A stretch of DNA of 64,000 nucleotides from Candidatus Nitrosocosmicus sp. (GTDB taxonomy: Archaea > Thermoproteota > Nitrososphaeria > Nitrososphaerales > Nitrososphaeraceae): the NCBI GenBank assembly GCA_029194465.1, contig JARFXS010000001.1, positions 1 to 64,000 of the forward strand, written 5' to 3'. Below the pieces are notes generated by a model that searched no databases, was not told the origin of the DNA, and saw nothing but the letters and a program-made list of their open reading frames with translations. The translations under genes were made by a program, and so were the position numbers. This document shows, piece by piece, positions 1 to 64,000 of the stretch (positions within the stretch are counted from its first letter, which is position 1; every line of letters starts with the position of its first letter).

Positions 1-2
1 TA

Positions 3-755
3 ATCTTAGGAGATGCCAAATACAGTGACCCTGAATTTTCTTGGAATACTACTGTTGGAGTAACCGATGCCAAATTTTTCTCTTCTGACAAACTAGGAAA
101 ACAGTATGAAAACAACCTCTTTGTGGGAGATATTAATAATGGTTATATCTACCGATTTACTCTAAACTCGGAAAGAAATGCAATCGAGATAAACAGTAGT
201 TCCTATGAAGGAAATTTGGAAAACTTGGCTGATAAAGAGGTAAATAATCCAAAAGAGGTTATTCCCACCATATTCGGTAGTGGTTTTGGAGGCATTACAG
301 ATTTAGAAGTTGGACCAGATGGTTACCTATATGTTTTGACTTATTTCGGAGAAATTTATAGAATTATTCCAAAATCAAACCTTATCAATTCCGATAACTC
401 ATTAGATACAAGTAAGTTACCAACACCACAGCCAACCCAATCCACGACCTCTATCTCTAATTCAACCCTAGTACAAATAATAGGCATTGAGGGTAACAAG
501 TCTTACAATCCTAATCCAGTCGTACTCATAGAAGGTCAACAAATTCTGTGGGTAAACGGTGATGCAATTTCTCATACGGTAACCTCAAATTCTCCTGAAA
601 ATGGATCTAGAAGTGACTCCGGAAAGTTGTTTGACTCTGCTGCAATATTGCCGGGGCATTCCTATAGTAAGGGCTTTGATATACCTGGTGCTTATTCATA
701 TTATTGTTTCTACCATCCTAATATGATTGGAAAAGTAATAGTAGAGTCAAAGTGA
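3..755 (+). CDS. PQQ-type sugar dehydrogenase/cupredoxin fusion, 3' part
   Basis: The reading frame is open from the left edge, so the gene begins outside the window; a GTG at 123 is only an internal codon. The first ~130 residues resemble the last blades of the glucose/sorbosone dehydrogenase beta-propeller family (LFVGDINNGYIYRF, then PDGYLYVLTYFGEIYRI). A short Pro/Thr/Ser linker follows. The last ~95 residues form a plastocyanin-like type 1 copper domain, with a His in ISHTVTS and the Cys-His-Met ligand set in YYCFYHPNMIGKV. Such fusions are secreted or surface-bound oxidoreductases in Nitrososphaeria; the cupredoxin could pass electrons from the propeller to another copper protein. Substrate cannot be told. 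Stop TGA at 753-755. Confidence 0.85.
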   Translation: MLGDAKYSDPEFSWNTTVGVTDAKFFSSDKLGKQYENNLFVGDINNGYIYRFTLNSERNAIEINSSSYEGNLENLADKEVNNPKEVIPTIFGSGFGGITDLEVGPDGYLYVLTYFGEIYRIIPKSNLINSDNSLDTSKLPTPQPTQSTTSISNSTLVQIIGIEGNKSYNPNPVVLIEGQQILWVNGDAISHTVTSNSPENGSRSDSGKLFDSAAILPGHSYSKGFDIPGAYSYYCFYHPNMIGKVIVESK

Positions 756-1437
756 CCATTTAGTTTCGATGAACTAATAAATAAAATCCGAAATGGTTAC
801 CATTGTAATATCTACTCGTATCATATTCTATTGTTTGTTAGCAATATCTATTAAATTTCCGATCATGGATCCAGTTTTAGAACTCTATTTAAGTGACTGG
901 ATCAATATCTAATTATGATTTAGCACTTGTCTAGTGTATGATATTTTCAGAATCCTATCCCGTACAATCTACATATACTATTTGTTACCACAGGTATAGA
1001 ATTGGTCCTTGCGAATAGAAATTAGTAACATGCCTTTGACTAGAATTAATATGTTGATTGACCTATAACTTTTTACACCCAATTATGAGAGGACTCTTTG
1101 TTTGGGAATTGATAGTAAGGAAAGACCTGTGACGATAACTAAAACAATAAGAGAAAATTTACAAAGTAGAAATAATGAGGTACAACGGTTGAAGGAATGT
1201 CAAATTATGGCTAAGTTGTCTTTTTAATTTTTTTTAGCACTATTTATTAAACTAAATCTAAATCATCTAACAAAATTTAGAAATATCTTGTTATCGTTCG
1301 ATCAATATAGGTGGGTCCGTCTGATTTACGTTCACTTTCATCTCTAAAACAATCTTTTATTATAATTATAATGTGGTTTATTATACTACTTTTAATGAAA
1401 TGTTCTATATGGTTTGTTTGTAATCATTGTCTATTAA
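756..1437. other. Intergenic, no convincing gene
   Basis: AT-rich spacer. A 41-codon frame from TTG 1102 to TAA 1227 encodes a short polar stretch (PVTITKTIRENLQSRN) but has no other support. A T-rich tract near 1220-1236 could end transcription. Confidence 0.3.
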
Positions 1438-1665
1438 ATGGTATCTAAGAAAGTTACACCAAAGGATGATAAAAAAGGATTAGCATCTGCTGATAAAGAA
1501 ACAAAAAAGAAGGTCGCAAGTAAAGGCGGAAAGGCAAAAGCCAAGGCCACTAGCACAAAAGCCACTAGCACAAAAGCCACTAGCACAAAAGCCACTAGCA
1601 CAAAAGCCACTAGCACAAAAGCCACTACTCCAAAGAAGACCAGTGGCAGTGCCAAGAAAAAGTAA
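1438..1665 (+). CDS. Lysine/alanine-rich histone H1-like protein
   Basis: A 75-residue, very basic, low-complexity protein. About 40 residues of Lys-rich leader (MVSKKVTPKDDKKG; KGGKAKAK) are followed by five identical KATST pentapeptides and a KKTSGSAKKK tail. Composition matches histone H1 C-terminal tails and bacterial AlgP/HU-tail proteins, so nucleic-acid binding or compaction is a reasonable inference; no folded domain is visible. The ATG at 1438 is the only sensible start. The opposite strand also has an open frame over the repeat (hydrophobic, FVLVA repeats), which is a shadow of the repeat rather than a gene. Confidence 0.75.
   Translation: MVSKKVTPKDDKKGLASADKETKKKVASKGGKAKAKATSTKATSTKATSTKATSTKATSTKATTPKKTSGSAKKK
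1546..1620 (+). repeat. Five perfect 15-bp tandem repeats (KATST)
   Basis: Unit gccactagcacaaaa occurs five times with no mismatch, followed by a diverged sixth copy at 1621-1635. The unit is a multiple of three, so copy-number change keeps frame. Confidence 0.95.
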
Positions 1666-1827
1666 TATCTAATCCATAAATCACTATTTTTAGTAATTTT
1701 TATTTCTTTTTTATTTGTAAAATCATATGAAATAATATATGATTGAATAGTAAAGCTATATGCTTTTTGATAGATCCTTTTTTTGCAAGTACGTTATATT
1801 TCTTGATTCTAAATTATGATGACTAGT

Positions 1828-2154
1828 CTAAGTAAACAACTGTTTAAGTGATTCATATCTTTTGATATATTCGATTCCTTTTGGAGATATCGTATAATGG
1901 GGAACGTCTGTATACTCACTATTTAAGATGAGATTCTTATTGGTAACTGGCTTTATGAATTGATTCGATAATAATGAAGTCAGAGTATGTTTATTTGTTG
2001 AAATTCTATATTTAGTCAACGGGATGGGCTGGTTTTTTAAATAAAGTAGGGCATCGTATACACAATCATAGTGTGTCCTGTAGCCTTTTGCTTTTACCTT
2101 TGATTTTGATTTTCGACTTCTAATTACCGCTGCCATGCCTGCTTCAAACATCAT
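1828..2154 (-). CDS. ArnR1-like winged-helix DNA-binding protein
   Basis: A 108-residue protein with a basic N-terminus (RSRKSKSKVKAKG) and a winged-helix core. The pattern of a helix with DALLYLKNQPIPLTKYRI, a recognition helix with LTSLLSNQFI, then a wing ending HYTISPKGIEYIKRYESL, is characteristic of the small archaeal winged-helix family related to Sulfolobus ArnR1 (PF14947 type). It is probably a local transcription regulator; no effector domain is present. An internal ATG (Met7, 2136) is an alternative start. It lies alone between convergent or divergent neighbours, so its target is unknown. Confidence 0.6.
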   Translation of the reverse strand: MMFEAGMAAVIRSRKSKSKVKAKGYRTHYDCVYDALLYLKNQPIPLTKYRISTNKHTLTSLLSNQFIKPVTNKNLILNSEYTDVPHYTISPKGIEYIKRYESLKQLFT

Positions 2155-2409
2155 AAGATAAATACAAATCTTAATACATCCATCGATTAAAAATACCCAA
2201 CTATTATTATAGTTAGATAAAGTAGGAAAATCATTGATAATATGGTCAACATATCTACAAATAATATTATCAAAGTAAACCGTGGATTTCCAAACAAAAT
2301 ATTCTATAAATTATTATCAGTGTTTTGTGAAAGTAGTAACTTTAAAAAGTATGATTCCAAGGAAAACTTGTGGGAGTTGATTGTATCAAATACCATTGGA
2401 AGAATGACT

Positions 2410-3006
2410 TTATAATATTAATACCGCAGCACTAACTACAGTTGTCCACATGCCATCTTTATTTCCAGCAGCAGACTGGGTAAAATTTTGTGTTTTGTAA
2501 ATCTTTCCTGAAAGTTTCCATTGTTCTTCGTTTTGATCCCATGTAAGTGTAGGATCAGTGGGTAGTCCAATAGTAGTGGCAAGCATTTCCATGGCCAAAT
2601 CCTCTGCATAATCTCCGGCCTTTGAAGCTGTTTCTCCAGTTGAATGGTGTTCTGACAAATACCCATATTGAGCATCATCCGCTGGCCTAGCTAAACCAAT
2701 GGAAGCAGCAATTAGTCTGTTTGGCTCATTCGTAGCTGACCTAGCCATTACCGTAAAAACAATTTGTCCTGGTTTCAGATATTTTCTTCCTTCCTCTTTA
2801 TTTACAATCTTACACTGTGGTGGTTTGATACTAGATACCGATACCAGATTCAGATCGCTTATTGAAGCGTCACGTAAAGCAAGTTCAAAGCTAGTGAGAT
2901 AATCTTTGTGGGTGCCTCTACCTTTAGTAAAAAACATGATTTTTGGAATATAAGCCATAGGATCTGACAAGGGTATTTTCTTGCATGGTTCATTTTCTCC
3001 ATCCAT
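2410..3006 (-). CDS. pdaD: Pyruvoyl-dependent arginine decarboxylase
   Basis: A 198-residue proenzyme of the PvlArgDC family, which decarboxylates arginine to agmatine for polyamine synthesis. The self-cleavage site is visible as the Ser-Ser pair in LVSVSSIKPP (about residues 58-59), where the second Ser becomes the pyruvoyl group. Downstream conserved stretches FTVMARSATNEPNRLIAASIG and GYLSEHHSTGE match the family core. The chain would split into a beta subunit of ~58 and an alpha subunit of ~140 residues. Length fits, with an N-terminal extension of about ten residues. The gene is monocistronic and faces away from the MinD-like gene at 3210. Confidence 0.88.
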   Translation of the reverse strand: MDGENEPCKKIPLSDPMAYIPKIMFFTKGRGTHKDYLTSFELALRDASISDLNLVSVSSIKPPQCKIVNKEEGRKYLKPGQIVFTVMARSATNEPNRLIAASIGLARPADDAQYGYLSEHHSTGETASKAGDYAEDLAMEMLATTIGLPTDPTLTWDQNEEQWKLSGKIYKTQNFTQSAAGNKDGMWTTVVSAAVLIL

Positions 3007-3209
3007 CTCTACACAAGTTGTGTAATCGATAGGTTAAAAACATGAATTTTGAAGTGATTGGTAGATTGATTGATTGATTTAGCGTTTCTAAAGAATATGT
3101 TTTTTTTGCTAGGAAATACAATGACTTGCCAATCACAGATATAGTCGAGATCCAAGCAAAAATAATGTATCAATTAGTCCTACCACTAATAAGCTTAAAA
3201 TATATTGTA

Positions 3210-4097
3210 ATGAATTTTGATTTAGTGGCAAAAGTCATAGCATTTCATTCATACAAGGGAGGAACGGGTAAAACCACTTTAGCAGTAAATCTATCTGCAA
3301 ATCTGGCCTCAAAGGGATACAATGTTTTGCTTATTGATATGGATGTCTATGCTCCAAGCTTGTACGTTTATTTTAATATTCAACCCAAGAAATGGATTAA
3401 TGACTACTTAAATGATAAAATTGCCTTTTGTGATTCTATTTATGATTTTTCTCATCTAATGAAAGAATTTAACCTAAATACGCAGATCGAAGACAAAGGT
3501 GGCTCCTTTCATGCTGTTTTTTCTAATCCTTCAAAGAAAGAAATTACCGATTTAGATTCAGTCATGAGGAAGGACTCATCAAAGTCTCACATGCTTAAAA
3601 AGATGTTGTATTTAAAAGAAACAAGTATTACTGTAACTGACTACGATTATATTATTTTGGATACAAGTCCTGGTATTCGATATTGGTCAATTAATTCATT
3701 GGCCATTTCGGATACCATCTTTTTGTCATTAAAGATGGACAATATAGACGTAGAGGGTACTAAACACATGGCTTTGGATGTATATGGTTCTTTCACTAGT
3801 TATGGAACTAGATCCTATTTGTTGTTAAATCGAGTTGCAGGCTATTGTGAACCTCCTGTAACCATGGAAACAGGCAACCCAATTTCCAGTGAAAACACTT
3901 CCTCATTCAAGTCCCTATTATTGGAACAAAATGAAACAATCAAGAATTTAGAAAAGCTAATAAAAATGGATGTTATCTCGATGATTCCTTGTTATTGTGA
4001 TATGCAATTTGAAAGGCAGGAGTATTTAACTGTCTTAAAAAATCCAAATCACCCTTTTTCAAAGAAGGTCGATGAATTATCAAATAAAATGGGGTAG
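3210..4097 (+). CDS. MinD/ParA-family ATPase
   Basis: A ~295-residue deviant Walker-A ATPase. From the ATG at 3210 the P-loop KGGTGKTT lies at residues 16-23 with the signature Lys16; Walker A' LLIDMDVYAPS follows at ~41-50 and Walker B IILDTSPG at ~149-155. TTG 3126 or ATG 3165 would add an atypical leader, so 3210 is preferred. MinD/ParA proteins dimerise on ATP and position partners on membrane or DNA. No C-terminal amphipathic MinD helix is obvious (end FSKKVDELSNKMG). The next gene, ~100 nt downstream on the same strand, is the P-loop/cyclase protein, so the two may act together; this is inference from neighbourhood. Confidence 0.82.
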   Translation: MNFDLVAKVIAFHSYKGGTGKTTLAVNLSANLASKGYNVLLIDMDVYAPSLYVYFNIQPKKWINDYLNDKIAFCDSIYDFSHLMKEFNLNTQIEDKGGSFHAVFSNPSKKEITDLDSVMRKDSSKSHMLKKMLYLKETSITVTDYDYIILDTSPGIRYWSINSLAISDTIFLSLKMDNIDVEGTKHMALDVYGSFTSYGTRSYLLLNRVAGYCEPPVTMETGNPISSENTSSFKSLLLEQNETIKNLEKLIKMDVISMIPCYCDMQFERQEYLTVLKNPNHPFSKKVDELSNKMG

Positions 4098-4195
4098 TCT
4101 ATATTGACTTTGACTGTTCAGTCTGACCAATCCTGAAAAAACATAAACCTCTTTAATAGAAAAAAAGAAATATCTACTTAACATAATAATTTAGA

Positions 4196-5619
4196 ATGAA
4201 ACATTTTCCAGGTAGTGACATCATAGGTAGAAACCTTAAACAACCTGATCTTGGAGTGTACCTAATTTCTGGACCAAAATTATCGGGAAAATTACATTAT
4301 TGCAATAATTTTATTTTAAATGGCTTAACAGACGGTGTTTTTTGTATTTGTATCAGCTCTTCATTTATTGAAAAACAATATAAGAGTATTTTCTTTTCTG
4401 GATTGGAAGACTTGTGTCTTAATTTGAAAGTATTAAATCCATACACATTGAAAGGAGACGATGGAGTAGGGTTTGAAAATAGTCACGCGCTCACACATCT
4501 TTTTGAAGAAGTCAGACAATTGATTGGCTCCAACGCAAATCGACCTATTTCCTTTGTGTTAAGTTCATTGACCAACTTTCTAGAAAATTTTAGCGATCAA
4601 GATGTAACCAAATTTGTTACTAGTTTAGTCTTTTTGCTCAAAAACCATGAGGTAAATTCAATATTTACTATCGATAACGCAGACCCTACTTCATCCATAT
4701 TTGTTAACAAGATAGCACATCTGTTTGACGCACTGTTTGAAACTAAATTGCCTTCAGATTCTTCTCAGTTACAAAGATACATAAAACTAGTATCCATGTT
4801 TGGGAATAATAATCTTAAATCAGATTGGATAAATTATACGCTAGACGATAACAATATCATCACTTCTATTAGTAATCAAAGCAGGTTAATCTGTAATTTA
4901 TGTAAGGAACAAATTAATGAATCTCCTGTATTCTTTCAAGAACTTTCTTTTCATCAGGAGCATTTACCCATATATATGAAATTATTTAATTTTTACGGAA
5001 ATTCTAAAATTGCAGAATTTGGTTCATCTGGAATTTTATATACAAATTTCTTTTTATTGATATCGTTGGATTGTCAGATCCTTCTTTGTCAGTTAAGAAT
5101 CAAATAGAAAAGATCCAGATACTAAATAATTTGATCAATTCATGTAATTCTTATAAAAAAGACCGCGAGAAAAAGATCCTTCCTACTGGCGACGGCATGG
5201 CGATTGGATTCTTGACTGACCCTAAATTGCCTGTAGAATTAAGCTTGGAACTTCACGAAAAACTCGGGATACATAATTCAAATTCGTCAAACCAATCCAT
5301 AATACAAGTACGGATTGGAATTGGTTCGGGCCATGTTTTTATTGTCAATGACTTAAATGACAATCAAAATCTATGGGGTCCAGGCATAATACTTGCTAGA
5401 AGAGTTATGGATTTAGGAGATCAAGGGCACATATTGATCGAGGGGAGTTTTGCTGTTAACCTATTTAATATTGACAGTGAATTAAAGAAAGACATACATT
5501 ATCTGGGGAATTACTTTATAAAACATAACCAAAAAATTGATGTTTATTCCTTGTATAATCAATATGCGGGCAACGCAGAAATTCCGCAAAAATTTTTAGA
5601 CCTACGTAAATCCATTTGA
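4196..5619 (+). CDS. P-loop/zinc-finger/class III nucleotide cyclase, one frameshift
   Basis: Two overlapping frames encode one protein of ~474 residues. Residues ~1-225 resemble a KaiC/RecA-like domain with a damaged P-loop (GPKLSGKL, Leu instead of Ser/Thr). A probable zinc knuckle follows: CNLC at ~233-236 and HQEH at ~253-256. The C-terminal ~190 residues are a class III adenylate/guanylate cyclase: FLFIDIVGLSD (first metal Asp), PTGDGMAIGF (second metal Asp), RIGIGSGHVF and ARRVMDLGDQGHIL. The frame changes by -1 at about 5044-5055, inside A AAT TTC followed by five T; joining there restores the exact cyclase motif. This may be a sequencing error, a real mutation or programmed frameshifting. 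Both metal Asp residues are kept, so catalysis is plausible if the full chain is made. Confidence 0.72.
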
Positions 5620-5652
5620 TACATTCTGTATAATCAACGATTAATCTAAACT

Positions 5653-5763
5653 CTAAATTGATAAATAACCAATTGCATCATTGTGGAGTTCATTTGCTAT
5701 TGCTTGTTTGATTTTATGCAAACGAAGTTTAGTAATACTATTTCTTTTTGAAACTCTAGCCAT
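5653..5763 (-). CDS. Small basic protein, 36 aa, hypothetical
   Basis: An ATG-initiated frame encodes a basic peptide beginning MARVSKRNSITKLRLHKIKQ and ending at TAG. The composition is protein-like and it lies in the gap between the cyclase and DUF4242 genes, pointing leftward. Not recognised; may be chance. Confidence 0.3.
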   Translation of the reverse strand: MARVSKRNSITKLRLHKIKQAIANELHNDAIGYLSI

Positions 5764-5908
5764 GGGCCATTACAATTATTGGCGATAATCCAATTTTATT
5801 TGTTCTTAGTTGTACCAATTATCTGCATGACTCGAAAATAATCTCAGTCTCTTTTTGTGAGGGGGGTGTTAAAACCTTATCAGGGCGGGTTAATCATTTT
5901 TGAGAATG

Positions 5909-5917
5909 TTTTTATAT
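5909..5917 (+). promoter_or_regulatory. TATA box for the DUF4242 gene
   Basis: tttttatat is centred about 26 nt before the ATG at 5940, with no Shine-Dalgarno, consistent with a leaderless archaeal transcript. Confidence 0.5.
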
Positions 5918-5939
5918 CTTTACCCGATAAAAAATCTAT

Positions 5940-6203
5940 ATGGCTATTTTTCTTGATGTTCATAAAGTGCCATTCAAAGAAGAGAATCTCCAAGAGCTGG
6001 TTAATGCTCCCATAGACGAATACGGTGTCACTCATGTCAACTTATTCTACAATATGGAAGCCGGAGTATGTTTTTGCTTATTAAGTGCCCCAGATAAAGA
6101 AGCAGTAATTAAGCATCATGATAAGGTTAACATCGAATGTGAATGGATCACAGAAGTTAGCATGGCGACAGGCAATGAATCTCTAAAATTTACCACCAGA
6201 TGA
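5940..6203 (+). CDS. DUF4242 (nickel-binding SCO4226-like) protein
   Basis: An 87-residue ferredoxin-fold protein of the DUF4242 family: MAIFLDVHKVPF at the start, a central VTHVNLFYNMEAGVCFCLL strand and the helix APDKEAVIKHHDKV. A member from Streptomyces (SCO4226) binds nickel through His residues; the paired His in KHHDKV could do likewise here, but metal binding is an inference. Length is normal. The start is fixed by the TATA box 26 nt upstream. It is a single gene between the cyclase and the sensor-like gene. Confidence 0.75.
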   Translation: MAIFLDVHKVPFKEENLQELVNAPIDEYGVTHVNLFYNMEAGVCFCLLSAPDKEAVIKHHDKVNIECEWITEVSMATGNESLKFTTR

Positions 6204-6392
6204 ATTTTAACATCTAAGAAGAAACCTTCCAATTCAATCGGATGTTAGAACTAGGGAAATGAATCTATAAAAACAAAACATTAAGACTTGTCAGGAATTT
6301 CATATTCGTTACTACTGGGTTCTATTGGAAAGTAAAATTGAAAAGATAATCTTATATTTGTATGTGGGCTAATAACCATAAGTTATTAAAAA

Positions 6393-7499
6393 ATGCCCAC
6401 AGATTATGGCATAAAGGAAGTCGACGTAAAACATACCCTTGATGAAGCCATGAATCTATTATCTAAAATATTTTCTAATACTGAGCGACATTTAGAAGTA
6501 ATCGTAGATAATGATTGGTTATGCCATTTAGTGGAGAATTCATTAATTCTTACACTTTTTAGGAAATTGAAATTGCGTAGTATTGATATCAAGATCGTGG
6601 TCAAAATTGATAAAAATAATGCTAATTATTCAAAACGACTAACGAAATTTTCTGAAATAAGACATTCAGATGATGTAGAGGGATGCAGCTTTAGAAACGA
6701 GCAATCATACTGTTTCTGCCACTTCTCTGAAAATGGATTGAGCGAATTGGATAGACAAATCGAACCACTTGAGAAATTGACCCAGGTCTTTTATGTAGAC
6801 AATAGGAATTTTGTCAACCAACAAGATTCTCTATTTAAGCATTTATGGCATGATTCCATTCCAGCAAGGGAAAAAATAACAGAAATTGAAAAAAGCGTAA
6901 TGGAGATCATATTAAACCATCAACCCAAGTCAAAAATTAAGGTCAATTCAAATGAAATGCTTTTTCGAATAGTGGAATCTTGCGTAGATCAAATACTGAT
7001 CTTAATTCCCTCGACTGATCTCTTTTGGGATTTTTACAATAGCAATCTGCTTATTTCAATAGCAAGGATGTTAGTTAAAGACGTGACGGTAAAGATCCTA
7101 ATTCACCTGGAAGATGGACACAAAGCCGTAAAGGATGAAATACGATATAAACTCAAGGAATTATCTCAGGATTTGGACATTAATACTAATTTTTTCTCCA
7201 AAAAAATTCCCCAATTACATTTATCAATAATTGTAGATAATGTTGTTTTGGTAGAAATCGATTACAAGAACGAAGGACTTATCCTTTCAAAAAAAGAACT
7301 TGACCCAATAGTATCTTTTTCCATTAGTGATACTAGAGTATCGTCTTCAACTTCAGTTTTTGATATATTATGGATACAGTCTGATTTTGAAAGACAGAAT
7401 AAGATTAAGCAGACCTATTTTGATATTTTTAAAGGATTCAATATGAAAAGCGAGAATTATAGTAGAGATTGGAATTTTGAAAAAAAAAGGAACAAATAG
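6393..7499 (+). CDS. Duplicated phospholipase-D/TrmB-like sensor protein without a kinase
   Basis: A 368-residue soluble protein with two similar halves (~1-160 and ~165-345), each alternating strands and helices. The segment around residues 125-165 (FYVDNRNFVNQQDSLFKHLWHDSIPAREKITEIE) resembles the N-terminal sensing region of Nitrososphaeria histidine kinases, related to TrmB C-terminal/PLD-like folds. No His-kinase, ATPase or DNA-binding domain follows, and no catalytic HKD motif is seen. It may be a stand-alone ligand or protein-binding module of a phosphorelay. Family assignment is from memory of sequence style and is tentative. No signal peptide. Confidence 0.5.
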   Translation: MPTDYGIKEVDVKHTLDEAMNLLSKIFSNTERHLEVIVDNDWLCHLVENSLILTLFRKLKLRSIDIKIVVKIDKNNANYSKRLTKFSEIRHSDDVEGCSFRNEQSYCFCHFSENGLSELDRQIEPLEKLTQVFYVDNRNFVNQQDSLFKHLWHDSIPAREKITEIEKSVMEIILNHQPKSKIKVNSNEMLFRIVESCVDQILILIPSTDLFWDFYNSNLLISIARMLVKDVTVKILIHLEDGHKAVKDEIRYKLKELSQDLDINTNFFSKKIPQLHLSIIVDNVVLVEIDYKNEGLILSKKELDPIVSFSISDTRVSSSTSVFDILWIQSDFERQNKIKQTYFDIFKGFNMKSENYSRDWNFEKKRNK

Positions 7500-7806
7500 T
7501 CTGACTTCCGCGTCCGACAATACTTTCAATAAAACAAACCCTTTTCATTTTATCAAATTTATTACCACATTAATTAAATTTCCAATTACTGATTAATATG
7601 GCTCGCCGTCATATTGTTTCTACTACAAAGTACATATGATTACTCTCCTATTTTCTAAGAATTCAAATGTATTTCCAATGTATCTATACTTCAATAGTAA
7701 TAATATGTGTAAATTTCATTTACGAATATTCTTTGATAATTAATGAGTCCGTAATGCTTAGTGAGTATCCAGAATAAAAATATAGACAGGTGAAAGAGAG
7801 TGAGAG
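7500..7806. other. Intergenic, between convergent genes
   Basis: AT-rich spacer at the convergent 3' ends of the sensor-like gene and the VOC dioxygenase gene. Nothing else seen. Confidence 0.4.
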
Positions 7807-8793
7807 TTAGCTGAAAATAAACTGTATTTTTATTCCATCGTGATCGTAAACATAAAATGATGATTCCTCGCGGTATTCAGATTCTAGTAGATTTTCATCA
7901 ATAGATATACCATTACCGATCATTTGGTTTTTCAATGAGTCTTTCCCATTTTTATTATCAGGTATTTGTATTGCAAAATGGTCTAGCCCTACGTTGCTTA
8001 AGTTATTTGCGCTATTAGGTAAGATATTTGTCCCAATCCAAGTATTTGTGGCAACGTGATGATGATAACTATCTGCGGCAAAAAAATTGGCCCCCGGGTA
8101 CGCTGCAGTATGGTAAAGACCAATAGTGTCTTGGTAGAACTTCTTGGCTTTAGGAAGGTTTGATACGTGTAAATGAACGTGACCTATTGAAGTTTTTTTG
8201 TGAAAACCCTTCCATGTCCCATAACTTTCACTGTTTAACAAATTTTTGACATTTAGTGGTTCTGTGACCATATGTATTTTGTTTGGACCAGTCCATTTCC
8301 ATTCAGATGGGTGCCTATCGTGGTAAACCTCGATTCCATTATTATCAGGGTCGTGGAGGTATAGTGACTCTGAGACAGCGTGGTCGGCCATACCTTCATA
8401 GTATTGTGGTTTGAGATTTTCCTGAATGTGTTGCAGAAATGAGGCTAAAAATTTTCTTTCAGGCAGTAATACGGCAAAATGATAAAGTCCTGCCTCTCTT
8501 TTTATTTTGCTGGGATTACTCGTTACACTACTATCAACGCTTTCTATCTGACTTAAGACCAGCAGCGATGAAACCCCGTCCAGTCCAGGTTCGTATGAGC
8601 CAAGATATGATATGTTATTATCTAAACTTTTTTGTACCATCCTAAATCCTAAAACGGATTGGTAAAAATCTATGGAATTCTGTAAGTTGGAGACTTTTAG
8701 GTGGACATGATCTATTCTTAAAGATGGATTAGCGACAAACCTATTATCTTCATTACTATTACTATTATTATGATCCACGGGTATGTTTCGCAA
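7807..8793 (-). CDS. Two-domain VOC dioxygenase, catechol-2,3-dioxygenase (CatE) type
   Basis: A 328-residue protein with two vicinal-oxygen-chelate domains. Domain 1 (~25-165) starts IDHVHLKVSNLQNSIDFYQS and ends with DPDNNGIEVYHDR. Domain 2 (~200-328) starts IGHVHLHVSNLPKAKKFYQD and ends YDHDGIKIQF. The His in GHVHLHV and His/Glu residues further on are candidate metal ligands. The double-domain form and the DPDNNGIE(V/L)Y motif are typical of the Bacillus CatE-like extradiol dioxygenases, which need Fe or Mn to open catechol rings. The real substrate in this organism is unknown. Single gene, convergent with the sensor-like gene. Confidence 0.75.
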   Translation of the reverse strand: MRNIPVDHNNSNSNEDNRFVANPSLRIDHVHLKVSNLQNSIDFYQSVLGFRMVQKSLDNNISYLGSYEPGLDGVSSLLVLSQIESVDSSVTSNPSKIKREAGLYHFAVLLPERKFLASFLQHIQENLKPQYYEGMADHAVSESLYLHDPDNNGIEVYHDRHPSEWKWTGPNKIHMVTEPLNVKNLLNSESYGTWKGFHKKTSIGHVHLHVSNLPKAKKFYQDTIGLYHTAAYPGANFFAADSYHHHVATNTWIGTNILPNSANNLSNVGLDHFAIQIPDNKNGKDSLKNQMIGNGISIDENLLESEYREESSFYVYDHDGIKIQFIFS

Positions 8794-9110
8794 CCGATCT
8801 ATTTAATATCAATTGTCTGTTCAAAAGTGTACTCTGAATAATTTAATGCATTTATGGACATAACAGGAAGACTATCTTTAGAACTAATCGATTCTTTCAG
8901 TGGTATATTCTATGATTTTATCGTCAGCTAATCATTATGATTATCGGTAACATTGAAGATTTGCCTAGTAGTACTATACAAGTAGATATCAAAGATTGAC
9001 TCCTCGTCAATAGGTTATCGTGAGTGTAAAAAAAAATTTAAGATTTTTCGTGCAGTTTCGGGCACAAATAAATCATTTAGATATTTGCAGCTTGAAATAA
9101 TGCTACAAAG
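8794..9110. other. Intergenic
   Basis: Spacer between two minus-strand genes; an A-run (aaaaaaaaa) near 9029-9037 is the only notable tract. No gene seen. Confidence 0.4.
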
Positions 9111-9980
9111 TTAAGGTGTACGGCTTGTTTCTAACATTCCTCCTTCCATTACATTCTCTCTTTCTGAAGCTGATGGCTTTTCTAGACCCAGTTCACCATA
9201 TCCTTCAGCAAGTTTTTCATTCACGTGAACTACTGCAGTATTGATGTTCTCATAGGCGCTGCCCACTCTTTCTGGAAGAGCATCTGCTTCTTCCTGGGTT
9301 GTAATAACACTGCCGGGAGGTACAAATTTGTCATCTGCTACTTCTACTCCACCTGTTATAGTGCTAGAAACTCCAACTGCTACATCATTTCCTAGTTTTG
9401 CATCAAATACCATACTTTCCATTCCGACAAATGTGTTATTTCCTACATAAGCAGGTCCATGTATCAAAACACCATGGGCTAAGCTTACATTTTCACCCAC
9501 GTATACAGAATACCCGTCATCAAACCTAGTGTCATTACCTAACAAACGGTCTCCATTACTTGCAAATCTTCTATCATCTAGGTTGTTGTCATCCACTGTA
9601 GTTTCCAATCCATGGATTACAACACCGTCCTGCATGTTAGAAGATGGTCCGATATAGAGTGGTGTTCCCTCATCACCTCTGCATACGGCTGTGGGTGCAA
9701 CCAAAACATTCTGTCCTATGTAACAATTTCCAATAACTACTGCGAATGGATGGATAAATGCAGATCCTTGTATAGACGGAAAAGTTACATTCGAATTAAA
9801 GTCGGTTATAACATTTTCGTGAATATTTGACCATTGTTGACTGGTTGAAGCAACTTGTTCACCTTGTTGCGGTTGTGATACATTCCCTTGTCCATAACTT
9901 TGAGGTATTATTGTCATCAAAATAGCGATACCTGCTATCGCAATTATTCCAGTTAATAATTGATAGTTTTTTCTATCCAT
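9111..9980 (-). CDS. cam: Secreted gamma-class carbonic anhydrase
   Basis: A 289-residue protein with an N-terminal signal segment (residues ~8-30, ends SYGQ) and a left-handed beta-helix of hexapeptide repeats. Zinc ligands are His123 (VVIHG), His169 and His174 (LAHGVLIHG), matching the Methanosarcina Cam triad. Arg101, Asp103 and Gln117 match its structural/active residues, and an acidic loop (~125-138) lies where Cam carries its proton-shuttle loop, so this is a true Cam rather than a CamH. It should interconvert CO2 and bicarbonate outside the membrane, useful to an autotroph fixing bicarbonate and releasing protons through ammonia oxidation. Monocistronic. Confidence 0.9.
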   Translation of the reverse strand: MDRKNYQLLTGIIAIAGIAILMTIIPQSYGQGNVSQPQQGEQVASTSQQWSNIHENVITDFNSNVTFPSIQGSAFIHPFAVVIGNCYIGQNVLVAPTAVCRGDEGTPLYIGPSSNMQDGVVIHGLETTVDDNNLDDRRFASNGDRLLGNDTRFDDGYSVYVGENVSLAHGVLIHGPAYVGNNTFVGMESMVFDAKLGNDVAVGVSSTITGGVEVADDKFVPPGSVITTQEEADALPERVGSAYENINTAVVHVNEKLAEGYGELGLEKPSASERENVMEGGMLETSRTP

Positions 9981-10372
9981 TGCTATTTCCTTGACATATC
10001 ATATTTAACGGCCTGAGTGAAATGTTATTGATCCTTAGTCTAAATTTTTTCTAAAAATAGGATTTCTAATTATACACTGATTGAGGCAGCAAGTTTCATG
10101 GTATTAAATTAATTTCCCATTGTAAGGAAAAAAAGAAACTAGACTAAAAACACTATAAAAGTATAAAATGACCATTAATAACATAAGTGGATGAAAAATT
10201 CAAGAATGATTCTAATATTTACTTATTATCTTGATGTCTATCAGAATTAGTCTCAATTGACCATATAAAATCTCTCAATTTACTAAAACTTATTCATATT
10301 AGTTTGGTATGTCAGACAAAAAAAGAGTAGTTTTGTTTAATGCTTGAGAATAAGCAAAAAATTAATTTGCTC
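9981..10372. other. Intergenic
   Basis: Upstream region of the carbonic anhydrase gene; TATA-like tracts but no open frame of note. Confidence 0.4.
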
Positions 10373-10888
10373 TTACTTTGTACTGCTCAATTGTCCCCTT
10401 ATTTCACCATCTGGATGTTGGACTGTGTGAATGTTAACATAAGTACTATTACCCTTAATTGCAGTTATTAAGTCAGAGATTGCTTTTCCTTGTAGCGGTC
10501 CCTCCAAATTAACTGCTGCTAGAGTACCATTTATGGTAAGCCCATTTTGATTTGGATTCTGTGTAGGATCGAATGTGAATAGCGTCACTGCAATTGGTCC
10601 GTTTGCTCCTAGAATTCCACTATGAATATGAGCCGCGGTTACATTCTGGATATCAGAAGCATTAACGTAAAAGTCTAATGTATCATTGTTTGGAAGAATG
10701 GGGATAAATCTTGCCTCTCCTGTTGCTTGAGTATCTACTGCTGGAACTTCCTCTTGACCAGTAAGATTAGCAACAAAATCGTGGTTTGCGAATGCTGTTG
10801 ACGTACTTGAAATTGCCGATATCGCAAATACACTTCCTAGCGCTAGCGCAATTGTTAGAAATAACATTCTGTTATTTTTGATTGTCAT
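10373..10888 (-). CDS. Secreted CHRD-domain protein
   Basis: About 171 residues from Met 10888 (an upstream in-frame ATG at 10921 would put 11 extra residues before the signal peptide). Residues ~8-33 are a signal peptide ending STAFA. The remainder is one CHRD domain: FVANLTGQEEVPAVDTQATGEA, then NVTAAHIHSG and the terminal HPDGEIRGQL. CHRD (chordin) domains occur in secreted proteins of unknown role in bacteria and archaea. Nothing in the sequence shows a catalytic site; the conserved AAHIH could bind metal, which is speculation. Confidence 0.85.
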   Translation of the reverse strand: MTIKNNRMLFLTIALALGSVFAISAISSTSTAFANHDFVANLTGQEEVPAVDTQATGEARFIPILPNNDTLDFYVNASDIQNVTAAHIHSGILGANGPIAVTLFTFDPTQNPNQNGLTINGTLAAVNLEGPLQGKAISDLITAIKGNSTYVNIHTVQHPDGEIRGQLSSTK

Positions 10889-10921
10889 CCACTTAATGTC
10901 AATAATGTGATATATAACCAC

Positions 10922-11307
10922 TTTGTTGGAGTTCTCAGTTTTCTAGAAATCTTGATAATATAAATTATCACAAGTTATATCGGATAATTTGAGCTATGAC
11001 TATGAAATGACTACTCTGCATATTTTTCCCAGGGTAGATGACATGCTTTGTAATATTATATTGTTGTCGAAATCTGAGTTTATGATCCAAGAACAATTTC
11101 TTTTCAAAGCCAAAACAAGATATTACTATATCAAAATCTCTGCAGATCATAAATGTGGTAATAATGGTCTGCGATTGTTAATTGATATTTGTTGACCACA
11201 GAAGTTTGTAAATCGGTATATCTAGATGACCTTAACTTTAGTAAGGATTATTCTCAAAGAAACTGTAATATGGTTATCAATCTCATATTGGGATGATGTT
11301 GCATTTT
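10922..11307. other. Intergenic
   Basis: Two short opposing frames (10968-11150 minus, 10989-11195 plus) overlap each other and look like chance. No gene supported. Confidence 0.4.
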
Positions 11308-12474
11308 CTAGACTTTGTCGCTTGAGCTCTTGATAATAGGCCATTTTTCCTTACGTAGTGAATCCATCACAGTATGATTCAGATTGAGATGAGCCTGAAC
11401 AAGCTCTTTGGGAGTCAAAGCCATCCATTGATTTAGTGAAATATCTTGGAAACGAGAACTTTTAAACATCTCCAGAAATCGCAATGGTTTATCACCAATA
11501 TTTTCAATGTAATGTCCCATCGCAAATGGGACATACCCCACATCCCCTGCTTGGTAGTCAAAGGTCCGTGCCTTTCCTTCTGACGCAAATACTCCCATTC
11601 TGGCATATCCCTCAATATAGTATTGCCATTCATCGGTATTCGGATGCCAGTGCATTTCTCGCATACCGCCTGGTTTAACCTCCACAAGTCCTGCCGCAAT
11701 GTTGGTTGCTACGGGAAAATTAGAAGAATCGACCAGGCGAACCGTCCCACCACTGGTCTCCAACGGCTCTTGATTCAGAAAATGATAGCTAAAAGATCTT
11801 TGTCCTTGATTACTGACAATCTTGTCAGCTTCTAACGGCCCGGGGATTTCGGTAGGAAACATATAATATTTGTGATCAAGTTCGTGCATTGGAATATTGG
11901 CGAATTCGATGACTGGCAAGCCAAAGTTCTTTGCCAGTACTTCTTTGGGAGTATGGGCAAACCAATCTGTAATGAGGAACGTTGAATCTTCAGAAAAGTT
12001 ACCATCATCAAAAACGAGGAGAAACTCACAGCCTTCTTCTAAACCTTGGATCGAATGTGGAATACCTGGAGGAAAATACCATATATCTCCATTACTCACA
12101 TCGTCTAGAAAGTTACATCCGTCTTGGTCTACTGCGCTGATTCGTGCTTGTCCATTGAGCATATATGCCCATTCCGCCTCCTTGTGCCAGTGTAATTCGC
12201 GTACCCCGCCGGCATTTAACCGCATGTTAACGCCAGCGAGCGTAGTAGCTATGGGTAACTCTCGGGCCGTTACCTGTCGTGTCCATCCACCCTTCTGAAG
12301 TCGATTGTGTGCCAAAGCAAATGAAAACTTCAAGTTTGGTAACGTACCTGAGTCAGTGCTAGGAGGTGTAAGAATGTCCGGGTTCTGACGGTCCAATTCT
12401 TTATTACGTGGACCAGGATCAGTACCGCCTATATCATGTCCAATGGGTTCTGGTATGGATCCTTCTGAGACCAT
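11308..12474 (-). CDS. oxdC: Bicupin oxalate decarboxylase
   Basis: A 388-residue two-cupin protein with nearly the same numbering as Bacillus OxdC. The N-terminal Mn site is His95, His97, Glu101, His140. The lid SEDST at 161-165 carries Glu162, the residue that makes the enzyme a decarboxylase (oxalate to formate and CO2) rather than an oxidase. The second Mn site is His275, His277, Glu282, His321. Length equals the family norm (~385). There is no signal peptide, so it acts in the cytoplasm. Base composition is clearly richer in GC than neighbours by eye, and the protein looks bacterial, so recent transfer is likely. It is alone, with no formate dehydrogenase or oxalate transporter nearby. 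Confidence 0.9.
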
Positions 12475-13282
12475 CTCATAACACTACTTTTTGATTGCAA
12501 TTAATAACGGTGGTACCATTTATCCCATTCTTGGATGACATTGAATTATTAAAGATGTTCCGATCTTGCTTTACCTTATTCGTTTTACAATATTTCCAAA
12601 TATCTACCACCTTTTGCATCATATAGGTAAACCCTAACCAAGGAATGATTTATACTTAATGGAAGATTGGATGTGGTCAAGCATCAAAATAATATTGTCA
12701 AGCCCAATCTAATAATTTGAAAATTACAATTCAAAGGGCAAAAGATTTTGGCCTTTTTGATTCATATTTCCTGCGGCTGTCAAAATAGCATTAAAAGGTA
12801 TGTCATAGGGAGCAACTAATAGTAACGAGACAAATTGAAAATAAAATATTCTTCCTAATTGTACTTTTGAAGGTTTTCTATAAACAACCTAAGCTTATCA
12901 AAGCCCATTGTTTTTTGTACTATATCAATTACTCCCACACGTGATTACCCTAGGAGGAAAGGGTGAATACATGTCGAATTTGTTCTATTTTCTCGAACTT
13001 TATGGTAGAATTTGATTATACACTCTTGCATTATTTTTGTAAGGTTTATGGAACGCATTGTATACAAACAAAGACACATTTGAATTCTACTAATAAGAAA
13101 TGTTGTGAATTTCGAGTAAAATAGGACAAAGAAACCTCATAAAAGTAGATAGTATTCAAATAGATTATTCTTTTAAATGGTGGAAGGGATTTTGTAGGAT
13201 AAACTAAGAAAGGATGACCTCTACAATTAATCTCATGAATTAGGTATATGCAATTTCAGCAATAACTTTAATCATAAAAGAC
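12475..13282. other. Long intergenic region
   Basis: About 800 bp with no frame longer than a few dozen codons and no clear structure. It separates the probably acquired oxalate decarboxylase gene from a VOC gene with a damaged start. Confidence 0.4.
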
Positions 13283-13669
13283 ATGAAAAGATCTTGTAAC
13301 TTTTATTCTAAAATACCTGGTTTTAAATTGATTTATGGCGGATCTATCGATGATGCGTTTACTACTTATCAGATTGGAAAACGTAAGTCACCTATGTATT
13401 TGAATCTCGAACTTGAAGCCTCTGAAAGTAGTGCTCATTTTAGTAACCACAAACCTAGATTTTTTGGTAGAATAATTTTTTATACGACAGATGTAGACAA
13501 ATTATATTCGTATTTTAACAGTAATACGTCTCTCTCAAGTTTAATTCTGCTTGTTCACGAACCGGTGGATGCCCCTTGGGGTGAAAGATATTTCCATGTA
13601 AGAGAACCAGATGGTTATGAACTTTCATTTGCTCACCCTCTGAAAAAGAAATCTATCCAGCAGAATTAA
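13283..13669 (+). CDS. Single-domain VOC/glyoxalase-like protein, 5' end uncertain
   Basis: A 128-residue VOC domain: MKRSCNFYSKIPGFKLIYGG, a central RIIFYTTDVDKLYSYF and the terminal WGERYFHVREPDGYELSFA. Family members begin about ten residues earlier with the first beta strand, and that strand is encoded here in frame (AITLIIKD) before the ATG, but no start codon precedes it; an ATG at 13248 is one frame off. Either a one-base error or mutation removed the start, or a non-standard start is used. Function is unassigned: VOC proteins include glyoxalases, dioxygenases and resistance proteins. Confidence 0.65.
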   Translation: MKRSCNFYSKIPGFKLIYGGSIDDAFTTYQIGKRKSPMYLNLELEASESSAHFSNHKPRFFGRIIFYTTDVDKLYSYFNSNTSLSSLILLVHEPVDAPWGERYFHVREPDGYELSFAHPLKKKSIQQN

Positions 13670-13972
13670 TGTAATCTGTAGTATTAATGATTCGAAATTG
13701 TGATTGTTAATGAGCAGGATACAGTATTGGTTCAATGCTTGGGATCTGGCTATTTATCTTGTTTGGATGATGTTTTCAGGTATCGAGGCAAAAAATGTAA
13801 CACTATAATTTAAAACCCAAAAAAACTAACTTTCAAATTTGAATTAGTGTTCAACTCTGGCCTCGAAATACTAAAATTTTGTCGTCTAGGATTTTAGGAA
13901 ATTGAATGATATTATGCAAATTTTTTTCAAACCTTTGCGATTTTTATAGTATGATGTAAATGTAAAGAGAGT

Positions 13973-14191
13973 ATGTATGCTTTTAGATTAATACTAATGG
14001 GTTGCGTGCTTGCAACCTTGGCTTTCATTTCTGGATTTACAGGCCTCTCACAACAAATAAATGCTAATACGCCAACCACAGCCGAGCTTCCTGCAACTGT
14101 TGGAAATGGATCGGACTCTGATTTGGGATTAACAAATAGTACAATGCCCGCAGAAAACACTACAACAGTAACTCCAGTGTCTCCTCTATGA
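13973..14191 (+). CDS. Small secreted Thr/Asn-rich protein
   Basis: A 72-residue protein: signal peptide at ~4-30 (LILMGCVLATLAFISGF), then a short extracellular tail rich in Thr, Pro, Asn and Ser, typical of glycosylated archaeal surface peptides. The stop overlaps the start of the next gene as ATGA (14188-14191), implying translational coupling. Function unknown. Confidence 0.6.
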   Translation: MYAFRLILMGCVLATLAFISGFTGLSQQINANTPTTAELPATVGNGSDSDLGLTNSTMPAENTTTVTPVSPL

Positions 14192-14463
14192 AATTTTTGA
14201 TACGGGTTTCATTCCCTAATTCACTTGGCAACGAAATGGTAAATGATCCAATCTTTCTGAAAAAAATAGAAGAATATATAAGAAATACAAAATCAGAATC
14301 GGCATTTTTTACTCTTTATGATGGAGAAAGAACCGCAATGTTTGTAATGGATATATCCTCACCTGATCAAATGTATAATGCATGTGAACCATTATTGATG
14401 CTAGGTGGAAAAGTCCACCGTGATATGATAATGACCCTTGATGATATAAAAAAAGGGCAGTAA
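14188..14463 (+). CDS. Conserved hypothetical ferredoxin-fold protein
   Basis: A 91-residue soluble protein starting MKFLIRVSFPNSLGNEMV, with FFTLYDGERTAMFVMDI in the middle and ending MIMTLDDIKKGQ. The pattern of beta strand, helix, two strands and helix is like dimeric alpha-beta barrel/DUF3303-type proteins. I do not recognise a precise family. It overlaps the preceding secreted-protein gene by 4 nt (ATGA), so they are co-translated. A run of eight T follows the stop. Confidence 0.65.
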   Translation: MKFLIRVSFPNSLGNEMVNDPIFLKKIEEYIRNTKSESAFFTLYDGERTAMFVMDISSPDQMYNACEPLLMLGGKVHRDMIMTLDDIKKGQ

Positions 14464-14464
14464 C

Positions 14465-14472
14465 TTTTTTTT
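14465..14472 (+). terminator. Poly-T transcription terminator
   Basis: Eight consecutive T begin 2 nt after the stop of the 14188-14463 gene, fitting archaeal oligo-T termination. Confidence 0.45.
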
Positions 14473-14714
14473 ACATTTAAATAATTTTCATTCTTTGAAT
14501 AAATTATCGTTCCTCAAAAAGGTTAAATTGGGTTGTATTAAATCATCCATTATTTGATCGGGATATAAAAATCTGTTCCTTGGGTGTGATAATTATTTGA
14601 GAAAAAGAACCAGTGGAAGTGGGTATTAGTCACAGGCTACATATTGACAATAACACTCTTTTCTAAGATTGATACAGATTGATTTGGAGCATTATATTCA
14701 GGTTATCATAATGA

Positions 14715-14936
14715 CACAGGAAAACGGGAAACCCCAGGTGTCTTGAGTGCCACATAGTTATAGTACCCGATTATGGTACTGCACCTCCATATTTCTCTGC
14801 ATCCATTCCTTTCGTAGGTGATTCAGTATGGCTGAGAACTGTTCAAGGCGAACCTTTTATTACAATGTATGAGGTATTCGCAGAGATAGTTCAGCCTAAA
14901 GGAGTTGTCGACCTGGAAACTACAATGCTAAATTAA
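14715..14936 (+). pseudogene. Gene remnant, 73 open codons without start
   Basis: The frame between a TGA at 14712 and TAA at 14934 reads like real protein (VPDYGTAPPYFSASIPFVG, then MYEVFAEIVQPKGVVD) but lacks a start codon and any upstream continuation. It is probably the tail of a decayed secreted-protein gene. Family not recognised. Confidence 0.3.
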
Positions 14937-15058
14937 ATCCTACAAACATAGGCCTCAAAAGGTTTTTTCTAATTATTGACTTTTGAGAATTGCTTTTGGA
15001 TCGTGGGCAAAAGAAGGTGGGTTATTCTCGCTTGGAAAAAATAATTCGAATGTGAAGA

Positions 15059-15367
15059 TTATGATGACTTTAGTTTCCTGTTTTCATCATTTGCAACTTT
15101 GATCATATTCTCCTTTTCGTGGTTTAATTCGTCGTCGGTCAAGTTAATGGCAGATATTATTGTAGGGTTGGCTCCATTTGGAGGATCATCAGTAAAAATG
15201 ATTACGTGTGTAGATGTCTTTAATATGCCAATTACTGATTCATCATACGGTGGCAGGTTCAATTCGAGATCTCTTACTGGAACTACAGATCCAAGATCGT
15301 CAATATCTAGTAAAGTAACATTTATCTTCTGTTCTACATCGCTAATTTTGTTAATCTTAACTAGCAC
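15059..15367 (-). CDS. Hypothetical protein, 102 aa
   Basis: Begins at a GTG; no signal peptide. The central part (LGSVVPVRDLELNLPPYDES; STHVIIFTDDPPNGANPTI) is protein-like and may be an extracytoplasmic beta-domain whose N-terminus has been separated. It starts 5 nt after the stop of the 15373-15606 frame on the same strand, so the two may be one gene split by an indel or a two-gene unit. Not recognised. Confidence 0.4.
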   Translation of the reverse strand: MLVKINKISDVEQKINVTLLDIDDLGSVVPVRDLELNLPPYDESVIGILKTSTHVIIFTDDPPNGANPTIISAINLTDDELNHEKENMIKVANDENRKLKSS

Positions 15368-15372
15368 TAATA

Positions 15373-15606
15373 TTATACATCACCATCTTTAATACATTTT
15401 TCGACTAGAGAGAGGTAGGATACGTAAGAATCAGAAAAATGTTGTAGATGGAATGTAACTTGTAGATGATCTTTTGCACACCAAAGTTCTACGTACTTTG
15501 TACCATTTTCTGCAGACGCAAAGAAATAAGAATTAATATCTTTATATGCTATGAACTGTCTAGATAATAACGAAAACATCAGAATAACCAGTTTGCATTT
15601 TATCAT
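15373..15606 (-). CDS. Hypothetical protein, 77 aa, possible N-terminal part
   Basis: ATG start, hydrophobic N-terminus (CKLVILMFSLLS), then ASAENGTKYVELWCAKDHLQ. Lies directly upstream of the 15059-15367 frame. It resembles a small envelope protein with a weak signal segment. Not recognised; could be one gene with its downstream neighbour. Confidence 0.35.
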   Translation of the reverse strand: MIKCKLVILMFSLLSRQFIAYKDINSYFFASAENGTKYVELWCAKDHLQVTFHLQHFSDSYVSYLSLVEKCIKDGDV

Positions 15607-15776
15607 ATCAAGATCATAATAGTAATTGAATTCACCAAATTTGCTAAGGTGTGTTCATAAACATTAGATATCAATTTTTTTATCATAGGGTATTTTTGAG
15701 ACTAATAAATACACATCAAACTTGTACCCTCTGTAAAATTTCCTTAATTTAAGTCAATTACATAGTGTAAGAAAAC

Positions 15777-15784
15777 TTTATATA
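15777..15784 (+). promoter_or_regulatory. TATA box of the hsp20 gene
   Basis: tttatata lies 46 nt before the ATG at 15823, directly upstream of a 16-bp palindrome. The transcript would have a short leader containing ggag. Confidence 0.5.
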
Positions 15785-15785
15785 A

Positions 15786-15801
15786 TGTAATGTGTATTAC
15801 A
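15786..15801. promoter_or_regulatory. Palindromic operator candidate upstream of hsp20
   Basis: tgtaatgtgtattaca is a perfect 6-4-6 inverted repeat placed between the TATA box and the expected transcription start, where an archaeal repressor would block initiation. Confidence 0.45.
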
Positions 15802-15822
15802 TATATTAGGAGTATATGACAT

Positions 15823-16488
15823 ATGAGTAATAAAGATATAATACCAAGCGATTGGATTAGCAGATTTTTTGATACAGGTTTAGGAAATGGCAGATCAAGA
15901 GGATTAGGATTGTTCGCTAGAGATGCGTTCAGCGATTTTGACCATATCCATAAGGAAATGAACAGAATGTTTGATGCATTTAACGATATCTCAAACAATG
16001 TCCCAAAAGAGCTTGTCAGGGAATATGAAACAAAAGAAGGTGGGAAAGTTAGAGAAGTAGGGCCTATAGTGTACGGATATTCAATGACTATCGGACCCGA
16101 CGGTAAGCCTCACGTAAGGGAATTTGGAAATGTCAAATCTTTGAATAACAATGCTGTAAAAAAAATAGGAACACAGCCAGATGCTGTCTCCCAAATATCT
16201 GCAGAAAGGGAGCCATTAGTTGATGTGAATATTACGGATAAAGAGGTCAAAGTAGTGGTCGAAATGCCCGGTATTAGAAAAGAAGACATAAAAATAAAAA
16301 CATATGACTCGCAAGTTGAGGTAACAACATCAAAGGATGCCCAAAGAAAATATCATAAAAATATAGAACTTCCAGAGCTAGCAGAAGTTGAGACCGCAAG
16401 GTCCGCATATAACAATGGCATACTGGAAATAACCTTCGACAAAAAGAAAGTTACTAAACCTGCAGGTAAGGAAATTAAAATAGAGTAG
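15823..16488 (+). CDS. Small heat-shock protein (Hsp20/alpha-crystallin)
   Basis: A 221-residue Hsp20. The N-terminal ~125 residues contain the archaeal long-arm pattern with FDHIHKEMNRMFDAF and VYGYSMTIGPDGKPHVREFGNV. The alpha-crystallin domain (~130-221) has PLVDVNITDKEVKVVVEMPGI, RKEDIKIK and YNNGILEITF. The end carries KPAGKEIKIE, with an I-K-I motif like the C-terminal anchor of sHSP oligomers. It is an ATP-independent holdase. The ATG at 15823 follows taggag by ~10 nt, one of the few starts here with a ribosome-binding-like sequence. A perfect palindrome sits next to the TATA box, suggesting repression under normal conditions. Confidence 0.9.
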   Translation: MSNKDIIPSDWISRFFDTGLGNGRSRGLGLFARDAFSDFDHIHKEMNRMFDAFNDISNNVPKELVREYETKEGGKVREVGPIVYGYSMTIGPDGKPHVREFGNVKSLNNNAVKKIGTQPDAVSQISAEREPLVDVNITDKEVKVVVEMPGIRKEDIKIKTYDSQVEVTTSKDAQRKYHKNIELPELAEVETARSAYNNGILEITFDKKKVTKPAGKEIKIE

Positions 16489-16785
16489 AATCTAAATCTC
16501 ACTCTATGCATTCATTATTTTTTTTGAATCTTTTAAAATAGCAATCACATTTTAGTTTTATTTTGTTTAAAATTATTTGATAATATCAATACTTTGTATA
16601 TAGACCTGTATCTACTTAATAGACAATTCGACCGACAGCAATCGCAAGGATTTAGAACTACCGGTCCTCTATTTTTTCTAATAAACCTTTCAGTCTAGTT
16701 TGGATGCCATCTGAATTAAAAAAATGTCCATGAGATGGCTTTTTCAGTACATCAGAATATAAAAAGTAACTGGTACATACAATAA

Positions 16786-17448
16786 ATGGATACGTTGGAA
16801 TTTGATATTTCCGAGATTAATGCACCTCTTAGGTATAATTTATTAATTTCTCTAGTAACTCCCAGACCTATTGCCTTTATTTCAACTTTGAGTGATAAAG
16901 GAATTCCCAACGCTGCTCCTTTTTCATTTTTTAATTTGATGGGTAATGACCCCCCAATTGTGGCCATAGGTATTGGAAAAGATGAATCTCGAAAGAATGA
17001 CTTGAAAGATTCTGGATATAATATCCAAAAAACAAAGGAGTTTGTAATCAATATTGTAAACGAGAGTATTTTGGAGCAGGTGAACATTACATCAATTGAT
17101 TTTCCCCCAGAAGTTGACGAATCCGAAATTGCCGGGTTAACTAAGTTGCCATCTATAAGGGTGAAACCTCCAAGGATTGCAGAGTCACCTGCTAACCTAG
17201 AATGTCGCCTAGCAGGTACAGTAGAAATTGGAAACACACGTATAATATTAGGGGAAATTATCTACTTGCACATAAAGAAAGAATTTTTAGATCCTAATGA
17301 AAATCAAACGGTTCGTACCGATTTAATTTCACCAGTCGGGAGGATGCACAAAAACGGTGTTTATACTCGAACTACTGATTTGTTTAATTTACCACGCATA
17401 TCTTTTAAAGAATGGGACGCACAGGAAAGAGATAACAAAAAGATATGA
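16786..17448 (+). CDS. Flavin reductase-like FMN-binding split-barrel protein
   Basis: A 220-residue member of the DIM6/NTAB (flavoredoxin-like) family. Recognisable features are LVTPRPIAFISTLSDKGIPN (FMN phosphate-binding strand), APFSFFNLMGNDPPIVAIGIG and the later ECRLAGTVEIGNTRIILGEI. Such proteins bind FMN and reduce it with NAD(P)H or act as flavoredoxins. The partner is not nearby, so the exact reaction is open. Single gene, plus strand. Confidence 0.85.
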   Translation: MDTLEFDISEINAPLRYNLLISLVTPRPIAFISTLSDKGIPNAAPFSFFNLMGNDPPIVAIGIGKDESRKNDLKDSGYNIQKTKEFVINIVNESILEQVNITSIDFPPEVDESEIAGLTKLPSIRVKPPRIAESPANLECRLAGTVEIGNTRIILGEIIYLHIKKEFLDPNENQTVRTDLISPVGRMHKNGVYTRTTDLFNLPRISFKEWDAQERDNKKI

Positions 17449-17465
17449 AAAGAAATATTTTCGAA

Positions 17466-17573
17466 TTACATCACGTCATTGCCATAATTAGTTAGCTTCA
17501 AAGTATTAATTAATTTTTTATGGTTTGAGATTTCGCCTTGTAAAGCTAACGTTAAACCTAGATCACTCGACAT
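17466..17573 (-). CDS. Possible 35-aa peptide or gene tail
   Basis: ATG-initiated frame, MSSDLGLTLALQGEISNHKK to TAA, convergent with the flavin reductase gene. The sequence looks protein-like but short; it could be a remnant. Not recognised. Confidence 0.25.
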   Translation of the reverse strand: MSSDLGLTLALQGEISNHKKLINTLKLTNYGNDVM

Positions 17574-17757
17574 CGGATCATCACTTTAGCGATGATAAAA
17601 AAGGTCGTCCTGCGAAATATTTACGTTATTACATTACCCGGAAATACCTAATGGGCGGCGTCGAGGGTTGTAGAAATCATTACTACTTTGTCTAACATTT
17701 GCCAGATTCTATAGACTATTGGATTGAGTGGTTTAATGATATAGAAAATAAGTTATT

Positions 17758-17931
17758 GTGATCCGTAAAGAAGATTTGACGATAGGAGATTATTTCTATC
17801 AAAGATTCGGCTGGATTGGGGATAGATTGGAAGTAGAGCTCAAGACACCAGAATTAGGTTTCCATAAAATAATCTCCTATTTACATCTAGTAAAGAGACT
17901 GAAATCTATTAGGTACTATATTGTTAGATAA
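17758..17931 (+). CDS. Possible small protein, 57 aa
   Basis: GTG-initiated frame with protein-like text (LTIGDYFYQRFGWIGDRLEV; GFHKIISYLHLVKRLK). It spans a 14-bp inverted repeat (17782-17795 and 17867-17880). Basic C-terminus. No family recognised. Confidence 0.3.
   Translation: MIRKEDLTIGDYFYQRFGWIGDRLEVELKTPELGFHKIISYLHLVKRLKSIRYYIVR
17782..17880. repeat. 99-bp segment bounded by 14-bp perfect inverted repeats
   Basis: ataggagattattt (17782-17795) and aaataatctcctat (17867-17880) are exact reverse complements separated by 71 nt. It could be a MITE-like remnant or a stem. Confidence 0.5.
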
Positions 17932-18070
17932 TATGTCAATCAAATTCTTTCAAGTAAGAGTATTGTCATAGCAATGAGCATATGAATTAAGCTTGTTGTT
18001 GGAATTTGATACTACAATAAGTGACGATAATTGTTTCCTCATATGAATTTAAACAAATCTACATAATTTG

Positions 18071-18104
18071 CATCCAGGTGAGCATATTTCAACTCACCTG
18101 GATG
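18071..18104. repeat. Perfect 12-bp hairpin
   Basis: catccaggtgag, loop catatttcaa, ctcacctggatg. The stem is comparatively GC-rich within AT-rich noncoding DNA and is not followed by a T-run, so a simple terminator is unlikely; operator or structured RNA are options. Confidence 0.6.
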
Positions 18105-18324
18105 TAAGCATCAAGCCTAAATGATGCATATAATAATGATACTTCATGAATATTAAATATTTGTATGACCTTTATTTGGGTGATGCTCTAGTAAATTAAT
18201 CAAATCTTTTGAAAGCGAATGAATGAATTATTTCGGATTATTAAAATAGGAATCAAAATAAACTATATCGTACAGAGTCAAGTTATCCTATTATTAATAA
18301 AAATTAATCTTGCTAAAAAATAAA

Positions 18325-18756
18325 TTAATTGAGTGGATCTCCAGTTGCAGTTATGTTCGTAGTTGCCAATCTATTATGATTAACGACCTCAAACAAGTTA
18401 AAAGTATGCTTTTCATTTGGCTTTAGTACGAAAGATGGCTGAGTAACATATTCATTGAATTTGCCCAAACTTTTTCCATCCTTATCAAAGAATTCACCAG
18501 TGATTTCAATATCGTGCAATTCAATTGTGTTGTTATTCCTTACTGCTCCGTCCACTTCGACCATACCTTGTGAAGTCTTGGAGGTAACCAGATCCTCTAC
18601 AGGAATAAACACCTTTCCAGATTGTTGATTGCTGTTATTCTGATTATCAACAGTACCATTTATCTGTCCTCTTGCACTATTTTTGAATTCATTAAAAGGG
18701 TCGGCAAATGAGGCAACCATCAACAATGAAAAGATGACTGTAATTTCTTTTAACAT
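18325..18756 (-). CDS. Secreted FxLYD-domain protein
   Basis: 143 residues: signal peptide at ~4-20, an Asn/Gln/Ser-rich linker (~30-48), then one FxLYD-type beta-sandwich (~60-143) with GMVEVDGAVRNNNTIELHDIEI, EFFDKDGKSLGKF and the PNEKHTFNL strand. FxLYD domains are found in exported lipoproteins or pilin-like proteins of uncertain role. The same fold occurs in a second, diverged copy at 59103-59516. Monocistronic. Confidence 0.7.
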   Translation of the reverse strand: MLKEITVIFSLLMVASFADPFNEFKNSARGQINGTVDNQNNSNQQSGKVFIPVEDLVTSKTSQGMVEVDGAVRNNNTIELHDIEITGEFFDKDGKSLGKFNEYVTQPSFVLKPNEKHTFNLFEVVNHNRLATTNITATGDPLN

Positions 18757-19003
18757 TATGAATTAATAGACGGCGTTCCATAATAAATTTTCTTATTATA
18801 TGATTGTAATTCATGTATAATCAAATTAATATAGTTAGGTATGTGATAATCTATATCATAAATCAATGAAATTCTAAATAAAATGATTTGATTGGATAAT
18901 TGAAGGAAAAAAAAAAAAATTGAGCATTTTTGAAAATCCGACTGGAATTCTTAAAAAACCGACAACTTTAGTACCCGTGATTGACTAATTCCTGTTAGTA
19001 CTG

Positions 19004-19144
19004 ATGCAGCTTCCACCATATATGCCTGTAAAGAAAGGGTTTGAGTTAATACAGACAATGATCCGAATTCTTGATACCGGATTTAGGTATGTACTTGAGG
19101 TCAGGCATTACTCATGGTTTGAAGATGAGATATATGATTTATGA
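19004..19144 (+). pseudogene. DUF72 gene remnant
   Basis: The 46-codon frame reads MQLPPYMPVKKGFELIQT, then RYVLEVRHYSWFEDEIYDL, which is the family segment QLPPSF...RYAxExRHxSWF..EVYELL of DUF72 (YecE) proteins. Nothing upstream or downstream continues it. An intact DUF72 gene lies 150 bp away on the other strand, so this is a decayed second copy in inverted orientation. Confidence 0.7.
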
Positions 19145-19297
19145 TTTCTTTGATTAATGTCCATTACTATTAATCCAGATTTCTATAAATCAACTTACCC
19201 TTTATGATGTATTGCCTCTAACCCGACTCAAACAATCACCATTTCATGTAACTAGAAGAAAACATCGAGCGAAACTATTAGTATGGTTCTACAATAA

Positions 19298-20188
19298 TCA
19301 TAGCGTATTAGATAGATATTTCTCTGCTTTCTCTAATATCTTTTTTTCATTTTCTGGTAAAGGCTGATTGTTTATTAATTCTTTGAATTGTAGTGAATTT
19401 ACGATCGCCTTTCCACCATAGTGATTATTAAAATAAACAAAAATCGTTTCAACATTTTCCTTTATTCTGTTGATTTTGTTTATCCATGGAATAAGTTCCT
19501 CTTTCGGATAAAGATAATCATACCAGTAATGATCTCTAGTTGTGTTCCTTCCATGGAGCCTAACTACTGCCAATTTATTAGATGCCAAATTATTTTCATT
19601 CGATAAAAATCCCAGATTCTCTTGCGCAGGAGAATCAGTCAAGACTGATGCTATACTAAAGTGATGGAGTAATTCCAGTACCACCTCCGTATTCCATGAA
19701 ATAAGTCTGACTGCTATGTCAATATAATCATGATTTTTGAGATCAGATCGATTTCTCAAAGCAATCAAAAACTCTTCTAATCTATTGTACTCATTAATGG
19801 TATAGCTAGGTGGAAGTTGGATTAATATCGAGCCTAATTTCCTATTAATTTCAAGTGGTGATATTTTTTTTAAAAATTCATTCAAATCAGTTACTACCTT
19901 CTTGTTAATATCTAATCTCTTTTCATGTGTAATTATTTCGGGAACTTTGACTGATATTTTGAATTCATTAGGAGTTGCGTTTGCCATTCCCATAAATAAC
20001 CTTTCATTCATGTGTTTATAGAATCTCTTATAGAAAGTAGCATCCATTTCGACAGTATTAAAAAACTGAGAATAATAGCTCAATTTTCTCGTCTTATTAT
20101 CTGGGTAAAATACGTTTAACCACCCACCCTTATCTGGTATATCACCATAGTTCCATCCAGAACATCCTAGATATAATTGCGAACACAT
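19298..20188 (-). CDS. DUF72 (YecE-like) TIM-barrel protein
   Basis: A 296-residue DUF72 protein. Family landmarks in order: LGCSGWNYGDIPDKGGWLNV at the N-terminus, YSQFFNTVEMDATFYKR (the N-T-V-E signature), FKISVKVPEIITHEKRL, LGSILIQLPPSYTINEYNRL and, near the end, VETIFVYFNNHYGGKA. DUF72 proteins are TIM-barrel proteins related to xylose isomerase-type folds whose substrate is unknown, often linked to nucleic-acid or DNA-repair contexts. Length is slightly above the usual ~240-290. Confidence 0.88.
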   Translation of the reverse strand: MCSQLYLGCSGWNYGDIPDKGGWLNVFYPDNKTRKLSYYSQFFNTVEMDATFYKRFYKHMNERLFMGMANATPNEFKISVKVPEIITHEKRLDINKKVVTDLNEFLKKISPLEINRKLGSILIQLPPSYTINEYNRLEEFLIALRNRSDLKNHDYIDIAVRLISWNTEVVLELLHHFSIASVLTDSPAQENLGFLSNENNLASNKLAVVRLHGRNTTRDHYWYDYLYPKEELIPWINKINRIKENVETIFVYFNNHYGGKAIVNSLQFKELINNQPLPENEKKILEKAEKYLSNTL

Positions 20189-20317
20189 GATTAGATTGGA
20201 TAGGATTTCTCAATAATTAAGAAAATCGGTTCCTTGATCTTTCATGCAGAGGGGTCAAGTAAAATCTAGAAGAGTAGTTTTTTAAAGTTTTAATCACTTT
20301 GATGTTTATTTGTCTTT

Positions 20318-20971
20318 ATGAAGATAGGTATACTAGGCTCAGGTGAAGTAGGTCGAAGACTTGCGGAGGGCTGTATAGATCTTGGCCACCATGTTATGAT
20401 CGGAACACGAAATCCTGAAAAAGAAGAAATACAGAAATGGATAGACAACCCCAAACATAAGGAAAGTGCTTTTGTTGGATCCTTTTCTGAAGCGGCATCT
20501 TTTGGTGATTTAATTGTCCTTTCTACTTTATGGGAGGGCACTGAGAACGCAATTAGTATGGCTATTTCACCTAATTTTAGTAATAAAATAGTCGTTGATA
20601 CAACAAATCCATTGAAATTTGTTAAAGATTCACCACCAAAGTTGTCGCTCGGGTATGATAAATCTGCAGGTGAGGTAATTCAATCCTTGCTACCTAATTC
20701 AAAAGTTGTAAAAGCCTTTAACATTGTAGGTAATCCCCATATGATTCATCCAGACTTCCCAGGGGGTCCACCCACTATGCTTATTTGTGGCAATTTTAAG
20801 GATGCTAAGGACATAATCATTAAAGAATTATTAACTCCATTTGGTTGGGATACAATAGACATTGGGGGAATTGAACAATCTAGATTGTTAGAACCCCTTG
20901 CGATGTTATGGATATCTTATTACATTCAAACCGGACTGGGAAACCATGCATTCAAGCTCCTAAAAAAATAA
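20318..20971 (+). CDS. F420-dependent NADP reductase-like oxidoreductase
   Basis: A 217-residue Rossmann protein: GILGSGEVGRRLAEG (GxGxVG dinucleotide site), then MIGTRNPEK, whose Thr-Arg pair favours the 2'-phosphate of NADPH as in Fno. The core SNKIVVDTTNPL, VVKAFNIVGNPHM and TMLICGNFKDAK match the NADP oxidoreductase/coenzyme F420-dependent family (NPD). It would transfer hydride between F420 and NADP or reduce a related substrate; the F420 assignment is an inference from family. A TATA-like tttaaagttttaa lies ~28 nt before the ATG, suggesting a leaderless mRNA. Confidence 0.8.
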   Translation: MKIGILGSGEVGRRLAEGCIDLGHHVMIGTRNPEKEEIQKWIDNPKHKESAFVGSFSEAASFGDLIVLSTLWEGTENAISMAISPNFSNKIVVDTTNPLKFVKDSPPKLSLGYDKSAGEVIQSLLPNSKVVKAFNIVGNPHMIHPDFPGGPPTMLICGNFKDAKDIIIKELLTPFGWDTIDIGGIEQSRLLEPLAMLWISYYIQTGLGNHAFKLLKK

Positions 20972-21444
20972 TAATTTCCTTTTAGACATTTGGACCTTTT
21001 CGGTATTTTGACTACTTACCATACTGCCATCACATGATTATCGTTTATTAAAAAAATCGTCTAATGACATAAATAAGAAACATTCCAATTGTTTCCACAT
21101 TATAAATCGATATTACTCGCTATAAATATAGAAATATTATGGATAAACAAAACTACAAACTAATAATTCTTTATTTAAAAATGAGCATAGTTCATCCTGT
21201 ACTCTATTCAAAGATTTCATTTATACCATATGTCTAATACCAACTTTGATATTCATATGGTCATCGCGTTAGTCCAAAAAAAATCTATAGTTTAAGCCGT
21301 GAGCGATTTAACTTTTCTTAAAACTTCTAATTGCAAATAATAAGTGATTATTTTTACTCTTGGAACTTATCTGAGATTCTGCCATGATGACTATTAATAG
21401 AGAATATCCGACCAAATCATTTCAACGAAACCAATGGCTCACCC
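20972..21444. other. Intergenic, convergent 3' ends
   Basis: AT-rich spacer; no frame or structure of note. Confidence 0.4.
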
Positions 21445-21933
21445 TTACCGTCCTAACAATCTGTTGATATTATCTATTAATTTGTTGATATTCTCAACAT
21501 GGGTTCCATCCCAGTAAACTTTTGAACATTTTGAACATTCATAAATTGTGGTTATTTTTTCATATACCTTCTTTGGAATGGGGTTAGATGCCATTGTCTT
21601 GTCAAGTTTTTTAAGGCTGCCGTTACAATTTGTGCATCGGGTATTTAGATTGGGAACCGGATTGATATGTTTGATATCACACCTCTCTAATATGAAAACC
21701 AAATTTTTGACTTCATCTTCATCTGGGAGTAGTAATCCATTCTTGCTCGATTTTGAGATCCTTAAATAGAGCCCTCTGTCCCTAGTTACCAATAACATAC
21801 GTTCGTGATAACTTCTCTCGATGAGAAAATCATCACTAGCATCTAACCAGAATTCTGTGTCAAATCCCATTATTCTTAATTTCTTTGCAATATTTCCTCC
21901 CATACAATCAACAATAAATTTTGGTTGATTCAC
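21445..21933 (-). CDS. Mut7-C RNase-domain protein (PIN-like with zinc ribbon)
   Basis: A 162-residue Mut7-C family (DUF82) protein. The N-terminal PIN-like half has KFIVDCMGGNIAKKLRIMGFD and LLVTRDRGLYLR, where Asp residues would coordinate metal for RNase activity. The C-terminal half holds a zinc ribbon with CTNCNGSL at ~100 and CSKCSKVYWDGTH at ~135, the usual Mut7-C ending. The role in archaea is unproven; an RNA-cleaving or toxin-like enzyme is inferred from the fold. Confidence 0.88.
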   Translation of the reverse strand: MNQPKFIVDCMGGNIAKKLRIMGFDTEFWLDASDDFLIERSYHERMLLVTRDRGLYLRISKSSKNGLLLPDEDEVKNLVFILERCDIKHINPVPNLNTRCTNCNGSLKKLDKTMASNPIPKKVYEKITTIYECSKCSKVYWDGTHVENINKLIDNINRLLGR

Positions 21934-22320
21934 ATTAGATATAGTAGGTGTATGTTACTTTTAGTTATTCTATGAATCAAAATGTGAATCTAGATTCTAA
22001 TCACTACGGTGGAAAACCACGAGCATTTATCTCTCCTTTTTCTGTGAATGTTATGTTCTCTATTAAATCGGAGTCCTGAATTTACTGCCTTACTTTATCA
22101 TTATTTGGATGTTGCTATTGATATTTTAGTCAAATCATTCTCCAGGTCAGTTCTCTTCTCACTAGCCATTAATTGTGACTTGCAGAGGGAGAATATGCCG
22201 AAAATATTTGATTAAATAAGAATTATCAAAGAATTAGAATTTCCAAATGAACATTCGAGGTTTTAGTAAACTTTAACCATAAAAGTAAGATTATAAGTGT
22301 TGATATTTATTTATTTTAGA
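21934..22320. other. Intergenic between divergent genes
   Basis: Promoter region for both flanking genes. ttataagt at 22291-22298 lies ~26 nt before the ATG at 22321. Confidence 0.4.
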
Positions 22321-22587
22321 ATGTCTGTTGATGATGATATTCGAAATAATCTAGCAAAGTATGAGAAATTCAAGGGCGGAGAACCTGAAAAAGTAATGCT
22401 CTATCATAAGCTCAAACTAGAAAACCTGAAGATAATAAGTGATAAGACAAACTATTTGGATATGGACACAGCCAAGATTCCGATTGTAGATTTTGTATGT
22501 GATATATGTAATCTTCCAATGGAGAATCAGCAACATCCATCCAAAGTAGATCTTGTTTGCATAAATTGTAATCAGACGTATCCCTAG
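22321..22587 (+). CDS. Small zinc-ribbon protein
   Basis: An 88-residue protein beginning MSVDDDIRNNLAKYEKFKGG, with a helical N-terminal half and a four-Cys ribbon at the end (FVCDICNLPM and LVCINCNQTYP). The ATG at 22321 is preferred over upstream frame extension because a TATA-like box is ~26 nt upstream. Probably nucleic-acid or protein binding. Unnamed conserved family. Confidence 0.65.
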   Translation: MSVDDDIRNNLAKYEKFKGGEPEKVMLYHKLKLENLKIISDKTNYLDMDTAKIPIVDFVCDICNLPMENQQHPSKVDLVCINCNQTYP

Positions 22588-23041
22588 TACTCTCACTTTT
22601 GTTTTTTATCATTGTAAATAACTTTGAAATATCAAGAATTAGCTTGAGACAAATCCCGAATTTAGTTTCTTATTGCTAATATTACTATGTTTTTGATTTC
22701 ATACTAAATGAGACATTATTGAATGGACGTGAGTCAAACTCTTGACAAAAAGATTTCATGAAGCAACATCCCCGTACATTTTAAGGAAGAATTGAAAAAG
22801 AGTTAGATAAGCCATCGAAATGACGTTTTTGAAAAACTCATACCTGGGTTTTTTGGGATAACCTTATTCTGTTTAAATATACTTAAATCCATTCAAAACC
22901 AATCAAACATGATATTTTTATCGATCAGTTTTCTTCACGAATTACGTTGTGTTGTTTATTCCGACATTTCTACAAGTAATACTGACTGCAAAATTCGAAA
23001 AGTTAAAGTATAATTTTAGTTGGTTTTATTCAAATTATGAT
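22588..23041. other. Intergenic
   Basis: No gene seen apart from a possible N-terminal extension of the 23042 frame from 22949. Confidence 0.3.
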
Positions 23042-23143
23042 ATGATTGAAAAGGATATTCGTAATCAGTACGTAGCGGTTAAAGATAGAAAACACATTGA
23101 TAATGATGTCGGCCTTGAGGCTATTATAAAAGACTTAATTTGA
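23042..23143 (+). CDS. Possible DUF5678-like short protein
   Basis: From ATG 23042 the frame gives 33 residues (MIEKDIRNQYVAVKDRKHID, then GLEAIIKDLI). The pattern 'W/YVAVKDGKxI...D.EAIIKxL' recalls the small DUF5678 proteins common in Nitrososphaeria. The frame is open back to 22949, which gives a 64-residue version with an unlikely hydrophobic start. It may be a truncated copy. Confidence 0.4.
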   Translation: MIEKDIRNQYVAVKDRKHIDNDVGLEAIIKDLI

Positions 23144-23373
23144 AAAACTACAACGATTCAATTGCTATTGAGTTCATAAATTCTAGAAGTTAATATTATC
23201 AATCAATTGGTTCTTTGCAGTACATTTTCCACCTTTCTCTGTTTTGATTGGCCAGCAGTAGCGTTATTATTAATAAGAACTCATAATTAGTGAAACATGT
23301 TATTCGGGGTTCAAATCTAGGAGGCTGACTTTTAAAAATATTTTATATATTTGGAATTATCAATGTTGATTTG

Positions 23374-23571
23374 ATGGTAAGATATGTAAAAAAAGAGGGG
23401 AAAGGACCTATGGAAGTGAAGGTTGGCAATGATAGTAAATGGATTTGCATGTGTGGATTGAGTCAAAACCAGCCGTTTTGTGACGGTGCACATAAAAAAA
23501 CACTAAATGAGGAGGATGGAAAAGTCTACAAGTACAACACTGACGGTACTCGGACTGAGATACAAATTTGA
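23374..23571 (+). CDS. CDGSH iron-sulfur protein
   Basis: A 65-residue single-CDGSH-domain protein. The 2Fe-2S ligands are Cys25, Cys27, Cys36 and His40 in WICMCGLSQNQPFCDGAH. It may act in electron transfer or redox/iron sensing, as shown for mitoNEET-type relatives. ATG 23374 is chosen over TTG 23371. ttttatatat at 23341-23350 is ~29 nt upstream, so the transcript is probably leaderless. Stands alone. Confidence 0.9.
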   Translation: MVRYVKKEGKGPMEVKVGNDSKWICMCGLSQNQPFCDGAHKKTLNEEDGKVYKYNTDGTRTEIQI

Positions 23572-23800
23572 GTGAGTAATCTAATTTCTGTTATTATTCA
23601 TTTTTTTAGCTTGAAACAATAGAATTGAATTTTTTTTTCATTCTGGAGAGATTTTCTATGGTTGCATTAATTTCATAAAATAGCCTTTTACATAATCATG
23701 GATGAATAGACCTGACCGTATCAAAACTCATCTAATTTAGATGCTGAAATTATAAATCGATACAAAATTGCGAATAAATTAAGTAGATCGTAATATAGTT

Positions 23801-24178
23801 ATGTACACATTATACTATACAATGGAATCCGATTATAAGTTTAGGTACGTGAATGATTACCTCACAAATTTACTAGATGGAAACATTACACTTCAGTATG
23901 AAGACACAGATTTGAAGAGTGTAAAAAAACCAATCGAATATCTAGACAAAATTGAAAAATGGCTAGAGTTTCGAAATAGAGTTAGAGATGAGGATCCAGA
24001 TGAATTTGCCAAACTTACAGGCGAATTATTTACCCATCTATTAGCTATCCGATTGGGTGGTGTAATAGTAGATCACACCTGTGATTACTGTGATATGGCT
24101 GGGAACGAAGAGATCTCAGATCCCGAACCGCTATCGCCGTCTTCTACAATTCAAGAATCAAATAAGGACAAGTTCTAA
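23801..24178 (+). CDS. Conserved hypothetical protein, 125 aa
   Basis: A soluble acidic protein: MESDYKFRYVNDYLTNLLDG from the second Met (23822), an amphipathic helix region KPIEYLDKIEKWLEFRNRVRD, then a CDYCDM motif near residue 95 and a disordered Ser/Pro tail. CDYC alone is half a zinc site, so a dimeric metal site is possible. Not recognised. Either ATG could start it. Confidence 0.55.
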   Translation: MYTLYYTMESDYKFRYVNDYLTNLLDGNITLQYEDTDLKSVKKPIEYLDKIEKWLEFRNRVRDEDPDEFAKLTGELFTHLLAIRLGGVIVDHTCDYCDMAGNEEISDPEPLSPSSTIQESNKDKF

Positions 24179-24369
24179 ATCTTGACCTTACTTATTTTTG
24201 CCTGAAAAAGTTTCTGTAAAGTCACAACCTCCATAAAAATTCAATATTTATTCCTGTGATTTTTATCTGATAAATAGATAATTCATTAGGTTTGTTAATT
24301 CATCAATGTGGTTTAAAAAACAAGATCCTAAATTAACAATTTTTATTGAGATATGCGGAAGGTTTCTCC

Positions 24370-24744
24370 ATGAACCTGCTAATAGAAGCGGCAACGAAAT
24401 GTTTAGAAAAAGCATACAATCCTTACTCTGGCTTGTCCGTAGGTTGTGCGTTAAAAACTTCTTCTGGTAAAATCTATGACGGAGTCAATATTGAAAATTC
24501 AGTATTTGGGTTGACCATGTGCGCTGAAAGGGTTGCAGTATTTAAGGCTGTTTCGGAAGGGAACGTCGACATAGAGCAAATTGCACTAGTGGCTTCTACA
24601 GGAAAGCCAGTCTATCCCTGTGGCGCCTGCAGACAAGTCTTATTTGAATTCAATCCCAATACAAAAATACATTTGAGTGATGGAAAAATGCTTGTTTTAT
24701 TAGAAATTCTCCCTTTTGCATTTTCGGGGGATGCATTAAGTTAA
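24370..24744 (+). CDS. cdd: Cytidine deaminase
   Basis: A 124-residue homotetramer-type cytidine deaminase for pyrimidine salvage (cytidine to uridine). Active-site zinc ligands are Cys51, Cys84 and Cys87 (TMCAERVA and YPCGACRQV), with Glu53 as proton shuttle. NPYSGLSVGCAL and DGVNIEN match the substrate pocket. The ATG at 24370 fits family N-termini; an upstream TTG at 24346 adds eight residues without support. Ends LPFAFSGDALS, as usual for the family. Confidence 0.9.
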   Translation: MNLLIEAATKCLEKAYNPYSGLSVGCALKTSSGKIYDGVNIENSVFGLTMCAERVAVFKAVSEGNVDIEQIALVASTGKPVYPCGACRQVLFEFNPNTKIHLSDGKMLVLLEILPFAFSGDALS

Positions 24745-25277
24745 ATTGGATATTTTCGTTGATCTCTTCTCTCCTAGGCACGTTTTATTATTTATAGAGT
24801 AAAACATACTGTTACCTATAACAGGTTGAGGAACTTTTTTATAACATGATACCGAGAAATTCAATAGTAAGATATGCATAGTTACCTTTTTCCTAAATGT
24901 TATTGCACATAAGTAAAGTGGAAATACTAATTGTAACATTACCGGATGTAATCTCTTATCGTTGGTGATCACTACATGAAAAAGGTATGAGTGTTGAAAG
25001 CAAGACAAACATGCAAAGTCATTATGGCTAATCGAAAATGTTTCCTGGTACTTTTTTTTGATTGGCTGCATATTTTCGTTTAACATCATTTCAAGGGAAA
25101 TCAAATATTATTCTGTTTTGGAATTATCTATTGTTTACCACTATTTAATACTGTTATTGTAGATGGTAAAATATCATTAATTTCTAGCTTTTGATTCTAT
25201 TTATCAAGCAGTATTTGATCGCCTTACTAATAAGTAACGAAACATATATACTAAATTCAGTTACTATTGTTTGCAGA
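24745..25277. other. Intergenic
   Basis: A 122-codon minus-strand frame (24736-25104) spans much of it but has no recognisable domain and overlaps the cdd end; treated as chance. Confidence 0.4.
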
Positions 25278-26197
25278 ATGTCTAATATTGGCAATAGTGG
25301 GGTGGCGCTTGTAACAGGTAGTTCTACCGATATTGGATATGAGACTTGTTTGGCATTAGCCCGCAATGGTTTTGTGACCTGTGCTACAATGAGGGATAAT
25401 AAAAAATCTGGCGATTTGGAGAAAATCGCGAGGATGGAAAATTTACAAATCAAAATATTTGAAATGGATGTAGACGAAGACAAGTCTGTTTGCAGTGCTG
25501 TTGAACAGATAACTATGGAATTCGGTAAAATAAATATTCTTGTAAATAATGCTGGATATGGTCTTTTTGGAGCCTTTGAAGACTTTTCAATGCTTGAAAT
25601 AAAGAATCAATTTGAAACTAATGTTTTCGGTGTGATCAGAGTAATTCGTGAAGTACTTCCAACAATGAGGCAAAAAAAAGTGGAATTATTGTAAATATTA
25701 GTTCCATATCTGGACTGGCTGGAGTTCCTACTCAATCTGCCTACTGTGCTACAAAATTTGCGGTTGAAGGGTTGACTATGGCTCTTTCGTTCGAACTAGA
25801 GTCCTTCGGAATCAAATTAATTTTAATTGAGCCTGGTGTAATAAATACAGAATTCGTTAAAGATCTAGTTGTACCTTCAAATAAATATCGGATAGATAGG
25901 AATGTGGAATTTGTAAGCTCATCCTATGAATGCGAAAAGAAAAAATCCTTGTCCCTATATGGCAACGTGGTGGACAAGTTCTTGTCCTTTTATTATAATG
26001 CTATGAGCCACGCTCCTCATCCAGCTCTCGTAGCTGACGAAATAATTAAAGCGATTGCTAGTTCTTCCAAGAGTGAAAATGAAGCAACTCCATTGAGAAT
26101 TGCCGTTGGAAAGGATTCCAAAGAATATTCGAAACTCAAAAAGGAGTTATCTGATAAAGACTTTCACGAATTATTGAGAAAGAACTTATTGAGATGA
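25278..26197 (+). CDS. Short-chain dehydrogenase/reductase, frameshifted in A8
   Basis: Two frames form one ~306-residue SDR. The cofactor site is VALVTGSSTDIGYETCLALA (the usual Gly of GIG replaced by Asp), NNAG follows (ILVNNAGYGLFG), then the catalytic Ser in NISSISG and Tyr-x3-Lys in SAYCATKFAVEG. The C-terminal ~100 residues are the variable substrate part. The break is at the eight-A run 25672-25679: a ninth A restores SGIIVNISSISG. The run in frame is CAA AAA AAA G, also a classic slippery sequence. Start ATG 25278 fits family N-termini. Substrate unknown. Confidence 0.78.
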
Positions 26198-26966
26198 GTA
26201 GAATTCGGTGGTAGGGAAATTATTTAATGAAATATATCTGTATTTTTTTACACTTTATTACTAAAATGTTAAATACCTTACTCAGATATCCTAACTTGGT
26301 TTCAATAAGAAAACACAAAATATAGTCGGAGCATTGATTTTTGTGTTCAACAATTAATATCGAACTGTTACTTTTTTTGATTGGAATTAATCAAATGATT
26401 GACCTGTAAAACTGTTTAAAAATTTCCTCAACCTGACGAGTAAGTAAAAAAAGACTCTATCTATAATTCTATTTACTTAGACCAGTCCGAGATATCATTT
26501 TTCTATCTTGCCATTCTTATACGACCACTCAAAATCGTCCTGTTAGATATGATTTACGGATTTGAAATATTCTCCCATGGGTGTTATTCCATTTTGGTAG
26601 GTATCAGTAATTACCCCAAGCAATTAGGTAGAAAAGGCTTGCCCTATAAAGTTCAACCTTTAAGTATAGAGTCAATTAAAGGAGGTCTTTAACAAATATC
26701 ATAAATGCAGAATAATTGGTAAAAGATTATCTGCGTCGTTAGAGACTTGTTCATGTTGACGTTTCAGAGTATCTCTGGTTCCTCCGTTTAGTCGGCAAAG
26801 GTCAATTTTTCAAGTTTAGTAACGAGTAAATCCGGATTCGAGTATTCGTCTCGACATTAAGACAAACTTGCTTTCACATGTTAAGAAACCCGTCGCGAAT
26901 TTACCTATACTTATTGAGGATGTCATCAATTTATGATTTATAAATATCAATTTGCAATCTAGAGGT
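26198..26966. other. Intergenic, about 770 bp
   Basis: No frame of note on either strand. The right end holds the promoter of the rhodanese/MBL gene. Confidence 0.4.
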
Positions 26967-28248
26967 ATGATTATTCCAATGGCAAATGACGATGATAATA
27001 GTAATAACAAGAATAGCTTAGTGATAAAGCCAACTGAGTTGAAGAGAAAGATGGACAAAGGGGATGATATTTTTATTTTAGATGTCAGAAGTAGATACGA
27101 ACATGATCTGTGGACTATTTCCTATGATAATTATCCAGATTCGCTTGTAATCCCAGTAGATACGCTTGCTTCTAATGAAGCTCTAAAACAGATTCCAAAG
27201 AATAAAGAAGTAATCACGTTTTGTGCTCATGGGCAAAGGTCATCTATGGCAGCAAGAACCCTGGCATCTTTGGGATATAATGTTAGAACTATTGAAGGCG
27301 GGATGGCTGGATGGAGTAGACTATATGATGTTGCTGAAGTAAATTTAGATTCGAACATAAGATTGAAAATTTGGCAGGTAAGACGCATATCAAAGGGGTG
27401 CATGAGCTATGTTATTGCAACCACAAAGGATAAGAAAGCAACAATTATTGATGCAACATGCGATATTGACACTGTTATCAATACCCTGCTTGAAGAAAAT
27501 GAACTTACAGTTAGCAGGGTACTTGATACTCATATGCATGCAGATCACCTTTCAGGCTCAATCAGAGTTGCTAGAAAATATCGATCAGAGATAGCAATTA
27601 GTGGGTTTGAAAACTACGATACACACCAGGTATCATCTGAAAAGGATCTAAAATATAGACTAATTTCAGCAGGACAAAAATTTGAATTAGGAGATGGATT
27701 TTATTTAGAGGCGATTCACACCCCCGGACATACAGATGGCAGCATGAGTTTCTTGTTGAAAATTAATAATGATAATAAACATAGGGACATCAACAAACAG
27801 GAAAATAGTGTTAATGATTTTGTCAGAAATAATGATAATAATGGGAATCCAGATTATTACCTTTTTACGGGTGATACCATTTTTGTAAATGGGGTAGGGA
27901 GACCAGATCTTCGTAATAAATCACAGGAGTATACCAATAAACTTTTCTACACTTACAATCATGTGATTTTTGATTTACCTGATAAAACAATCATACTTCC
28001 AGCTCACTACAGCTTTCCGGCTTTGAACATAAAAAACCCATTTTGATTCACTGGGATCTATTAAACAAAAACTGGCGTCCATTCTCGATTCCAAAGAAAA
28101 ATTCATCGACTTTGTAACTTCAAATATTCCACCTCATCCTATTAATTATGAAAATAGTCTACCATTGAACAAGAACTTGATCTCATGTGATATGGTAAAT
28201 CAAGGAGATCTAGAGGCTGGCCCAAATTCTTGCGGTATCAGGGCATAG
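26967..28248 (+). CDS. Rhodanese-metallo-beta-lactamase fusion, two T-run frameshifts
   Basis: The N-terminal ~110 residues are a rhodanese domain with active Cys in ITFCAHGQRSSMAA. Residues ~125-345 are a metallo-beta-lactamase fold of the ETHE1/persulfide-dioxygenase type: DTHMHADHLSGS, HTPGHTDGSM and LFTGDTIFVNGVGRPDL. This pairing suggests sulfur-transfer coupled to glutathione-like persulfide or hydrolase chemistry. The main frame ends early at 28046; adding one T in each of two T-runs (near 28012 and 28037) restores FEHKKPIFDS and a C-terminal extension to TAG at 28246-28248 (EAGPNSCGIRA end). Start could be Met 26967 or 26979. Confidence 0.78.
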
Positions 28249-28719
28249 GGATTTAATCATCTAGGTTGGTAATGACTGTTACCTCATACTCATATAGACT
28301 GATGTGTTTTAGTTATATGCTTGTCGATAAAATCAAAAAGACTTTTTTGATATTTATCAAGTAATTTGAATGATTTTTTGTTCTTAATTTAGCGTCTCAT
28401 CAAGAAAAAATAGCAGTAACATATTATACCAATTCTACAGATCCGTCTCATTTTATTTTTGCTCACTAGACCAAATCGATTAAGACATTCTCTTGCTGAT
28501 CGACAATGAACATCATTTAGATTAATGAAAAGAATGTGTCAGATCTAATAATAATTTGTTTAGGATATGGTCAGCATTAGAATATATCAATCATGAATAT
28601 CTAACCAGCATCTAACTGAATTGGCTAACTAACATATTGCTTATGCACAAACTTCATGACATCCCAAAACAGGGTCATTAGAAGGAAAATCTTAAGAGAA
28701 AGGAATATGTATTCTATTT
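28249..28719. other. Intergenic
   Basis: No gene or clear structure seen. Confidence 0.4.
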
Positions 28720-29133
28720 GTGACCACAACTGAGCCTTTAAGACAAAATGTTCAAAAATTGGCTGAAACCTTTAACGATCCTCAAAATAGAGAAACGGCC
28801 TATTTTGACTTTTATGATGATTCTCTAGTAATACACGGTTTCCCTCCTAATTTACCAAATAATAAAGAAGGTTTTAAACAATTTATCTATATGCTTTGGA
28901 ACGCGTTCCCAGATATAAGAATCATATTTGATGACATTATTATCGAGGAAAATAAGGTTGTTTGCAGATACGTTTTATTTGGAACCCATAGGGGAAAGTT
29001 TTTGGAGATACCTCCAACCAATAAGACTTTTAGGGTGAATGGAATGACAATATTTTACTTTAAGGATAGAAAATGTATTCAACGCTGGAACTTGGTAGAT
29101 ATGATATCTTTATTGGAACAGTTAAAGCCATAG
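28720..29133 (+). CDS. SnoaL-like ester cyclase/NTF2-fold protein
   Basis: A 137-residue NTF2-fold protein starting at GTG. Typical SnoaL-like text: ETAYFDFYDDSLVIHGFPPN, GFKQFIYMLWNAFPDIRI, then VVCRYVLFGTHRGKFLEIPP and KTFRVNGMTIFYFKDRKCIQRWNLVDM. Bacterial relatives cyclise polyketides or act on unknown small molecules; no polyketide genes are nearby, so only the fold is certain. Confidence 0.82.
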   Translation: MTTTEPLRQNVQKLAETFNDPQNRETAYFDFYDDSLVIHGFPPNLPNNKEGFKQFIYMLWNAFPDIRIIFDDIIIEENKVVCRYVLFGTHRGKFLEIPPTNKTFRVNGMTIFYFKDRKCIQRWNLVDMISLLEQLKP

Positions 29134-29369
29134 ACACCCCTGCTTGATACTTGTCAAATTACCAGGAATGTTGTTGAAAAGTCAACTATAGCGTTCAGGG
29201 GATGAGTCTGTTTAATTTTTTCGGATTAGTTTGCGATTATTGTCATAGTCTGTTATTGGGATATATGTTTTTAATTCTCAGTTAATATCATTCTGATAAG
29301 TGTAGATTAAGTCGAAACACTTGATTGACATTCTACCGTTATGTTGTTAAATATATCTTTGCATCTTAA

Positions 29370-29673
29370 TTATGATGATTCTTGAGTGGATCGTTCCTCT
29401 ATGACCTGAAGAAAGTTCAAGAAGAACTGATCTAAATTTTCTTGATAAGAAGTATTCTAAAAATGAAACTATTGTCCTCCCATGCATATCAGCTGTAAAA
29501 ATGGTTATCATCTCTGGTTTTAGTTCGTTAACGAACTTCAATAATTCTTCAATCCTAAATGAGCCTGAATGTATTCTATTGCCCCTAAAGTGTTGACTCA
29601 ACACCATGTACTCTTGAGCCTTGGTTTGATTTGAGCTGGGACCAGCCGAAACTATAGTTATTTCATCATTCAT
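29370..29673 (-). CDS. Hypothetical protein, ~100 aa, one frameshift
   Basis: The first ~75 residues (MNDEITIVSAGPSSNQTKAQ; MITIFTADMHGRTIVSF) are in one frame that then reads into unlikely text to 29347. A +1 change near 29460-29470 gives NTSYQENLDQFFLNFLQVIE and a natural stop at 29370-29372. The second version is more protein-like, so an indel is suspected. Family not recognised; soluble, no membrane segment. Confidence 0.45.
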
Positions 29674-30308
29674 TTAAGTGTACATCATTTGTTAACATTA
29701 TTCAAATAAATTTGTTAATAAGAATTACTTTTGGTGTATGATTGAGATGTACCAATAGAGAATTTGGAAATCTGAGAATTAACTAGCGGTTTTGCTAGTA
29801 AATGTTATCTGGCTGAACGAGCGGACTCTCGACTATATCTACATTTTACACTACTACTTTATCGTTCTCATTATTTAATCCATATATTACATCGTTTACA
29901 AAATATGGATGCACATCCCCTAAACAGGTGGGTGGAACAAAAAGATCGACCAGCAATTTCATTTTCGGATTGATTTGCCAGAAGACTGATAATCCATAGG
30001 GACAATACTCTCGATACCAATAGAAGGATAAATAAATGTTCATAAACATAATATTATCAACCTTGAATTTATTATCTGACAATAAATCGATACATTTACA
30101 CATAGATCAAGAGGGTAGGAGGTACGCTATCTCCAGTATTGGGGGGGTCAAACCTCTAGTACAAAACATTTCTAATAATAGATAGTGTATATGAAGAGGC
30201 ATTAGCTTAATCAAATGATTTTTATTATTTTATGAACTAACATATATTAACCTTATTTTATGCTTTATTAACTATGTTATCTAATTTAGAGTATCTAGGG
30301 GTGATATT
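29674..30308. other. Intergenic with one weak ORF
   Basis: A minus-strand frame at 29846-30103 (85 codons, MCKCIDLLSDNKFKVDNIMF) has a few protein-like features but no domain. A run of seven G occurs near 30142-30148. Confidence 0.3.
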
Positions 30309-30863
30309 GTGGCCATCGACTATTTGCTATATGTAGCATCTTATGAGAAAGATATAAAAAATCAGCATACTAACAGTGATAAACATATATCGTTACCAAA
30401 GAGAGCACATACACGTACGCATTCTACAAACAATAAGAATCTGACAAAGATTCATCCTAGCCCTTATGTAGAGAAAAACAAGAAATACAGAGTCTTGCTA
30501 GCTGAATCAAACTCTGGAGTCCGGGCCGTGATCAAACTATATTTGGAATCTTTGAATTTTGATTACATCACTGCGGAAAGCGGTGATGAAGCTTTACGTC
30601 TTTTTTCTGATACAATTGATGATAGGAGAAAAAATTATGATGTTGTATTACTAGATTCTCATCTAGATGGGCTATCTGGATTAGAAGTCGCAATCGAGAT
30701 TCATAAACAGAGTCCATATCAAAGAATTATGATCATGAGCGCTTCACCGAGAAAACACCTGCCTAATAAATTACTAGAGTCGGCCAAAATTCAAGAGAGC
30801 GACATTTTTACAAGACCATTTATACTTGCAGAATTGATTTGTTCAATAGAACCAGTACGATAA
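30309..30863 (+). CDS. Response regulator receiver protein, atypical
   Basis: A 184-residue protein: a polar, His/Thr-rich N-terminal tail (~1-58) and one receiver domain (~59-184). The phospho-acceptor is Asp116 (VVLLDSHLDGLSG) and the switch Ser is in MIMSASP. Two usual residues differ: the acidic pair is reduced to AES (~65-67) and the conserved Lys near the end is Arg169 (IFTRPF). Loss of that Lys often weakens phosphorylation-driven switching. No output domain, so it acts by protein contact. Start GTG/ATG choice follows the open frame at 30309. Confidence 0.75.
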   Translation: MAIDYLLYVASYEKDIKNQHTNSDKHISLPKRAHTRTHSTNNKNLTKIHPSPYVEKNKKYRVLLAESNSGVRAVIKLYLESLNFDYITAESGDEALRLFSDTIDDRRKNYDVVLLDSHLDGLSGLEVAIEIHKQSPYQRIMIMSASPRKHLPNKLLESAKIQESDIFTRPFILAELICSIEPVR

Positions 30864-31517
30864 CCGGATTATTTACAATTAGTATGTAAAGCGAATTTTC
30901 TTAATTGCTCATTTAGTTTTTGACTTTATAAGTACCCAATTTCCTTGCGGGAAGAGGTTTTGATACAAGCTTTATTTTATTTGTAGTATTGAAATATTTC
31001 AAGATTCATAGAAAACAAAAAAATACCTATACTAATTTTGGATTTTTATATCATGAAATCGGAATAGGGTAGCCTAACATAAGTCCCAGAAAAGCCCTTA
31101 CTAAATTGCTATATTAGGTCGATTTGTTATCATCATAAACGTTCTTCCTTTAATACTATTAATGAATTACTGGAATTCAGAATAGACAGTTTAATCTCAT
31201 CTTGCGTATCGGTTTATTTTTGAACCTGAATTGAAATGATTTTATCACAGTATAAAAACCTGCAGTGTTCAAATCAAAAGGATCCATGTTAACAAGGGTA
31301 CTATAAGAATCAAACAAGAAGGGTTAGGGTCACTATTTGAGTCCATTCGTCTACGCAACAAACTCTTGTTTATGATTAAGCTAATTCCAATTGGTAGTGA
31401 TTTACATATCCACTAATTTTGGATATATTAGCGATTTACCTATTTTTCGCCCGATTATCCAATAGGTTGGAAAAATTTTGAATTATCTAATTGAGATGCC
31501 TTAAAATGTTATAAGCA
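30864..31517. other. Intergenic, about 650 bp
   Basis: No gene recognised; AT-rich with no strong repeats. Confidence 0.4.
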
Positions 31518-32000
31518 ATGAATTCACGAAAATCTAACAGAGTTGAGAAATGGGTGATCTTTTATGATATTGAAAAAGCAGGAGATTTGGCAGATCAAGT
31601 AGCTCTGCAAATAAGAAATTCCAATGGCAATCTCAGAGTAGTTTATTATAAACTTGAAGAAATTTTGATTAATTACAGGAAGAATAATGTTGATGTAGAC
31701 TTAATTATGCCGGCTATCTATGAAGTTGATTTTGAATTTAGCAAGACGAATCCTGATGGTAGATCTGTATGGATAGCATATGCAGATGCGTTACATGAAG
31801 AGTTATGTAATACACATGGCAGTCTTCACAAAATGGTGAAATTTGATAGCAATCTAAAAGGTGCATCCCTAGTCAATCATATAATGGACCAATTAAATTT
31901 ACCACCGAGTTCAGCTCTGTTGATAGGCCCAATAGCTGCAAGTATTTTGGGGCTCGGAGTAACGGCATTTTGCAAACATGAAAATAAAAATTGTGACTAA
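31518..32000 (+). CDS. Conserved hypothetical protein, 160 aa
   Basis: Starts MNSRKSNRVEKWVIFYDIEK and has an alpha/beta pattern in the first ~120 residues (DGRSVWIAYADALHEELCNT), then a short hydrophobic stretch SALLIGPIAASILGLGVTAF that may be a membrane or buried helix. Not recognised. The next small frame (31978) overlaps its end. Confidence 0.55.
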   Translation: MNSRKSNRVEKWVIFYDIEKAGDLADQVALQIRNSNGNLRVVYYKLEEILINYRKNNVDVDLIMPAIYEVDFEFSKTNPDGRSVWIAYADALHEELCNTHGSLHKMVKFDSNLKGASLVNHIMDQLNLPPSSALLIGPIAASILGLGVTAFCKHENKNCD

Positions 32001-32166
32001 TCGACTTAATTCACAGTCACACAGGTCAATTTCGACCAAAGATAATAGGATGACTAATCACATCAAAGCTAGCGATTTGATCACTATCACGCTTAAAGGG
32101 ATAATAATTGATTCTGTCTTTTGTATATTAATTAGTATTGTTTGTCGCACTATTGTTACTATGTAA
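31978..32166 (+). CDS. Possible small membrane protein, 62 aa
   Basis: ATG inside the 3' end of the previous gene; polar N-terminus and one C-terminal hydrophobic helix (IIIDSVFCILISIVCRTIV). Overlap with the preceding gene in another frame is possible for coupling but support is weak. Confidence 0.3.
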   Translation: MKIKIVTNRLNSQSHRSISTKDNRMTNHIKASDLITITLKGIIIDSVFCILISIVCRTIVTM

Positions 32167-32499
32167 ACTTATCATGAAAACAATAGCCTTCACTTTCCGG
32201 AAAGGAAAAATGGAAAAAAATGCTATTAAAAATGTGTTTTAAGATAAATTTCAAATCATCTGGGAGGGTATCCTATTTCATACCATTCCTCTATTTGTGT
32301 TGTTATCCTTCAGCGAGCTATTTGTCATATTATTAAATTCAGTGCATCTTCTAGACATTTCTGCCTCGGTGAATCATTATGATTCGGCCTTAAGAACAGG
32401 TCCGACTCTCCTCTGGGTACTCGTGGGTGGAGAGCACTGGTGGGTGTAAGAATCGGCATGCTAGTTACTCCGTAGGAATAAATGATGTAGATAACAAAA
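32167..32499. other. Intergenic with a GC-rich structured patch
   Basis: Between ~32370 and 32480 base composition rises sharply. It contains gaatca-tta-tgattc (32371-32385) and ctctcc...ggagag (32406-32411 with 32429-32434). It is immediately upstream of the histidine-kinase gene. Could be a small RNA, leader element or gene remnant; no family recognised. Confidence 0.35.
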
Positions 32500-34551
32500 G
32501 TGATAGAGCAAATTAATTATAACGTGCTATCACAAATTAAGACATTGCGTTTAGCAGATTATGGTAAAAACTTTGTTATCTTACCCATATTACTAGTGTC
32601 TTCAGTAGTCTTGGGGATCTTATCTTTTAACTATTTTGCCCAAACAGCCAATCAAATTCAAGAACTCGCATTGGATGATTTGCAAACAAATTCAGAGATT
32701 GAAGTCTACAGCATTTCAAACATCCTTCAAAATTCAATAAATTTTGTAAATTTAAATTTGGAACGAATTGTCAATTCCCCATCGATTACAAACTGGAATA
32801 TTACTGGGATTCAGAGGTTACTTGATCTAGCCCTGAACTCAACTAACTATGTAGCAGATGGGTATTATCTATTAGATCGTAATGGGACACTAGTTACCTT
32901 TACTGGCATAAATAAAGAACAATATGCACCTTTCAAAGGTATCAATCTAAGCCACAGAGATTATTTTCAAATTCCAAAGCTGAATGGAACCGCTTATACA
33001 AGCACTGTGATTGAATCCAACGACAGCGTACCAAGAATCTATATTTCGTTCCCTATTACTAGAAGTAATGATACAGAGTTACTCGATCCTACTGTTAACC
33101 TACAACAAACCCAAAACAATTCTACCTCTTTCAAAGGGGTGGTAGTTGCTTCGATAGCTGCAAGGACTCTTGGGAATTTCCTTGAAAGTCAATTACATCC
33201 TAAATTTAATGGAGAAATAGGGTTTCTTGACCGAGATGGTATCATAATATATTCACCAAATCAAACCTTCATAGGTAAAGATTATTTTGGGCCCGAATTT
33301 CAATCTTTCATGAAAACTTCTCTAAAGGATAATGAGGAGAAATTTAACAACATTATACATAAAGCTCTTGCTGCTGAAAGTGGAGTAGATGAATTCAGCT
33401 TTGAGAATTCTACAACAACAATCGCTTACCAGGCAGTGTTAGTTCCAGGCAGCCAGGGAAAGGAGAACAGAATTGGTACTTTGTTTATAACTGTTCCACA
33501 TACTCTTGCTGGAGATGTAATAGGTTTGATTAATGCACAAAATCTAGTTAATCTTGCGATAATCCTTGCAATAGCCTCAATAGCAATCATAGTGACAATT
33601 ATCTTGCTACGATGGAACCACATTCTAAAGAATGTGGTGGATGTAAAGACCTCTCAATTGACAGATTCGATTGCAAAATTAGAAAAAGCCACCGAAGACT
33701 TGCAATCACATGACAAATTACAAAAAGAGTATCAACGTTGCTGCGCATGAACTCCGGACTCCAACTCAGGCAATATCTGAAATTTGGAATTAGTTGAGAT
33801 GACTTATCTTCCATCGATTCTACAAGAAACCTCCATAAATCAAGATGAAATTGCTAGAGAATTTCGGGATTTGGTCGGAAACAAAGAAAAGTTGGCCGAA
33901 TTTAGAAAGGCCCTTATTTCCACGTATAGGAATTCACAAAGACTTGAGAAATTGGTGAATGACATTCTTGATACTTCAAGAATTGAAAGTAATAGATTAG
34001 AGTTGCATAAAGAATTTTTTAATCTAAATGAGAAAATCGAAAATGTAATCAAAGATATAAGCAACAAATCCAGTAACTATAGAGAGCCAAATAATCCCAA
34101 AAATCCGACAGAGATAGTATTTGAACCTCAACAAAATCCAATTAACGTATTTGCTGATAAGCTAAGAATTTTTGAGGTTCTCTCAAATCTGTTAAATAAT
34201 GCAATAAAATTTTCAAATGGTAACCCAATTATTATTTCCGCTATTAAGTCAAAGAAAAATAACGGGATTTCTCCTGGGTTTGATAAGGAAAAGATAGAAG
34301 TTCCATATGATCAAGATGTAGAAATAGTGATAGTGTCTGTCATAGATAGAGGGAAGGGCATTGACAGGGAAATTTTGCCTCGCTTATTTACAAAATTTGC
34401 AACAAAGTCAACCCAGGGCACAGGACTAGGTTTGTACATAGCCAAAAATATAATTGAAGCACACGGCGGACAGATATGGGCTCAGGATAATGTCGATGGA
34501 AATGGTGCCACATTCTCATTTAGTTTACCCTTAGATCAACAAAGCTTATGA
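32500..34551 (+). pseudogene. Sensor histidine kinase with extracellular Cache domain, frameshifted at the H-box
   Basis: About 684 residues if repaired. An N-terminal TM helix (~28-48) and a second (~345-367) bracket a double-Cache-like sensor (~50-340; DGYYLLDRNGTLVTF and NGEIGFLDRDGIIIYSPN). The linker coiled coil KTSQLTDSIAKLEKATEDLQ leads to the phospho-acceptor region, which reads NVAAHELRTPTQAIS, in a different frame at ~33735-33775. A second one-base change near 33778 returns to the original frame and restores GNLELVEM. The HATPase part is complete: NLLNNAIKFSNG (N box), DRGKGID (G1), GTGLGLYIAKNIIEAHGG (G2). As sequenced, no intact kinase is made. Start GTG 32500. Confidence 0.78.
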
Positions 34552-35556
34552 ATGCTAATAACAATTACCACAGCCTCTATTGATATGATGTTTGGTTGTT
34601 GGATAGTTTATGATGAGGTTTTCATTTCTACATACTATCATTTCAAAATCTTTTGATTTTCATAAATAATGTATTGCGATATATGCTTCATAAAATTACT
34701 GCTGAAATTGATATGAGCTGAGAGGAGCGTCATACGTACAGCCACTTACTATGATGTCATGATTTTGCAATATCCTTTATAGATGTATCCATATACCTTC
34801 CATTCTCATTCTTTGGGACAATAGATTGAAAGTGTTTTCAAGGTATCCTGGTTTTCTACACTGGATTATCACAAATCCATTGCCATTTACGAGAATATTT
34901 CTTCGCACCATATATTCGTAGGACGATGTCTACCAATTTCCGGGATTTTGTTTGAAGTACAAATGGGTTATCTTTGTTCTTATTTTCATTATGATTTTCT
35001 AATCTGCAAAAGGTGGTCGTTTGACTCCTGGTCTGTCATTGCGACCATCTACTTATTCTTCGTTGAACCCTTTATTTCGTACACGGTCCAAGACATATAT
35101 CTATACTACTTTGCAACTACAGATTCTATATGTCGTTTGTCAGATGATATCATGGGATTCCAGAATTGATCAAGGTAATAATATCAAGATATTCAGATTT
35201 TATCGATCCGAGTCGTTTTCAGTAATGAGTACATATAGTAGGACCTTGCTTACCATGATTTCAGTTTTCAACACCCGGCGGTGTAAAGGAACCTCCGAGT
35301 TTTATTTGGAATAAGATTCTGATTTTCAAGAGAGTAACTCTTTTCCAAAATGGCATGATATGTCGCCGCAATTTTTCACCAGTCAATAGCGAATATCTAT
35401 TTATCATGTACGATTCAAGACATGATGGATACTAATCATCTGTGGTTTAGATATGCCATATCAAAAATGATATGGCTTGAGTCACTGTAATGGTATTAAT
35501 GGTATTATTAGAAGTCTTATAAGGAAATTGTTTGGATAAACGATCAACAATAAAAC
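34552..35556. other. Intergenic, about 1 kb
   Basis: Two overlapping plus-strand frames (34948-35169 and 35021-35314) have aromatic-rich, non-protein-like text and are rejected. A 9-bp perfect hairpin (gccatatca/tgatatggc, 35455-35476, loop aaaa) lies ~100 nt before the next gene. Confidence 0.4.
35455..35476. repeat. 9-bp perfect hairpin with AAAA loop
   Basis: gccatatca-aaaa-tgatatggc. Could be an operator for the HTH gene downstream or a terminator-like stem. Confidence 0.45.
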
Positions 35557-36145
35557 ATGAAACTTAATTCAAATATTGATCCGTACCAAAAAAGTAACAG
35601 GATTTTATCAAAAGAAGAAAAGGAAAAAAAGAGTTATTGAGCTTTACCTAGAGGGTATACCTTATAATCAAATTGCCAAGATCGTACGAATCAGTATTAG
35701 AGACATTTCTTCAATCATTAACGAATATCTAGGAATTCAAAAAGCTAATCCAGAAAAATCAAATAGGTCAAAGGCGTTTCTCATGATTAAGGAAAATAAA
35801 CTTCTAGTAGATGTAGTCATAGAATTCGATATCCTTCCAAGTGAGGCTGAGCAAATACATCCATACTTTCTGAAACTTGAAGGTAGAGATTTTGTAAATA
35901 AGAATTTTGATCAAGTCGAAAAAGATATCCCCGGATTTGTAAAGTATCATGATGTAATGAAAAAATATGAACAGCCTGAAAAACATAACATCAAACTTAC
36001 AGTTGATAACATATTTGTACTAGAACAACAAAAGGACGAATATCATAAAACACTAATTAACCATGAAAAATTATCAGATTTCAAATATCAATTGGAAATT
36101 GATATTCAAAAATTGAAAACTCAGTATGAGTTCTACATGAGTTAG
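35557..36145 (+). CDS. Helix-turn-helix protein, frameshifted in A7
   Basis: A ~195-residue protein of a type common in Nitrososphaeria. From ATG 35557 the text MKLNSNIDPYQKSNRILSKE leads into an A7 run (35624-35630); removing one A joins it to KRVIELYLEGIPYNQIAKIV, an HTH with RISIRDISSIINEY as recognition helix. The rest is helical with a C-terminal coiled coil (EKLSDFKYQLEIDIQKLKTQ). A TTG at 35576 would start the second frame directly but gives an unnatural leader. It is likely a DNA-binding protein; the function of the family is not known to me. Confidence 0.6.
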
Positions 36146-36342
36146 AATAGCAACATGAATTAAGGTTCAATAGAACATTTTCCCTTTCGTAAATCTGTCT
36201 AGCCCTGTTAGGTCTATCGTGACATTTAACGGATGATGTTCACCTGCTCCCGCATAACTATCAGAAGTTTGATCGGTTTTTTTAAAAAGGCATCAAATTT
36301 TTAAAACAAATGATAATAATGCTATCACATCAAAAAATTAAT

Positions 36343-36522
36343 CTAATCACTGTGAATAATTCCTTTGATCTTCTGTTTCATTTCATCAGTTATGTCTTCC
36401 TCTTTCATATTGTGATGACTCTTGGCATGCTCTATGCCATTATTCAAAACTTCTTCTTCTGTTTCGCCTTTTACGACATAATCACAATCAAATCCAGCTT
36501 CTCTACAACTAATCGTTTTCAT
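36343..36522 (-). CDS. DUF1059 small protein
   Basis: A 59-residue protein: MKTISCREAGFDCDYVVKGE, TEEEVLNNGIEHAKSHH, ending IHSD. This is a clear DUF1059 match: the two Cys, the DYVV strand, and the helix with EHAKxxH. It is just under 60 codons, so easily missed; the plus-strand frame over it is a shadow. Function is unknown; many archaea carry several copies. Confidence 0.85.
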   Translation of the reverse strand: MKTISCREAGFDCDYVVKGETEEEVLNNGIEHAKSHHNMKEEDITDEMKQKIKGIIHSD

Positions 36523-36807
36523 AAGTTATCTTCGGGCTTGTTTCCTATAAATAATTTTTGTACCCTATCCGGGTTTCCATTGGATCAAAAGTAATGTAGT
36601 TCAAACCTAGTTCACAATGAAGTTAATTGCATTTAGACTAATTGTTTTCGAATTTGTCTCATTATTATGTAAACGGCATAACCTAAACAATTAATTTCTA
36701 GTTGTTTTCGATCGCACTGTGAAAGTCACCAATGACTCAGACGACTCTTACGATCAGCATTTTCTACTGTTCATAAAAATAAGGTCTTTGGTTTTATCTA
36801 ATTATTG

Positions 36808-37428
36808 CTATTGTTGTAGAGTTAGATTCACTTGTGGTACATTAGTTTTGACCTGAGCGTTTGCCTGGAATTGAGGTAATTCAGTGAATCCCCATGGTTT
36901 TAGGCCTATCAATCCGTTATTATTGAAAATTGCGTTCGGGAAAACTTTCAGGAAAGTGTTATAATCTCTAACGCCGTCATTATAGTATGTTCTTGCAACC
37001 GTTATTCTATTCTCGGTTCCTGCCAATTCGTCCATCAATCTAGTCACGACCTGATCTGATTTCAAGGAAGGATATGCCTCATAAGTTAATACAATCCTAC
37101 CAAGCGCACTTTCAATCAAATTGCTTATCTGATTTTTTTGAGAGATATCACTGCTTGGAGTGGACATCCATTGTGTTCTTAAGTTGGTTATTTCATTGAG
37201 AGTCTGTTGCTCAAATTGCATGTATCCCTTTACAGATTGAACCAAGTTAGGTATTAAGTCATAGCGTCTTTGCAATTGTGTATCAGTATCTGCTGCCAAC
37301 TTCTTTACATTTTCATTTTTTGCCAAGGCTCCATTATATCCCGAATAGTAAGTAACAATGAATATAACAATGATGATCACAATAGCTATCACTATACCTA
37401 AACACACTGCTATACTCTTGCTTACCAC
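36808..37428 (-). CDS. LemA family membrane protein
   Basis: A 206-residue LemA protein: one N-terminal TM helix (~5-28, IVIAIVIIIVIFIVTYYSG), then the helical bundle with NENVKKLAADTDTQLQRRYDL, IPNLVQSVKGYM and the conserved TYEAYPSLKSD and ENRITVARTYYNDGVRDYN. LemA proteins are membrane-anchored bundles of unclear function. It starts 50 nt downstream of the TPM-domain gene on the same strand; the LemA-TPM pair is a widespread conserved neighbourhood, so the two probably share a transcript and work together at the membrane. Confidence 0.88.
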   Translation of the reverse strand: MVSKSIAVCLGIVIAIVIIIVIFIVTYYSGYNGALAKNENVKKLAADTDTQLQRRYDLIPNLVQSVKGYMQFEQQTLNEITNLRTQWMSTPSSDISQKNQISNLIESALGRIVLTYEAYPSLKSDQVVTRLMDELAGTENRITVARTYYNDGVRDYNTFLKVFPNAIFNNNGLIGLKPWGFTELPQFQANAQVKTNVPQVNLTLQQ

Positions 37429-37478
37429 ACCATTTTCCTCTGCTGTCTAAAATGACATTACAATGCTATAAATAAAGA

Positions 37479-38396
37479 TTATCGTCCAGCACCACCACCA
37501 CCAGAGTGACCTCCACCACCGCTGCTGCCTCCTCCGCTAAATCCACTTCCACTTCCACTTCCACTTCCACTCCAGCCACTCCCGCTACTTCCTCCGTACC
37601 ACCCTGCTCCTCCGTAACTCCCCCATCTTCTCCAGCTTCGTCTGCCTCTTCTAAAGGAGAGTAGTAAGACACCCAAAAAAATTATTACAATGATTATTAC
37701 TCCAAAATAATCCAATTGAGACTGTTGTTGAGGTTCGTTTGTCAATTCATAGTTCGGATCATTGTTAGAATATCCAAGGTATTGTACCAATGAAACTACC
37801 GTGTCTAAGAACCCCTGATCGAGTAAAGTACTATTTCCATTTTTAGTATAGAGATCCTTTGCGGGCACCAGGTAGGTGTCCAATATTTCCCCTGCAATTC
37901 CATCTGTAATGTTACCTTCAAGTCCTCTACCAACTTCTATTCGCATGGAACCTCCAGACATGTCAGGATTAGAGGAAAATAATAGTAGTATCCCATTGTC
38001 CTTCCCAGTCTTGCCAATTCCCTTTATTCCGTCGAGATTTAATTCATTGAATATGTAATTTGAAAGAGTATCTCTATCTTGAATTTCTTGACCGTTTTTT
38101 TTAATACCGTGTCCAAAAAAACCGGGAATAGTATAGACAATAATTTCAACTGTAGTAGAATCATCCAATTGACGAAGATAATTGTCCAACAAATGCTCGT
38201 AATGCTCATTTATGACTCCAGCTGTATCGTAGACATAATGCGTACGAGATCCTATGGGAGATGCTTCACTTTGCATTGTTTGCAATGGCGATTCTATTGT
38301 TAATGAGATAAAAATAACAATAGACGCAAAGACCACAAATTTGGAAAAGTGATTACCACTAGTCAGTCTGTTTAAAAAGAAACGGATTTTTTTCAA
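37479..38396 (-). CDS. TPM-domain (YgcG-like) membrane protein with Gly/Ser tail
   Basis: 305 residues: signal anchor (~20-40), a TPM domain (~50-195) with YVYDTAGVINEHYEHLLDNY, GKTGKDNGILLLFS and RIEVGRGLEGNITDGIAGEI, a TM helix (~230-248), then an Arg/Trp patch (RRGRRSWRRWGSYGG) and a ~45-residue tail of Gly/Ser dipeptides. This is the standard YgcG/TPM layout, but the GSGSGSG tail is encoded by short ccacttccactt-type repeats and may vary. TPM proteins have been linked to membrane stress and photosystem repair; here it forms a unit with LemA. Confidence 0.85.
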   Translation of the reverse strand: MKKIRFFLNRLTSGNHFSKFVVFASIVIFISLTIESPLQTMQSEASPIGSRTHYVYDTAGVINEHYEHLLDNYLRQLDDSTTVEIIVYTIPGFFGHGIKKNGQEIQDRDTLSNYIFNELNLDGIKGIGKTGKDNGILLLFSSNPDMSGGSMRIEVGRGLEGNITDGIAGEILDTYLVPAKDLYTKNGNSTLLDQGFLDTVVSLVQYLGYSNNDPNYELTNEPQQQSQLDYFGVIIIVIIFLGVLLLSFRRGRRSWRRWGSYGGAGWYGGSSGSGWSGSGSGSGSGFSGGGSSGGGGHSGGGGAGR

Positions 38397-38574
38397 AGAG
38401 ATTTCTATTGACTTCTGGTGGAATTAATCTGTTAAGAAAGTAAAAAACTAAACGAGGGGTTTATTTTCTAAAGAATTTAACAAAGATGCCTAATCGAACT
38501 TGATACAAAACTTACTGCTTTGATCATATTTCTCATCTAAAACTACTTGAAGAATCCACAAAATTATTCTTTGG

Positions 38575-38864
38575 TTATCGATGTAAAATAATAGTCATCA
38601 TCCTGACATCTGATTTATCTGCATTTTTAGAATCAGGACTAGCTGTGTTATTGATATTTGAGGTTGTAGAGAAAGTAATGTTGTTATTCAGACCCTGCCT
38701 ACCCTTTTTTTCGAACCCGATACACAGCTGTTAATGCATCAGTGGTAGAATCAACTACATTTTCTAAATTTTCACTTTTTGACCCATTTATTGTATTAAA
38801 TGCATATTGTGCCTTGACTAATAAGAAAGTTCATAAAAACAGAAGAATAAGATTTCATGCTCAT
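38575..38864 (-). pseudogene. Broken small secreted-protein gene
   Basis: Reading in pieces: MSMKSYSSVFMNFLI (signal-like), then in another frame LVKAQYAFNTINGSKSENLE followed by NVVDSTTDALTAVYRVRKKG, and after a further shift LNNNITFSTTSNINNTASPD to TAA. The shifts lie near an A7 run (38707-38713). Together they suggest one secreted Asn/Ser-rich protein damaged by indels. Family unknown. Confidence 0.4.
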
Positions 38865-38964
38865 TTGATGACACAACGGTATTCTAGTTTCTTAAATAGT
38901 CCTGATGATCGGCTCTGATTCCCATAGTTTAGTAACCACTTGAAAATGACATCCACTATGACAG

Positions 38965-39768
38965 TCACTTAAGATTCGATGAATCCATCTCTAATACAAC
39001 CTTGTCTACTAGTTTTTTGTTTCTTTCTAAATAGGTAGGCGATTCTATATCTATCCAATCTGTTCCATTAAGAAACACATCGTAACAATAGATACTATTA
39101 TTATCACTAATTCTTATTTTTGATAAAATATCTGAAGATAGATCAAAACTTTTTCCATCAATCTCATTTGATTTTATTCTTAAGAAATTCATTATTTTAT
39201 TGTTGAAAAGATAAATTCCTGATGCTTCTGGGTATTCAAGCTTGACAATGGGTTTTTCACTGAATTCCTTAATTAGGTAGGTATTTTTGGTACATTTCTT
39301 GTCTAGGATCAGCCTACCTGTTTCCTCTTTACGATGCGATCTGGATATTATTATTCCTATTAGTCCATCATCTGATTCGGAATTGATTTTGATATAATCC
39401 TTAACAAGACTGTCTATGTCCACAGCACACAAGTTGTCAGCATACCATACCATGAAGAAGGACTCTTTCTCCAATTCTTTAATACACTCTAGTAGTGCAC
39501 CACCAGTCCCCTTTTTTCTATCTTCAATAAAACTGATTTTCTTGCCAATAATCGGTTCTTTACCATCTAGATAATTAATGATTTGTTTTCCGTATGAGTC
39601 AAATTCGCAAACTATTATGATTTCAGTAATATGAGAAGATTTAGAAGCATATCTTATTATGTAATCAATCAAGGGCTTTCCATTAATCGGAATCAACGCC
39701 TTTGGACTATAATCGCTGAATGGTCTTGCTCTCGACCCTACGCCACCTGCCAGTAATACTATCTTCAT
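38965..39768 (-). CDS. Sugar-phosphate nucleotidyltransferase
   Basis: A 267-residue NTP-transferase of the RmlA/GalU-like group. The nucleotide loop is MKIVLLAGGVGSRARPFSDY, followed by SPKALIPINGKPLIDYII with the catalytic Lys. Further, GTGGALLE binds the base and MVWYADNLCAVD carries the metal Asp. The C-terminal ~60 residues include the SGIYLFNN strand of the sugar pocket. It activates a sugar-1-phosphate for glycan or S-layer glycosylation; which sugar cannot be told. The usual GGxGTRL is GGVGSRA here. No sugar-modifying genes adjoin it. Confidence 0.85.
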   Translation of the reverse strand: MKIVLLAGGVGSRARPFSDYSPKALIPINGKPLIDYIIRYASKSSHITEIIIVCEFDSYGKQIINYLDGKEPIIGKKISFIEDRKKGTGGALLECIKELEKESFFMVWYADNLCAVDIDSLVKDYIKINSESDDGLIGIIISRSHRKEETGRLILDKKCTKNTYLIKEFSEKPIVKLEYPEASGIYLFNNKIMNFLRIKSNEIDGKSFDLSSDILSKIRISDNNSIYCYDVFLNGTDWIDIESPTYLERNKKLVDKVVLEMDSSNLK

Positions 39769-40035
39769 CTAATCTAATTTTATTTGCGAATTTATAAAAT
39801 AGTATCTAAAAAAATGCTGAAAGTGAAATAAATACACCAAATCTTGCTGCTATCCATTATAAATCTGGTCTATCATTAATATTTTGTCCTCCTTTTTGAT
39901 TACTTTGGCTCAATAAAGTCATTTGGCAAGAGGATAGGCCCTAAATAATCGGTATGGATATGTCTTTCTCAAAGAACATTCTCCTGGGTAAAAAATTTGT
40001 ATTAGGTTTAATAACTTTATTTCATATTTTAATTC
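39769..40035. promoter_or_regulatory. Divergent promoter region, nucleotidyltransferase/Dps
   Basis: tttaataa at 40007-40014 is ~25 nt before the Dps ATG (40036), fitting a leaderless start. Nothing else seen in the spacer. Confidence 0.4.
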
Positions 40036-40539
40036 ATGCTTGAAAAACAAATCAATGAAATGAAGGAGAATATAGATATAGGAATCGAAGCAGAAAACAG
40101 GAAAGAAGTTGTAGGTATTCTTAATATCTTGTTAGCAGATGAATACCTGCTATTTACAAAAACACGTAATTACCACTGGAATGTAGTAGGTAAGGACTTC
40201 AAAGAGCGTCATGAATTTTTTCAACAGCAATATGAAAAATTAGATGAAATGATAGACGAAATTGCTGAACGAACCAGACAATTGGGTGGAGCCACAGTCG
40301 CTACAATGAATGAATTTATGCGTATAACCAATCTGAAGGAAAAGCCTGGTGAATATCCTTCTGATTTAAAAATGATATCAAATTTATTAACCGATCATGA
40401 GAGTACCATAAAATATTTACGAAAAAGTGCCGATAAATGTGATCAGGAATACAATGACATGGGGACTAATGATTTTTTGATAGGCTTAATGGAAACCCAT
40501 GAAAAAATGGCTTGGATGTTAAGAACCCATTTAGACTAG
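40036..40539 (+). CDS. dps: Dps ferritin-like DNA-protection protein
   Basis: A 167-residue four-helix Dps. Ferroxidase residues are visible at the dimer interface: His47 (NYHWNVVG), His59 (RHEFF) and Asp74/Glu75 (MIDEIAER). The chain starts with an extra ~20 residues (MLEKQINEMKENIDIGIEAE) before helix A. Dps dodecamers oxidise Fe(II) with peroxide and store iron; some bind DNA. The sequence ends at THLD without a Lys-rich tail, so DNA binding would have to use the N-terminus. Confidence 0.92.
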   Translation: MLEKQINEMKENIDIGIEAENRKEVVGILNILLADEYLLFTKTRNYHWNVVGKDFKERHEFFQQQYEKLDEMIDEIAERTRQLGGATVATMNEFMRITNLKEKPGEYPSDLKMISNLLTDHESTIKYLRKSADKCDQEYNDMGTNDFLIGLMETHEKMAWMLRTHLD

Positions 40540-41125
40540 AGGGTAGTAATTGGACCATATTAATAAGAAACTAAAAGTATCTAGTTTCCTTTTCTATTAA
40601 TATTGTCCAATGGGTGATCAAAAGATACCATTATGAAATATTTCAAAACTAGCTTTCCAAAGACGATACTTAATCATAAATGAATGATATCAGTAAATTG
40701 AATTCTATCTAAATGGTTTGAGAAAAATAACATCCATATGATCTGTTGGGTTTGATATAATTATTACTTCTATCAATATCCGCAAGGTAATATCTTAGCA
40801 CAATGGACATAATATTATTCTATACAACTTTGTATTTTCTTGAAATCAGTAATGATCGAGAAATTTAGATAGTTAGAATCACAATTGTACTTAAACTTTA
40901 GAGTATCATCCTGTGCGGGCTTATTCTAAGTGACTCTTATTCATGTATGCGCTTGTGGATCTTCTAACTGATCTAAGTGGGTAATCCTTTATTATTTTAT
41001 ATCTAAAGTCTAATTATGAATTGGATAAATAATAATTACATTGAGGTTGCCGATTTTCATTCGACGTTCAAAACTCGTTCCTTTTCATATAAATGGTCAG
41101 TTGAGGAAAGAGGGTGGTTAAAGCT
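40540..41125. other. Intergenic
   Basis: No gene or clear structure seen; a GTG frame from 41114 only extends the next gene. Confidence 0.4.
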
Positions 41126-41371
41126 ATGAATATTGTAGAAATCTCCTTCATAGTGGAGGCTAAAACCATGGGTAACCTAAGAACAAAGAATGTCTTATAT
41201 TATTTTAGTGAATCGACTCACAGTCTTTGTCTAGATAAAGAAGCAATAATGTTAGCCCAAGTACACGCTTGCGAGGGACTTTTAGATTTATCTAAAGATC
41301 AAACAGACACAGCTGTTCTTGAAGGAGAAATTTCTAAACTAAAGTTTGCCATTGAAATGATGAAAAGCTAA
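41126..41371 (+). CDS. Conserved hypothetical protein, 81 aa
   Basis: From ATG 41126 (GTG 41114 gives four more residues). Mixed strands and helices: MNIVEISFIVEAKTMGNLRT, then a helical half AIMLAQVHACEGLLDLSKDQ and EISKLKFAIEMMKS. Soluble, acidic. Not recognised. Confidence 0.5.
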   Translation: MNIVEISFIVEAKTMGNLRTKNVLYYFSESTHSLCLDKEAIMLAQVHACEGLLDLSKDQTDTAVLEGEISKLKFAIEMMKS

Positions 41372-41644
41372 GTATTCTTTTGATCTTTGGATCACGATGA
41401 CAAAGTACAAATTTTCACCACTAAATTTACTTATCCAAAAGATTAGATCACGGGTTCCTGCAAAACTCAATTCCAAGATGGTTACAATTATGATTACCTT
41501 TCTGAGAAAATTTTCGATTTTCGCTATTTGATTATTAAATATGCGATATCAAATATTTTCAATGATCGGTACCCATCTTTGACCTGAAAATCATACAGAC
41601 AAATTAAAATAACGTAGATACATAAATCCCATGGTAGGTACAAC
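41372..41644. other. Intergenic
   Basis: Spacer with no visible gene before the 27-aa membrane peptide. Confidence 0.4.
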
Positions 41645-41728
41645 ATGGATACAAAATGGAAGATTATAAATGGTGTGGCCGTAGCAATTTTCATAGCAGC
41701 CGTGTTTTATTGGATTGCGAATTCTTGA
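41645..41728 (+). CDS. Single-TM micropeptide, 27 aa
   Basis: ATG to TGA frame: MDTKWKIINGVAVAIFIAAV, then FYWIANS. It is a near-ideal single transmembrane helix with a positively charged N-terminal end and an aromatic belt, in the middle of an otherwise empty region. Similar tiny membrane proteins serve as subunits of larger complexes. Identity unknown. Confidence 0.45.
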   Translation: MDTKWKIINGVAVAIFIAAVFYWIANS

Positions 41729-42059
41729 AAAGTTTCAGAGTAGTACATTAATGAATTGTCTGTATCGTTTTGTTAATGGCATTAGATGCAGAAAAATGGA
41801 AGTAATAAACAATCTCTTATTCAGATACTTAAATATAAATGGCCAACTTTTGCTGTCTTGAAATTAGAATCCTAATCTAACTTGATATATTCTATGCTCT
41901 TTAACTATCTCCAGATCCCAAGATTGTTTATGGAAGTGTAATTCCAAATCTCAGGTAAAGTTATACATTTCGTAGACGGCTTGTAAAATCAACAACAATC
42001 TTCCGATCATAAAGCTCTCATAAATTCAATATATTATTCCAAGATTTCATGAACTTGGT

Positions 42060-42435
42060 TCACATCCAAGGATTGATTTGAAGAACGAAAATAAATTTTA
42101 AGCTAAATACAGTTGTATAATTTTTTCTATGCGATTCCTTGGCTATTTGATTACATGTGAAATATTCCATACCTTGTCCCACGATATATTCCGAAATGAA
42201 TCCTTCGTTATATACTCTATCATTGAGTCCATATTGACTACATGCAGTTTGGTTGTATGGTTCATTTTGGTCTCCATCATTATAGCCTAACCTATAACAT
42301 GCTTTCGTCTATGGGTCTCTATTATTTTCGTCATCGTCACTACTGGTATATGTAACCATTGCATCGGTAATACCCGTAGTTCCAATTATACCTAGGATTG
42401 CTATGATGATGTAAATAATGTAAATCCTTTACATG
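42060..42435 (-). pseudogene. Small secreted Cys-containing protein gene, no start and in-frame TAG
   Basis: The frame reads a membrane helix (IYIIYIIIAILGIIGTTGIT), an acidic linker (TSSDDDENNRDP), an in-frame TAG (42309-42311), then TKACYRLGYNDGDQNEPYNQ and YFTCNQIAKESHRK. There is no ATG before the helix; a TAA precedes it. The three Cys and small secreted layout resemble Nitrososphaeria exported peptides. A decayed gene is the simplest reading. Confidence 0.5.
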
Positions 42436-42976
42436 ATTTGGTGTCCTCTCTAGTTATCTTCTGAAAATTGACTATTACAATTAAATTTGTCACCATGGGT
42501 CCTATTACGAATGACCAGTCAAGCCTTTCTATCTGAAACGGTTCAAAAGTGTAGTTATTTTCAAATTAATCCCAAGTTTTCACATATGTTTACTAGATTT
42601 TTAGGAACATTTCCTATTCTTGATTGACGCAAGGTGTGATGATCTTCAAAAAATATGATTCATGAAATTCTTGATACAATAATATGACCCCTATTTCAAA
42701 CCTTAGGTCCTAGATTGTTCTGTACATATAATCAATACACTATAATATGTCCTGCTGTCATTTTTGGTTTGATTCCCCAATAATGAAGGGATTCAAGATT
42801 AACAACACTTGCAGTCATCCTATAATACAGTGATACCATTTTAGAATCACTATGCTATTGATTGCGAGGCATTATGATTTATGATTAATAGGTGGGCTGA
42901 ATAAGGTCAAAGTCATATACTTTTAGCGGTAATAGAATCATTGTCAAAACTTAATAATTAGAAAATTAACAAAGAA
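42436..42976. other. Intergenic
   Basis: No gene seen; promoter region of the response regulator at the right end. Confidence 0.4.
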
Positions 42977-42979
42977 TTG

Positions 42980-43378
42980 ATGCAATCTTCTAATTCGGTT
43001 GTCCGGAGTAGAAAGGTGGTAATGATTTGTGAAGACGAACAGGAATTGCTTGATCTTTACTCCAGGGTGTTGGAATTGAAATATGATGTCATTAAAGTTT
43101 GTTCAGGCGCTGAATGTATACATGAATACCTTGAGAACAAGGCAAAAGGATCACCAGTCGATCTCCTTTTCCTGGATTACAAATTAGGTGATATGCTAGG
43201 CGATGATGTAGCGAAGAAGATAAAGAAAATGAATGGAATCAAAATAATTCTAATTTCCGCGTATAATTTGGATGCATCAACTAAAAATGAACTTTTTGAA
43301 AATAAATATATCGAAAAATATCTGCAAAAACCGATTCGAATGAAACAAATAATTCAGGTAGCAGCAGAAGCGATCTGA
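42980..43378 (+). CDS. CheY-like response regulator
   Basis: A 132-residue stand-alone receiver domain from ATG 42980. All key residues are present: acidic pair in MICEDEQE (Glu18-Asp19-Glu20), phospho-acceptor Asp66 (LLFLDYKLGD), Ser93 (LISAYN) and Lys117 (LQKPIR). It should be phosphorylated by a histidine kinase and signal by protein contact. No kinase is adjacent; the broken kinase at 32500 is the only one in the window. Confidence 0.88.
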   Translation: MQSSNSVVRSRKVVMICEDEQELLDLYSRVLELKYDVIKVCSGAECIHEYLENKAKGSPVDLLFLDYKLGDMLGDDVAKKIKKMNGIKIILISAYNLDASTKNELFENKYIEKYLQKPIRMKQIIQVAAEAI

Positions 43379-44150
43379 AATAGTTAAAAATCTTGTTTCT
43401 ATCTACTAACAAATAGAGTTTAGATTAAGGACAGCGTTGAGGAGTTCTTCTAACATTAGAAATCGTTTTGAGATGATAGAGATTCCAGAAAATGACAGCA
43501 AACTGAGTCAGATTAAGAATCAGCAAAGGTATTGCTATTATCAAGTATTTCATCATATAGTTCATTGTGGCTGATCTTCAGCTCATACTTATCGATATTT
43601 TGACTATCTGTTTTGCGATATTTAGCACCTTCCCTCAGCAAATGAAAACATGAGCGACTACTAATCTGATGACTCGTCGGTTCAATTTCATCATGATATT
43701 CCGTCCCGATGGTGGATGATATGTAGGATTGGGAAAGACGATATTGTCTTGATCTTGGGTAATTATGCTTCTATGGGTTTGAATATTTGGCCATTATCCA
43801 AGGTAGTAGAATATTCTAAAAATCGTCGAAAATATCTACGATTTTGGCATATTAACTTCGATTACTGGCGTGATTGAGAAGACTCGTTCTCAAAACTAGG
43901 CAAACAATCACATCTATGATTTCATTTAGGTAGGGTTGTGTGGATTTTTACAGGAAGGGTGAAAATTACTTGATATTTAGTAACGGAATTATCAGCAAAA
44001 ACAGCCCTCTCAAGTATTTCGCACATAAAGGAAAGATGATTTAATGAAGGAAAAAATATTGTGAGCAGCTGTTCCATTTTTATAGAGTACCATCCAATTC
44101 TGTGTTCTTGTAAAAAGAATAATTCTAAAAAGATTGGACTAAATCGCCTG
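43379..44150. other. Gene-poor region with one gene remnant
   Basis: Apart from the open minus-strand frame at 43513-43770 nothing is recognised. Confidence 0.35.
43513..43770 (-). pseudogene. Gene remnant, 85 open codons without ATG
   Basis: Between an in-frame TAG (43771-43773) and TAA (43513-43515) the text is protein-like (SSRSCFHLLREGAKYRKTDS; LKISHNELYDEILDNSNTF) and acidic at the end. No start codon is available, so this is probably the 3' part of a lost gene. Family unknown. Confidence 0.3.
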
Positions 44151-44942
44151 CTAAAGATATCCTATAATAAAAAGAGCCATAGCAGCTGCCATAGCAACAC
44201 CCCATACTAATTTATTCCAATCAAAAATCTTTTGTCCATCTAAGACTCCCATAGGTATAAGATTAAACATCGCAATCCAACCATTAAACGAGGCACCTAC
44301 TGCAAAGTAAGGATTATAGGAATTGTAAGTCAAAGTTAAAATTAAGAACGAAAAACCCATGACCAAATTAGTAAGCGGTCCAATAAGAGCAACTCTGCCA
44401 AATTTAGAGCGGTCATTTAGTCTAATCATCACTGCTCCGGGAGCTATGAACTTGAACGGCATTATTGGGAGAGCCGAAATTGCCGTCAGAATCAGACCAT
44501 AGATTTCAGCTCTAAATTCTGCCCAGCTACCATAATATTGGGCCAGGAACTTATGGGCTAATTCATGAACTAGAAAAGCACTTGTAAAAATTGCAAGAAA
44601 TTGCCAAGAGAAATATCTATAATTATTCAAGGAAAGTCCAACGCAAATTACTAGCGCAGTAGCTAATGAAAGATGGAAGAGTTCGGTCTTTGAAGTTTTT
44701 ATCCTTAATAAATTACCTATCGATCTTAAACCTAGGTGAGTGGATTTCCTATACTGTTTGTCATTAAAGAGCGTATCTTGCTTTCGCTTATTGTATGAAT
44801 ACAAAAAAGCACATGAATGATGTATTGGATTTCTATGATTACTACAAAAGTATTCCTTACAATAATTGCATCGAAAGGGAAAACCATCCAACAATCCACA
44901 GGTATAACACTGAATAGGATTTTCTTTTCTTTCCGTAGTCAT
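44151..44942 (-). CDS. AN1 zinc-finger/site-2-type M50 membrane protease
   Basis: A 263-residue fusion. Residues ~12-46 are an AN1-type zinc finger (CYTCGLLDGFPFRCNYCKEY, then FCSNHRNPIHHSC). Residues ~88-263 are a polytopic M50 metalloprotease: FLVHELAHKF supplies HExxH, and GVLDGQKIF the second-site Asp. Five or six TM helices are visible. It should cleave substrates within the membrane; the AN1 finger, known to bind ubiquitin-like or proteasome-linked partners in eukaryotes, may recruit clients. The combination is seen in archaea but is poorly studied. Monocistronic. Confidence 0.88.
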   Translation of the reverse strand: MTTERKENPIQCYTCGLLDGFPFRCNYCKEYFCSNHRNPIHHSCAFLYSYNKRKQDTLFNDKQYRKSTHLGLRSIGNLLRIKTSKTELFHLSLATALVICVGLSLNNYRYFSWQFLAIFTSAFLVHELAHKFLAQYYGSWAEFRAEIYGLILTAISALPIMPFKFIAPGAVMIRLNDRSKFGRVALIGPLTNLVMGFSFLILTLTYNSYNPYFAVGASFNGWIAMFNLIPMGVLDGQKIFDWNKLVWGVAMAAAMALFIIGYL

Positions 44943-45327
44943 ATTGAATAATTAATGGATTCCAATGAGCATGAAATAGAAACCAAACATCCAGACCTAG
45001 TCAATAGTACCCTACCACCATGATTGAGACACAATGGCAAATCTAGTTCTTTCCCGCTTAGATAATTGGACCTCACAATCCTCATATATTATATTAGTAG
45101 GTTCAATTATATCAAATTACCTTAAAAATTACAATCAGATTCGTTTTGGATAACATATTGATGACCGCCAATTGGTCATACTAAGGTTCTTTCTATTGTT
45201 CGTATATATATGGAATCCATAAAGCGTCAATTTGAGTTCTTGATAAGGAGGAAATTTCAAAATATTTAATTATTTGATACTTGTGGGATATAGGTTTCAA
45301 TTTCAACAAAGCAGCAATATTTACATC
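44943..45327. other. Intergenic
   Basis: No gene seen; contains the promoter of the M50 gene. Confidence 0.4.
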
Positions 45328-45531
45328 CTATCGCTGGGAAAACACTTGGGATATGTTGTGAGTATCTATGGCACCTTCCGCTGTTTTGTTTGATGAGCTA
45401 CTTTCATTGATTATAGTCATCGGTAAGTCAGGTGTTGGACCTTGTGCTTGCATACTCGGAATTACTGGTATTGCAAAAAGATTCAATGATGTTAAGACTG
45501 CACAGATAAAGAATACACATGATTTATTCAT
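45328..45531 (-). CDS. Small secreted peptide, 67 aa
   Basis: Signal peptide at ~3-28 (CVFFICAVLTSLNLFAIPVI), likely cleaved near MQAQG, then a ~35-residue polar tail with Asn-Ser/Thr glycosylation-like sites (NESSSSNKT). Function unknown. The opposite-strand frame is a shadow. Confidence 0.5.
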   Translation of the reverse strand: MNKSCVFFICAVLTSLNLFAIPVIPSMQAQGPTPDLPMTIINESSSSNKTAEGAIDTHNISQVFSQR

Positions 45532-45993
45532 TTCCCTGTTACATTTGTATCAAAGTATTTAACAACTATCAAAAATATTTACTTAAATTAAGACTATTTG
45601 AAATTGCCATTGTAATATAAGAATTAGACAACTCCATCTTTTGAAAGCCCTCTGCATTTTTGCTTGGTTTCATTCGTTAGGTGCAAAACGAACTTTCCAT
45701 AATATTTTCCAAACACAACAGAGCCTGCTCAAATGAGATAAATGAAAAATTAGTAGAGATATCGCGGGTGTTACCTCTGTAACAACATATACTTTTCATG
45801 AAATCCTAACAAATACAAGCTCTCAATGTTTCGAATTCGTTAAATGAGTTAAATCTATTGGGTCATAAAACAATAAAAAACAACTTATTCATGATTCAAT
45901 TAATCCAGTTAGGACGATCGGGATCACTTGGATATCAATGTACAAAATAAAATGAAGAACCTTATCTCATTTAGTTAAGAATATACCAAAAAC
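45532..45993. other. Intergenic
   Basis: No gene or structure recognised. Confidence 0.4.
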
Positions 45994-46611
45994 CTAACCG
46001 ATAGAATCAAATTTAGATAGTGATTTCCACAAATACCACGTAGCAATACTTCTATATGGTTTCCATCTATAAGATACTTCTAACATATATTGATGAGTAG
46101 GTGGTTCAGATAAACTATATAATTTTTGGATTGCCTTTCTTACTCCCAAATCACCCAAGGGAAATACATCTTCTCGTTGAAGGCAAAAGATAAGAAACAT
46201 TTCTGCAGTCCATCTTCCAATTCCCTTTACTTTAACCAATTCATCTATAACTTCTTCATCCCGGAGATCGGGTAATCCTTGAATATTTAATTCACCGGAG
46301 AGGATCTTCGTCGACAAATTCTTAATATATTCTATCTTCCTAAATGACAGTCCTATCGTAAATCTCAAGATAGTGTTCGAAGTTGAAATGATCTGCTCTG
46401 GAGTTGGTAAATTATCGCCATAATGCTGTAGAAATCTGGAGTATATCGCATTAGCAGCATTGCCTGCAAGCTGCTGAAAAATTATGGATTTTAACAAAGA
46501 TTCAAACAGATTATCGTGGATCTGAATTGAATAATTTCCTATAGATTTGATTAGGTCCCCAAGTAGCGGGTCTTGCTTTGAAAGTAATTCTAATGGATCT
46601 TGATTCATCAT
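45994..46611 (-). CDS. alkA: DNA-3-methyladenine glycosylase II (AlkA-type)
   Basis: About 205 residues from the Met at 46611 (family-like start MMNQDPLELLSKQDPLLGDL); the frame stays open to 46728. It belongs to the HhH-GPD superfamily: LLKSIIFQQLAGNAANAIYS near residue 50, the helix-hairpin-helix VKGIGRWTAEMFLIF, and the catalytic Asp in VFPLGDLGVRKA. RWKPYRSIATWYLW ends the domain as in AlkA. It excises alkylated purines in base-excision repair. Archaeal single-domain form, lacking the AlkA N-terminal beta domain. Confidence 0.9.
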   Translation of the reverse strand: MMNQDPLELLSKQDPLLGDLIKSIGNYSIQIHDNLFESLLKSIIFQQLAGNAANAIYSRFLQHYGDNLPTPEQIISTSNTILRFTIGLSFRKIEYIKNLSTKILSGELNIQGLPDLRDEEVIDELVKVKGIGRWTAEMFLIFCLQREDVFPLGDLGVRKAIQKLYSLSEPPTHQYMLEVSYRWKPYRSIATWYLWKSLSKFDSIG

Positions 46612-48023
46612 TCCTACCCTAGAAATACTTCTGATCATGTTTAAAGAGTTACTTTGGTACCACCCTACTTTCGTCAAATTCAAGACATACAATCTCTTAG
46701 TCTCTACATAGTAGTTGCTGGTGACCAAATTTGGATCGTTTAATTTTGTCGAATTGGAGTCCTCACTAATATCTTCTCTTTCTATACCGTACTTGATATT
46801 AGGAACTTAATTGTTTGAACATAGGAGAGCTTAATTCGTAAGATGGGTGGGAATAAAAATTAATAATGATATGTTTTTGTAACCACCCACTATCCCACAA
46901 GTAACAAATACTTAATAAATAAATCGAAATCATGAATAAGAAACATCATCATATCCCCACAACATAAATCATTTCACAAAATTTTTACTGCCGTAATTAT
47001 TATCTTATGATCCAGAACATTCGATTTTTTGTTCCTATATAAACATCTTGTAAATAATAGACCAGAGTATAATCAACGGGTCTAATTTGATTGCACAAAC
47101 TCTTCGTTCCTTTGGACCCTTCGATTGATAACGTTATGAATGTAACGTTGGGTGATCTACACTTTTTCACTTTTTTATTTCAGTAAGCAAAATCTACCAC
47201 ACTTTTCATGACTATAACATCAGAAGTAAATGATAACCGGACAATTAAAGGAGGATGAATACTTCTATTGTGGAGAAATTTTATCCAAGTAGTATATCTA
47301 TGAGAAAAGCTCTACAAACACCTGGGGACTATTTATAAGGTTGCAGGAAAATAGGTATTACTTGTGTCACATCTCTTGTTTTTTTGATTGGCGATTTATA
47401 TTAAATTTTAGGAAAAGACATTCTTGCTGATGTTGACTCAACAATTAATAGGGTCCAAAATTTTCTCTTCCATAATAAACCAAAAATAAGACCAAAAGAT
47501 TACATTGATGATATCTGACTGTATTTATGTAATACTAAGGTCAAACTGCAAATAGCAAAGAATCAAGGCATTTCTGATTCTGTGGTAGATTATGAACTAG
47601 ATTGAACAAAAGAATAGTTTAGCAGGTCTGCAAGTACGATTGTATTAAATACCAATTCGACTACTTTATGCAATGGTAATATAAGAATACTTAATTATCT
47701 TAATGTATTACCAACCTTTGCAATCCAAATTCCGTTTCATCTAATACTGAAGGCGCTGTACTAAAGTTCATGAAGGAGTAGATTTCTTTTTCATAGGAGT
47801 TAGTCAAATGCGTACAAATAATCCGTAAATTACCTTCGAGCCTATTTGAGGTAACCGAATCTAGATGAGGTCAATGCTTTCGCAAATTATGTTGGAAGTT
47901 CCACTACGATAAATTATTCTAATTTCTATGATTGACAAGTTGCTCTCCCATTATCATGAGGATCAGTGGATTCGATATTAATAAATTGCAAATTCTTAAT
48001 AACAATATTAATAATATAGTTCT
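46612..48023. other. Long gene-poor region (1.4 kb) with a decayed gene
   Basis: The stretch ~47400-47620 translates into fragments such as DVDSTINRVQNFLFHNKPKI and KVKLQIAKNQGISDSVVDYE, interrupted by TGA and TAG, so a coding gene once lay here. At 47130-47149 there is a perfect palindrome, aacgtta-tgaatg-taacgtt. Nothing intact seen. Confidence 0.4.
47417..47620 (+). pseudogene. Decayed gene fragment
   Basis: Plus-strand text is protein-like but broken by in-frame TGA and TAG. The helical pattern resembles part of a sensor or coiled-coil domain; the family cannot be named. Confidence 0.3.
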
Positions 48024-48687
48024 ATGAAATATAGTAAATTTTTTTCAATTTTGTTTATCTCTATGATGGCGACAATTTTTGTCAACATCTCAACAAATCC
48101 AGGTATAAATACTCCTTCCTACGCAACATCATCTTTAGGGGAATCAATTCAGCAAAGCCAACAAGATCTTCAATCGACCATAAATAACCAAGTCCAACAA
48201 TCGATTACAGATACCATCAACAACATAAACGGTAGTAGTGATTCAAATGCTAATTCCATTACAAACAATCAAACACAAAATTCGGGTTCCTCAAATGACG
48301 TGATCAAGGGAGGGATTACGAGCTTGCAGAATGATCCATCAGATAATGCTACTACTTGGATATTGGGCGGCGTATATAGGATGGAAAACCTTAGTTCAGA
48401 AGCTCCTACATTTAATGCATCATTTTATATGGTAAAAACAGATGGTAACTCATCTCATTCTCATGACATCTATGACCTAATCTTGAACACTCCAATAATT
48501 GATAGTACATCAAGTAATTCGACACATCTTAATGGGTGCGACTACTGTGACCATGAAAGACGGACCGATAACTGATATACCTACAAATATTACCATACTA
48601 GGTGACAATGCTCTTAATATATGGATAGAGCCCTCTAAAGTCAATAATCATTTTGGCGATTCGCCAATTTATGGAACCAGGAATTGA
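48024..48687 (+). CDS. Secreted protein of a Nitrososphaeria-type family, one G-run indel
   Basis: About 220 residues. Signal peptide ~5-34; a Gln/Asn/Ser-rich helical linker (~35-110); then a beta-rich domain with WILGGVYRMENLSSEAPTFN, FYMVKTDGNSSHSHDIYDL and, after the frame change at GGG near 48533-48536, ATTVTMKDGPITDIPTNITI, then NNHFGDSPIYGT. Removing one G joins the halves. The His-rich SHSHD and HFGDSPIYG pieces recur in this type of exported protein as I recall; their function is not known. Confidence 0.6.
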
Positions 48688-49216
48688 AATGTGTGGATAA
48701 ACCTACACTCTGTAAATGAGTTGAAGGTGGTCAAAATGCCGCGACTCGACACTAGACAATGCAATACTACACAGAGAAAACCTAAAGACTATTGGATATC
48801 CAAACATAGATCGAGAGTAAAGATAACTACAAACCCATTTTATGACTTTGCCTTCTTTTATACTCCTATTTTTTCATAATGTAAGAAATATGGTCGAACT
48901 CTACCGTCGAAATCAAACCTGCAATAATTCCAATATGACAAACTCTATTTCTCGCAGATTCTTAGTCGCTAGATAGGTGGATCAAAATGGTAGTTTTGAC
49001 TGCTGTATCATTTCATTCGTTGAGGGATGAGTAAATGTTAATGTTAATACTTTAATTAATCTTTGATGGGATGATTCTTCTCCCAATACGTATATACCTA
49101 ATTGCTTATTGTATATCAATTTGAATTAGATTTCCTAATTATGTTAACGGTTTGAGCTGAAAATCAATCATTAAAATCTCTCCTGGGTTTACCTGGAAAG
49201 ACCTACCCGGGAAAAA
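48688..49216. other. Intergenic
   Basis: A 62-codon frame at 48691 has no protein-like features. A few codons before 49217 (ISPGFTWKDLPGKK) may belong to the CorA gene. Confidence 0.35.
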
Positions 49217-50096
49217 ATGGATATAATATCCAAAAAATTTCCTATTCATGAGTTGAATATCGAAGACTGTTTATCAAAGAATCAACTCCCTAAGATCGAT
49301 CGATATGATGATCATATATTCGTCATACTACAGTTTCCGGCTTCTCTCAAAGGAAGAGCTGCCCCCAACTTTACTCAACTCTCCTTGTTTATAGGAAAGG
49401 ATTATCTAATTTCAATTACCCAGGGAGATCTTTATCCTTTGAATGATCTATTTAGAACTTGTAATAGCGGCGACCAGACAATCAGAAATAACTTCATGGG
49501 AGGTTCTCCAGGGTATCTATTACATTCAATTTTAGACGCGCTGGTTGATAATTTGCTTCATATATTAATGAAAATTATTGGGAACTTAGACGACATCGAA
49601 GATGAAGTATTTGATGATAAGGTGGCAAATGCGAAGGAAATATCTATCCTTAGAAGGGAAATTACTACACTTCGTAGAATAGTCTTGCCGTTAAAACGAA
49701 TCATGTTAGAAATTACTTCCAGAGATGTTAAGAGATTCTCAAGCAGCGCAGCCGAGGAAGATCTAATTGATTATTTTGATGATATTAATGATCATATATC
49801 AAAGGTATTAGAGGCACTTGATGAGTCAAAAAGAAACAATTGAAATACAAAGACAATGATAACATGTTGAATTCGAAAAAAACAAACAAGATTCGCTTTC
49901 TAAATAACAATATTGTTCATCTATCATCCCAATTACCGTGGCGGGGACTTTTTATGGTATGAACATTGTAATACCTTGCAGCGTCAATGAAGGGACACAA
50001 TTAATGATTACTTTCCACTCATCATCGCATCGCTTTCGTCACTGGCTGCAGGAGTTATGGTGTTATACCAGAAAACTAGGCTGGTTCAATTCATAG
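49217..50096 (+). pseudogene. corA: CorA-type divalent cation transporter, broken
   Basis: The main frame (49217-49843) gives the cytoplasmic half: SKKFPIHELNIEDCLSKNQL, PKIDRYDDHIFVILQFP, LLHSILDALVDNLL and the long stalk helix ILRREITTLRRIVLPLKRIM. Beyond the stop the membrane part is readable only by changing frame several times: YKDNDNMLNS, then PITVAGTFYGMNIVIP with the CorA GMN filter motif, then LIIASLSSLAAGVMVLY. The N-terminus is also short. Either a pseudogene or a badly sequenced gene; no intact Mg/Co channel is encoded as read. Confidence 0.75.
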
Positions 50097-50551
50097 ATTA
50101 TGTTGGGGTATATTTCACTAAATTCTATTTTTTTGTCGATCTTTTTTTTAAACCAAATCATCTCAGAGGTTACCCGATGTGGCAGAGGTAAACCGAGACT
50201 TCTCCTTTTACCTTCACACCTGCACAATCTAACTAATTATTTGTTTATTCTAATTCTTCTCTTTTGATCTCATGATTACAAAATAGAGATACTTTACACA
50301 TTCGGTGACTGAAAATAAAGTGCAATAATTGTGAATTTGTTTTAGGGATTAGATTCAATTTCACTTGAGTAAATCGATTTACAATCAACAAAACAAAATG
50401 TAGCCTATTTGACCCAGTGGCAAGTATCATACCATTACTATTTCTTGTTCTGATGAAGGAGAATTCTTGAATAGGAATATCTTCCAAATGGTAAAGTAAA
50501 TAATACCATTAATGTATACGGTCCGATCAAAAATGACCTCTCAAAATCGTG
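50097..50551. other. Intergenic with one weak ORF
   Basis: A minus-strand frame at 50245-50487 (80 codons, MEDIPIQEFSFIRTRNSNGM) is partly protein-like but unrecognised. Confidence 0.3.
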
Positions 50552-50824
50552 TTATTTATAACTTTCAATACCGGGCAGTCCTTGCTTGTAATAAATTGTA
50601 AAGTTTTGACCTTGAGAATAAGGACAATTTTCGACTGACCTGGGTATACCGTCTGAAGCCTCGACTACACAGGTACCATTCTGTTTTATCTTGACTACCA
50701 CAATCTCTTGAATACTTGGACTAAAAAGTTGCTGTAAGGATCCGTTCAGCAAGATGAAAACTAAAACTACACCTGCAATTATAAATAAAACAGCTAACAT
50801 TTTTGGTGAAAGGTCAAAATCCAT
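50552..50824 (-). CDS. Small membrane-anchored protein, 90 aa
   Basis: One N-terminal TM helix (~8-30, MLAVLFIIAGVVLVFILL) and an external ~55-residue domain with two Cys (NGTCVVEASDG and VENCPYSQG) that could form a disulfide. The pattern QNGTCVVEA...CPYSQGQNFTIYYKQGLP suggests a small beta domain. Unknown family. Confidence 0.55.
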   Translation of the reverse strand: MDFDLSPKMLAVLFIIAGVVLVFILLNGSLQQLFSPSIQEIVVVKIKQNGTCVVEASDGIPRSVENCPYSQGQNFTIYYKQGLPGIESYK

Positions 50825-51667
50825 TTTTCTATTCCCAATATACTAAAATTCCGCCTTGTTATAATGCTATGTTTTTATTTCTTATTGAAATCTGATTGGA
50901 TCCCACAAATCCGATATGATATCTTTATATGGTATTGGTAGCAAAATCTTTATATGACTAATTTTGTAGTCCTGGAACTATTGTGATATGAAGGTTAGAC
51001 GCTTACATTTAAGGTAATTATTTCCGAAAAAACAGGTAACAATATCAGTCAAAATTAGATTTTGGCAATTTGTCATTACTTTATTTGTTATCTAATAATT
51101 TTGGTATAACGCAAATTGCTTTAAAAGTTAATGTATTCTAACCAATTAGATATCCCTAGTTACATTACAACTTAGTAACAGTTTATGTCATTAATATCGA
51201 GAATTGAGAGGCAAAATAAACGCTATTCACCACCACGACTTTTTCTTCTCGATATGACTTGTCTTACTTTGGGTGATGTAATGTCAGAATAACTGAGATT
51301 TATCTTTCTCCAAAACCATTCTTAAAAAATTCTTAAAAGAAAGCCTGATTTTAGATATTCATAGAAAAATGAATTGATATCTCCTTGTTTTTTATTTATA
51401 CCAATCAGATTACCATAGTCATAGTTTGTGATCGCACTCTGACTGGAGCATTACTGCAGTGATTTTCATCATCGATGATCTTGTGTTATTAATTTTTTAA
51501 AGATCTCAATTTTCGAGATTAAGAAAAAATGATTCAATAAATCTCTTGAGTTAGTTGACTAATAATTTATTTCCATGCGATAATCTATGGACCGCATAAA
51601 ATAGTTAGATTCATAGGCTTGTACATAGAATTGAGATTATTTCAACTACGGATCAAGGTTGCAATTT
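50825..51667. other. Intergenic, about 840 bp
   Basis: Contains two copies of atctttatatg (50920s and 50950s), TATA-like direct repeats about 28 bp apart. No gene seen. Confidence 0.35.
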
Positions 51668-53097
51668 ATGAACGAAAAAAACACTCAAAAAGATGCATGG
51701 ATTGCCCTTGCAATTCTCAGCTGCCTGGCACTAATAACAATGTACGGAGAGACCATGCTAATTCCCGCGATTCCCTATTTAATAGATGACTTCAAAATCT
51801 CCTATAATACTTCATCATGGATTTTGACAGCCTATTTAGTTGCTGGGGCAGTAATGACTCCAATTATAGGTAAACTTTCGGATTTTTATGGAAAAAAAAA
51901 ATATTGGTGACGCTAATTGTGATATATTCTGTGGGTAGTTTGTTGGGCGGATTGTCTAGTGATATCTTTATGATGATAATATCGAGGATAATTCAAGGCA
52001 CTGGTTTAGCTATGTTTCCTGTTGCCTTCGCAATTATTAGAGAGAAATTTTCCATTCCAAATCTCGCTATAGGTCAAGGAATTTTTACAGCTGTTTTTTC
52101 AGTAGGTGCCGTAATCGGTCTCGGATTGGGGGCCACCATTGTCGAGCATTTTAGTTGGCATATGACATTCCTCTCAATCGTCCCTTTAATGGTAATATTA
52201 CTAGTGGTGGTACTAAGATGGGTTCAAATTGATTCGGAAAAATTCCTTTTGAAAATACGAGGTAGTATAGATATAAGCGGAACCTTGACATTGATAAGTA
52301 TAGTTTCAACATTCCTTGTGGGATTGACCCTATTACCGAATTCTATTTCTGATCCAAACAACAATTATTTGTTTTTGACCCTATCTCTATTGATGATTTC
52401 GGTAGCCCTCTTACCAATCTTCCTTATCACACAGAGACGGGCTCAATATCCTATTATGGATCTTGATCTGATGAGAGATTCGGTTCTTCTACCTGTCAAT
52501 ATATTAATAATGACCATTGGGATAGCATTTTTCATAATATATCAAACTTTGCCAATCTTGATACAAAGTCCTAACCCAATAGGATTTGGGGGAGGTCCGG
52601 TAGCCACTGCTAGCGTTCAGCTTCCATTTATGATTCTGTCATTTATAATTTCTGTCCTATCAGGATTGTTAATTTCTAGAATAGGTAACATAAAACCGAC
52701 TTTGATTGGAAGTATTTTAAGTACTTCGGGATTCTTTCTACTCTTCATATACCACCCATCAGAGCTGATGATATCATTAGAACTCTGTATCATCGCTATA
52801 GGATTGGCTTTCGCAGAAATAGGTGCTTTTAATATATCATTGGTATCTGCACCGGTAAACCAAAGCGGTTCTGCATTAGGAATCACTATGTTGTTATTTC
52901 TGATTGGAATGTCATTAGGGCCCGCGATTTCTGGGATCTATTTAGAGAGCTTTAGATCCACTATTGACGATACCAATGAGTCATATCCAACCCACGTCGC
53001 GTACGATTTGATCTTTTTAACCGCCCTAATGATCTCAATCTTGTCTGTAATACTTACTCTGTTCATAACAAAAAAACTAGTAAGTAAAGCAACATAG
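51668..53097 (+). CDS. MFS drug-efflux transporter (DHA2 type), frameshifted in A10
   Basis: About 476 residues from ATG 51668, with 12-14 TM helices. Motif A-like GKLSDFYGKKK follows helix 2; the motif-C-like segment GAVIGLGLGATIVEHFSWHM in helix 5 marks an antiporter of the EmrB/QacA group. The reading frame breaks at the ten-A run 51891-51900; one added A gives KKILVTLIVIYSVGSLLGG, the third helix, and continues to 53097. It would export drugs or metabolites using the proton gradient. No regulator adjoins it. Confidence 0.82.
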
Positions 53098-53390
53098 TTT
53101 ACTGGACTAACCCTGCTTGATCCAACTATTTAGGATTGAGAATACTGGAATAGTAGCGATCTTATTTTTCACTAGTAATGATATCTTGATGGCCTAATAA
53201 GTCAAGTATTTTAATGGAAATTTGAATACCAATAATGTTACTATCATAGATCGCATAATTTGATTAATATGGTAAAAGAATTTTTAGAGATCTTGAATGG
53301 CCTTTTTAAGAAACCTATGTATCGATTGTAATAAGTCATTAAATAAGATAAAACGTATATTAGTTCCCAAGAATAATTAGAAATTGCCTC

Positions 53391-53771
53391 TTGAAAAGAG
53401 AACTCAATGACGTTTTTAAAGCATATATTGTGCAATTAATTATTGACAAGAAAACAGAACAGGCGATAGAAAGTTTAAGTCGATTTTATGAAATTGGGCC
53501 CCCAGATATCGTTGTAGGTACGATCAAAGGAAAGAGAAGGACCGTGTATGCAGTGTACGTTCATAGAGAAAGAAGAATTTATTGCATAAATTCGGAAATT
53601 TTTTACAATCCCTTCATAATAATGCATGAATTCTATCATCATTTGCGTACTACCGCTGGAGTTCATAAGGGTTCAGAAAAACATGCCAATATGTATGCTA
53701 TGGGCTTTATTGATGCATATAAAACTATTATGAACGTTGGGCAAAAGCATGAAGATGCCCATCCAACCTAA
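53391..53771 (+). CDS. Putative small zinc metallopeptidase
   Basis: A 126-residue protein starting at TTG (no ATG available). The motif IIMHEFYHHLR contains HExxH, and a downstream His/Glu set in GSEKHANMYAMGFIDAY could supply the third ligand, as in ImmA/IrrE-like or minigluzincin folds. The strand pair VYAVYVHRERRIYCINSEIF before it fits that fold. It may be a regulatory protease or an inactive relative. Alone on the strand. Confidence 0.7.
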   Translation: MKRELNDVFKAYIVQLIIDKKTEQAIESLSRFYEIGPPDIVVGTIKGKRRTVYAVYVHRERRIYCINSEIFYNPFIIMHEFYHHLRTTAGVHKGSEKHANMYAMGFIDAYKTIMNVGQKHEDAHPT

Positions 53772-55105
53772 ATGCTTATTTGAAAAATTGATTTAAGAAC
53801 TGTCAAACTACTTTCTATCTTAAATTAATACATTGTTGTTATGTGCTTGTTAATTTGGATTACATTGCTGCTTTTTTAGGATTGATAATTGACACCTCCT
53901 TTTCAATAATTCATAAAAGCTAGAAATAATTGATTAAAGTGAGTAACTGCTTTTTATTATGTTATATTCCTTGAAACACCAATCCTTCAGGTCTCATCCG
54001 CTCATGCCTTTGATCTTCTCCCCTTATCAGATGATTTTATTCTAACAATTCTTAACTCACTGCTTTGTTGGCGTACCCTATTTATTGCCTTTATGACATG
54101 CTGAATTTTAGGGATTGAAAGATTATTGATCGTTGAGGTTTAGCTATAGCGTAATTGTTGAATCCATTGCGTCTGATTGAACTCTAATGATTATGATTTC
54201 TAAATTTCAATTGGAAATATCAAAAATATTATGATAATCTTCGAAATTTTTTTGCACGCGATAAATCCCTATTGGATCTAGATGAAGGATATTGCATTTC
54301 CAAATGACCTCGACTACAGGGGGATATGTTTTCAGTCATTAGAAAACCACTCTCTGCACAAATGAACTATTAGAGTTCAATGACTTCAATAATAGTTTTC
54401 TTTCCTTAGGACTGAAGACTAAATGGTTGATTGCTCATCAACATGATTCAAGTTTGATGATTATAACTAATTTCATACATATGAAATAATATCAATTAAA
54501 CCCTTTAGGTTCCTCTGATAGCCACACACTATTTACTATGACTATTTTTCGTGAACAAGTTTAGATAATTCTCTGCACATGTAATAGAAGTCATCAATTT
54601 CTTACTAAACCATCTAAATTTGATACTTTGATAGTCAGAAAGTCCATGTATTTTTAACCAAATAAGATTTGGTGATGCTGCAAAAATGATTTCGCTCAAA
54701 CTATTTATCTAATAATGGTAGCGTAAGGCAAATATTCTTCATCTTTGGTAATGTTGTGGATTTAAGCTTAGTAGGAAAAGAACATCCTGTTTATTTGCTA
54801 CAATTTGGCATTTGTGTGTAAATTTGCAGGATCCAATCACTCTCATGTTTTGTTAATAAGATTAGATGATTTACAGTCAGTCAATTCATGCGATTGGGTA
54901 GAGAACTCTAATCTCTGGGTAAATATTGTCTGACAATGGTACTGAAATTGTTAGTGAAATACAGCCAAGTTAGAACTACGATTTCCTTGGGCCTATTTCA
55001 TTGAATTTTTTATCTTCGTATCATTCTTACTATAAAAAATATTGTACATTTTTTTAAGTAATGAGTTATCAAACTCCTTTATTATATAATGCTATTACTT
55101 CTTGA
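53772..55105. other. Long intergenic region, 1.3 kb
   Basis: No open frame or structure recognised on either strand. Lies upstream of the repeat protein gene. Confidence 0.4.
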
Positions 55106-56398
55106 ATGATAAAGATTTTATCATTAAGTGTGCTACTAATATTGATAGTACTAATTATAAGTGGACCTACTTCACAAATGGTTTTTTATCAAAGCGTTAC
55201 TGCCCAAGGATCAAATAGTTACGAAAGTAGTAGCTCCAATTTTGATATTAATAGCATATTTAATGGCCTTCAAAACAGTTTTCTAAATCCAACAGATGGA
55301 TTGAATTCCGACAATGCTCCAGTTCAAGGATCAAATAGTTACGAAAGTAGTAGCTCCAATTTTGATATTAATAGCATATTTAATGGCCTTCAAAACAGTT
55401 TTACCGATCCACTGGGACAAGTTGACATAACTTTTCCTCCTAAACTCGCTGACTCTATGACTCCTGTAAATCAACCAAGCTCCACTGACTCTATGACTCC
55501 TGTAAATCAACCAAGCTCCACTGACTCTATGACTCCTGTAAATCAACCAAGCTCCACTGACTCTATGACTCCTGTAAATCAACCAAGCTCCACTGACTCT
55601 ATGACTCCTGTAAATCAACCCGCTCCACTGACTCTATGACTCTGTAAATCACCAAGCCCAACTCATGACTTCCACTGACTCTATGACTCCTGTAAATCAA
55701 CCAAGCTCCACTGACTCTATGACTCCTGTAAATCAACCAAGCTCCACTGACCACTGACTCTATGACTCTATGAATCTGTAAATCAACCAAGCTCCACTGA
55801 CTCTATGACTCCTGTAAATCAACCAAAGCTCCACTGACTCTATGACTCCTGTAAATCAATGACTCCACTGACTCTATGACTCCTGTAAAATCAACCAAGC
55901 TCCACTGACTCTATGACTCCTGTAAATCAATCAAACTCCACACAGCAAACCCTCTACAACGGAAGAATCAAGCTCTACCGACTCTATAGCACCTCAGAGC
56001 GATAAATCAAGGACGAATCAAGCTCCGCAGACAAACCCTCTACAACGGAAGAATCAAGCTCTACCGACTCTATAGCACCTCAGAGCGATAAATCCAAGGA
56101 CGAATCAAGCTCCGCAGACAAACCATCTACAACGGAAGAATCAAGCTCTACCGACTCTACCGACTCTATAGCACCTCAGAGCGATAAATCCAAGGACGAA
56201 TCAAGCTCCGCAGACAAACCCTCTACAACGGAAGAATCAAGCTCTACCGACTCTACCGACTCTATAGCACCTCAGAGCGATAAATCCAAGGACGAATCAA
56301 GCTCCACTGACAAACCCACGAATGCGGCCATTGAGAAACCCGTAGGAATTACGAAGGTGATATCTCCAACCAATACAAATCCTTCAATTGAAAGCTAA
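55106..56398 (+). CDS. Repeat-built secreted Ser/Thr-rich surface protein, frame broken in repeats
   Basis: N-terminal signal peptide (~5-32, LSVLLILIVLIISGP). Then a duplicated 26-residue block (QGSNSYESSSSNFDINSIFN), a long array of 12-residue units DSMTPVNQPSST, and four ~29-32-residue units built on KPSTTEESSSTDS and SIAPQSDKSKDESSS, ending PTNTNPSIES. The first frame runs to 55639; indels inside the 12-mer array and one in the first long unit (gataaatcaagg for gataaatccaagg) break it, but the last part is open to TAA 56396-56398. The mature protein would be an extended, probably glycosylated stalk or adhesin-like surface protein. Confidence 0.7.
55205..55402 (+). repeat. 78-bp perfect direct repeat, 120-bp period
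   Basis: 55205-55282 and 55325-55402 are identical, encoding QGSNSYESSSSNFDINSIFN and six further residues twice. Confidence 0.95.
55451..55938 (+). repeat. 36-bp tandem repeats (about 13 copies)
   Basis: Four exact copies and a partial fifth from 55451, then about eight degraded copies with short insertions and deletions. Each unit encodes DSMTPVNQPSST. Confidence 0.92.
55942..56310 (+). repeat. 87-96-bp tandem repeats (four copies)
   Basis: Units of 87 bp, the last two with an extra 9 bp (gactctacc), encoding KPSTTEESSSTDS plus SIAPQSDKSKDESSS. Copy 1 lacks one C, shifting frame. Confidence 0.88.
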
Positions 56399-56799
56399 AC
56401 TCTGATATCAGCAGGTCACGATATCCTAAAATTTCAATTTTTTCTCTTCGATCTATTGGGTTAAGACCTTCGACGAAAACAAGTCAAAAATATTGTCGGG
56501 TCCCAAGTTTTTTAAGGATTGAATGATTAGTACAACCTCCAGACAGCAAAATTATCGAGTGATAGTCTTATGAATTCGCATTTTTATGAAGTTTTTTTTG
56601 TTTAGCCTGTCATCATGATTCATTTCATATAGTTGTAAGACTTGAGTCATGCAATTAGATAATGACATGGAATAGATTGATATGAATTTTGATATTTTTT
56701 GGTAAGTTAAATTAAATGACTTTCTAATTGTAAAAGGACAGCTATCATTCAAATGGGTACTAGATTGATGTTTAATAAAGACCGCCAAGGTTAGAGAAT
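56399..56799. other. Intergenic
   Basis: The minus-strand frame 56552-56788 has no domain and is taken as chance. tttaataaag at 56771-56780 is the probable TATA box for the next gene. Confidence 0.4.
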
Positions 56800-57078
56800 A
56801 TGTCTAAAAATGATCAACAGGGTCAGTGTGAGCATATCGTTCAGGCGGATTTGAAAAAGTCAGGGAATACTCAGGGTTGCGAAGAATGTGAAAAAACCGG
56901 TTCCGAATGGGTGCATTTGAGACTTTGTCTGACATGCGGTCATGTAGGGTGTTGCGATGCTTCAAGAAATAAGCACGGAACAAAGCACTATAAGGATACT
57001 ATGCATCCTGTAATTAAATCATATGAACCGGGAGAGTCATGGAAGTGGTGCTTTGTAGATGAAATATTTGCAGAATGA
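56800..57078 (+). CDS. UBP-type zinc-finger protein
   Basis: A 92-residue stand-alone ZnF-UBP domain. Ligands lie in QCEHI, GCEECEKTG, LCLTCGHVGCCDAS and NKHGTKHYKDTMHPV, with the terminal SWKWCFVDEIF. In eukaryotic deubiquitinases this domain grips the free C-terminal Gly-Gly of ubiquitin; prokaryotic copies are unstudied, so binding of an archaeal ubiquitin-like tail is only a possibility. TATA-like box ~27 nt before the ATG. No partner gene adjoins. Confidence 0.9.
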   Translation: MSKNDQQGQCEHIVQADLKKSGNTQGCEECEKTGSEWVHLRLCLTCGHVGCCDASRNKHGTKHYKDTMHPVIKSYEPGESWKWCFVDEIFAE

Positions 57079-57665
57079 AGTTTTCAATAGGAGACAGACG
57101 AGTTGATAAGACTCGATCACTTGTTCAAAATTCAACAGTAAAGTCTTTTCAAATGATGACTTATTCTTATACAAATAAGCCGCTTCAATAAACCAACCTC
57201 TAACTCCAAGTATATTTTTAGAGAAAAGAATAACCTTCTTGATCTTGTTATCGAGAATGAGCAATTGGGTTAAGACAATTTATGAAGAATAATGTAAAAT
57301 TCGAAAAACTACGAAAATATCTTCTAAAAATATCTTTAAACAAGTAACGAATAGGATTTTCAAGGTCTTAAAATAAGTAATCTTTATGATTAATTAACTC
57401 ATAAAATTGTTCGTATATTATATACAATATATAGAAATTTTATGGTAAAAAAATTCTCCGTAACTAGATTAAGGTGACAAATCCATTTTTCTCTAAGTCT
57501 AATGAAAACATACAACAGAGAATTATTGTTGTCACCAATTTACCCAAATCCTGCTCCTCTCTCTAATCATGCAATAGCATAAGGCTTGTATCGCTTTTAT
57601 GTTCCTCGTTTACTGTAATTTTGACCACATAATATTTATTCAGTTTTGCTTGCTACGTAACACCG
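57079..57665. other. Intergenic, convergent 3' ends
   Basis: No gene seen; a minus-strand frame at 57037-57264 overlaps the UBP gene end and is a shadow. Confidence 0.4.
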
Positions 57666-58898
57666 TTAATCTGGTTCTGCTGATTTTGATTCGTTTGGAG
57701 ACTTTGACTCCGAATTGACATTATTATTTCTATTAGCCAACTTTAATCCTAACTTTATCAAGTACGGCGCTAAGAATGTAGATATTAAGGTTATAGTTCC
57801 GATAATAGGTAATATAAAAGAACTTACTACTCCAATGTCTATTCCCCCCTTCGCTACAATTAGGGACATCTCTCCACCTCGTGATGCTGAGAGATCGATA
57901 CCGGTCTGTATCGCAGTGATTTTGCTAAATCCTTGATACCTTGAAGTCAAGAAAACAATAGCGAATTTTACGACTGACGTAACACCCACAAGTATTAGTG
58001 CGGGAATTATGAATACGGGAATCAAATTGATGTCCATTAATGCTCCTACGGAAACGAAAAATAAAGCTACAAACATATCTCTTATGGGTGTCGTTAGGAT
58101 GCTTGTAACTGCGTGAGATTTTGATTCAGCTATTAATACGCCTGCAAAAAAAGCCCCAACCGCTACAGAAATCCCGAGTAAGTTTGAAACATATGCAAAG
58201 CCAAAGGCAAGACCAAGTACAGCCACTACCAAAACGTCACTCTGATTTGTCCTTGCAACAAAATCAACTAAGCGTGGAATTGTTCTCGAACCTATAATCA
58301 AAACTCCAGCAATAAATGCTATAGTTATGCCTATGGGGATTAGGATTTCCACTATCGATATATTACCCGTTACGGTGGTGGAATGTAACAATGCGAATAT
58401 AGATAGTATTATTATGTCCTCAATTATTAGAATTCCCAGAGTAAGGTATGAAGCCTCTTCTCTTAGGATTTTTAATTCTTCTAAAACCTTCATTATTACC
58501 ACTGTGCTAGAAACCGATAATGCAACTGCCATAAACAGGCTATCATAAAACGACATATTCAGTGCCTGACTAACAAAAAACCCTGCAATCATTGTTCCAG
58601 TTTGTTCAGCTAAAGTGATGATCGTAGCCCTTTTGCCAATCTTCCTTAAATTTCTAATGGGGAATTCCATTCCGACCGTAAATAGCAGCAAAATTATTCC
58701 AATTTCTGCAAATAAGTTTAAGACTTCTACATTACTGATGAAACTGAAAGGAGGGGTATGTGGGCCTATTATTATGCCAGCTCCTATGTATCCCAAAATA
58801 AGTGGCTGTTTCAACTTATATGAAATAATCGTCATTACTGCTGCGATTATCATTATTGTCGCAAAATCTTGTAAAATTTGAGTTATTTCTATAGCCAC
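57666..58898 (-). CDS. Cation/proton antiporter, CPA2 (KefB/NapA-like)
   Basis: A 410-residue, 12-TM exchanger without the KTN/TrkA-N tail of full KefB. Landmarks: LILGYIGAGIIIGPHTPPF (helix 2), AEIGIILLLFTVGMEF, SVSSTVVIMKVLEEL, and the ion-binding pair as Glu-Asp in LIIEDIIILSIFA. GVSVAVGAFFAGVLIAES-like text (ISVAVGAFFAGVLIAES) and FFVSVGALMDI follow. It likely exchanges Na+ or K+ for H+ to control cytoplasmic pH. The C-terminus is a ~25-residue Ser/Asn/Glu-rich tail. Confidence 0.9.
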   Translation of the reverse strand: MAIEITQILQDFATIMIIAAVMTIISYKLKQPLILGYIGAGIIIGPHTPPFSFISNVEVLNLFAEIGIILLLFTVGMEFPIRNLRKIGKRATIITLAEQTGTMIAGFFVSQALNMSFYDSLFMAVALSVSSTVVIMKVLEELKILREEASYLTLGILIIEDIIILSIFALLHSTTVTGNISIVEILIPIGITIAFIAGVLIIGSRTIPRLVDFVARTNQSDVLVVAVLGLAFGFAYVSNLLGISVAVGAFFAGVLIAESKSHAVTSILTTPIRDMFVALFFVSVGALMDINLIPVFIIPALILVGVTSVVKFAIVFLTSRYQGFSKITAIQTGIDLSASRGGEMSLIVAKGGIDIGVVSSFILPIIGTITLISTFLAPYLIKLGLKLANRNNNVNSESKSPNESKSAEPD

Positions 58899-59102
58899 AT
58901 TAAAAATTAATATATATATTATTTAAATAATTGTAATTGTTTATTCGATTTAATGTGGAATGATCCTTGTTGACCAGAATGTGAAAATCGAAATCTGTTA
59001 AATACAGAGTCCTATTTAAAATCAAAATTAATTTGAAGTTACATCAACAAATTGTTTCGCAAAAGTACGATACAATCTCATTTATTCTAACTTTATTCCT
59101 GG

Positions 59103-59516
59103 TTAGGGGATCTTTTCGCCTTCTGCGGTTATTTTATAATGGTCGACATTATTTGCGCTAACAAAAAAATAGAAATCTCTCTCATACCCTGGTTTAAATG
59201 TTGACGAAGGAGGGGTAATGAATCTACTAGTTTCTGAGACTGTGGTATTTTTGTGATCAAATAGTTCTACAAGAACCTTTACATCCCTCACATTGAAGGT
59301 CGAATTATTTATGGTTGTGCCTTTAACAGATATTAATCCTGTTGGACTCTCTCCTACCTCAATTTCTTTAAGCTCAAGATTAACTATTGTACTAGATAGT
59401 GAATTTATCATTCCTTGTTCTTGGGAGTTTATTTGATTCGCTATTAGATTTACTAGAAATATGAAGACTAATAGAACGCTTGGTATTAATATGAAGGAAT
59501 TTCTTATTGTATTCAC
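59103..59516 (-). CDS. Secreted FxLYD-like protein
   Basis: 137 residues: signal peptide ~8-30, then a single beta-sandwich (~45-137) with LISVKGTTINNSTFNVRDVKV, ELFDHKNTTVSE and FKPGYERDFYFFV. It parallels the 18325-18756 protein strand for strand (V-x-G-x-x-x-N-N-S/T...D-x-x-V/I; PPSSTFKPG), though identity is low. Anchoring and role are unknown. Starts 204 nt from the antiporter gene in the same direction (upstream of it). Confidence 0.65.
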   Translation of the reverse strand: MNTIRNSFILIPSVLLVFIFLVNLIANQINSQEQGMINSLSSTIVNLELKEIEVGESPTGLISVKGTTINNSTFNVRDVKVLVELFDHKNTTVSETSRFITPPSSTFKPGYERDFYFFVSANNVDHYKITAEGEKIP

Positions 59517-59813
59517 TCTTTTTCCTCTCCCTGCTTAATATTTCATACCGTAACCTAGATATGAATTGTTCTTAGGAAGGTAAAGGTACAATAACTTGAC
59601 AAAAATTTATAGTTTTTGCTCTTGAATCTAAGATTAAGCTAAATGCGCAGTAACAGCATGATAAGATCGTGAAAAATACTACAAAGATAATTGAATATCA
59701 ATGTCTTGATTTATTCAATAAATGAGAAATTATATTGACGAAGTAAATGTCTAATTGAATTTTCATAATTTCTAAAGACATCGTTATACAGAATAGATCC
59801 TTAAGAATTATAC

Positions 59814-59996
59814 TTAATTTGCTCTGTTTCCTTCTTCTACTTCAATAATTTGGTCGTCTGGATATTTGACCACCTTAATATTACAATGCTTGCACTCGTA
59901 GTATTGAATGTCATGCCTATGACTAATAGATCCATTCAGCCATATCATCATATTTCCACATCTTAAACAAGACATAGTCATAAACATGTGTGACAA
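59814..59996 (-). CDS. Small zinc-ribbon protein, 60 aa
   Basis: MSCLRCGNMMIWLNGSISHR supplies a CxxC pair, and YYECKHCNIKVVKYPDDQII the second; an acidic tail follows. Start may be Met1 or Met6/Met8. Typical stand-alone rubredoxin-like/zinc-ribbon protein; partner unknown. Confidence 0.65.
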   Translation of the reverse strand: MSHMFMTMSCLRCGNMMIWLNGSISHRHDIQYYECKHCNIKVVKYPDDQIIEVEEGNRAN

Positions 59997-60110
59997 ATCT
60001 GTGATATTAAATTCTTTTGATCACCAATAATTTTGGATAAAAAATCGACTAGACAAATGTTTGGAAATCGTTAACCCGTTAACTTTCCTCAATGGGAATT
60101 TACACAATCA

Positions 60111-60120
60111 TTTATATAAT
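60111..60120 (+). promoter_or_regulatory. TATA box for the CbtB-like gene
   Basis: tttatataat lies ~25 nt before ATG 60140 and supports that start over the earlier frame opening at 60092. Confidence 0.5.
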
Positions 60121-60139
60121 AAGGACAAATGGTAAAATT

Positions 60140-60358
60140 ATGAGTTTGTATCCCGAGCTTAGAGTTATGAACAATGACGGTGTACCAAAACTAGCAATTG
60201 GTATCTTAGCCGTCATAGCAATTTTTAGTATTTATATAGTAGGATATGATCAAGGACAGCTTTTTAGTTTGGTCCAAGGAAGCGAAGCTTTTGACACAAT
60301 GTGGCTTCATGAATTTACTCATGATATTAGACATGCTGCAGGTTTTCCATGTCACTAG
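60140..60358 (+). CDS. cbtB: CbtB-like cobalt transporter subunit
   Basis: A 72-residue protein: one TM helix (~17-37, LAIGILAVIAIFSIYIVGYD) and a conserved C-terminus WLHEFTHDIRHAAGFPCH, the CbtB signature with its His/Cys metal motif. CbtA-CbtB are predicted cobalt importers often controlled by B12 riboswitches; nitrifying archaea need cobalt for cobalamin. No cbtA lies in the window and no riboswitch is evident. A frame opening at 60092 is ignored since the TATA box would then be inside the gene. Confidence 0.8.
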   Translation: MSLYPELRVMNNDGVPKLAIGILAVIAIFSIYIVGYDQGQLFSLVQGSEAFDTMWLHEFTHDIRHAAGFPCH

Positions 60359-60555
60359 AACCATCAAATCTTTTCTTTTTAGCCTGATATTCTTAAAGAT
60401 AAACAATATTTCACATTTTTTTAATCCATTCATCAGGATCACCCCTGAACATAGTCATTTCCCATTAAATACAGTAAATTATGACATTGTCTTTTAACCA
60501 GCATTTCTAAGTTGTAAAATTTATATTAAAATTGTATATGATAGAGATCGTAACC

Positions 60556-61629
60556 ATGGGTAAAAAAATAAATGTCGCTATTGCCGGTGTAGGAAATTGC
60601 GCTTCTGCTCTTGTTCAAGGAATTCATTATTATAATTCTAATTCATCGTCTAAGGATTCTGTCGGTCTTACTTCATTTAACCTTGGTGGCTATGAGCCAG
60701 GTGATATTAATTTTGTTGCTGCGTTTGATATTGCAGAATCAAAAGTAGGAAAGGACTTGTCTGAAGCTATCCTCTCGCCACCAAACAACGCCCTTCAAAT
60801 TGTTGATGTTCCCCCTACTGGAATTAAAGTTCAAAAGGGTAACGTGCTCGATGGGGCAGGAAGGCATTTTTCAGAGGTAGTAAAGCTTTCTGATAAAACA
60901 CATGTCGATGTTTACGATGTACTTAGAGAAACACATACTGATATCTTGATTAATTATTTGCCTGTGGGTAGTAGAGCGGCTAGCAGATATTATGCAGAAA
61001 AATCCCTAGAAGCAGGCGTTTGTTTTATTAATGCAATCCCGGTTTTCATATCGTCAGATTCTGATTGGCAAAAACGCTTTGTTGAAAAAAATGTTCCGTG
61101 TGCAGGAGATGATGTAATGAGCCAATTAGGAGCTACAGTAGTTCACAAGACCTTGGCTAAGTTGTGGGTGGACAGAGGAGTATCAATAGATGAGACATAT
61201 CAATTGAATATTGGCGGGGACATGGATTTCTACAATATGCTAGATGAAGAACGATTGGAAGACAAGCGAGTTAGCAAGACTTCAGCCGTACAGGCTATGA
61301 TACCATATGACGTGCCGATGCGAATAGGTCCATCTGATTACGTTAATTTTCTTCATAACGATAAGGTTTGCTACATTTACATGAAAGGTAGATTTTTTGG
61401 AAAGGTGCCATTAGAATTAGATGTGAAACTCCGTGTCCCGGATGCCTATAACAGTTCAGGCGTGATGATTGATGCAATTAGAGGCGCCAAAATCGCACTT
61501 GATAGAAATATTTCTGGACCTTTAGAAAGTATTTCTGCATATTGTTTTAAACACCCTCCAGTTCAAATGTCATACTCAAACGCCAAATCAAATTTCATTG
61601 ATTTCATTGACGGAAAAAAGGAACGATAG
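60556..61629 (+). CDS. ino1: myo-Inositol-1-phosphate synthase
   Basis: A 357-residue MIPS. GKKINVAIAGVGNCASALVQ is the NAD-binding loop; family core segments are FVAAFDIAESKVGKDLSEAI, INYLPVGSRAAS, FINAIPVFISS, VPCAGDDVMSQLGATVVHKTL (GDD.KSQ-like catalytic stretch) and NIGGDMDFYNM. It cyclises glucose-6-phosphate to inositol-1-phosphate, precursor of archaeal phosphoinositol lipids. ATG 60556 fits the family; TTG 60532 would add eight residues. The next gene points at its 3' end. Confidence 0.92.
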   Translation: MGKKINVAIAGVGNCASALVQGIHYYNSNSSSKDSVGLTSFNLGGYEPGDINFVAAFDIAESKVGKDLSEAILSPPNNALQIVDVPPTGIKVQKGNVLDGAGRHFSEVVKLSDKTHVDVYDVLRETHTDILINYLPVGSRAASRYYAEKSLEAGVCFINAIPVFISSDSDWQKRFVEKNVPCAGDDVMSQLGATVVHKTLAKLWVDRGVSIDETYQLNIGGDMDFYNMLDEERLEDKRVSKTSAVQAMIPYDVPMRIGPSDYVNFLHNDKVCYIYMKGRFFGKVPLELDVKLRVPDAYNSSGVMIDAIRGAKIALDRNISGPLESISAYCFKHPPVQMSYSNAKSNFIDFIDGKKER

Positions 61630-61680
61630 ACTGAATTTGGTTTCTTTTCAGCAGGAAAAACCCATCATTAATTTTTAAAG

Positions 61681-62740
61681 TTATTTTAGCATATATGTTG
61701 GTTTTGCCAAATCAGTAATATCTATCCAACATTTAGCTATCTTGTCAAGGCAGGAAATGCTATTTATCATTGCAATAGAATACTTATCGTTTATCACGAT
61801 TTCCTTATCAGAAGTTATATGCTTTTTTAATTCAGAAATTAATTCTTTAAATTCTTCATAGTTTTCATTTACCTTAAATGCCTTATCCCTGCTTGTACTC
61901 GTAAAAGCTTCGATGGAATAGTGCTGCATTTCTTCCAATGAATACCCAGTTTTTCTGATCAAGTCGGCAATCTGTTTTTTTTCCCTAAGTTCAGATAGGT
62001 AGGATACCAATTCTGCTATTAAATCTCCTGCATTTTCAAGATAATTAGCAGCTATTCTATAGTCGAGCATATCGATATTGCTTAAATTCAGGTTGCTCGC
62101 AAGTTTCTTGTTCATAATAGCTGTTCTTATGACTCTGACGAGGAGGAAATATTGCCTGTCTATTTCATCGTCTCGACTGTCAATTTTTTTCTGTAGATCT
62201 GTTCCAAAGCCTTCACTAAGGGAACGAATCGTTTCCTTGAACATACCTGTTATGATTGAGTTCATCATACTCAATATTTTTTCAATGTTTAAGGTTTTAG
62301 CATCAATTAAAAATTGAAGATGTATGTTATAGCTATTCTCATCAACAATTTCTAATCCAATCAATTTTCTGGTGGCCTTCTTTATTGTTTCACTGTCTTC
62401 AAATGATATCTGATTCTTCGAATGAATGTTTATCCTATTATAACCCAGTAGGTAGGCGCCAAAAATTTTATTTAAAAGTATTTTAGTTACCTTATCTTTG
62501 AATTCTACTTGCTCAACTATGTCATTTTGTGATTGTTGATTACTATCCTCCTGCCCATACTCAAATTCTATTTTTATTTCTTCTTCTTGGTAATTATTAT
62601 AAATTGAAACGGTGTTGTCAATATTAGTTTCTATAGTTAGGCTGTTTCCCTTGCTTAGGAATTCTTCTTATCCAGTCATTCGGAAGGGATATAAGAATAC
62701 TACTTCCAATTTGCTGTAATATTCGAGTATATATTGTCAT
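61681..62740 (-). CDS. AbrB/PhoU-type regulator, one frameshift
   Basis: About 352 residues if joined. From ATG 62740, ILQQIGSSILISLPNDWI is the swapped-hairpin AbrB-like start of archaeal phosphate-uptake regulators. The frame changes at 62670-62680 (ataagaagaatt) to EFLSKGNSLTIETNIDNTVS and then runs to 61681. The last ~225 residues are two three-helix PhoU bundles (DDEIDRQYFLLVRVIRTAIM; LENAGDLIAELVSYLSEL), with the E/DxxxD metal-binding spacing. An ATG at 62364 would give only the PhoU-like half. The target may be phosphate transport. It shares an intergenic promoter region with pantoate kinase. Confidence 0.75.
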
Positions 62741-62810
62741 AATTTATATATATGAATATAAATAAATTATACTATATTTTTATATTTACTTTTGATGTTT
62801 ATGGAGTGTA
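62741..62810. promoter_or_regulatory. Divergent promoter, PhoU-like regulator and pantoate kinase
   Basis: A 70-bp, almost pure AT spacer. ttttatat at 62778-62785 is ~29 nt from the GTG of the kinase; the reverse strand has TATA-like sequence toward the regulator. Confidence 0.45.
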
Positions 62811-63764
62811 GTGGTTTTAGTTACTCAAGTGCCTGTGGCAGTGGCAAAGGCGTATAGTCCTGGTCACATTACTGGCTTCTTTTCCACACCGGACCCGCAA
62901 ATTTCTACAACAGATCCAAAATTTCTTGGATCTATGGGTGCTGGTTTTAGTATTGATAAAGGAATTACATCTACTGTTAAAGTATTTTCTTCGAATGAAA
63001 AGAACTACGAAATAAGACTAAACGGCATCCCTAATTTTGAGCTAAAGGTATCAAATTTTGTCATGGCCTCTTACATGCAATTAATCCAGGAGCCTGTTTA
63101 TCTTTCGATTGAGCATGAATCTGAATTACCTATCGGGTATGGGTTGGGGTCTAGTGGGTCAGCCGCGTTGAGTCTTTCTTATGCCCTTAATGAGGCGTTA
63201 AAGACTAACTTAACCAAAGTCCAAGCAGCACAAATAGCACACAGCGCTGATATAGCTTGCAGGACTGGGCTGGGAACAGTCATATCGGAATTTACTGGTG
63301 GTTTTGAGCTGAGATTGAAGGTTGGCGGGCCTGGCATTGGCCAAGTTATTAAATCTGAATTGTCAACAGACTGGTGCGTTATCGTTTTGTGTCTTGAACC
63401 CATTAAAACAGAACTATGGCTTGATAAGTCCGTTACGAATGAGAATAAACATTCAATGAATCTTTTGGGTGGAAAAATGGTGAATGATTTGCATCGAAAT
63501 CAAAATGTAGAATCATTTCTCGAGATGTCTTATCAATTTGCTCGTGAATATCGTTTGGATAAGGGCAAATGTCAAAACCCACTAAACCTTTTGCAGGCGG
63601 AGGGTATTAAGGCTAGTGTGGCACTCTTTGGACATACTTTGTTTACCTTAACTGGACGAGACAAGGTACGTAAAATTGTGAAGTTGTTAGAACAATTTAA
63701 GGGACAATTACTTGTCTGTGGCGTCGATAATTTGGGCGCCAGACTGATTAGAAGAAATGACTAA
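62811..63764 (+). CDS. Pantoate kinase (archaeal CoA pathway)
   Basis: A 317-residue GHMP kinase from GTG 62811. The ATP-binding motif is [20 protein letters not shown] (~108-127); [14 protein letters not shown] near the start and the C-terminal [10 protein letters not shown] are specific for archaeal pantoate kinase (PoK). It phosphorylates pantoate to 4-phosphopantoate, replacing bacterial pantothenate kinase order. The ligase for the next step begins 2 nt after its stop, so they form a two-gene operon. Confidence 0.93.
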
Positions 63765-63766
63765 GC

Positions 63767-64000
63767 ATGGAGAGAAAAATAGAATTACATGAGAGTCATC
63801 CAAGATATTTATCGTTGTTAGCCAGAGAAAAACTGGTAACAGGTTTCAAACGAGGTTTAGTGGCATCAGAGGGTCTAATCGCACATGGAAGAGGGGAATG
63901 CTTTGACTATTTAATTGGCGAATGTACAATCGAATCCGCAAAAGCTGCTATAAATGCTGCTTCCGCCACATTATTACTTGCCAGATATCCGGTAATATCT
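63767..64000 (+). CDS. 4-Phosphopantoate-beta-alanine ligase, 5' part
   Basis: ATG 63767; 78 codons are present before the window ends. [20 protein letters not shown], then [20 protein letters not shown] and [13 protein letters not shown], match archaeal phosphopantothenate synthetase (DUF137), which joins 4-phosphopantoate and beta-alanine. The stop is outside the window. Co-directional with pantoate kinase and separated by 2 nt. Confidence 0.92.

Follow-up and report, generated by a model that had tools for sequence, protein, structure and literature searches.

The window analysed here (the whole stretch of 64,000 nucleotides, from a Candidatus Nitrosocosmicus draft genome, G000, of 3.30 Mb in 263 contigs and 84% completeness) carries a repeat-rich gene, hereafter gene A, that lies among genes for two transporters, a small HExxH-containing protein and a zf-UBP protein (Table 1). 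The three repeat classes recognized in the initial annotation, namely a 78-bp duplicate, a 36-bp array and an array of about 90 bp, are all directly visible between 55106 and 56398. The 36-bp tandem array comprises 13.0 copies and includes a letter-perfect run of four successive copies, which, on direct reading, would not be expected from chance. The second array, detected at a period of 96 and with 4.3 copies, consists by unit of 36-bp pieces alternating with pieces of 50, 51 or 60 bp, resulting in units of roughly 87 or 96 bp. The region had also been described as encoding one exported protein. Export is supported by the conserved signal sequence, but the frame beginning at the start codon does not run to 56398: it is closed within the 36-bp array, which contains stops in all three frames, and the C-terminal end is back in the frame of the start codon.

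Table 1. Gene A, its parts and its neighbours in the window.
Feature	Coordinates	Strand	Basis or remarks
Candidate archaeal TATA box, TATAAAAAA	55031..55039	+	About 67 bp 5' of the start codon; read from the sequence
Signal sequence, residues 1-34, VxA|Q cleavage-like motif	55106..55207	+	Hydropathy and invariant residues
ORF actually open from the start codon, 177 aa	55106..55639	+	ORF list
78-bp duplicate, copy 1	55205..55282	+	Overlaps the final codon of the signal sequence
78-bp duplicate, copy 2	55325..55402	+	Identical to copy 1 (sequence comparison within the window)
N-cap motif TDPLGQVDITFPP, conserved	55403..55441	+	Ortholog alignment; paralog B has a similar motif
36-bp array, TDSMTPVNQPSS in each unit	55449..55941	+	Roughly 13 copies; later copies are scrambled
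87/96-bp array, ESSSADKPSTTE and ESSSTDSIAPQSDKSKD plus a longer variant	55929..56317	+	Repeat scan, unit cutting
Final partial unit and C-cap ending ITKVISPTNTNPSIES, with stop	56295..56398	+	Ortholog comparison
MFS transporter, upstream	51659..53097	+	Split into two overlapping ORFs; a single 476-aa ORF in G013
Small HExxH-containing protein, upstream	53391..53771	+	No Pfam match
zf-UBP protein	56800..57078	+	Pfam; also follows gene A in G013, G010 and G014
Na+/H+ antiporter	57666..58898	-	Beside the gene or a gene fragment in G013, G014, G007 and G003

The sequence upstream of gene A includes what we take to be the archaeal TATA promoter motif, and approximately 100 bp 5' of the gene are kept in G010 (90% over 55005-55282). 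A scan for bacterial-type promoters and terminators, which is not meant for archaea, returned one promoter-like site (on the opposite strand) and zero terminators, below the shuffle means. The locus itself is conserved: gene A or a remnant of it keeps at least one common neighbour in G013, G010, G014, G007, G005, G003, G006, G009 and G002, counting as neighbours the MFS transporter, the HExxH protein, the zf-UBP protein, the antiporter or genes just beyond these. The best zf-UBP matches in G005 and G007 are located elsewhere, away from gene A, and a search for the HExxH gene in G005 found none. The split of the MFS transporter in the window corresponds to one frame-shifting gap relative to the G013 ORF, and points to indel errors in the background of this assembly.

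A first search using the 177-aa product matched 12 of 61 genomes (its own included), all from the same genus, and none of the 46 genomes outside the genus. A profile of the N-cap, built from 8 rows, likewise matched 12 of the 15 genus genomes. In the other three (G004, G011 and G012; 90-95% complete), no N-cap match was found, so the gene may have diverged there or be dispensable. One match outside the genus (G073, E 7.3e-4), the sole one in 55 other genomes of the family, was rejected, as it involves a 404-aa frame that looks sialidase-like when its sequence is read by eye and that matches at its start, including a hydrophobic stretch. A phage origin was also discarded, given the lack of tblastn matches to the 177-aa product in a phage collection and a locus common to relatives. 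Scanning public contigs for the family yielded a single locus with the same ORF as that of G014. Gene A is most likely a vertically inherited gene, which among the searches made occurs only in its own genus.

Complete orthologous frames of 578, 300, 504 and 688 aa were found in G013, G010, G005 and G007, respectively, the first being an intact ORF in the one-contig genome of a close relative. The ends of these four proteins are conserved and their repeats differ. Across 8 aligned orthologs, residues V31, A33 and Q34 are invariant and the N-cap carries D101-P-L-G-Q105, while the middle region varies (TDSMTPVNQPSS, TTSMEPVNQPSS, SSDDTT and others). When matches up to E 0.1 are leniently accepted, 8 of the 15 genus genomes have related C-terminal ends, and the weakest of their best matches has E 0.00125. 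Not counted were a second C-cap match in G003 (contig C18, E 0.0152), which lies in a frame lacking Ser/Thr repeats, and twelve more short matches within the G007 repeats (E 0.09). A paralog, gene B, which is distinguished by a TDPLGGIDLVFP-like motif, was found in G000, G003, G005, G007, G010, G013 and G014. We also observed a third type of N-cap (MITILSFNVLF...) in G001 and G008 (L039, 1-342, and L038, 4115-4300), in both cases ending at contig ends. The G001 gene of this type carries DADSIAPQSDSSSES repeats, and no neighbour was common with locus A or B in the stretches read.

The product of gene A is predicted to be exported, acidic, rich in Ser and Thr, and unanchored. The hydrophobic stretch of the signal sequence reaches a peak mean hydropathy of 2.47-2.83 in the four complete A orthologs, and is followed by the cleavage-like motif, where residues at positions -3 and -1 are those considered by the classical rule for signal cleavage. 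Beyond residue 35, Ser and Thr make up 36-47% of the same four proteins, which have net charges of -26 to -95. N-glycosylation sequons number three in the G005 protein and zero in the remaining three. Among 8 complete A- and B-type proteins, none has a hydrophobic segment after the signal sequence, and cysteine is missing from seven and occurs once in the eighth. Searches of five A and B proteins returned no Pfam or NCBIfam family above cut-off, and the N-cap profile matched no sequence in the PDB. A sub-threshold LRR_11 match in one of the five (17 bits versus a cut-off of 29) was disregarded. A structure model of the 177-aa piece had a mean pLDDT of 46.1, a value compatible with disorder and equally with the two-sequence alignment from which it was built, and the model is hence uninformative.

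Proteins of this kind are already known, although this one matched no named family in the libraries searched. The serine-rich repeat glycoprotein adhesins of Gram-positive bacteria are exported proteins of variable length with Ser-rich repeats, and the A proteins share these traits, having a signal peptide and a long Ser-rich repeat region. Unlike those adhesins, they are archaeal, with no homology shown, and neither a cell-wall anchor nor a ligand-binding domain was identified (8 proteins considered for hydrophobic segments and 5 for families). Pfam revealed no accessory Sec/glycosyltransferase cluster among six neighbouring ORFs, of which only four had any Pfam match. Mucin-like proteins and yeast proteins of the Flo/Als type have Ser/Thr-rich tandem repeats that change in copy number, as do the repeats here, but again no homology is shown and no anchor was seen in the A proteins. 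Closer to the present organism, four putative serine-rich adhesins are described in a genomic island of the skin strain Ca. N. epidermidis, in an excerpt of PMC13245735 (2026). These are serine-rich and probably from the same genus; compared by description only, they differ in being island-borne, whereas gene A occupies a conserved locus. The S-layer proteins (slp) of other ammonia-oxidizing archaea resemble the A proteins in the proposed place in the cell coat; they differ in that the A proteins matched no named family in the Pfam, NCBIfam and PDB searches above, and in that the genus is reported, in a passage of PMC11559005, to be without slp. No description of this repeat gene was present among the open-licence literature matches listed, which is weak evidence of absence.

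The initial annotation had suggested a stalk or adhesin at the cell surface, a proposal that gained no support from the proteins scanned, given the absence of a hydrophobic segment after the signal (8 proteins) and of domains above cut-off. The export signal, the repeat region and the conserved caps would be consistent with a genuine adhesin, in which the N- or C-cap would be the head that binds surfaces or other cells and the repeats would form its stalk. Moreover, N. franklandianus forms biofilms as well as aggregates, and the attachment of these aggregates is described as unclear (in a section of PMC12448741). We nonetheless regard an adhesin as unlikely, since the caps are short and the proteins have neither an anchor nor a recognized binding domain. 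Instead, we infer that gene A encodes a secreted, extended polyanion of the extracellular coat or matrix.

The repeats of gene A differ between closely related species. G000 and G013 are 93-97% identical in 36 of 44 aligned neighbouring ORFs, yet recognized copies of the 36-bp unit start with ACT or ACC in 12 and 0 cases in G000, versus 0 and 11 cases in G013. In the second array, the same split is seen at three more sites (3-4/0 in G000 versus 0/10-11 in G013, for copies recognized by patterns). This full separation of diagnostic variants by species indicates that the arrays, as they appear in the two assemblies, have turned over since G000 and G013 split. Copies are more alike within than between these species, and such species-specific, near-identical copies present the pattern of concerted evolution. 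Exact runs are also found in other genus members: G013 has 12 successive 36-bp units and 8 successive 87-bp units, G007 has 14 units of a 93-bp repeat, and G005 has 25 units of an 18-bp repeat. The 78-bp duplicate occurs as two identical copies in both G000 and G013, and as a single copy in G010 and G014. The repeat turnover and length variability suggested earlier for this gene are thereby supported by comparison between species (orthologs of 300-688 aa with species-specific repeats), and the exact copies reflect genuine homogenisation. Mechanistically, unequal recombination or slippage would alter the copy number and sequence of the repeat units, and variants would spread through the array by concerted evolution. 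As the unit lengths are divisible by three, protein length could vary while the frame is kept.

Exact copies beside degraded ones, as originally noted, are both present in the assembled sequence, but the degraded copies are most likely absent from the organism. When aligned against a perfect 36-bp array, the 493 bp of the first array in the window show 10 frame-breaking gaps and 5 substitutions, and 356 bp of the second array, set against a constructed reference, show one of each (gap counts in the arrays vary with the reference constructed). In the 87-bp alignment of G013, gaps of 47 and 4 give a net 51, which is in frame. As a control, 44 neighbouring ORFs of G013 were aligned to the window; over their 32,826 bp, 27 frame-breaking gaps occurred alongside 1873 substitutions. 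The 36-bp array is therefore distinct both in gap density (10 in 493 bp versus 27 in 32,826 bp; Fisher's test, P ~1e-10) and in its ratio of gaps to substitutions (10:5 versus 27:1873; P ~5e-15). The control ORFs were mechanically called in G013 (at least 100 aa, aligned over at least 90% to the window) and may include multi-copy or spurious genes. Two partial ORFs were dropped (the repeat gene itself and one running off the window), and ORFs with no match were skipped uncounted. The region at 49131-50096, compared with a 325-aa G013 ORF, had 9 frame-shifting gaps, the highest number in any of the 44 ORFs, and represents a noisy or decayed gene. With these 9 of the 27 control gaps in a single ORF, and 12 more around paralog B (see below), frame-shifting gaps also occur outside the arrays, a point against the favoured reading.

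The array of paralog B in G000 is similarly scrambled, with 21 gaps and 6 substitutions in 486 bp. The contrast is weaker in this case, as the background is higher (8 surrounding ORFs, which total 4,917 bp after one partial ORF was dropped, show 12 gaps and 321 substitutions). The count is further weakened by the poor fit of the array model to the B array of G013, which has 25 substitutions and 6 frame-breaking gaps although its 407-aa frame is open. In both the 36-bp array and the paralog B array of G000, about four perfect units come first, followed by break-up. Family members also tend to lie where draft assemblies end: 6 of 11 N-cap matches in draft genomes (that of the window left out) are at most 250 bp from a contig end, compared with none of the HExxH genes, as counted by hand in 11 draft genomes (in G000, this gene is >10 kb inside the window's contig). 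For example, the two halves of the G014 gene are found at the ends of two contigs. Another draft genome, G002, has an A gene broken within its repeats (L028, contig C323, 2888-3627). Frequent misassembly has reportedly been encountered in a study of Als repeat genes.

Judging by the assembled sequences, the degraded copies are probably assembly noise, because the second repeat gene is similarly scrambled, neighbouring ORFs are much less affected, and the family is often at draft contig ends. All these observations are consistent with noise in arrays that exceed the read length, and agree less well with real decay or phase variation. Recombination and assembly collapse, put forward initially as alternatives, both seem to apply, in that homogenisation accounts for the exact copies and assembly noise best explains the irregular ones. 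A true pseudogene, with an array decayed by genuine indels in this strain, might be suspected from the array stops that occur in every frame, the likewise broken paralog B, and the frame-shifting gaps in some neighbouring ORFs. However, both ends of the gene are intact and alignable, the first four units are perfect, and the changes in the array are mainly indels, unlike those in neighbouring ORFs. Decay would also need to have struck two repeat genes on different contigs simultaneously and chiefly inside their arrays, and we consider it very unlikely. A phase-variable switch, by which frame-shifting repeats toggle the protein on and off, would agree with frame breaks located inside repeats but is extremely improbable, as the four complete orthologs are open through periods of 18, 36, 87 and 93 bp, all multiples of three, so that copy changes keep the frame, in contrast to contingency genes with units not divisible by three and on/off frame shifts.

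Taken as a whole, we favour, with moderate confidence, a secreted repeat polymer of the coat or matrix, found in this genus only in the searches made, that undergoes in-frame repeat turnover, with the frame breaks in the window resulting from assembly errors. Its architecture would comprise a signal sequence, a short N-cap, a long repeat region rich in Ser, Thr, Asp and Pro and acidic in character, and a conserved C-cap. Cleavage of the signal peptide would release an extended, disordered and perhaps O-glycosylated chain, and the polymer would form part of the extracellular coat or matrix in archaea that reportedly have no S-layer. Counting against this explanation are the missing anchor or adhesion domain, the uninformative structure model, the few sequons, and the 3 of 15 genomes in which the gene was undetected.

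According to parts of PMC11559005, Nitrosocosmicus lacks S-layer genes (slp), and its cells bear hair-like surface filaments of ~30 nm, the composition of which is reported there as undetermined. Hypothetically, gene A could be tied to these hair-like structures or to aggregation. A more specific version, in which the A and B repeat proteins form the backbone of a ~30-nm hair-like coat that replaces the S-layer and the fast-changing repeat number sets hair length, seems quite improbable. The two-paralog family, secreted by prediction and found solely in this genus in the searches made, nevertheless offers a concrete candidate for the outermost layer and for aggregate attachment, and it illustrates how draft genomes cut or scramble such genes. 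Elsewhere in the window, a 75-aa ORF rich in Lys, Ala, Thr and Ser (1438-1665, forward strand), presumably resembling histone-H1-like tails, contains a perfect 15-bp repeat that is present in 5.5 error-free copies.
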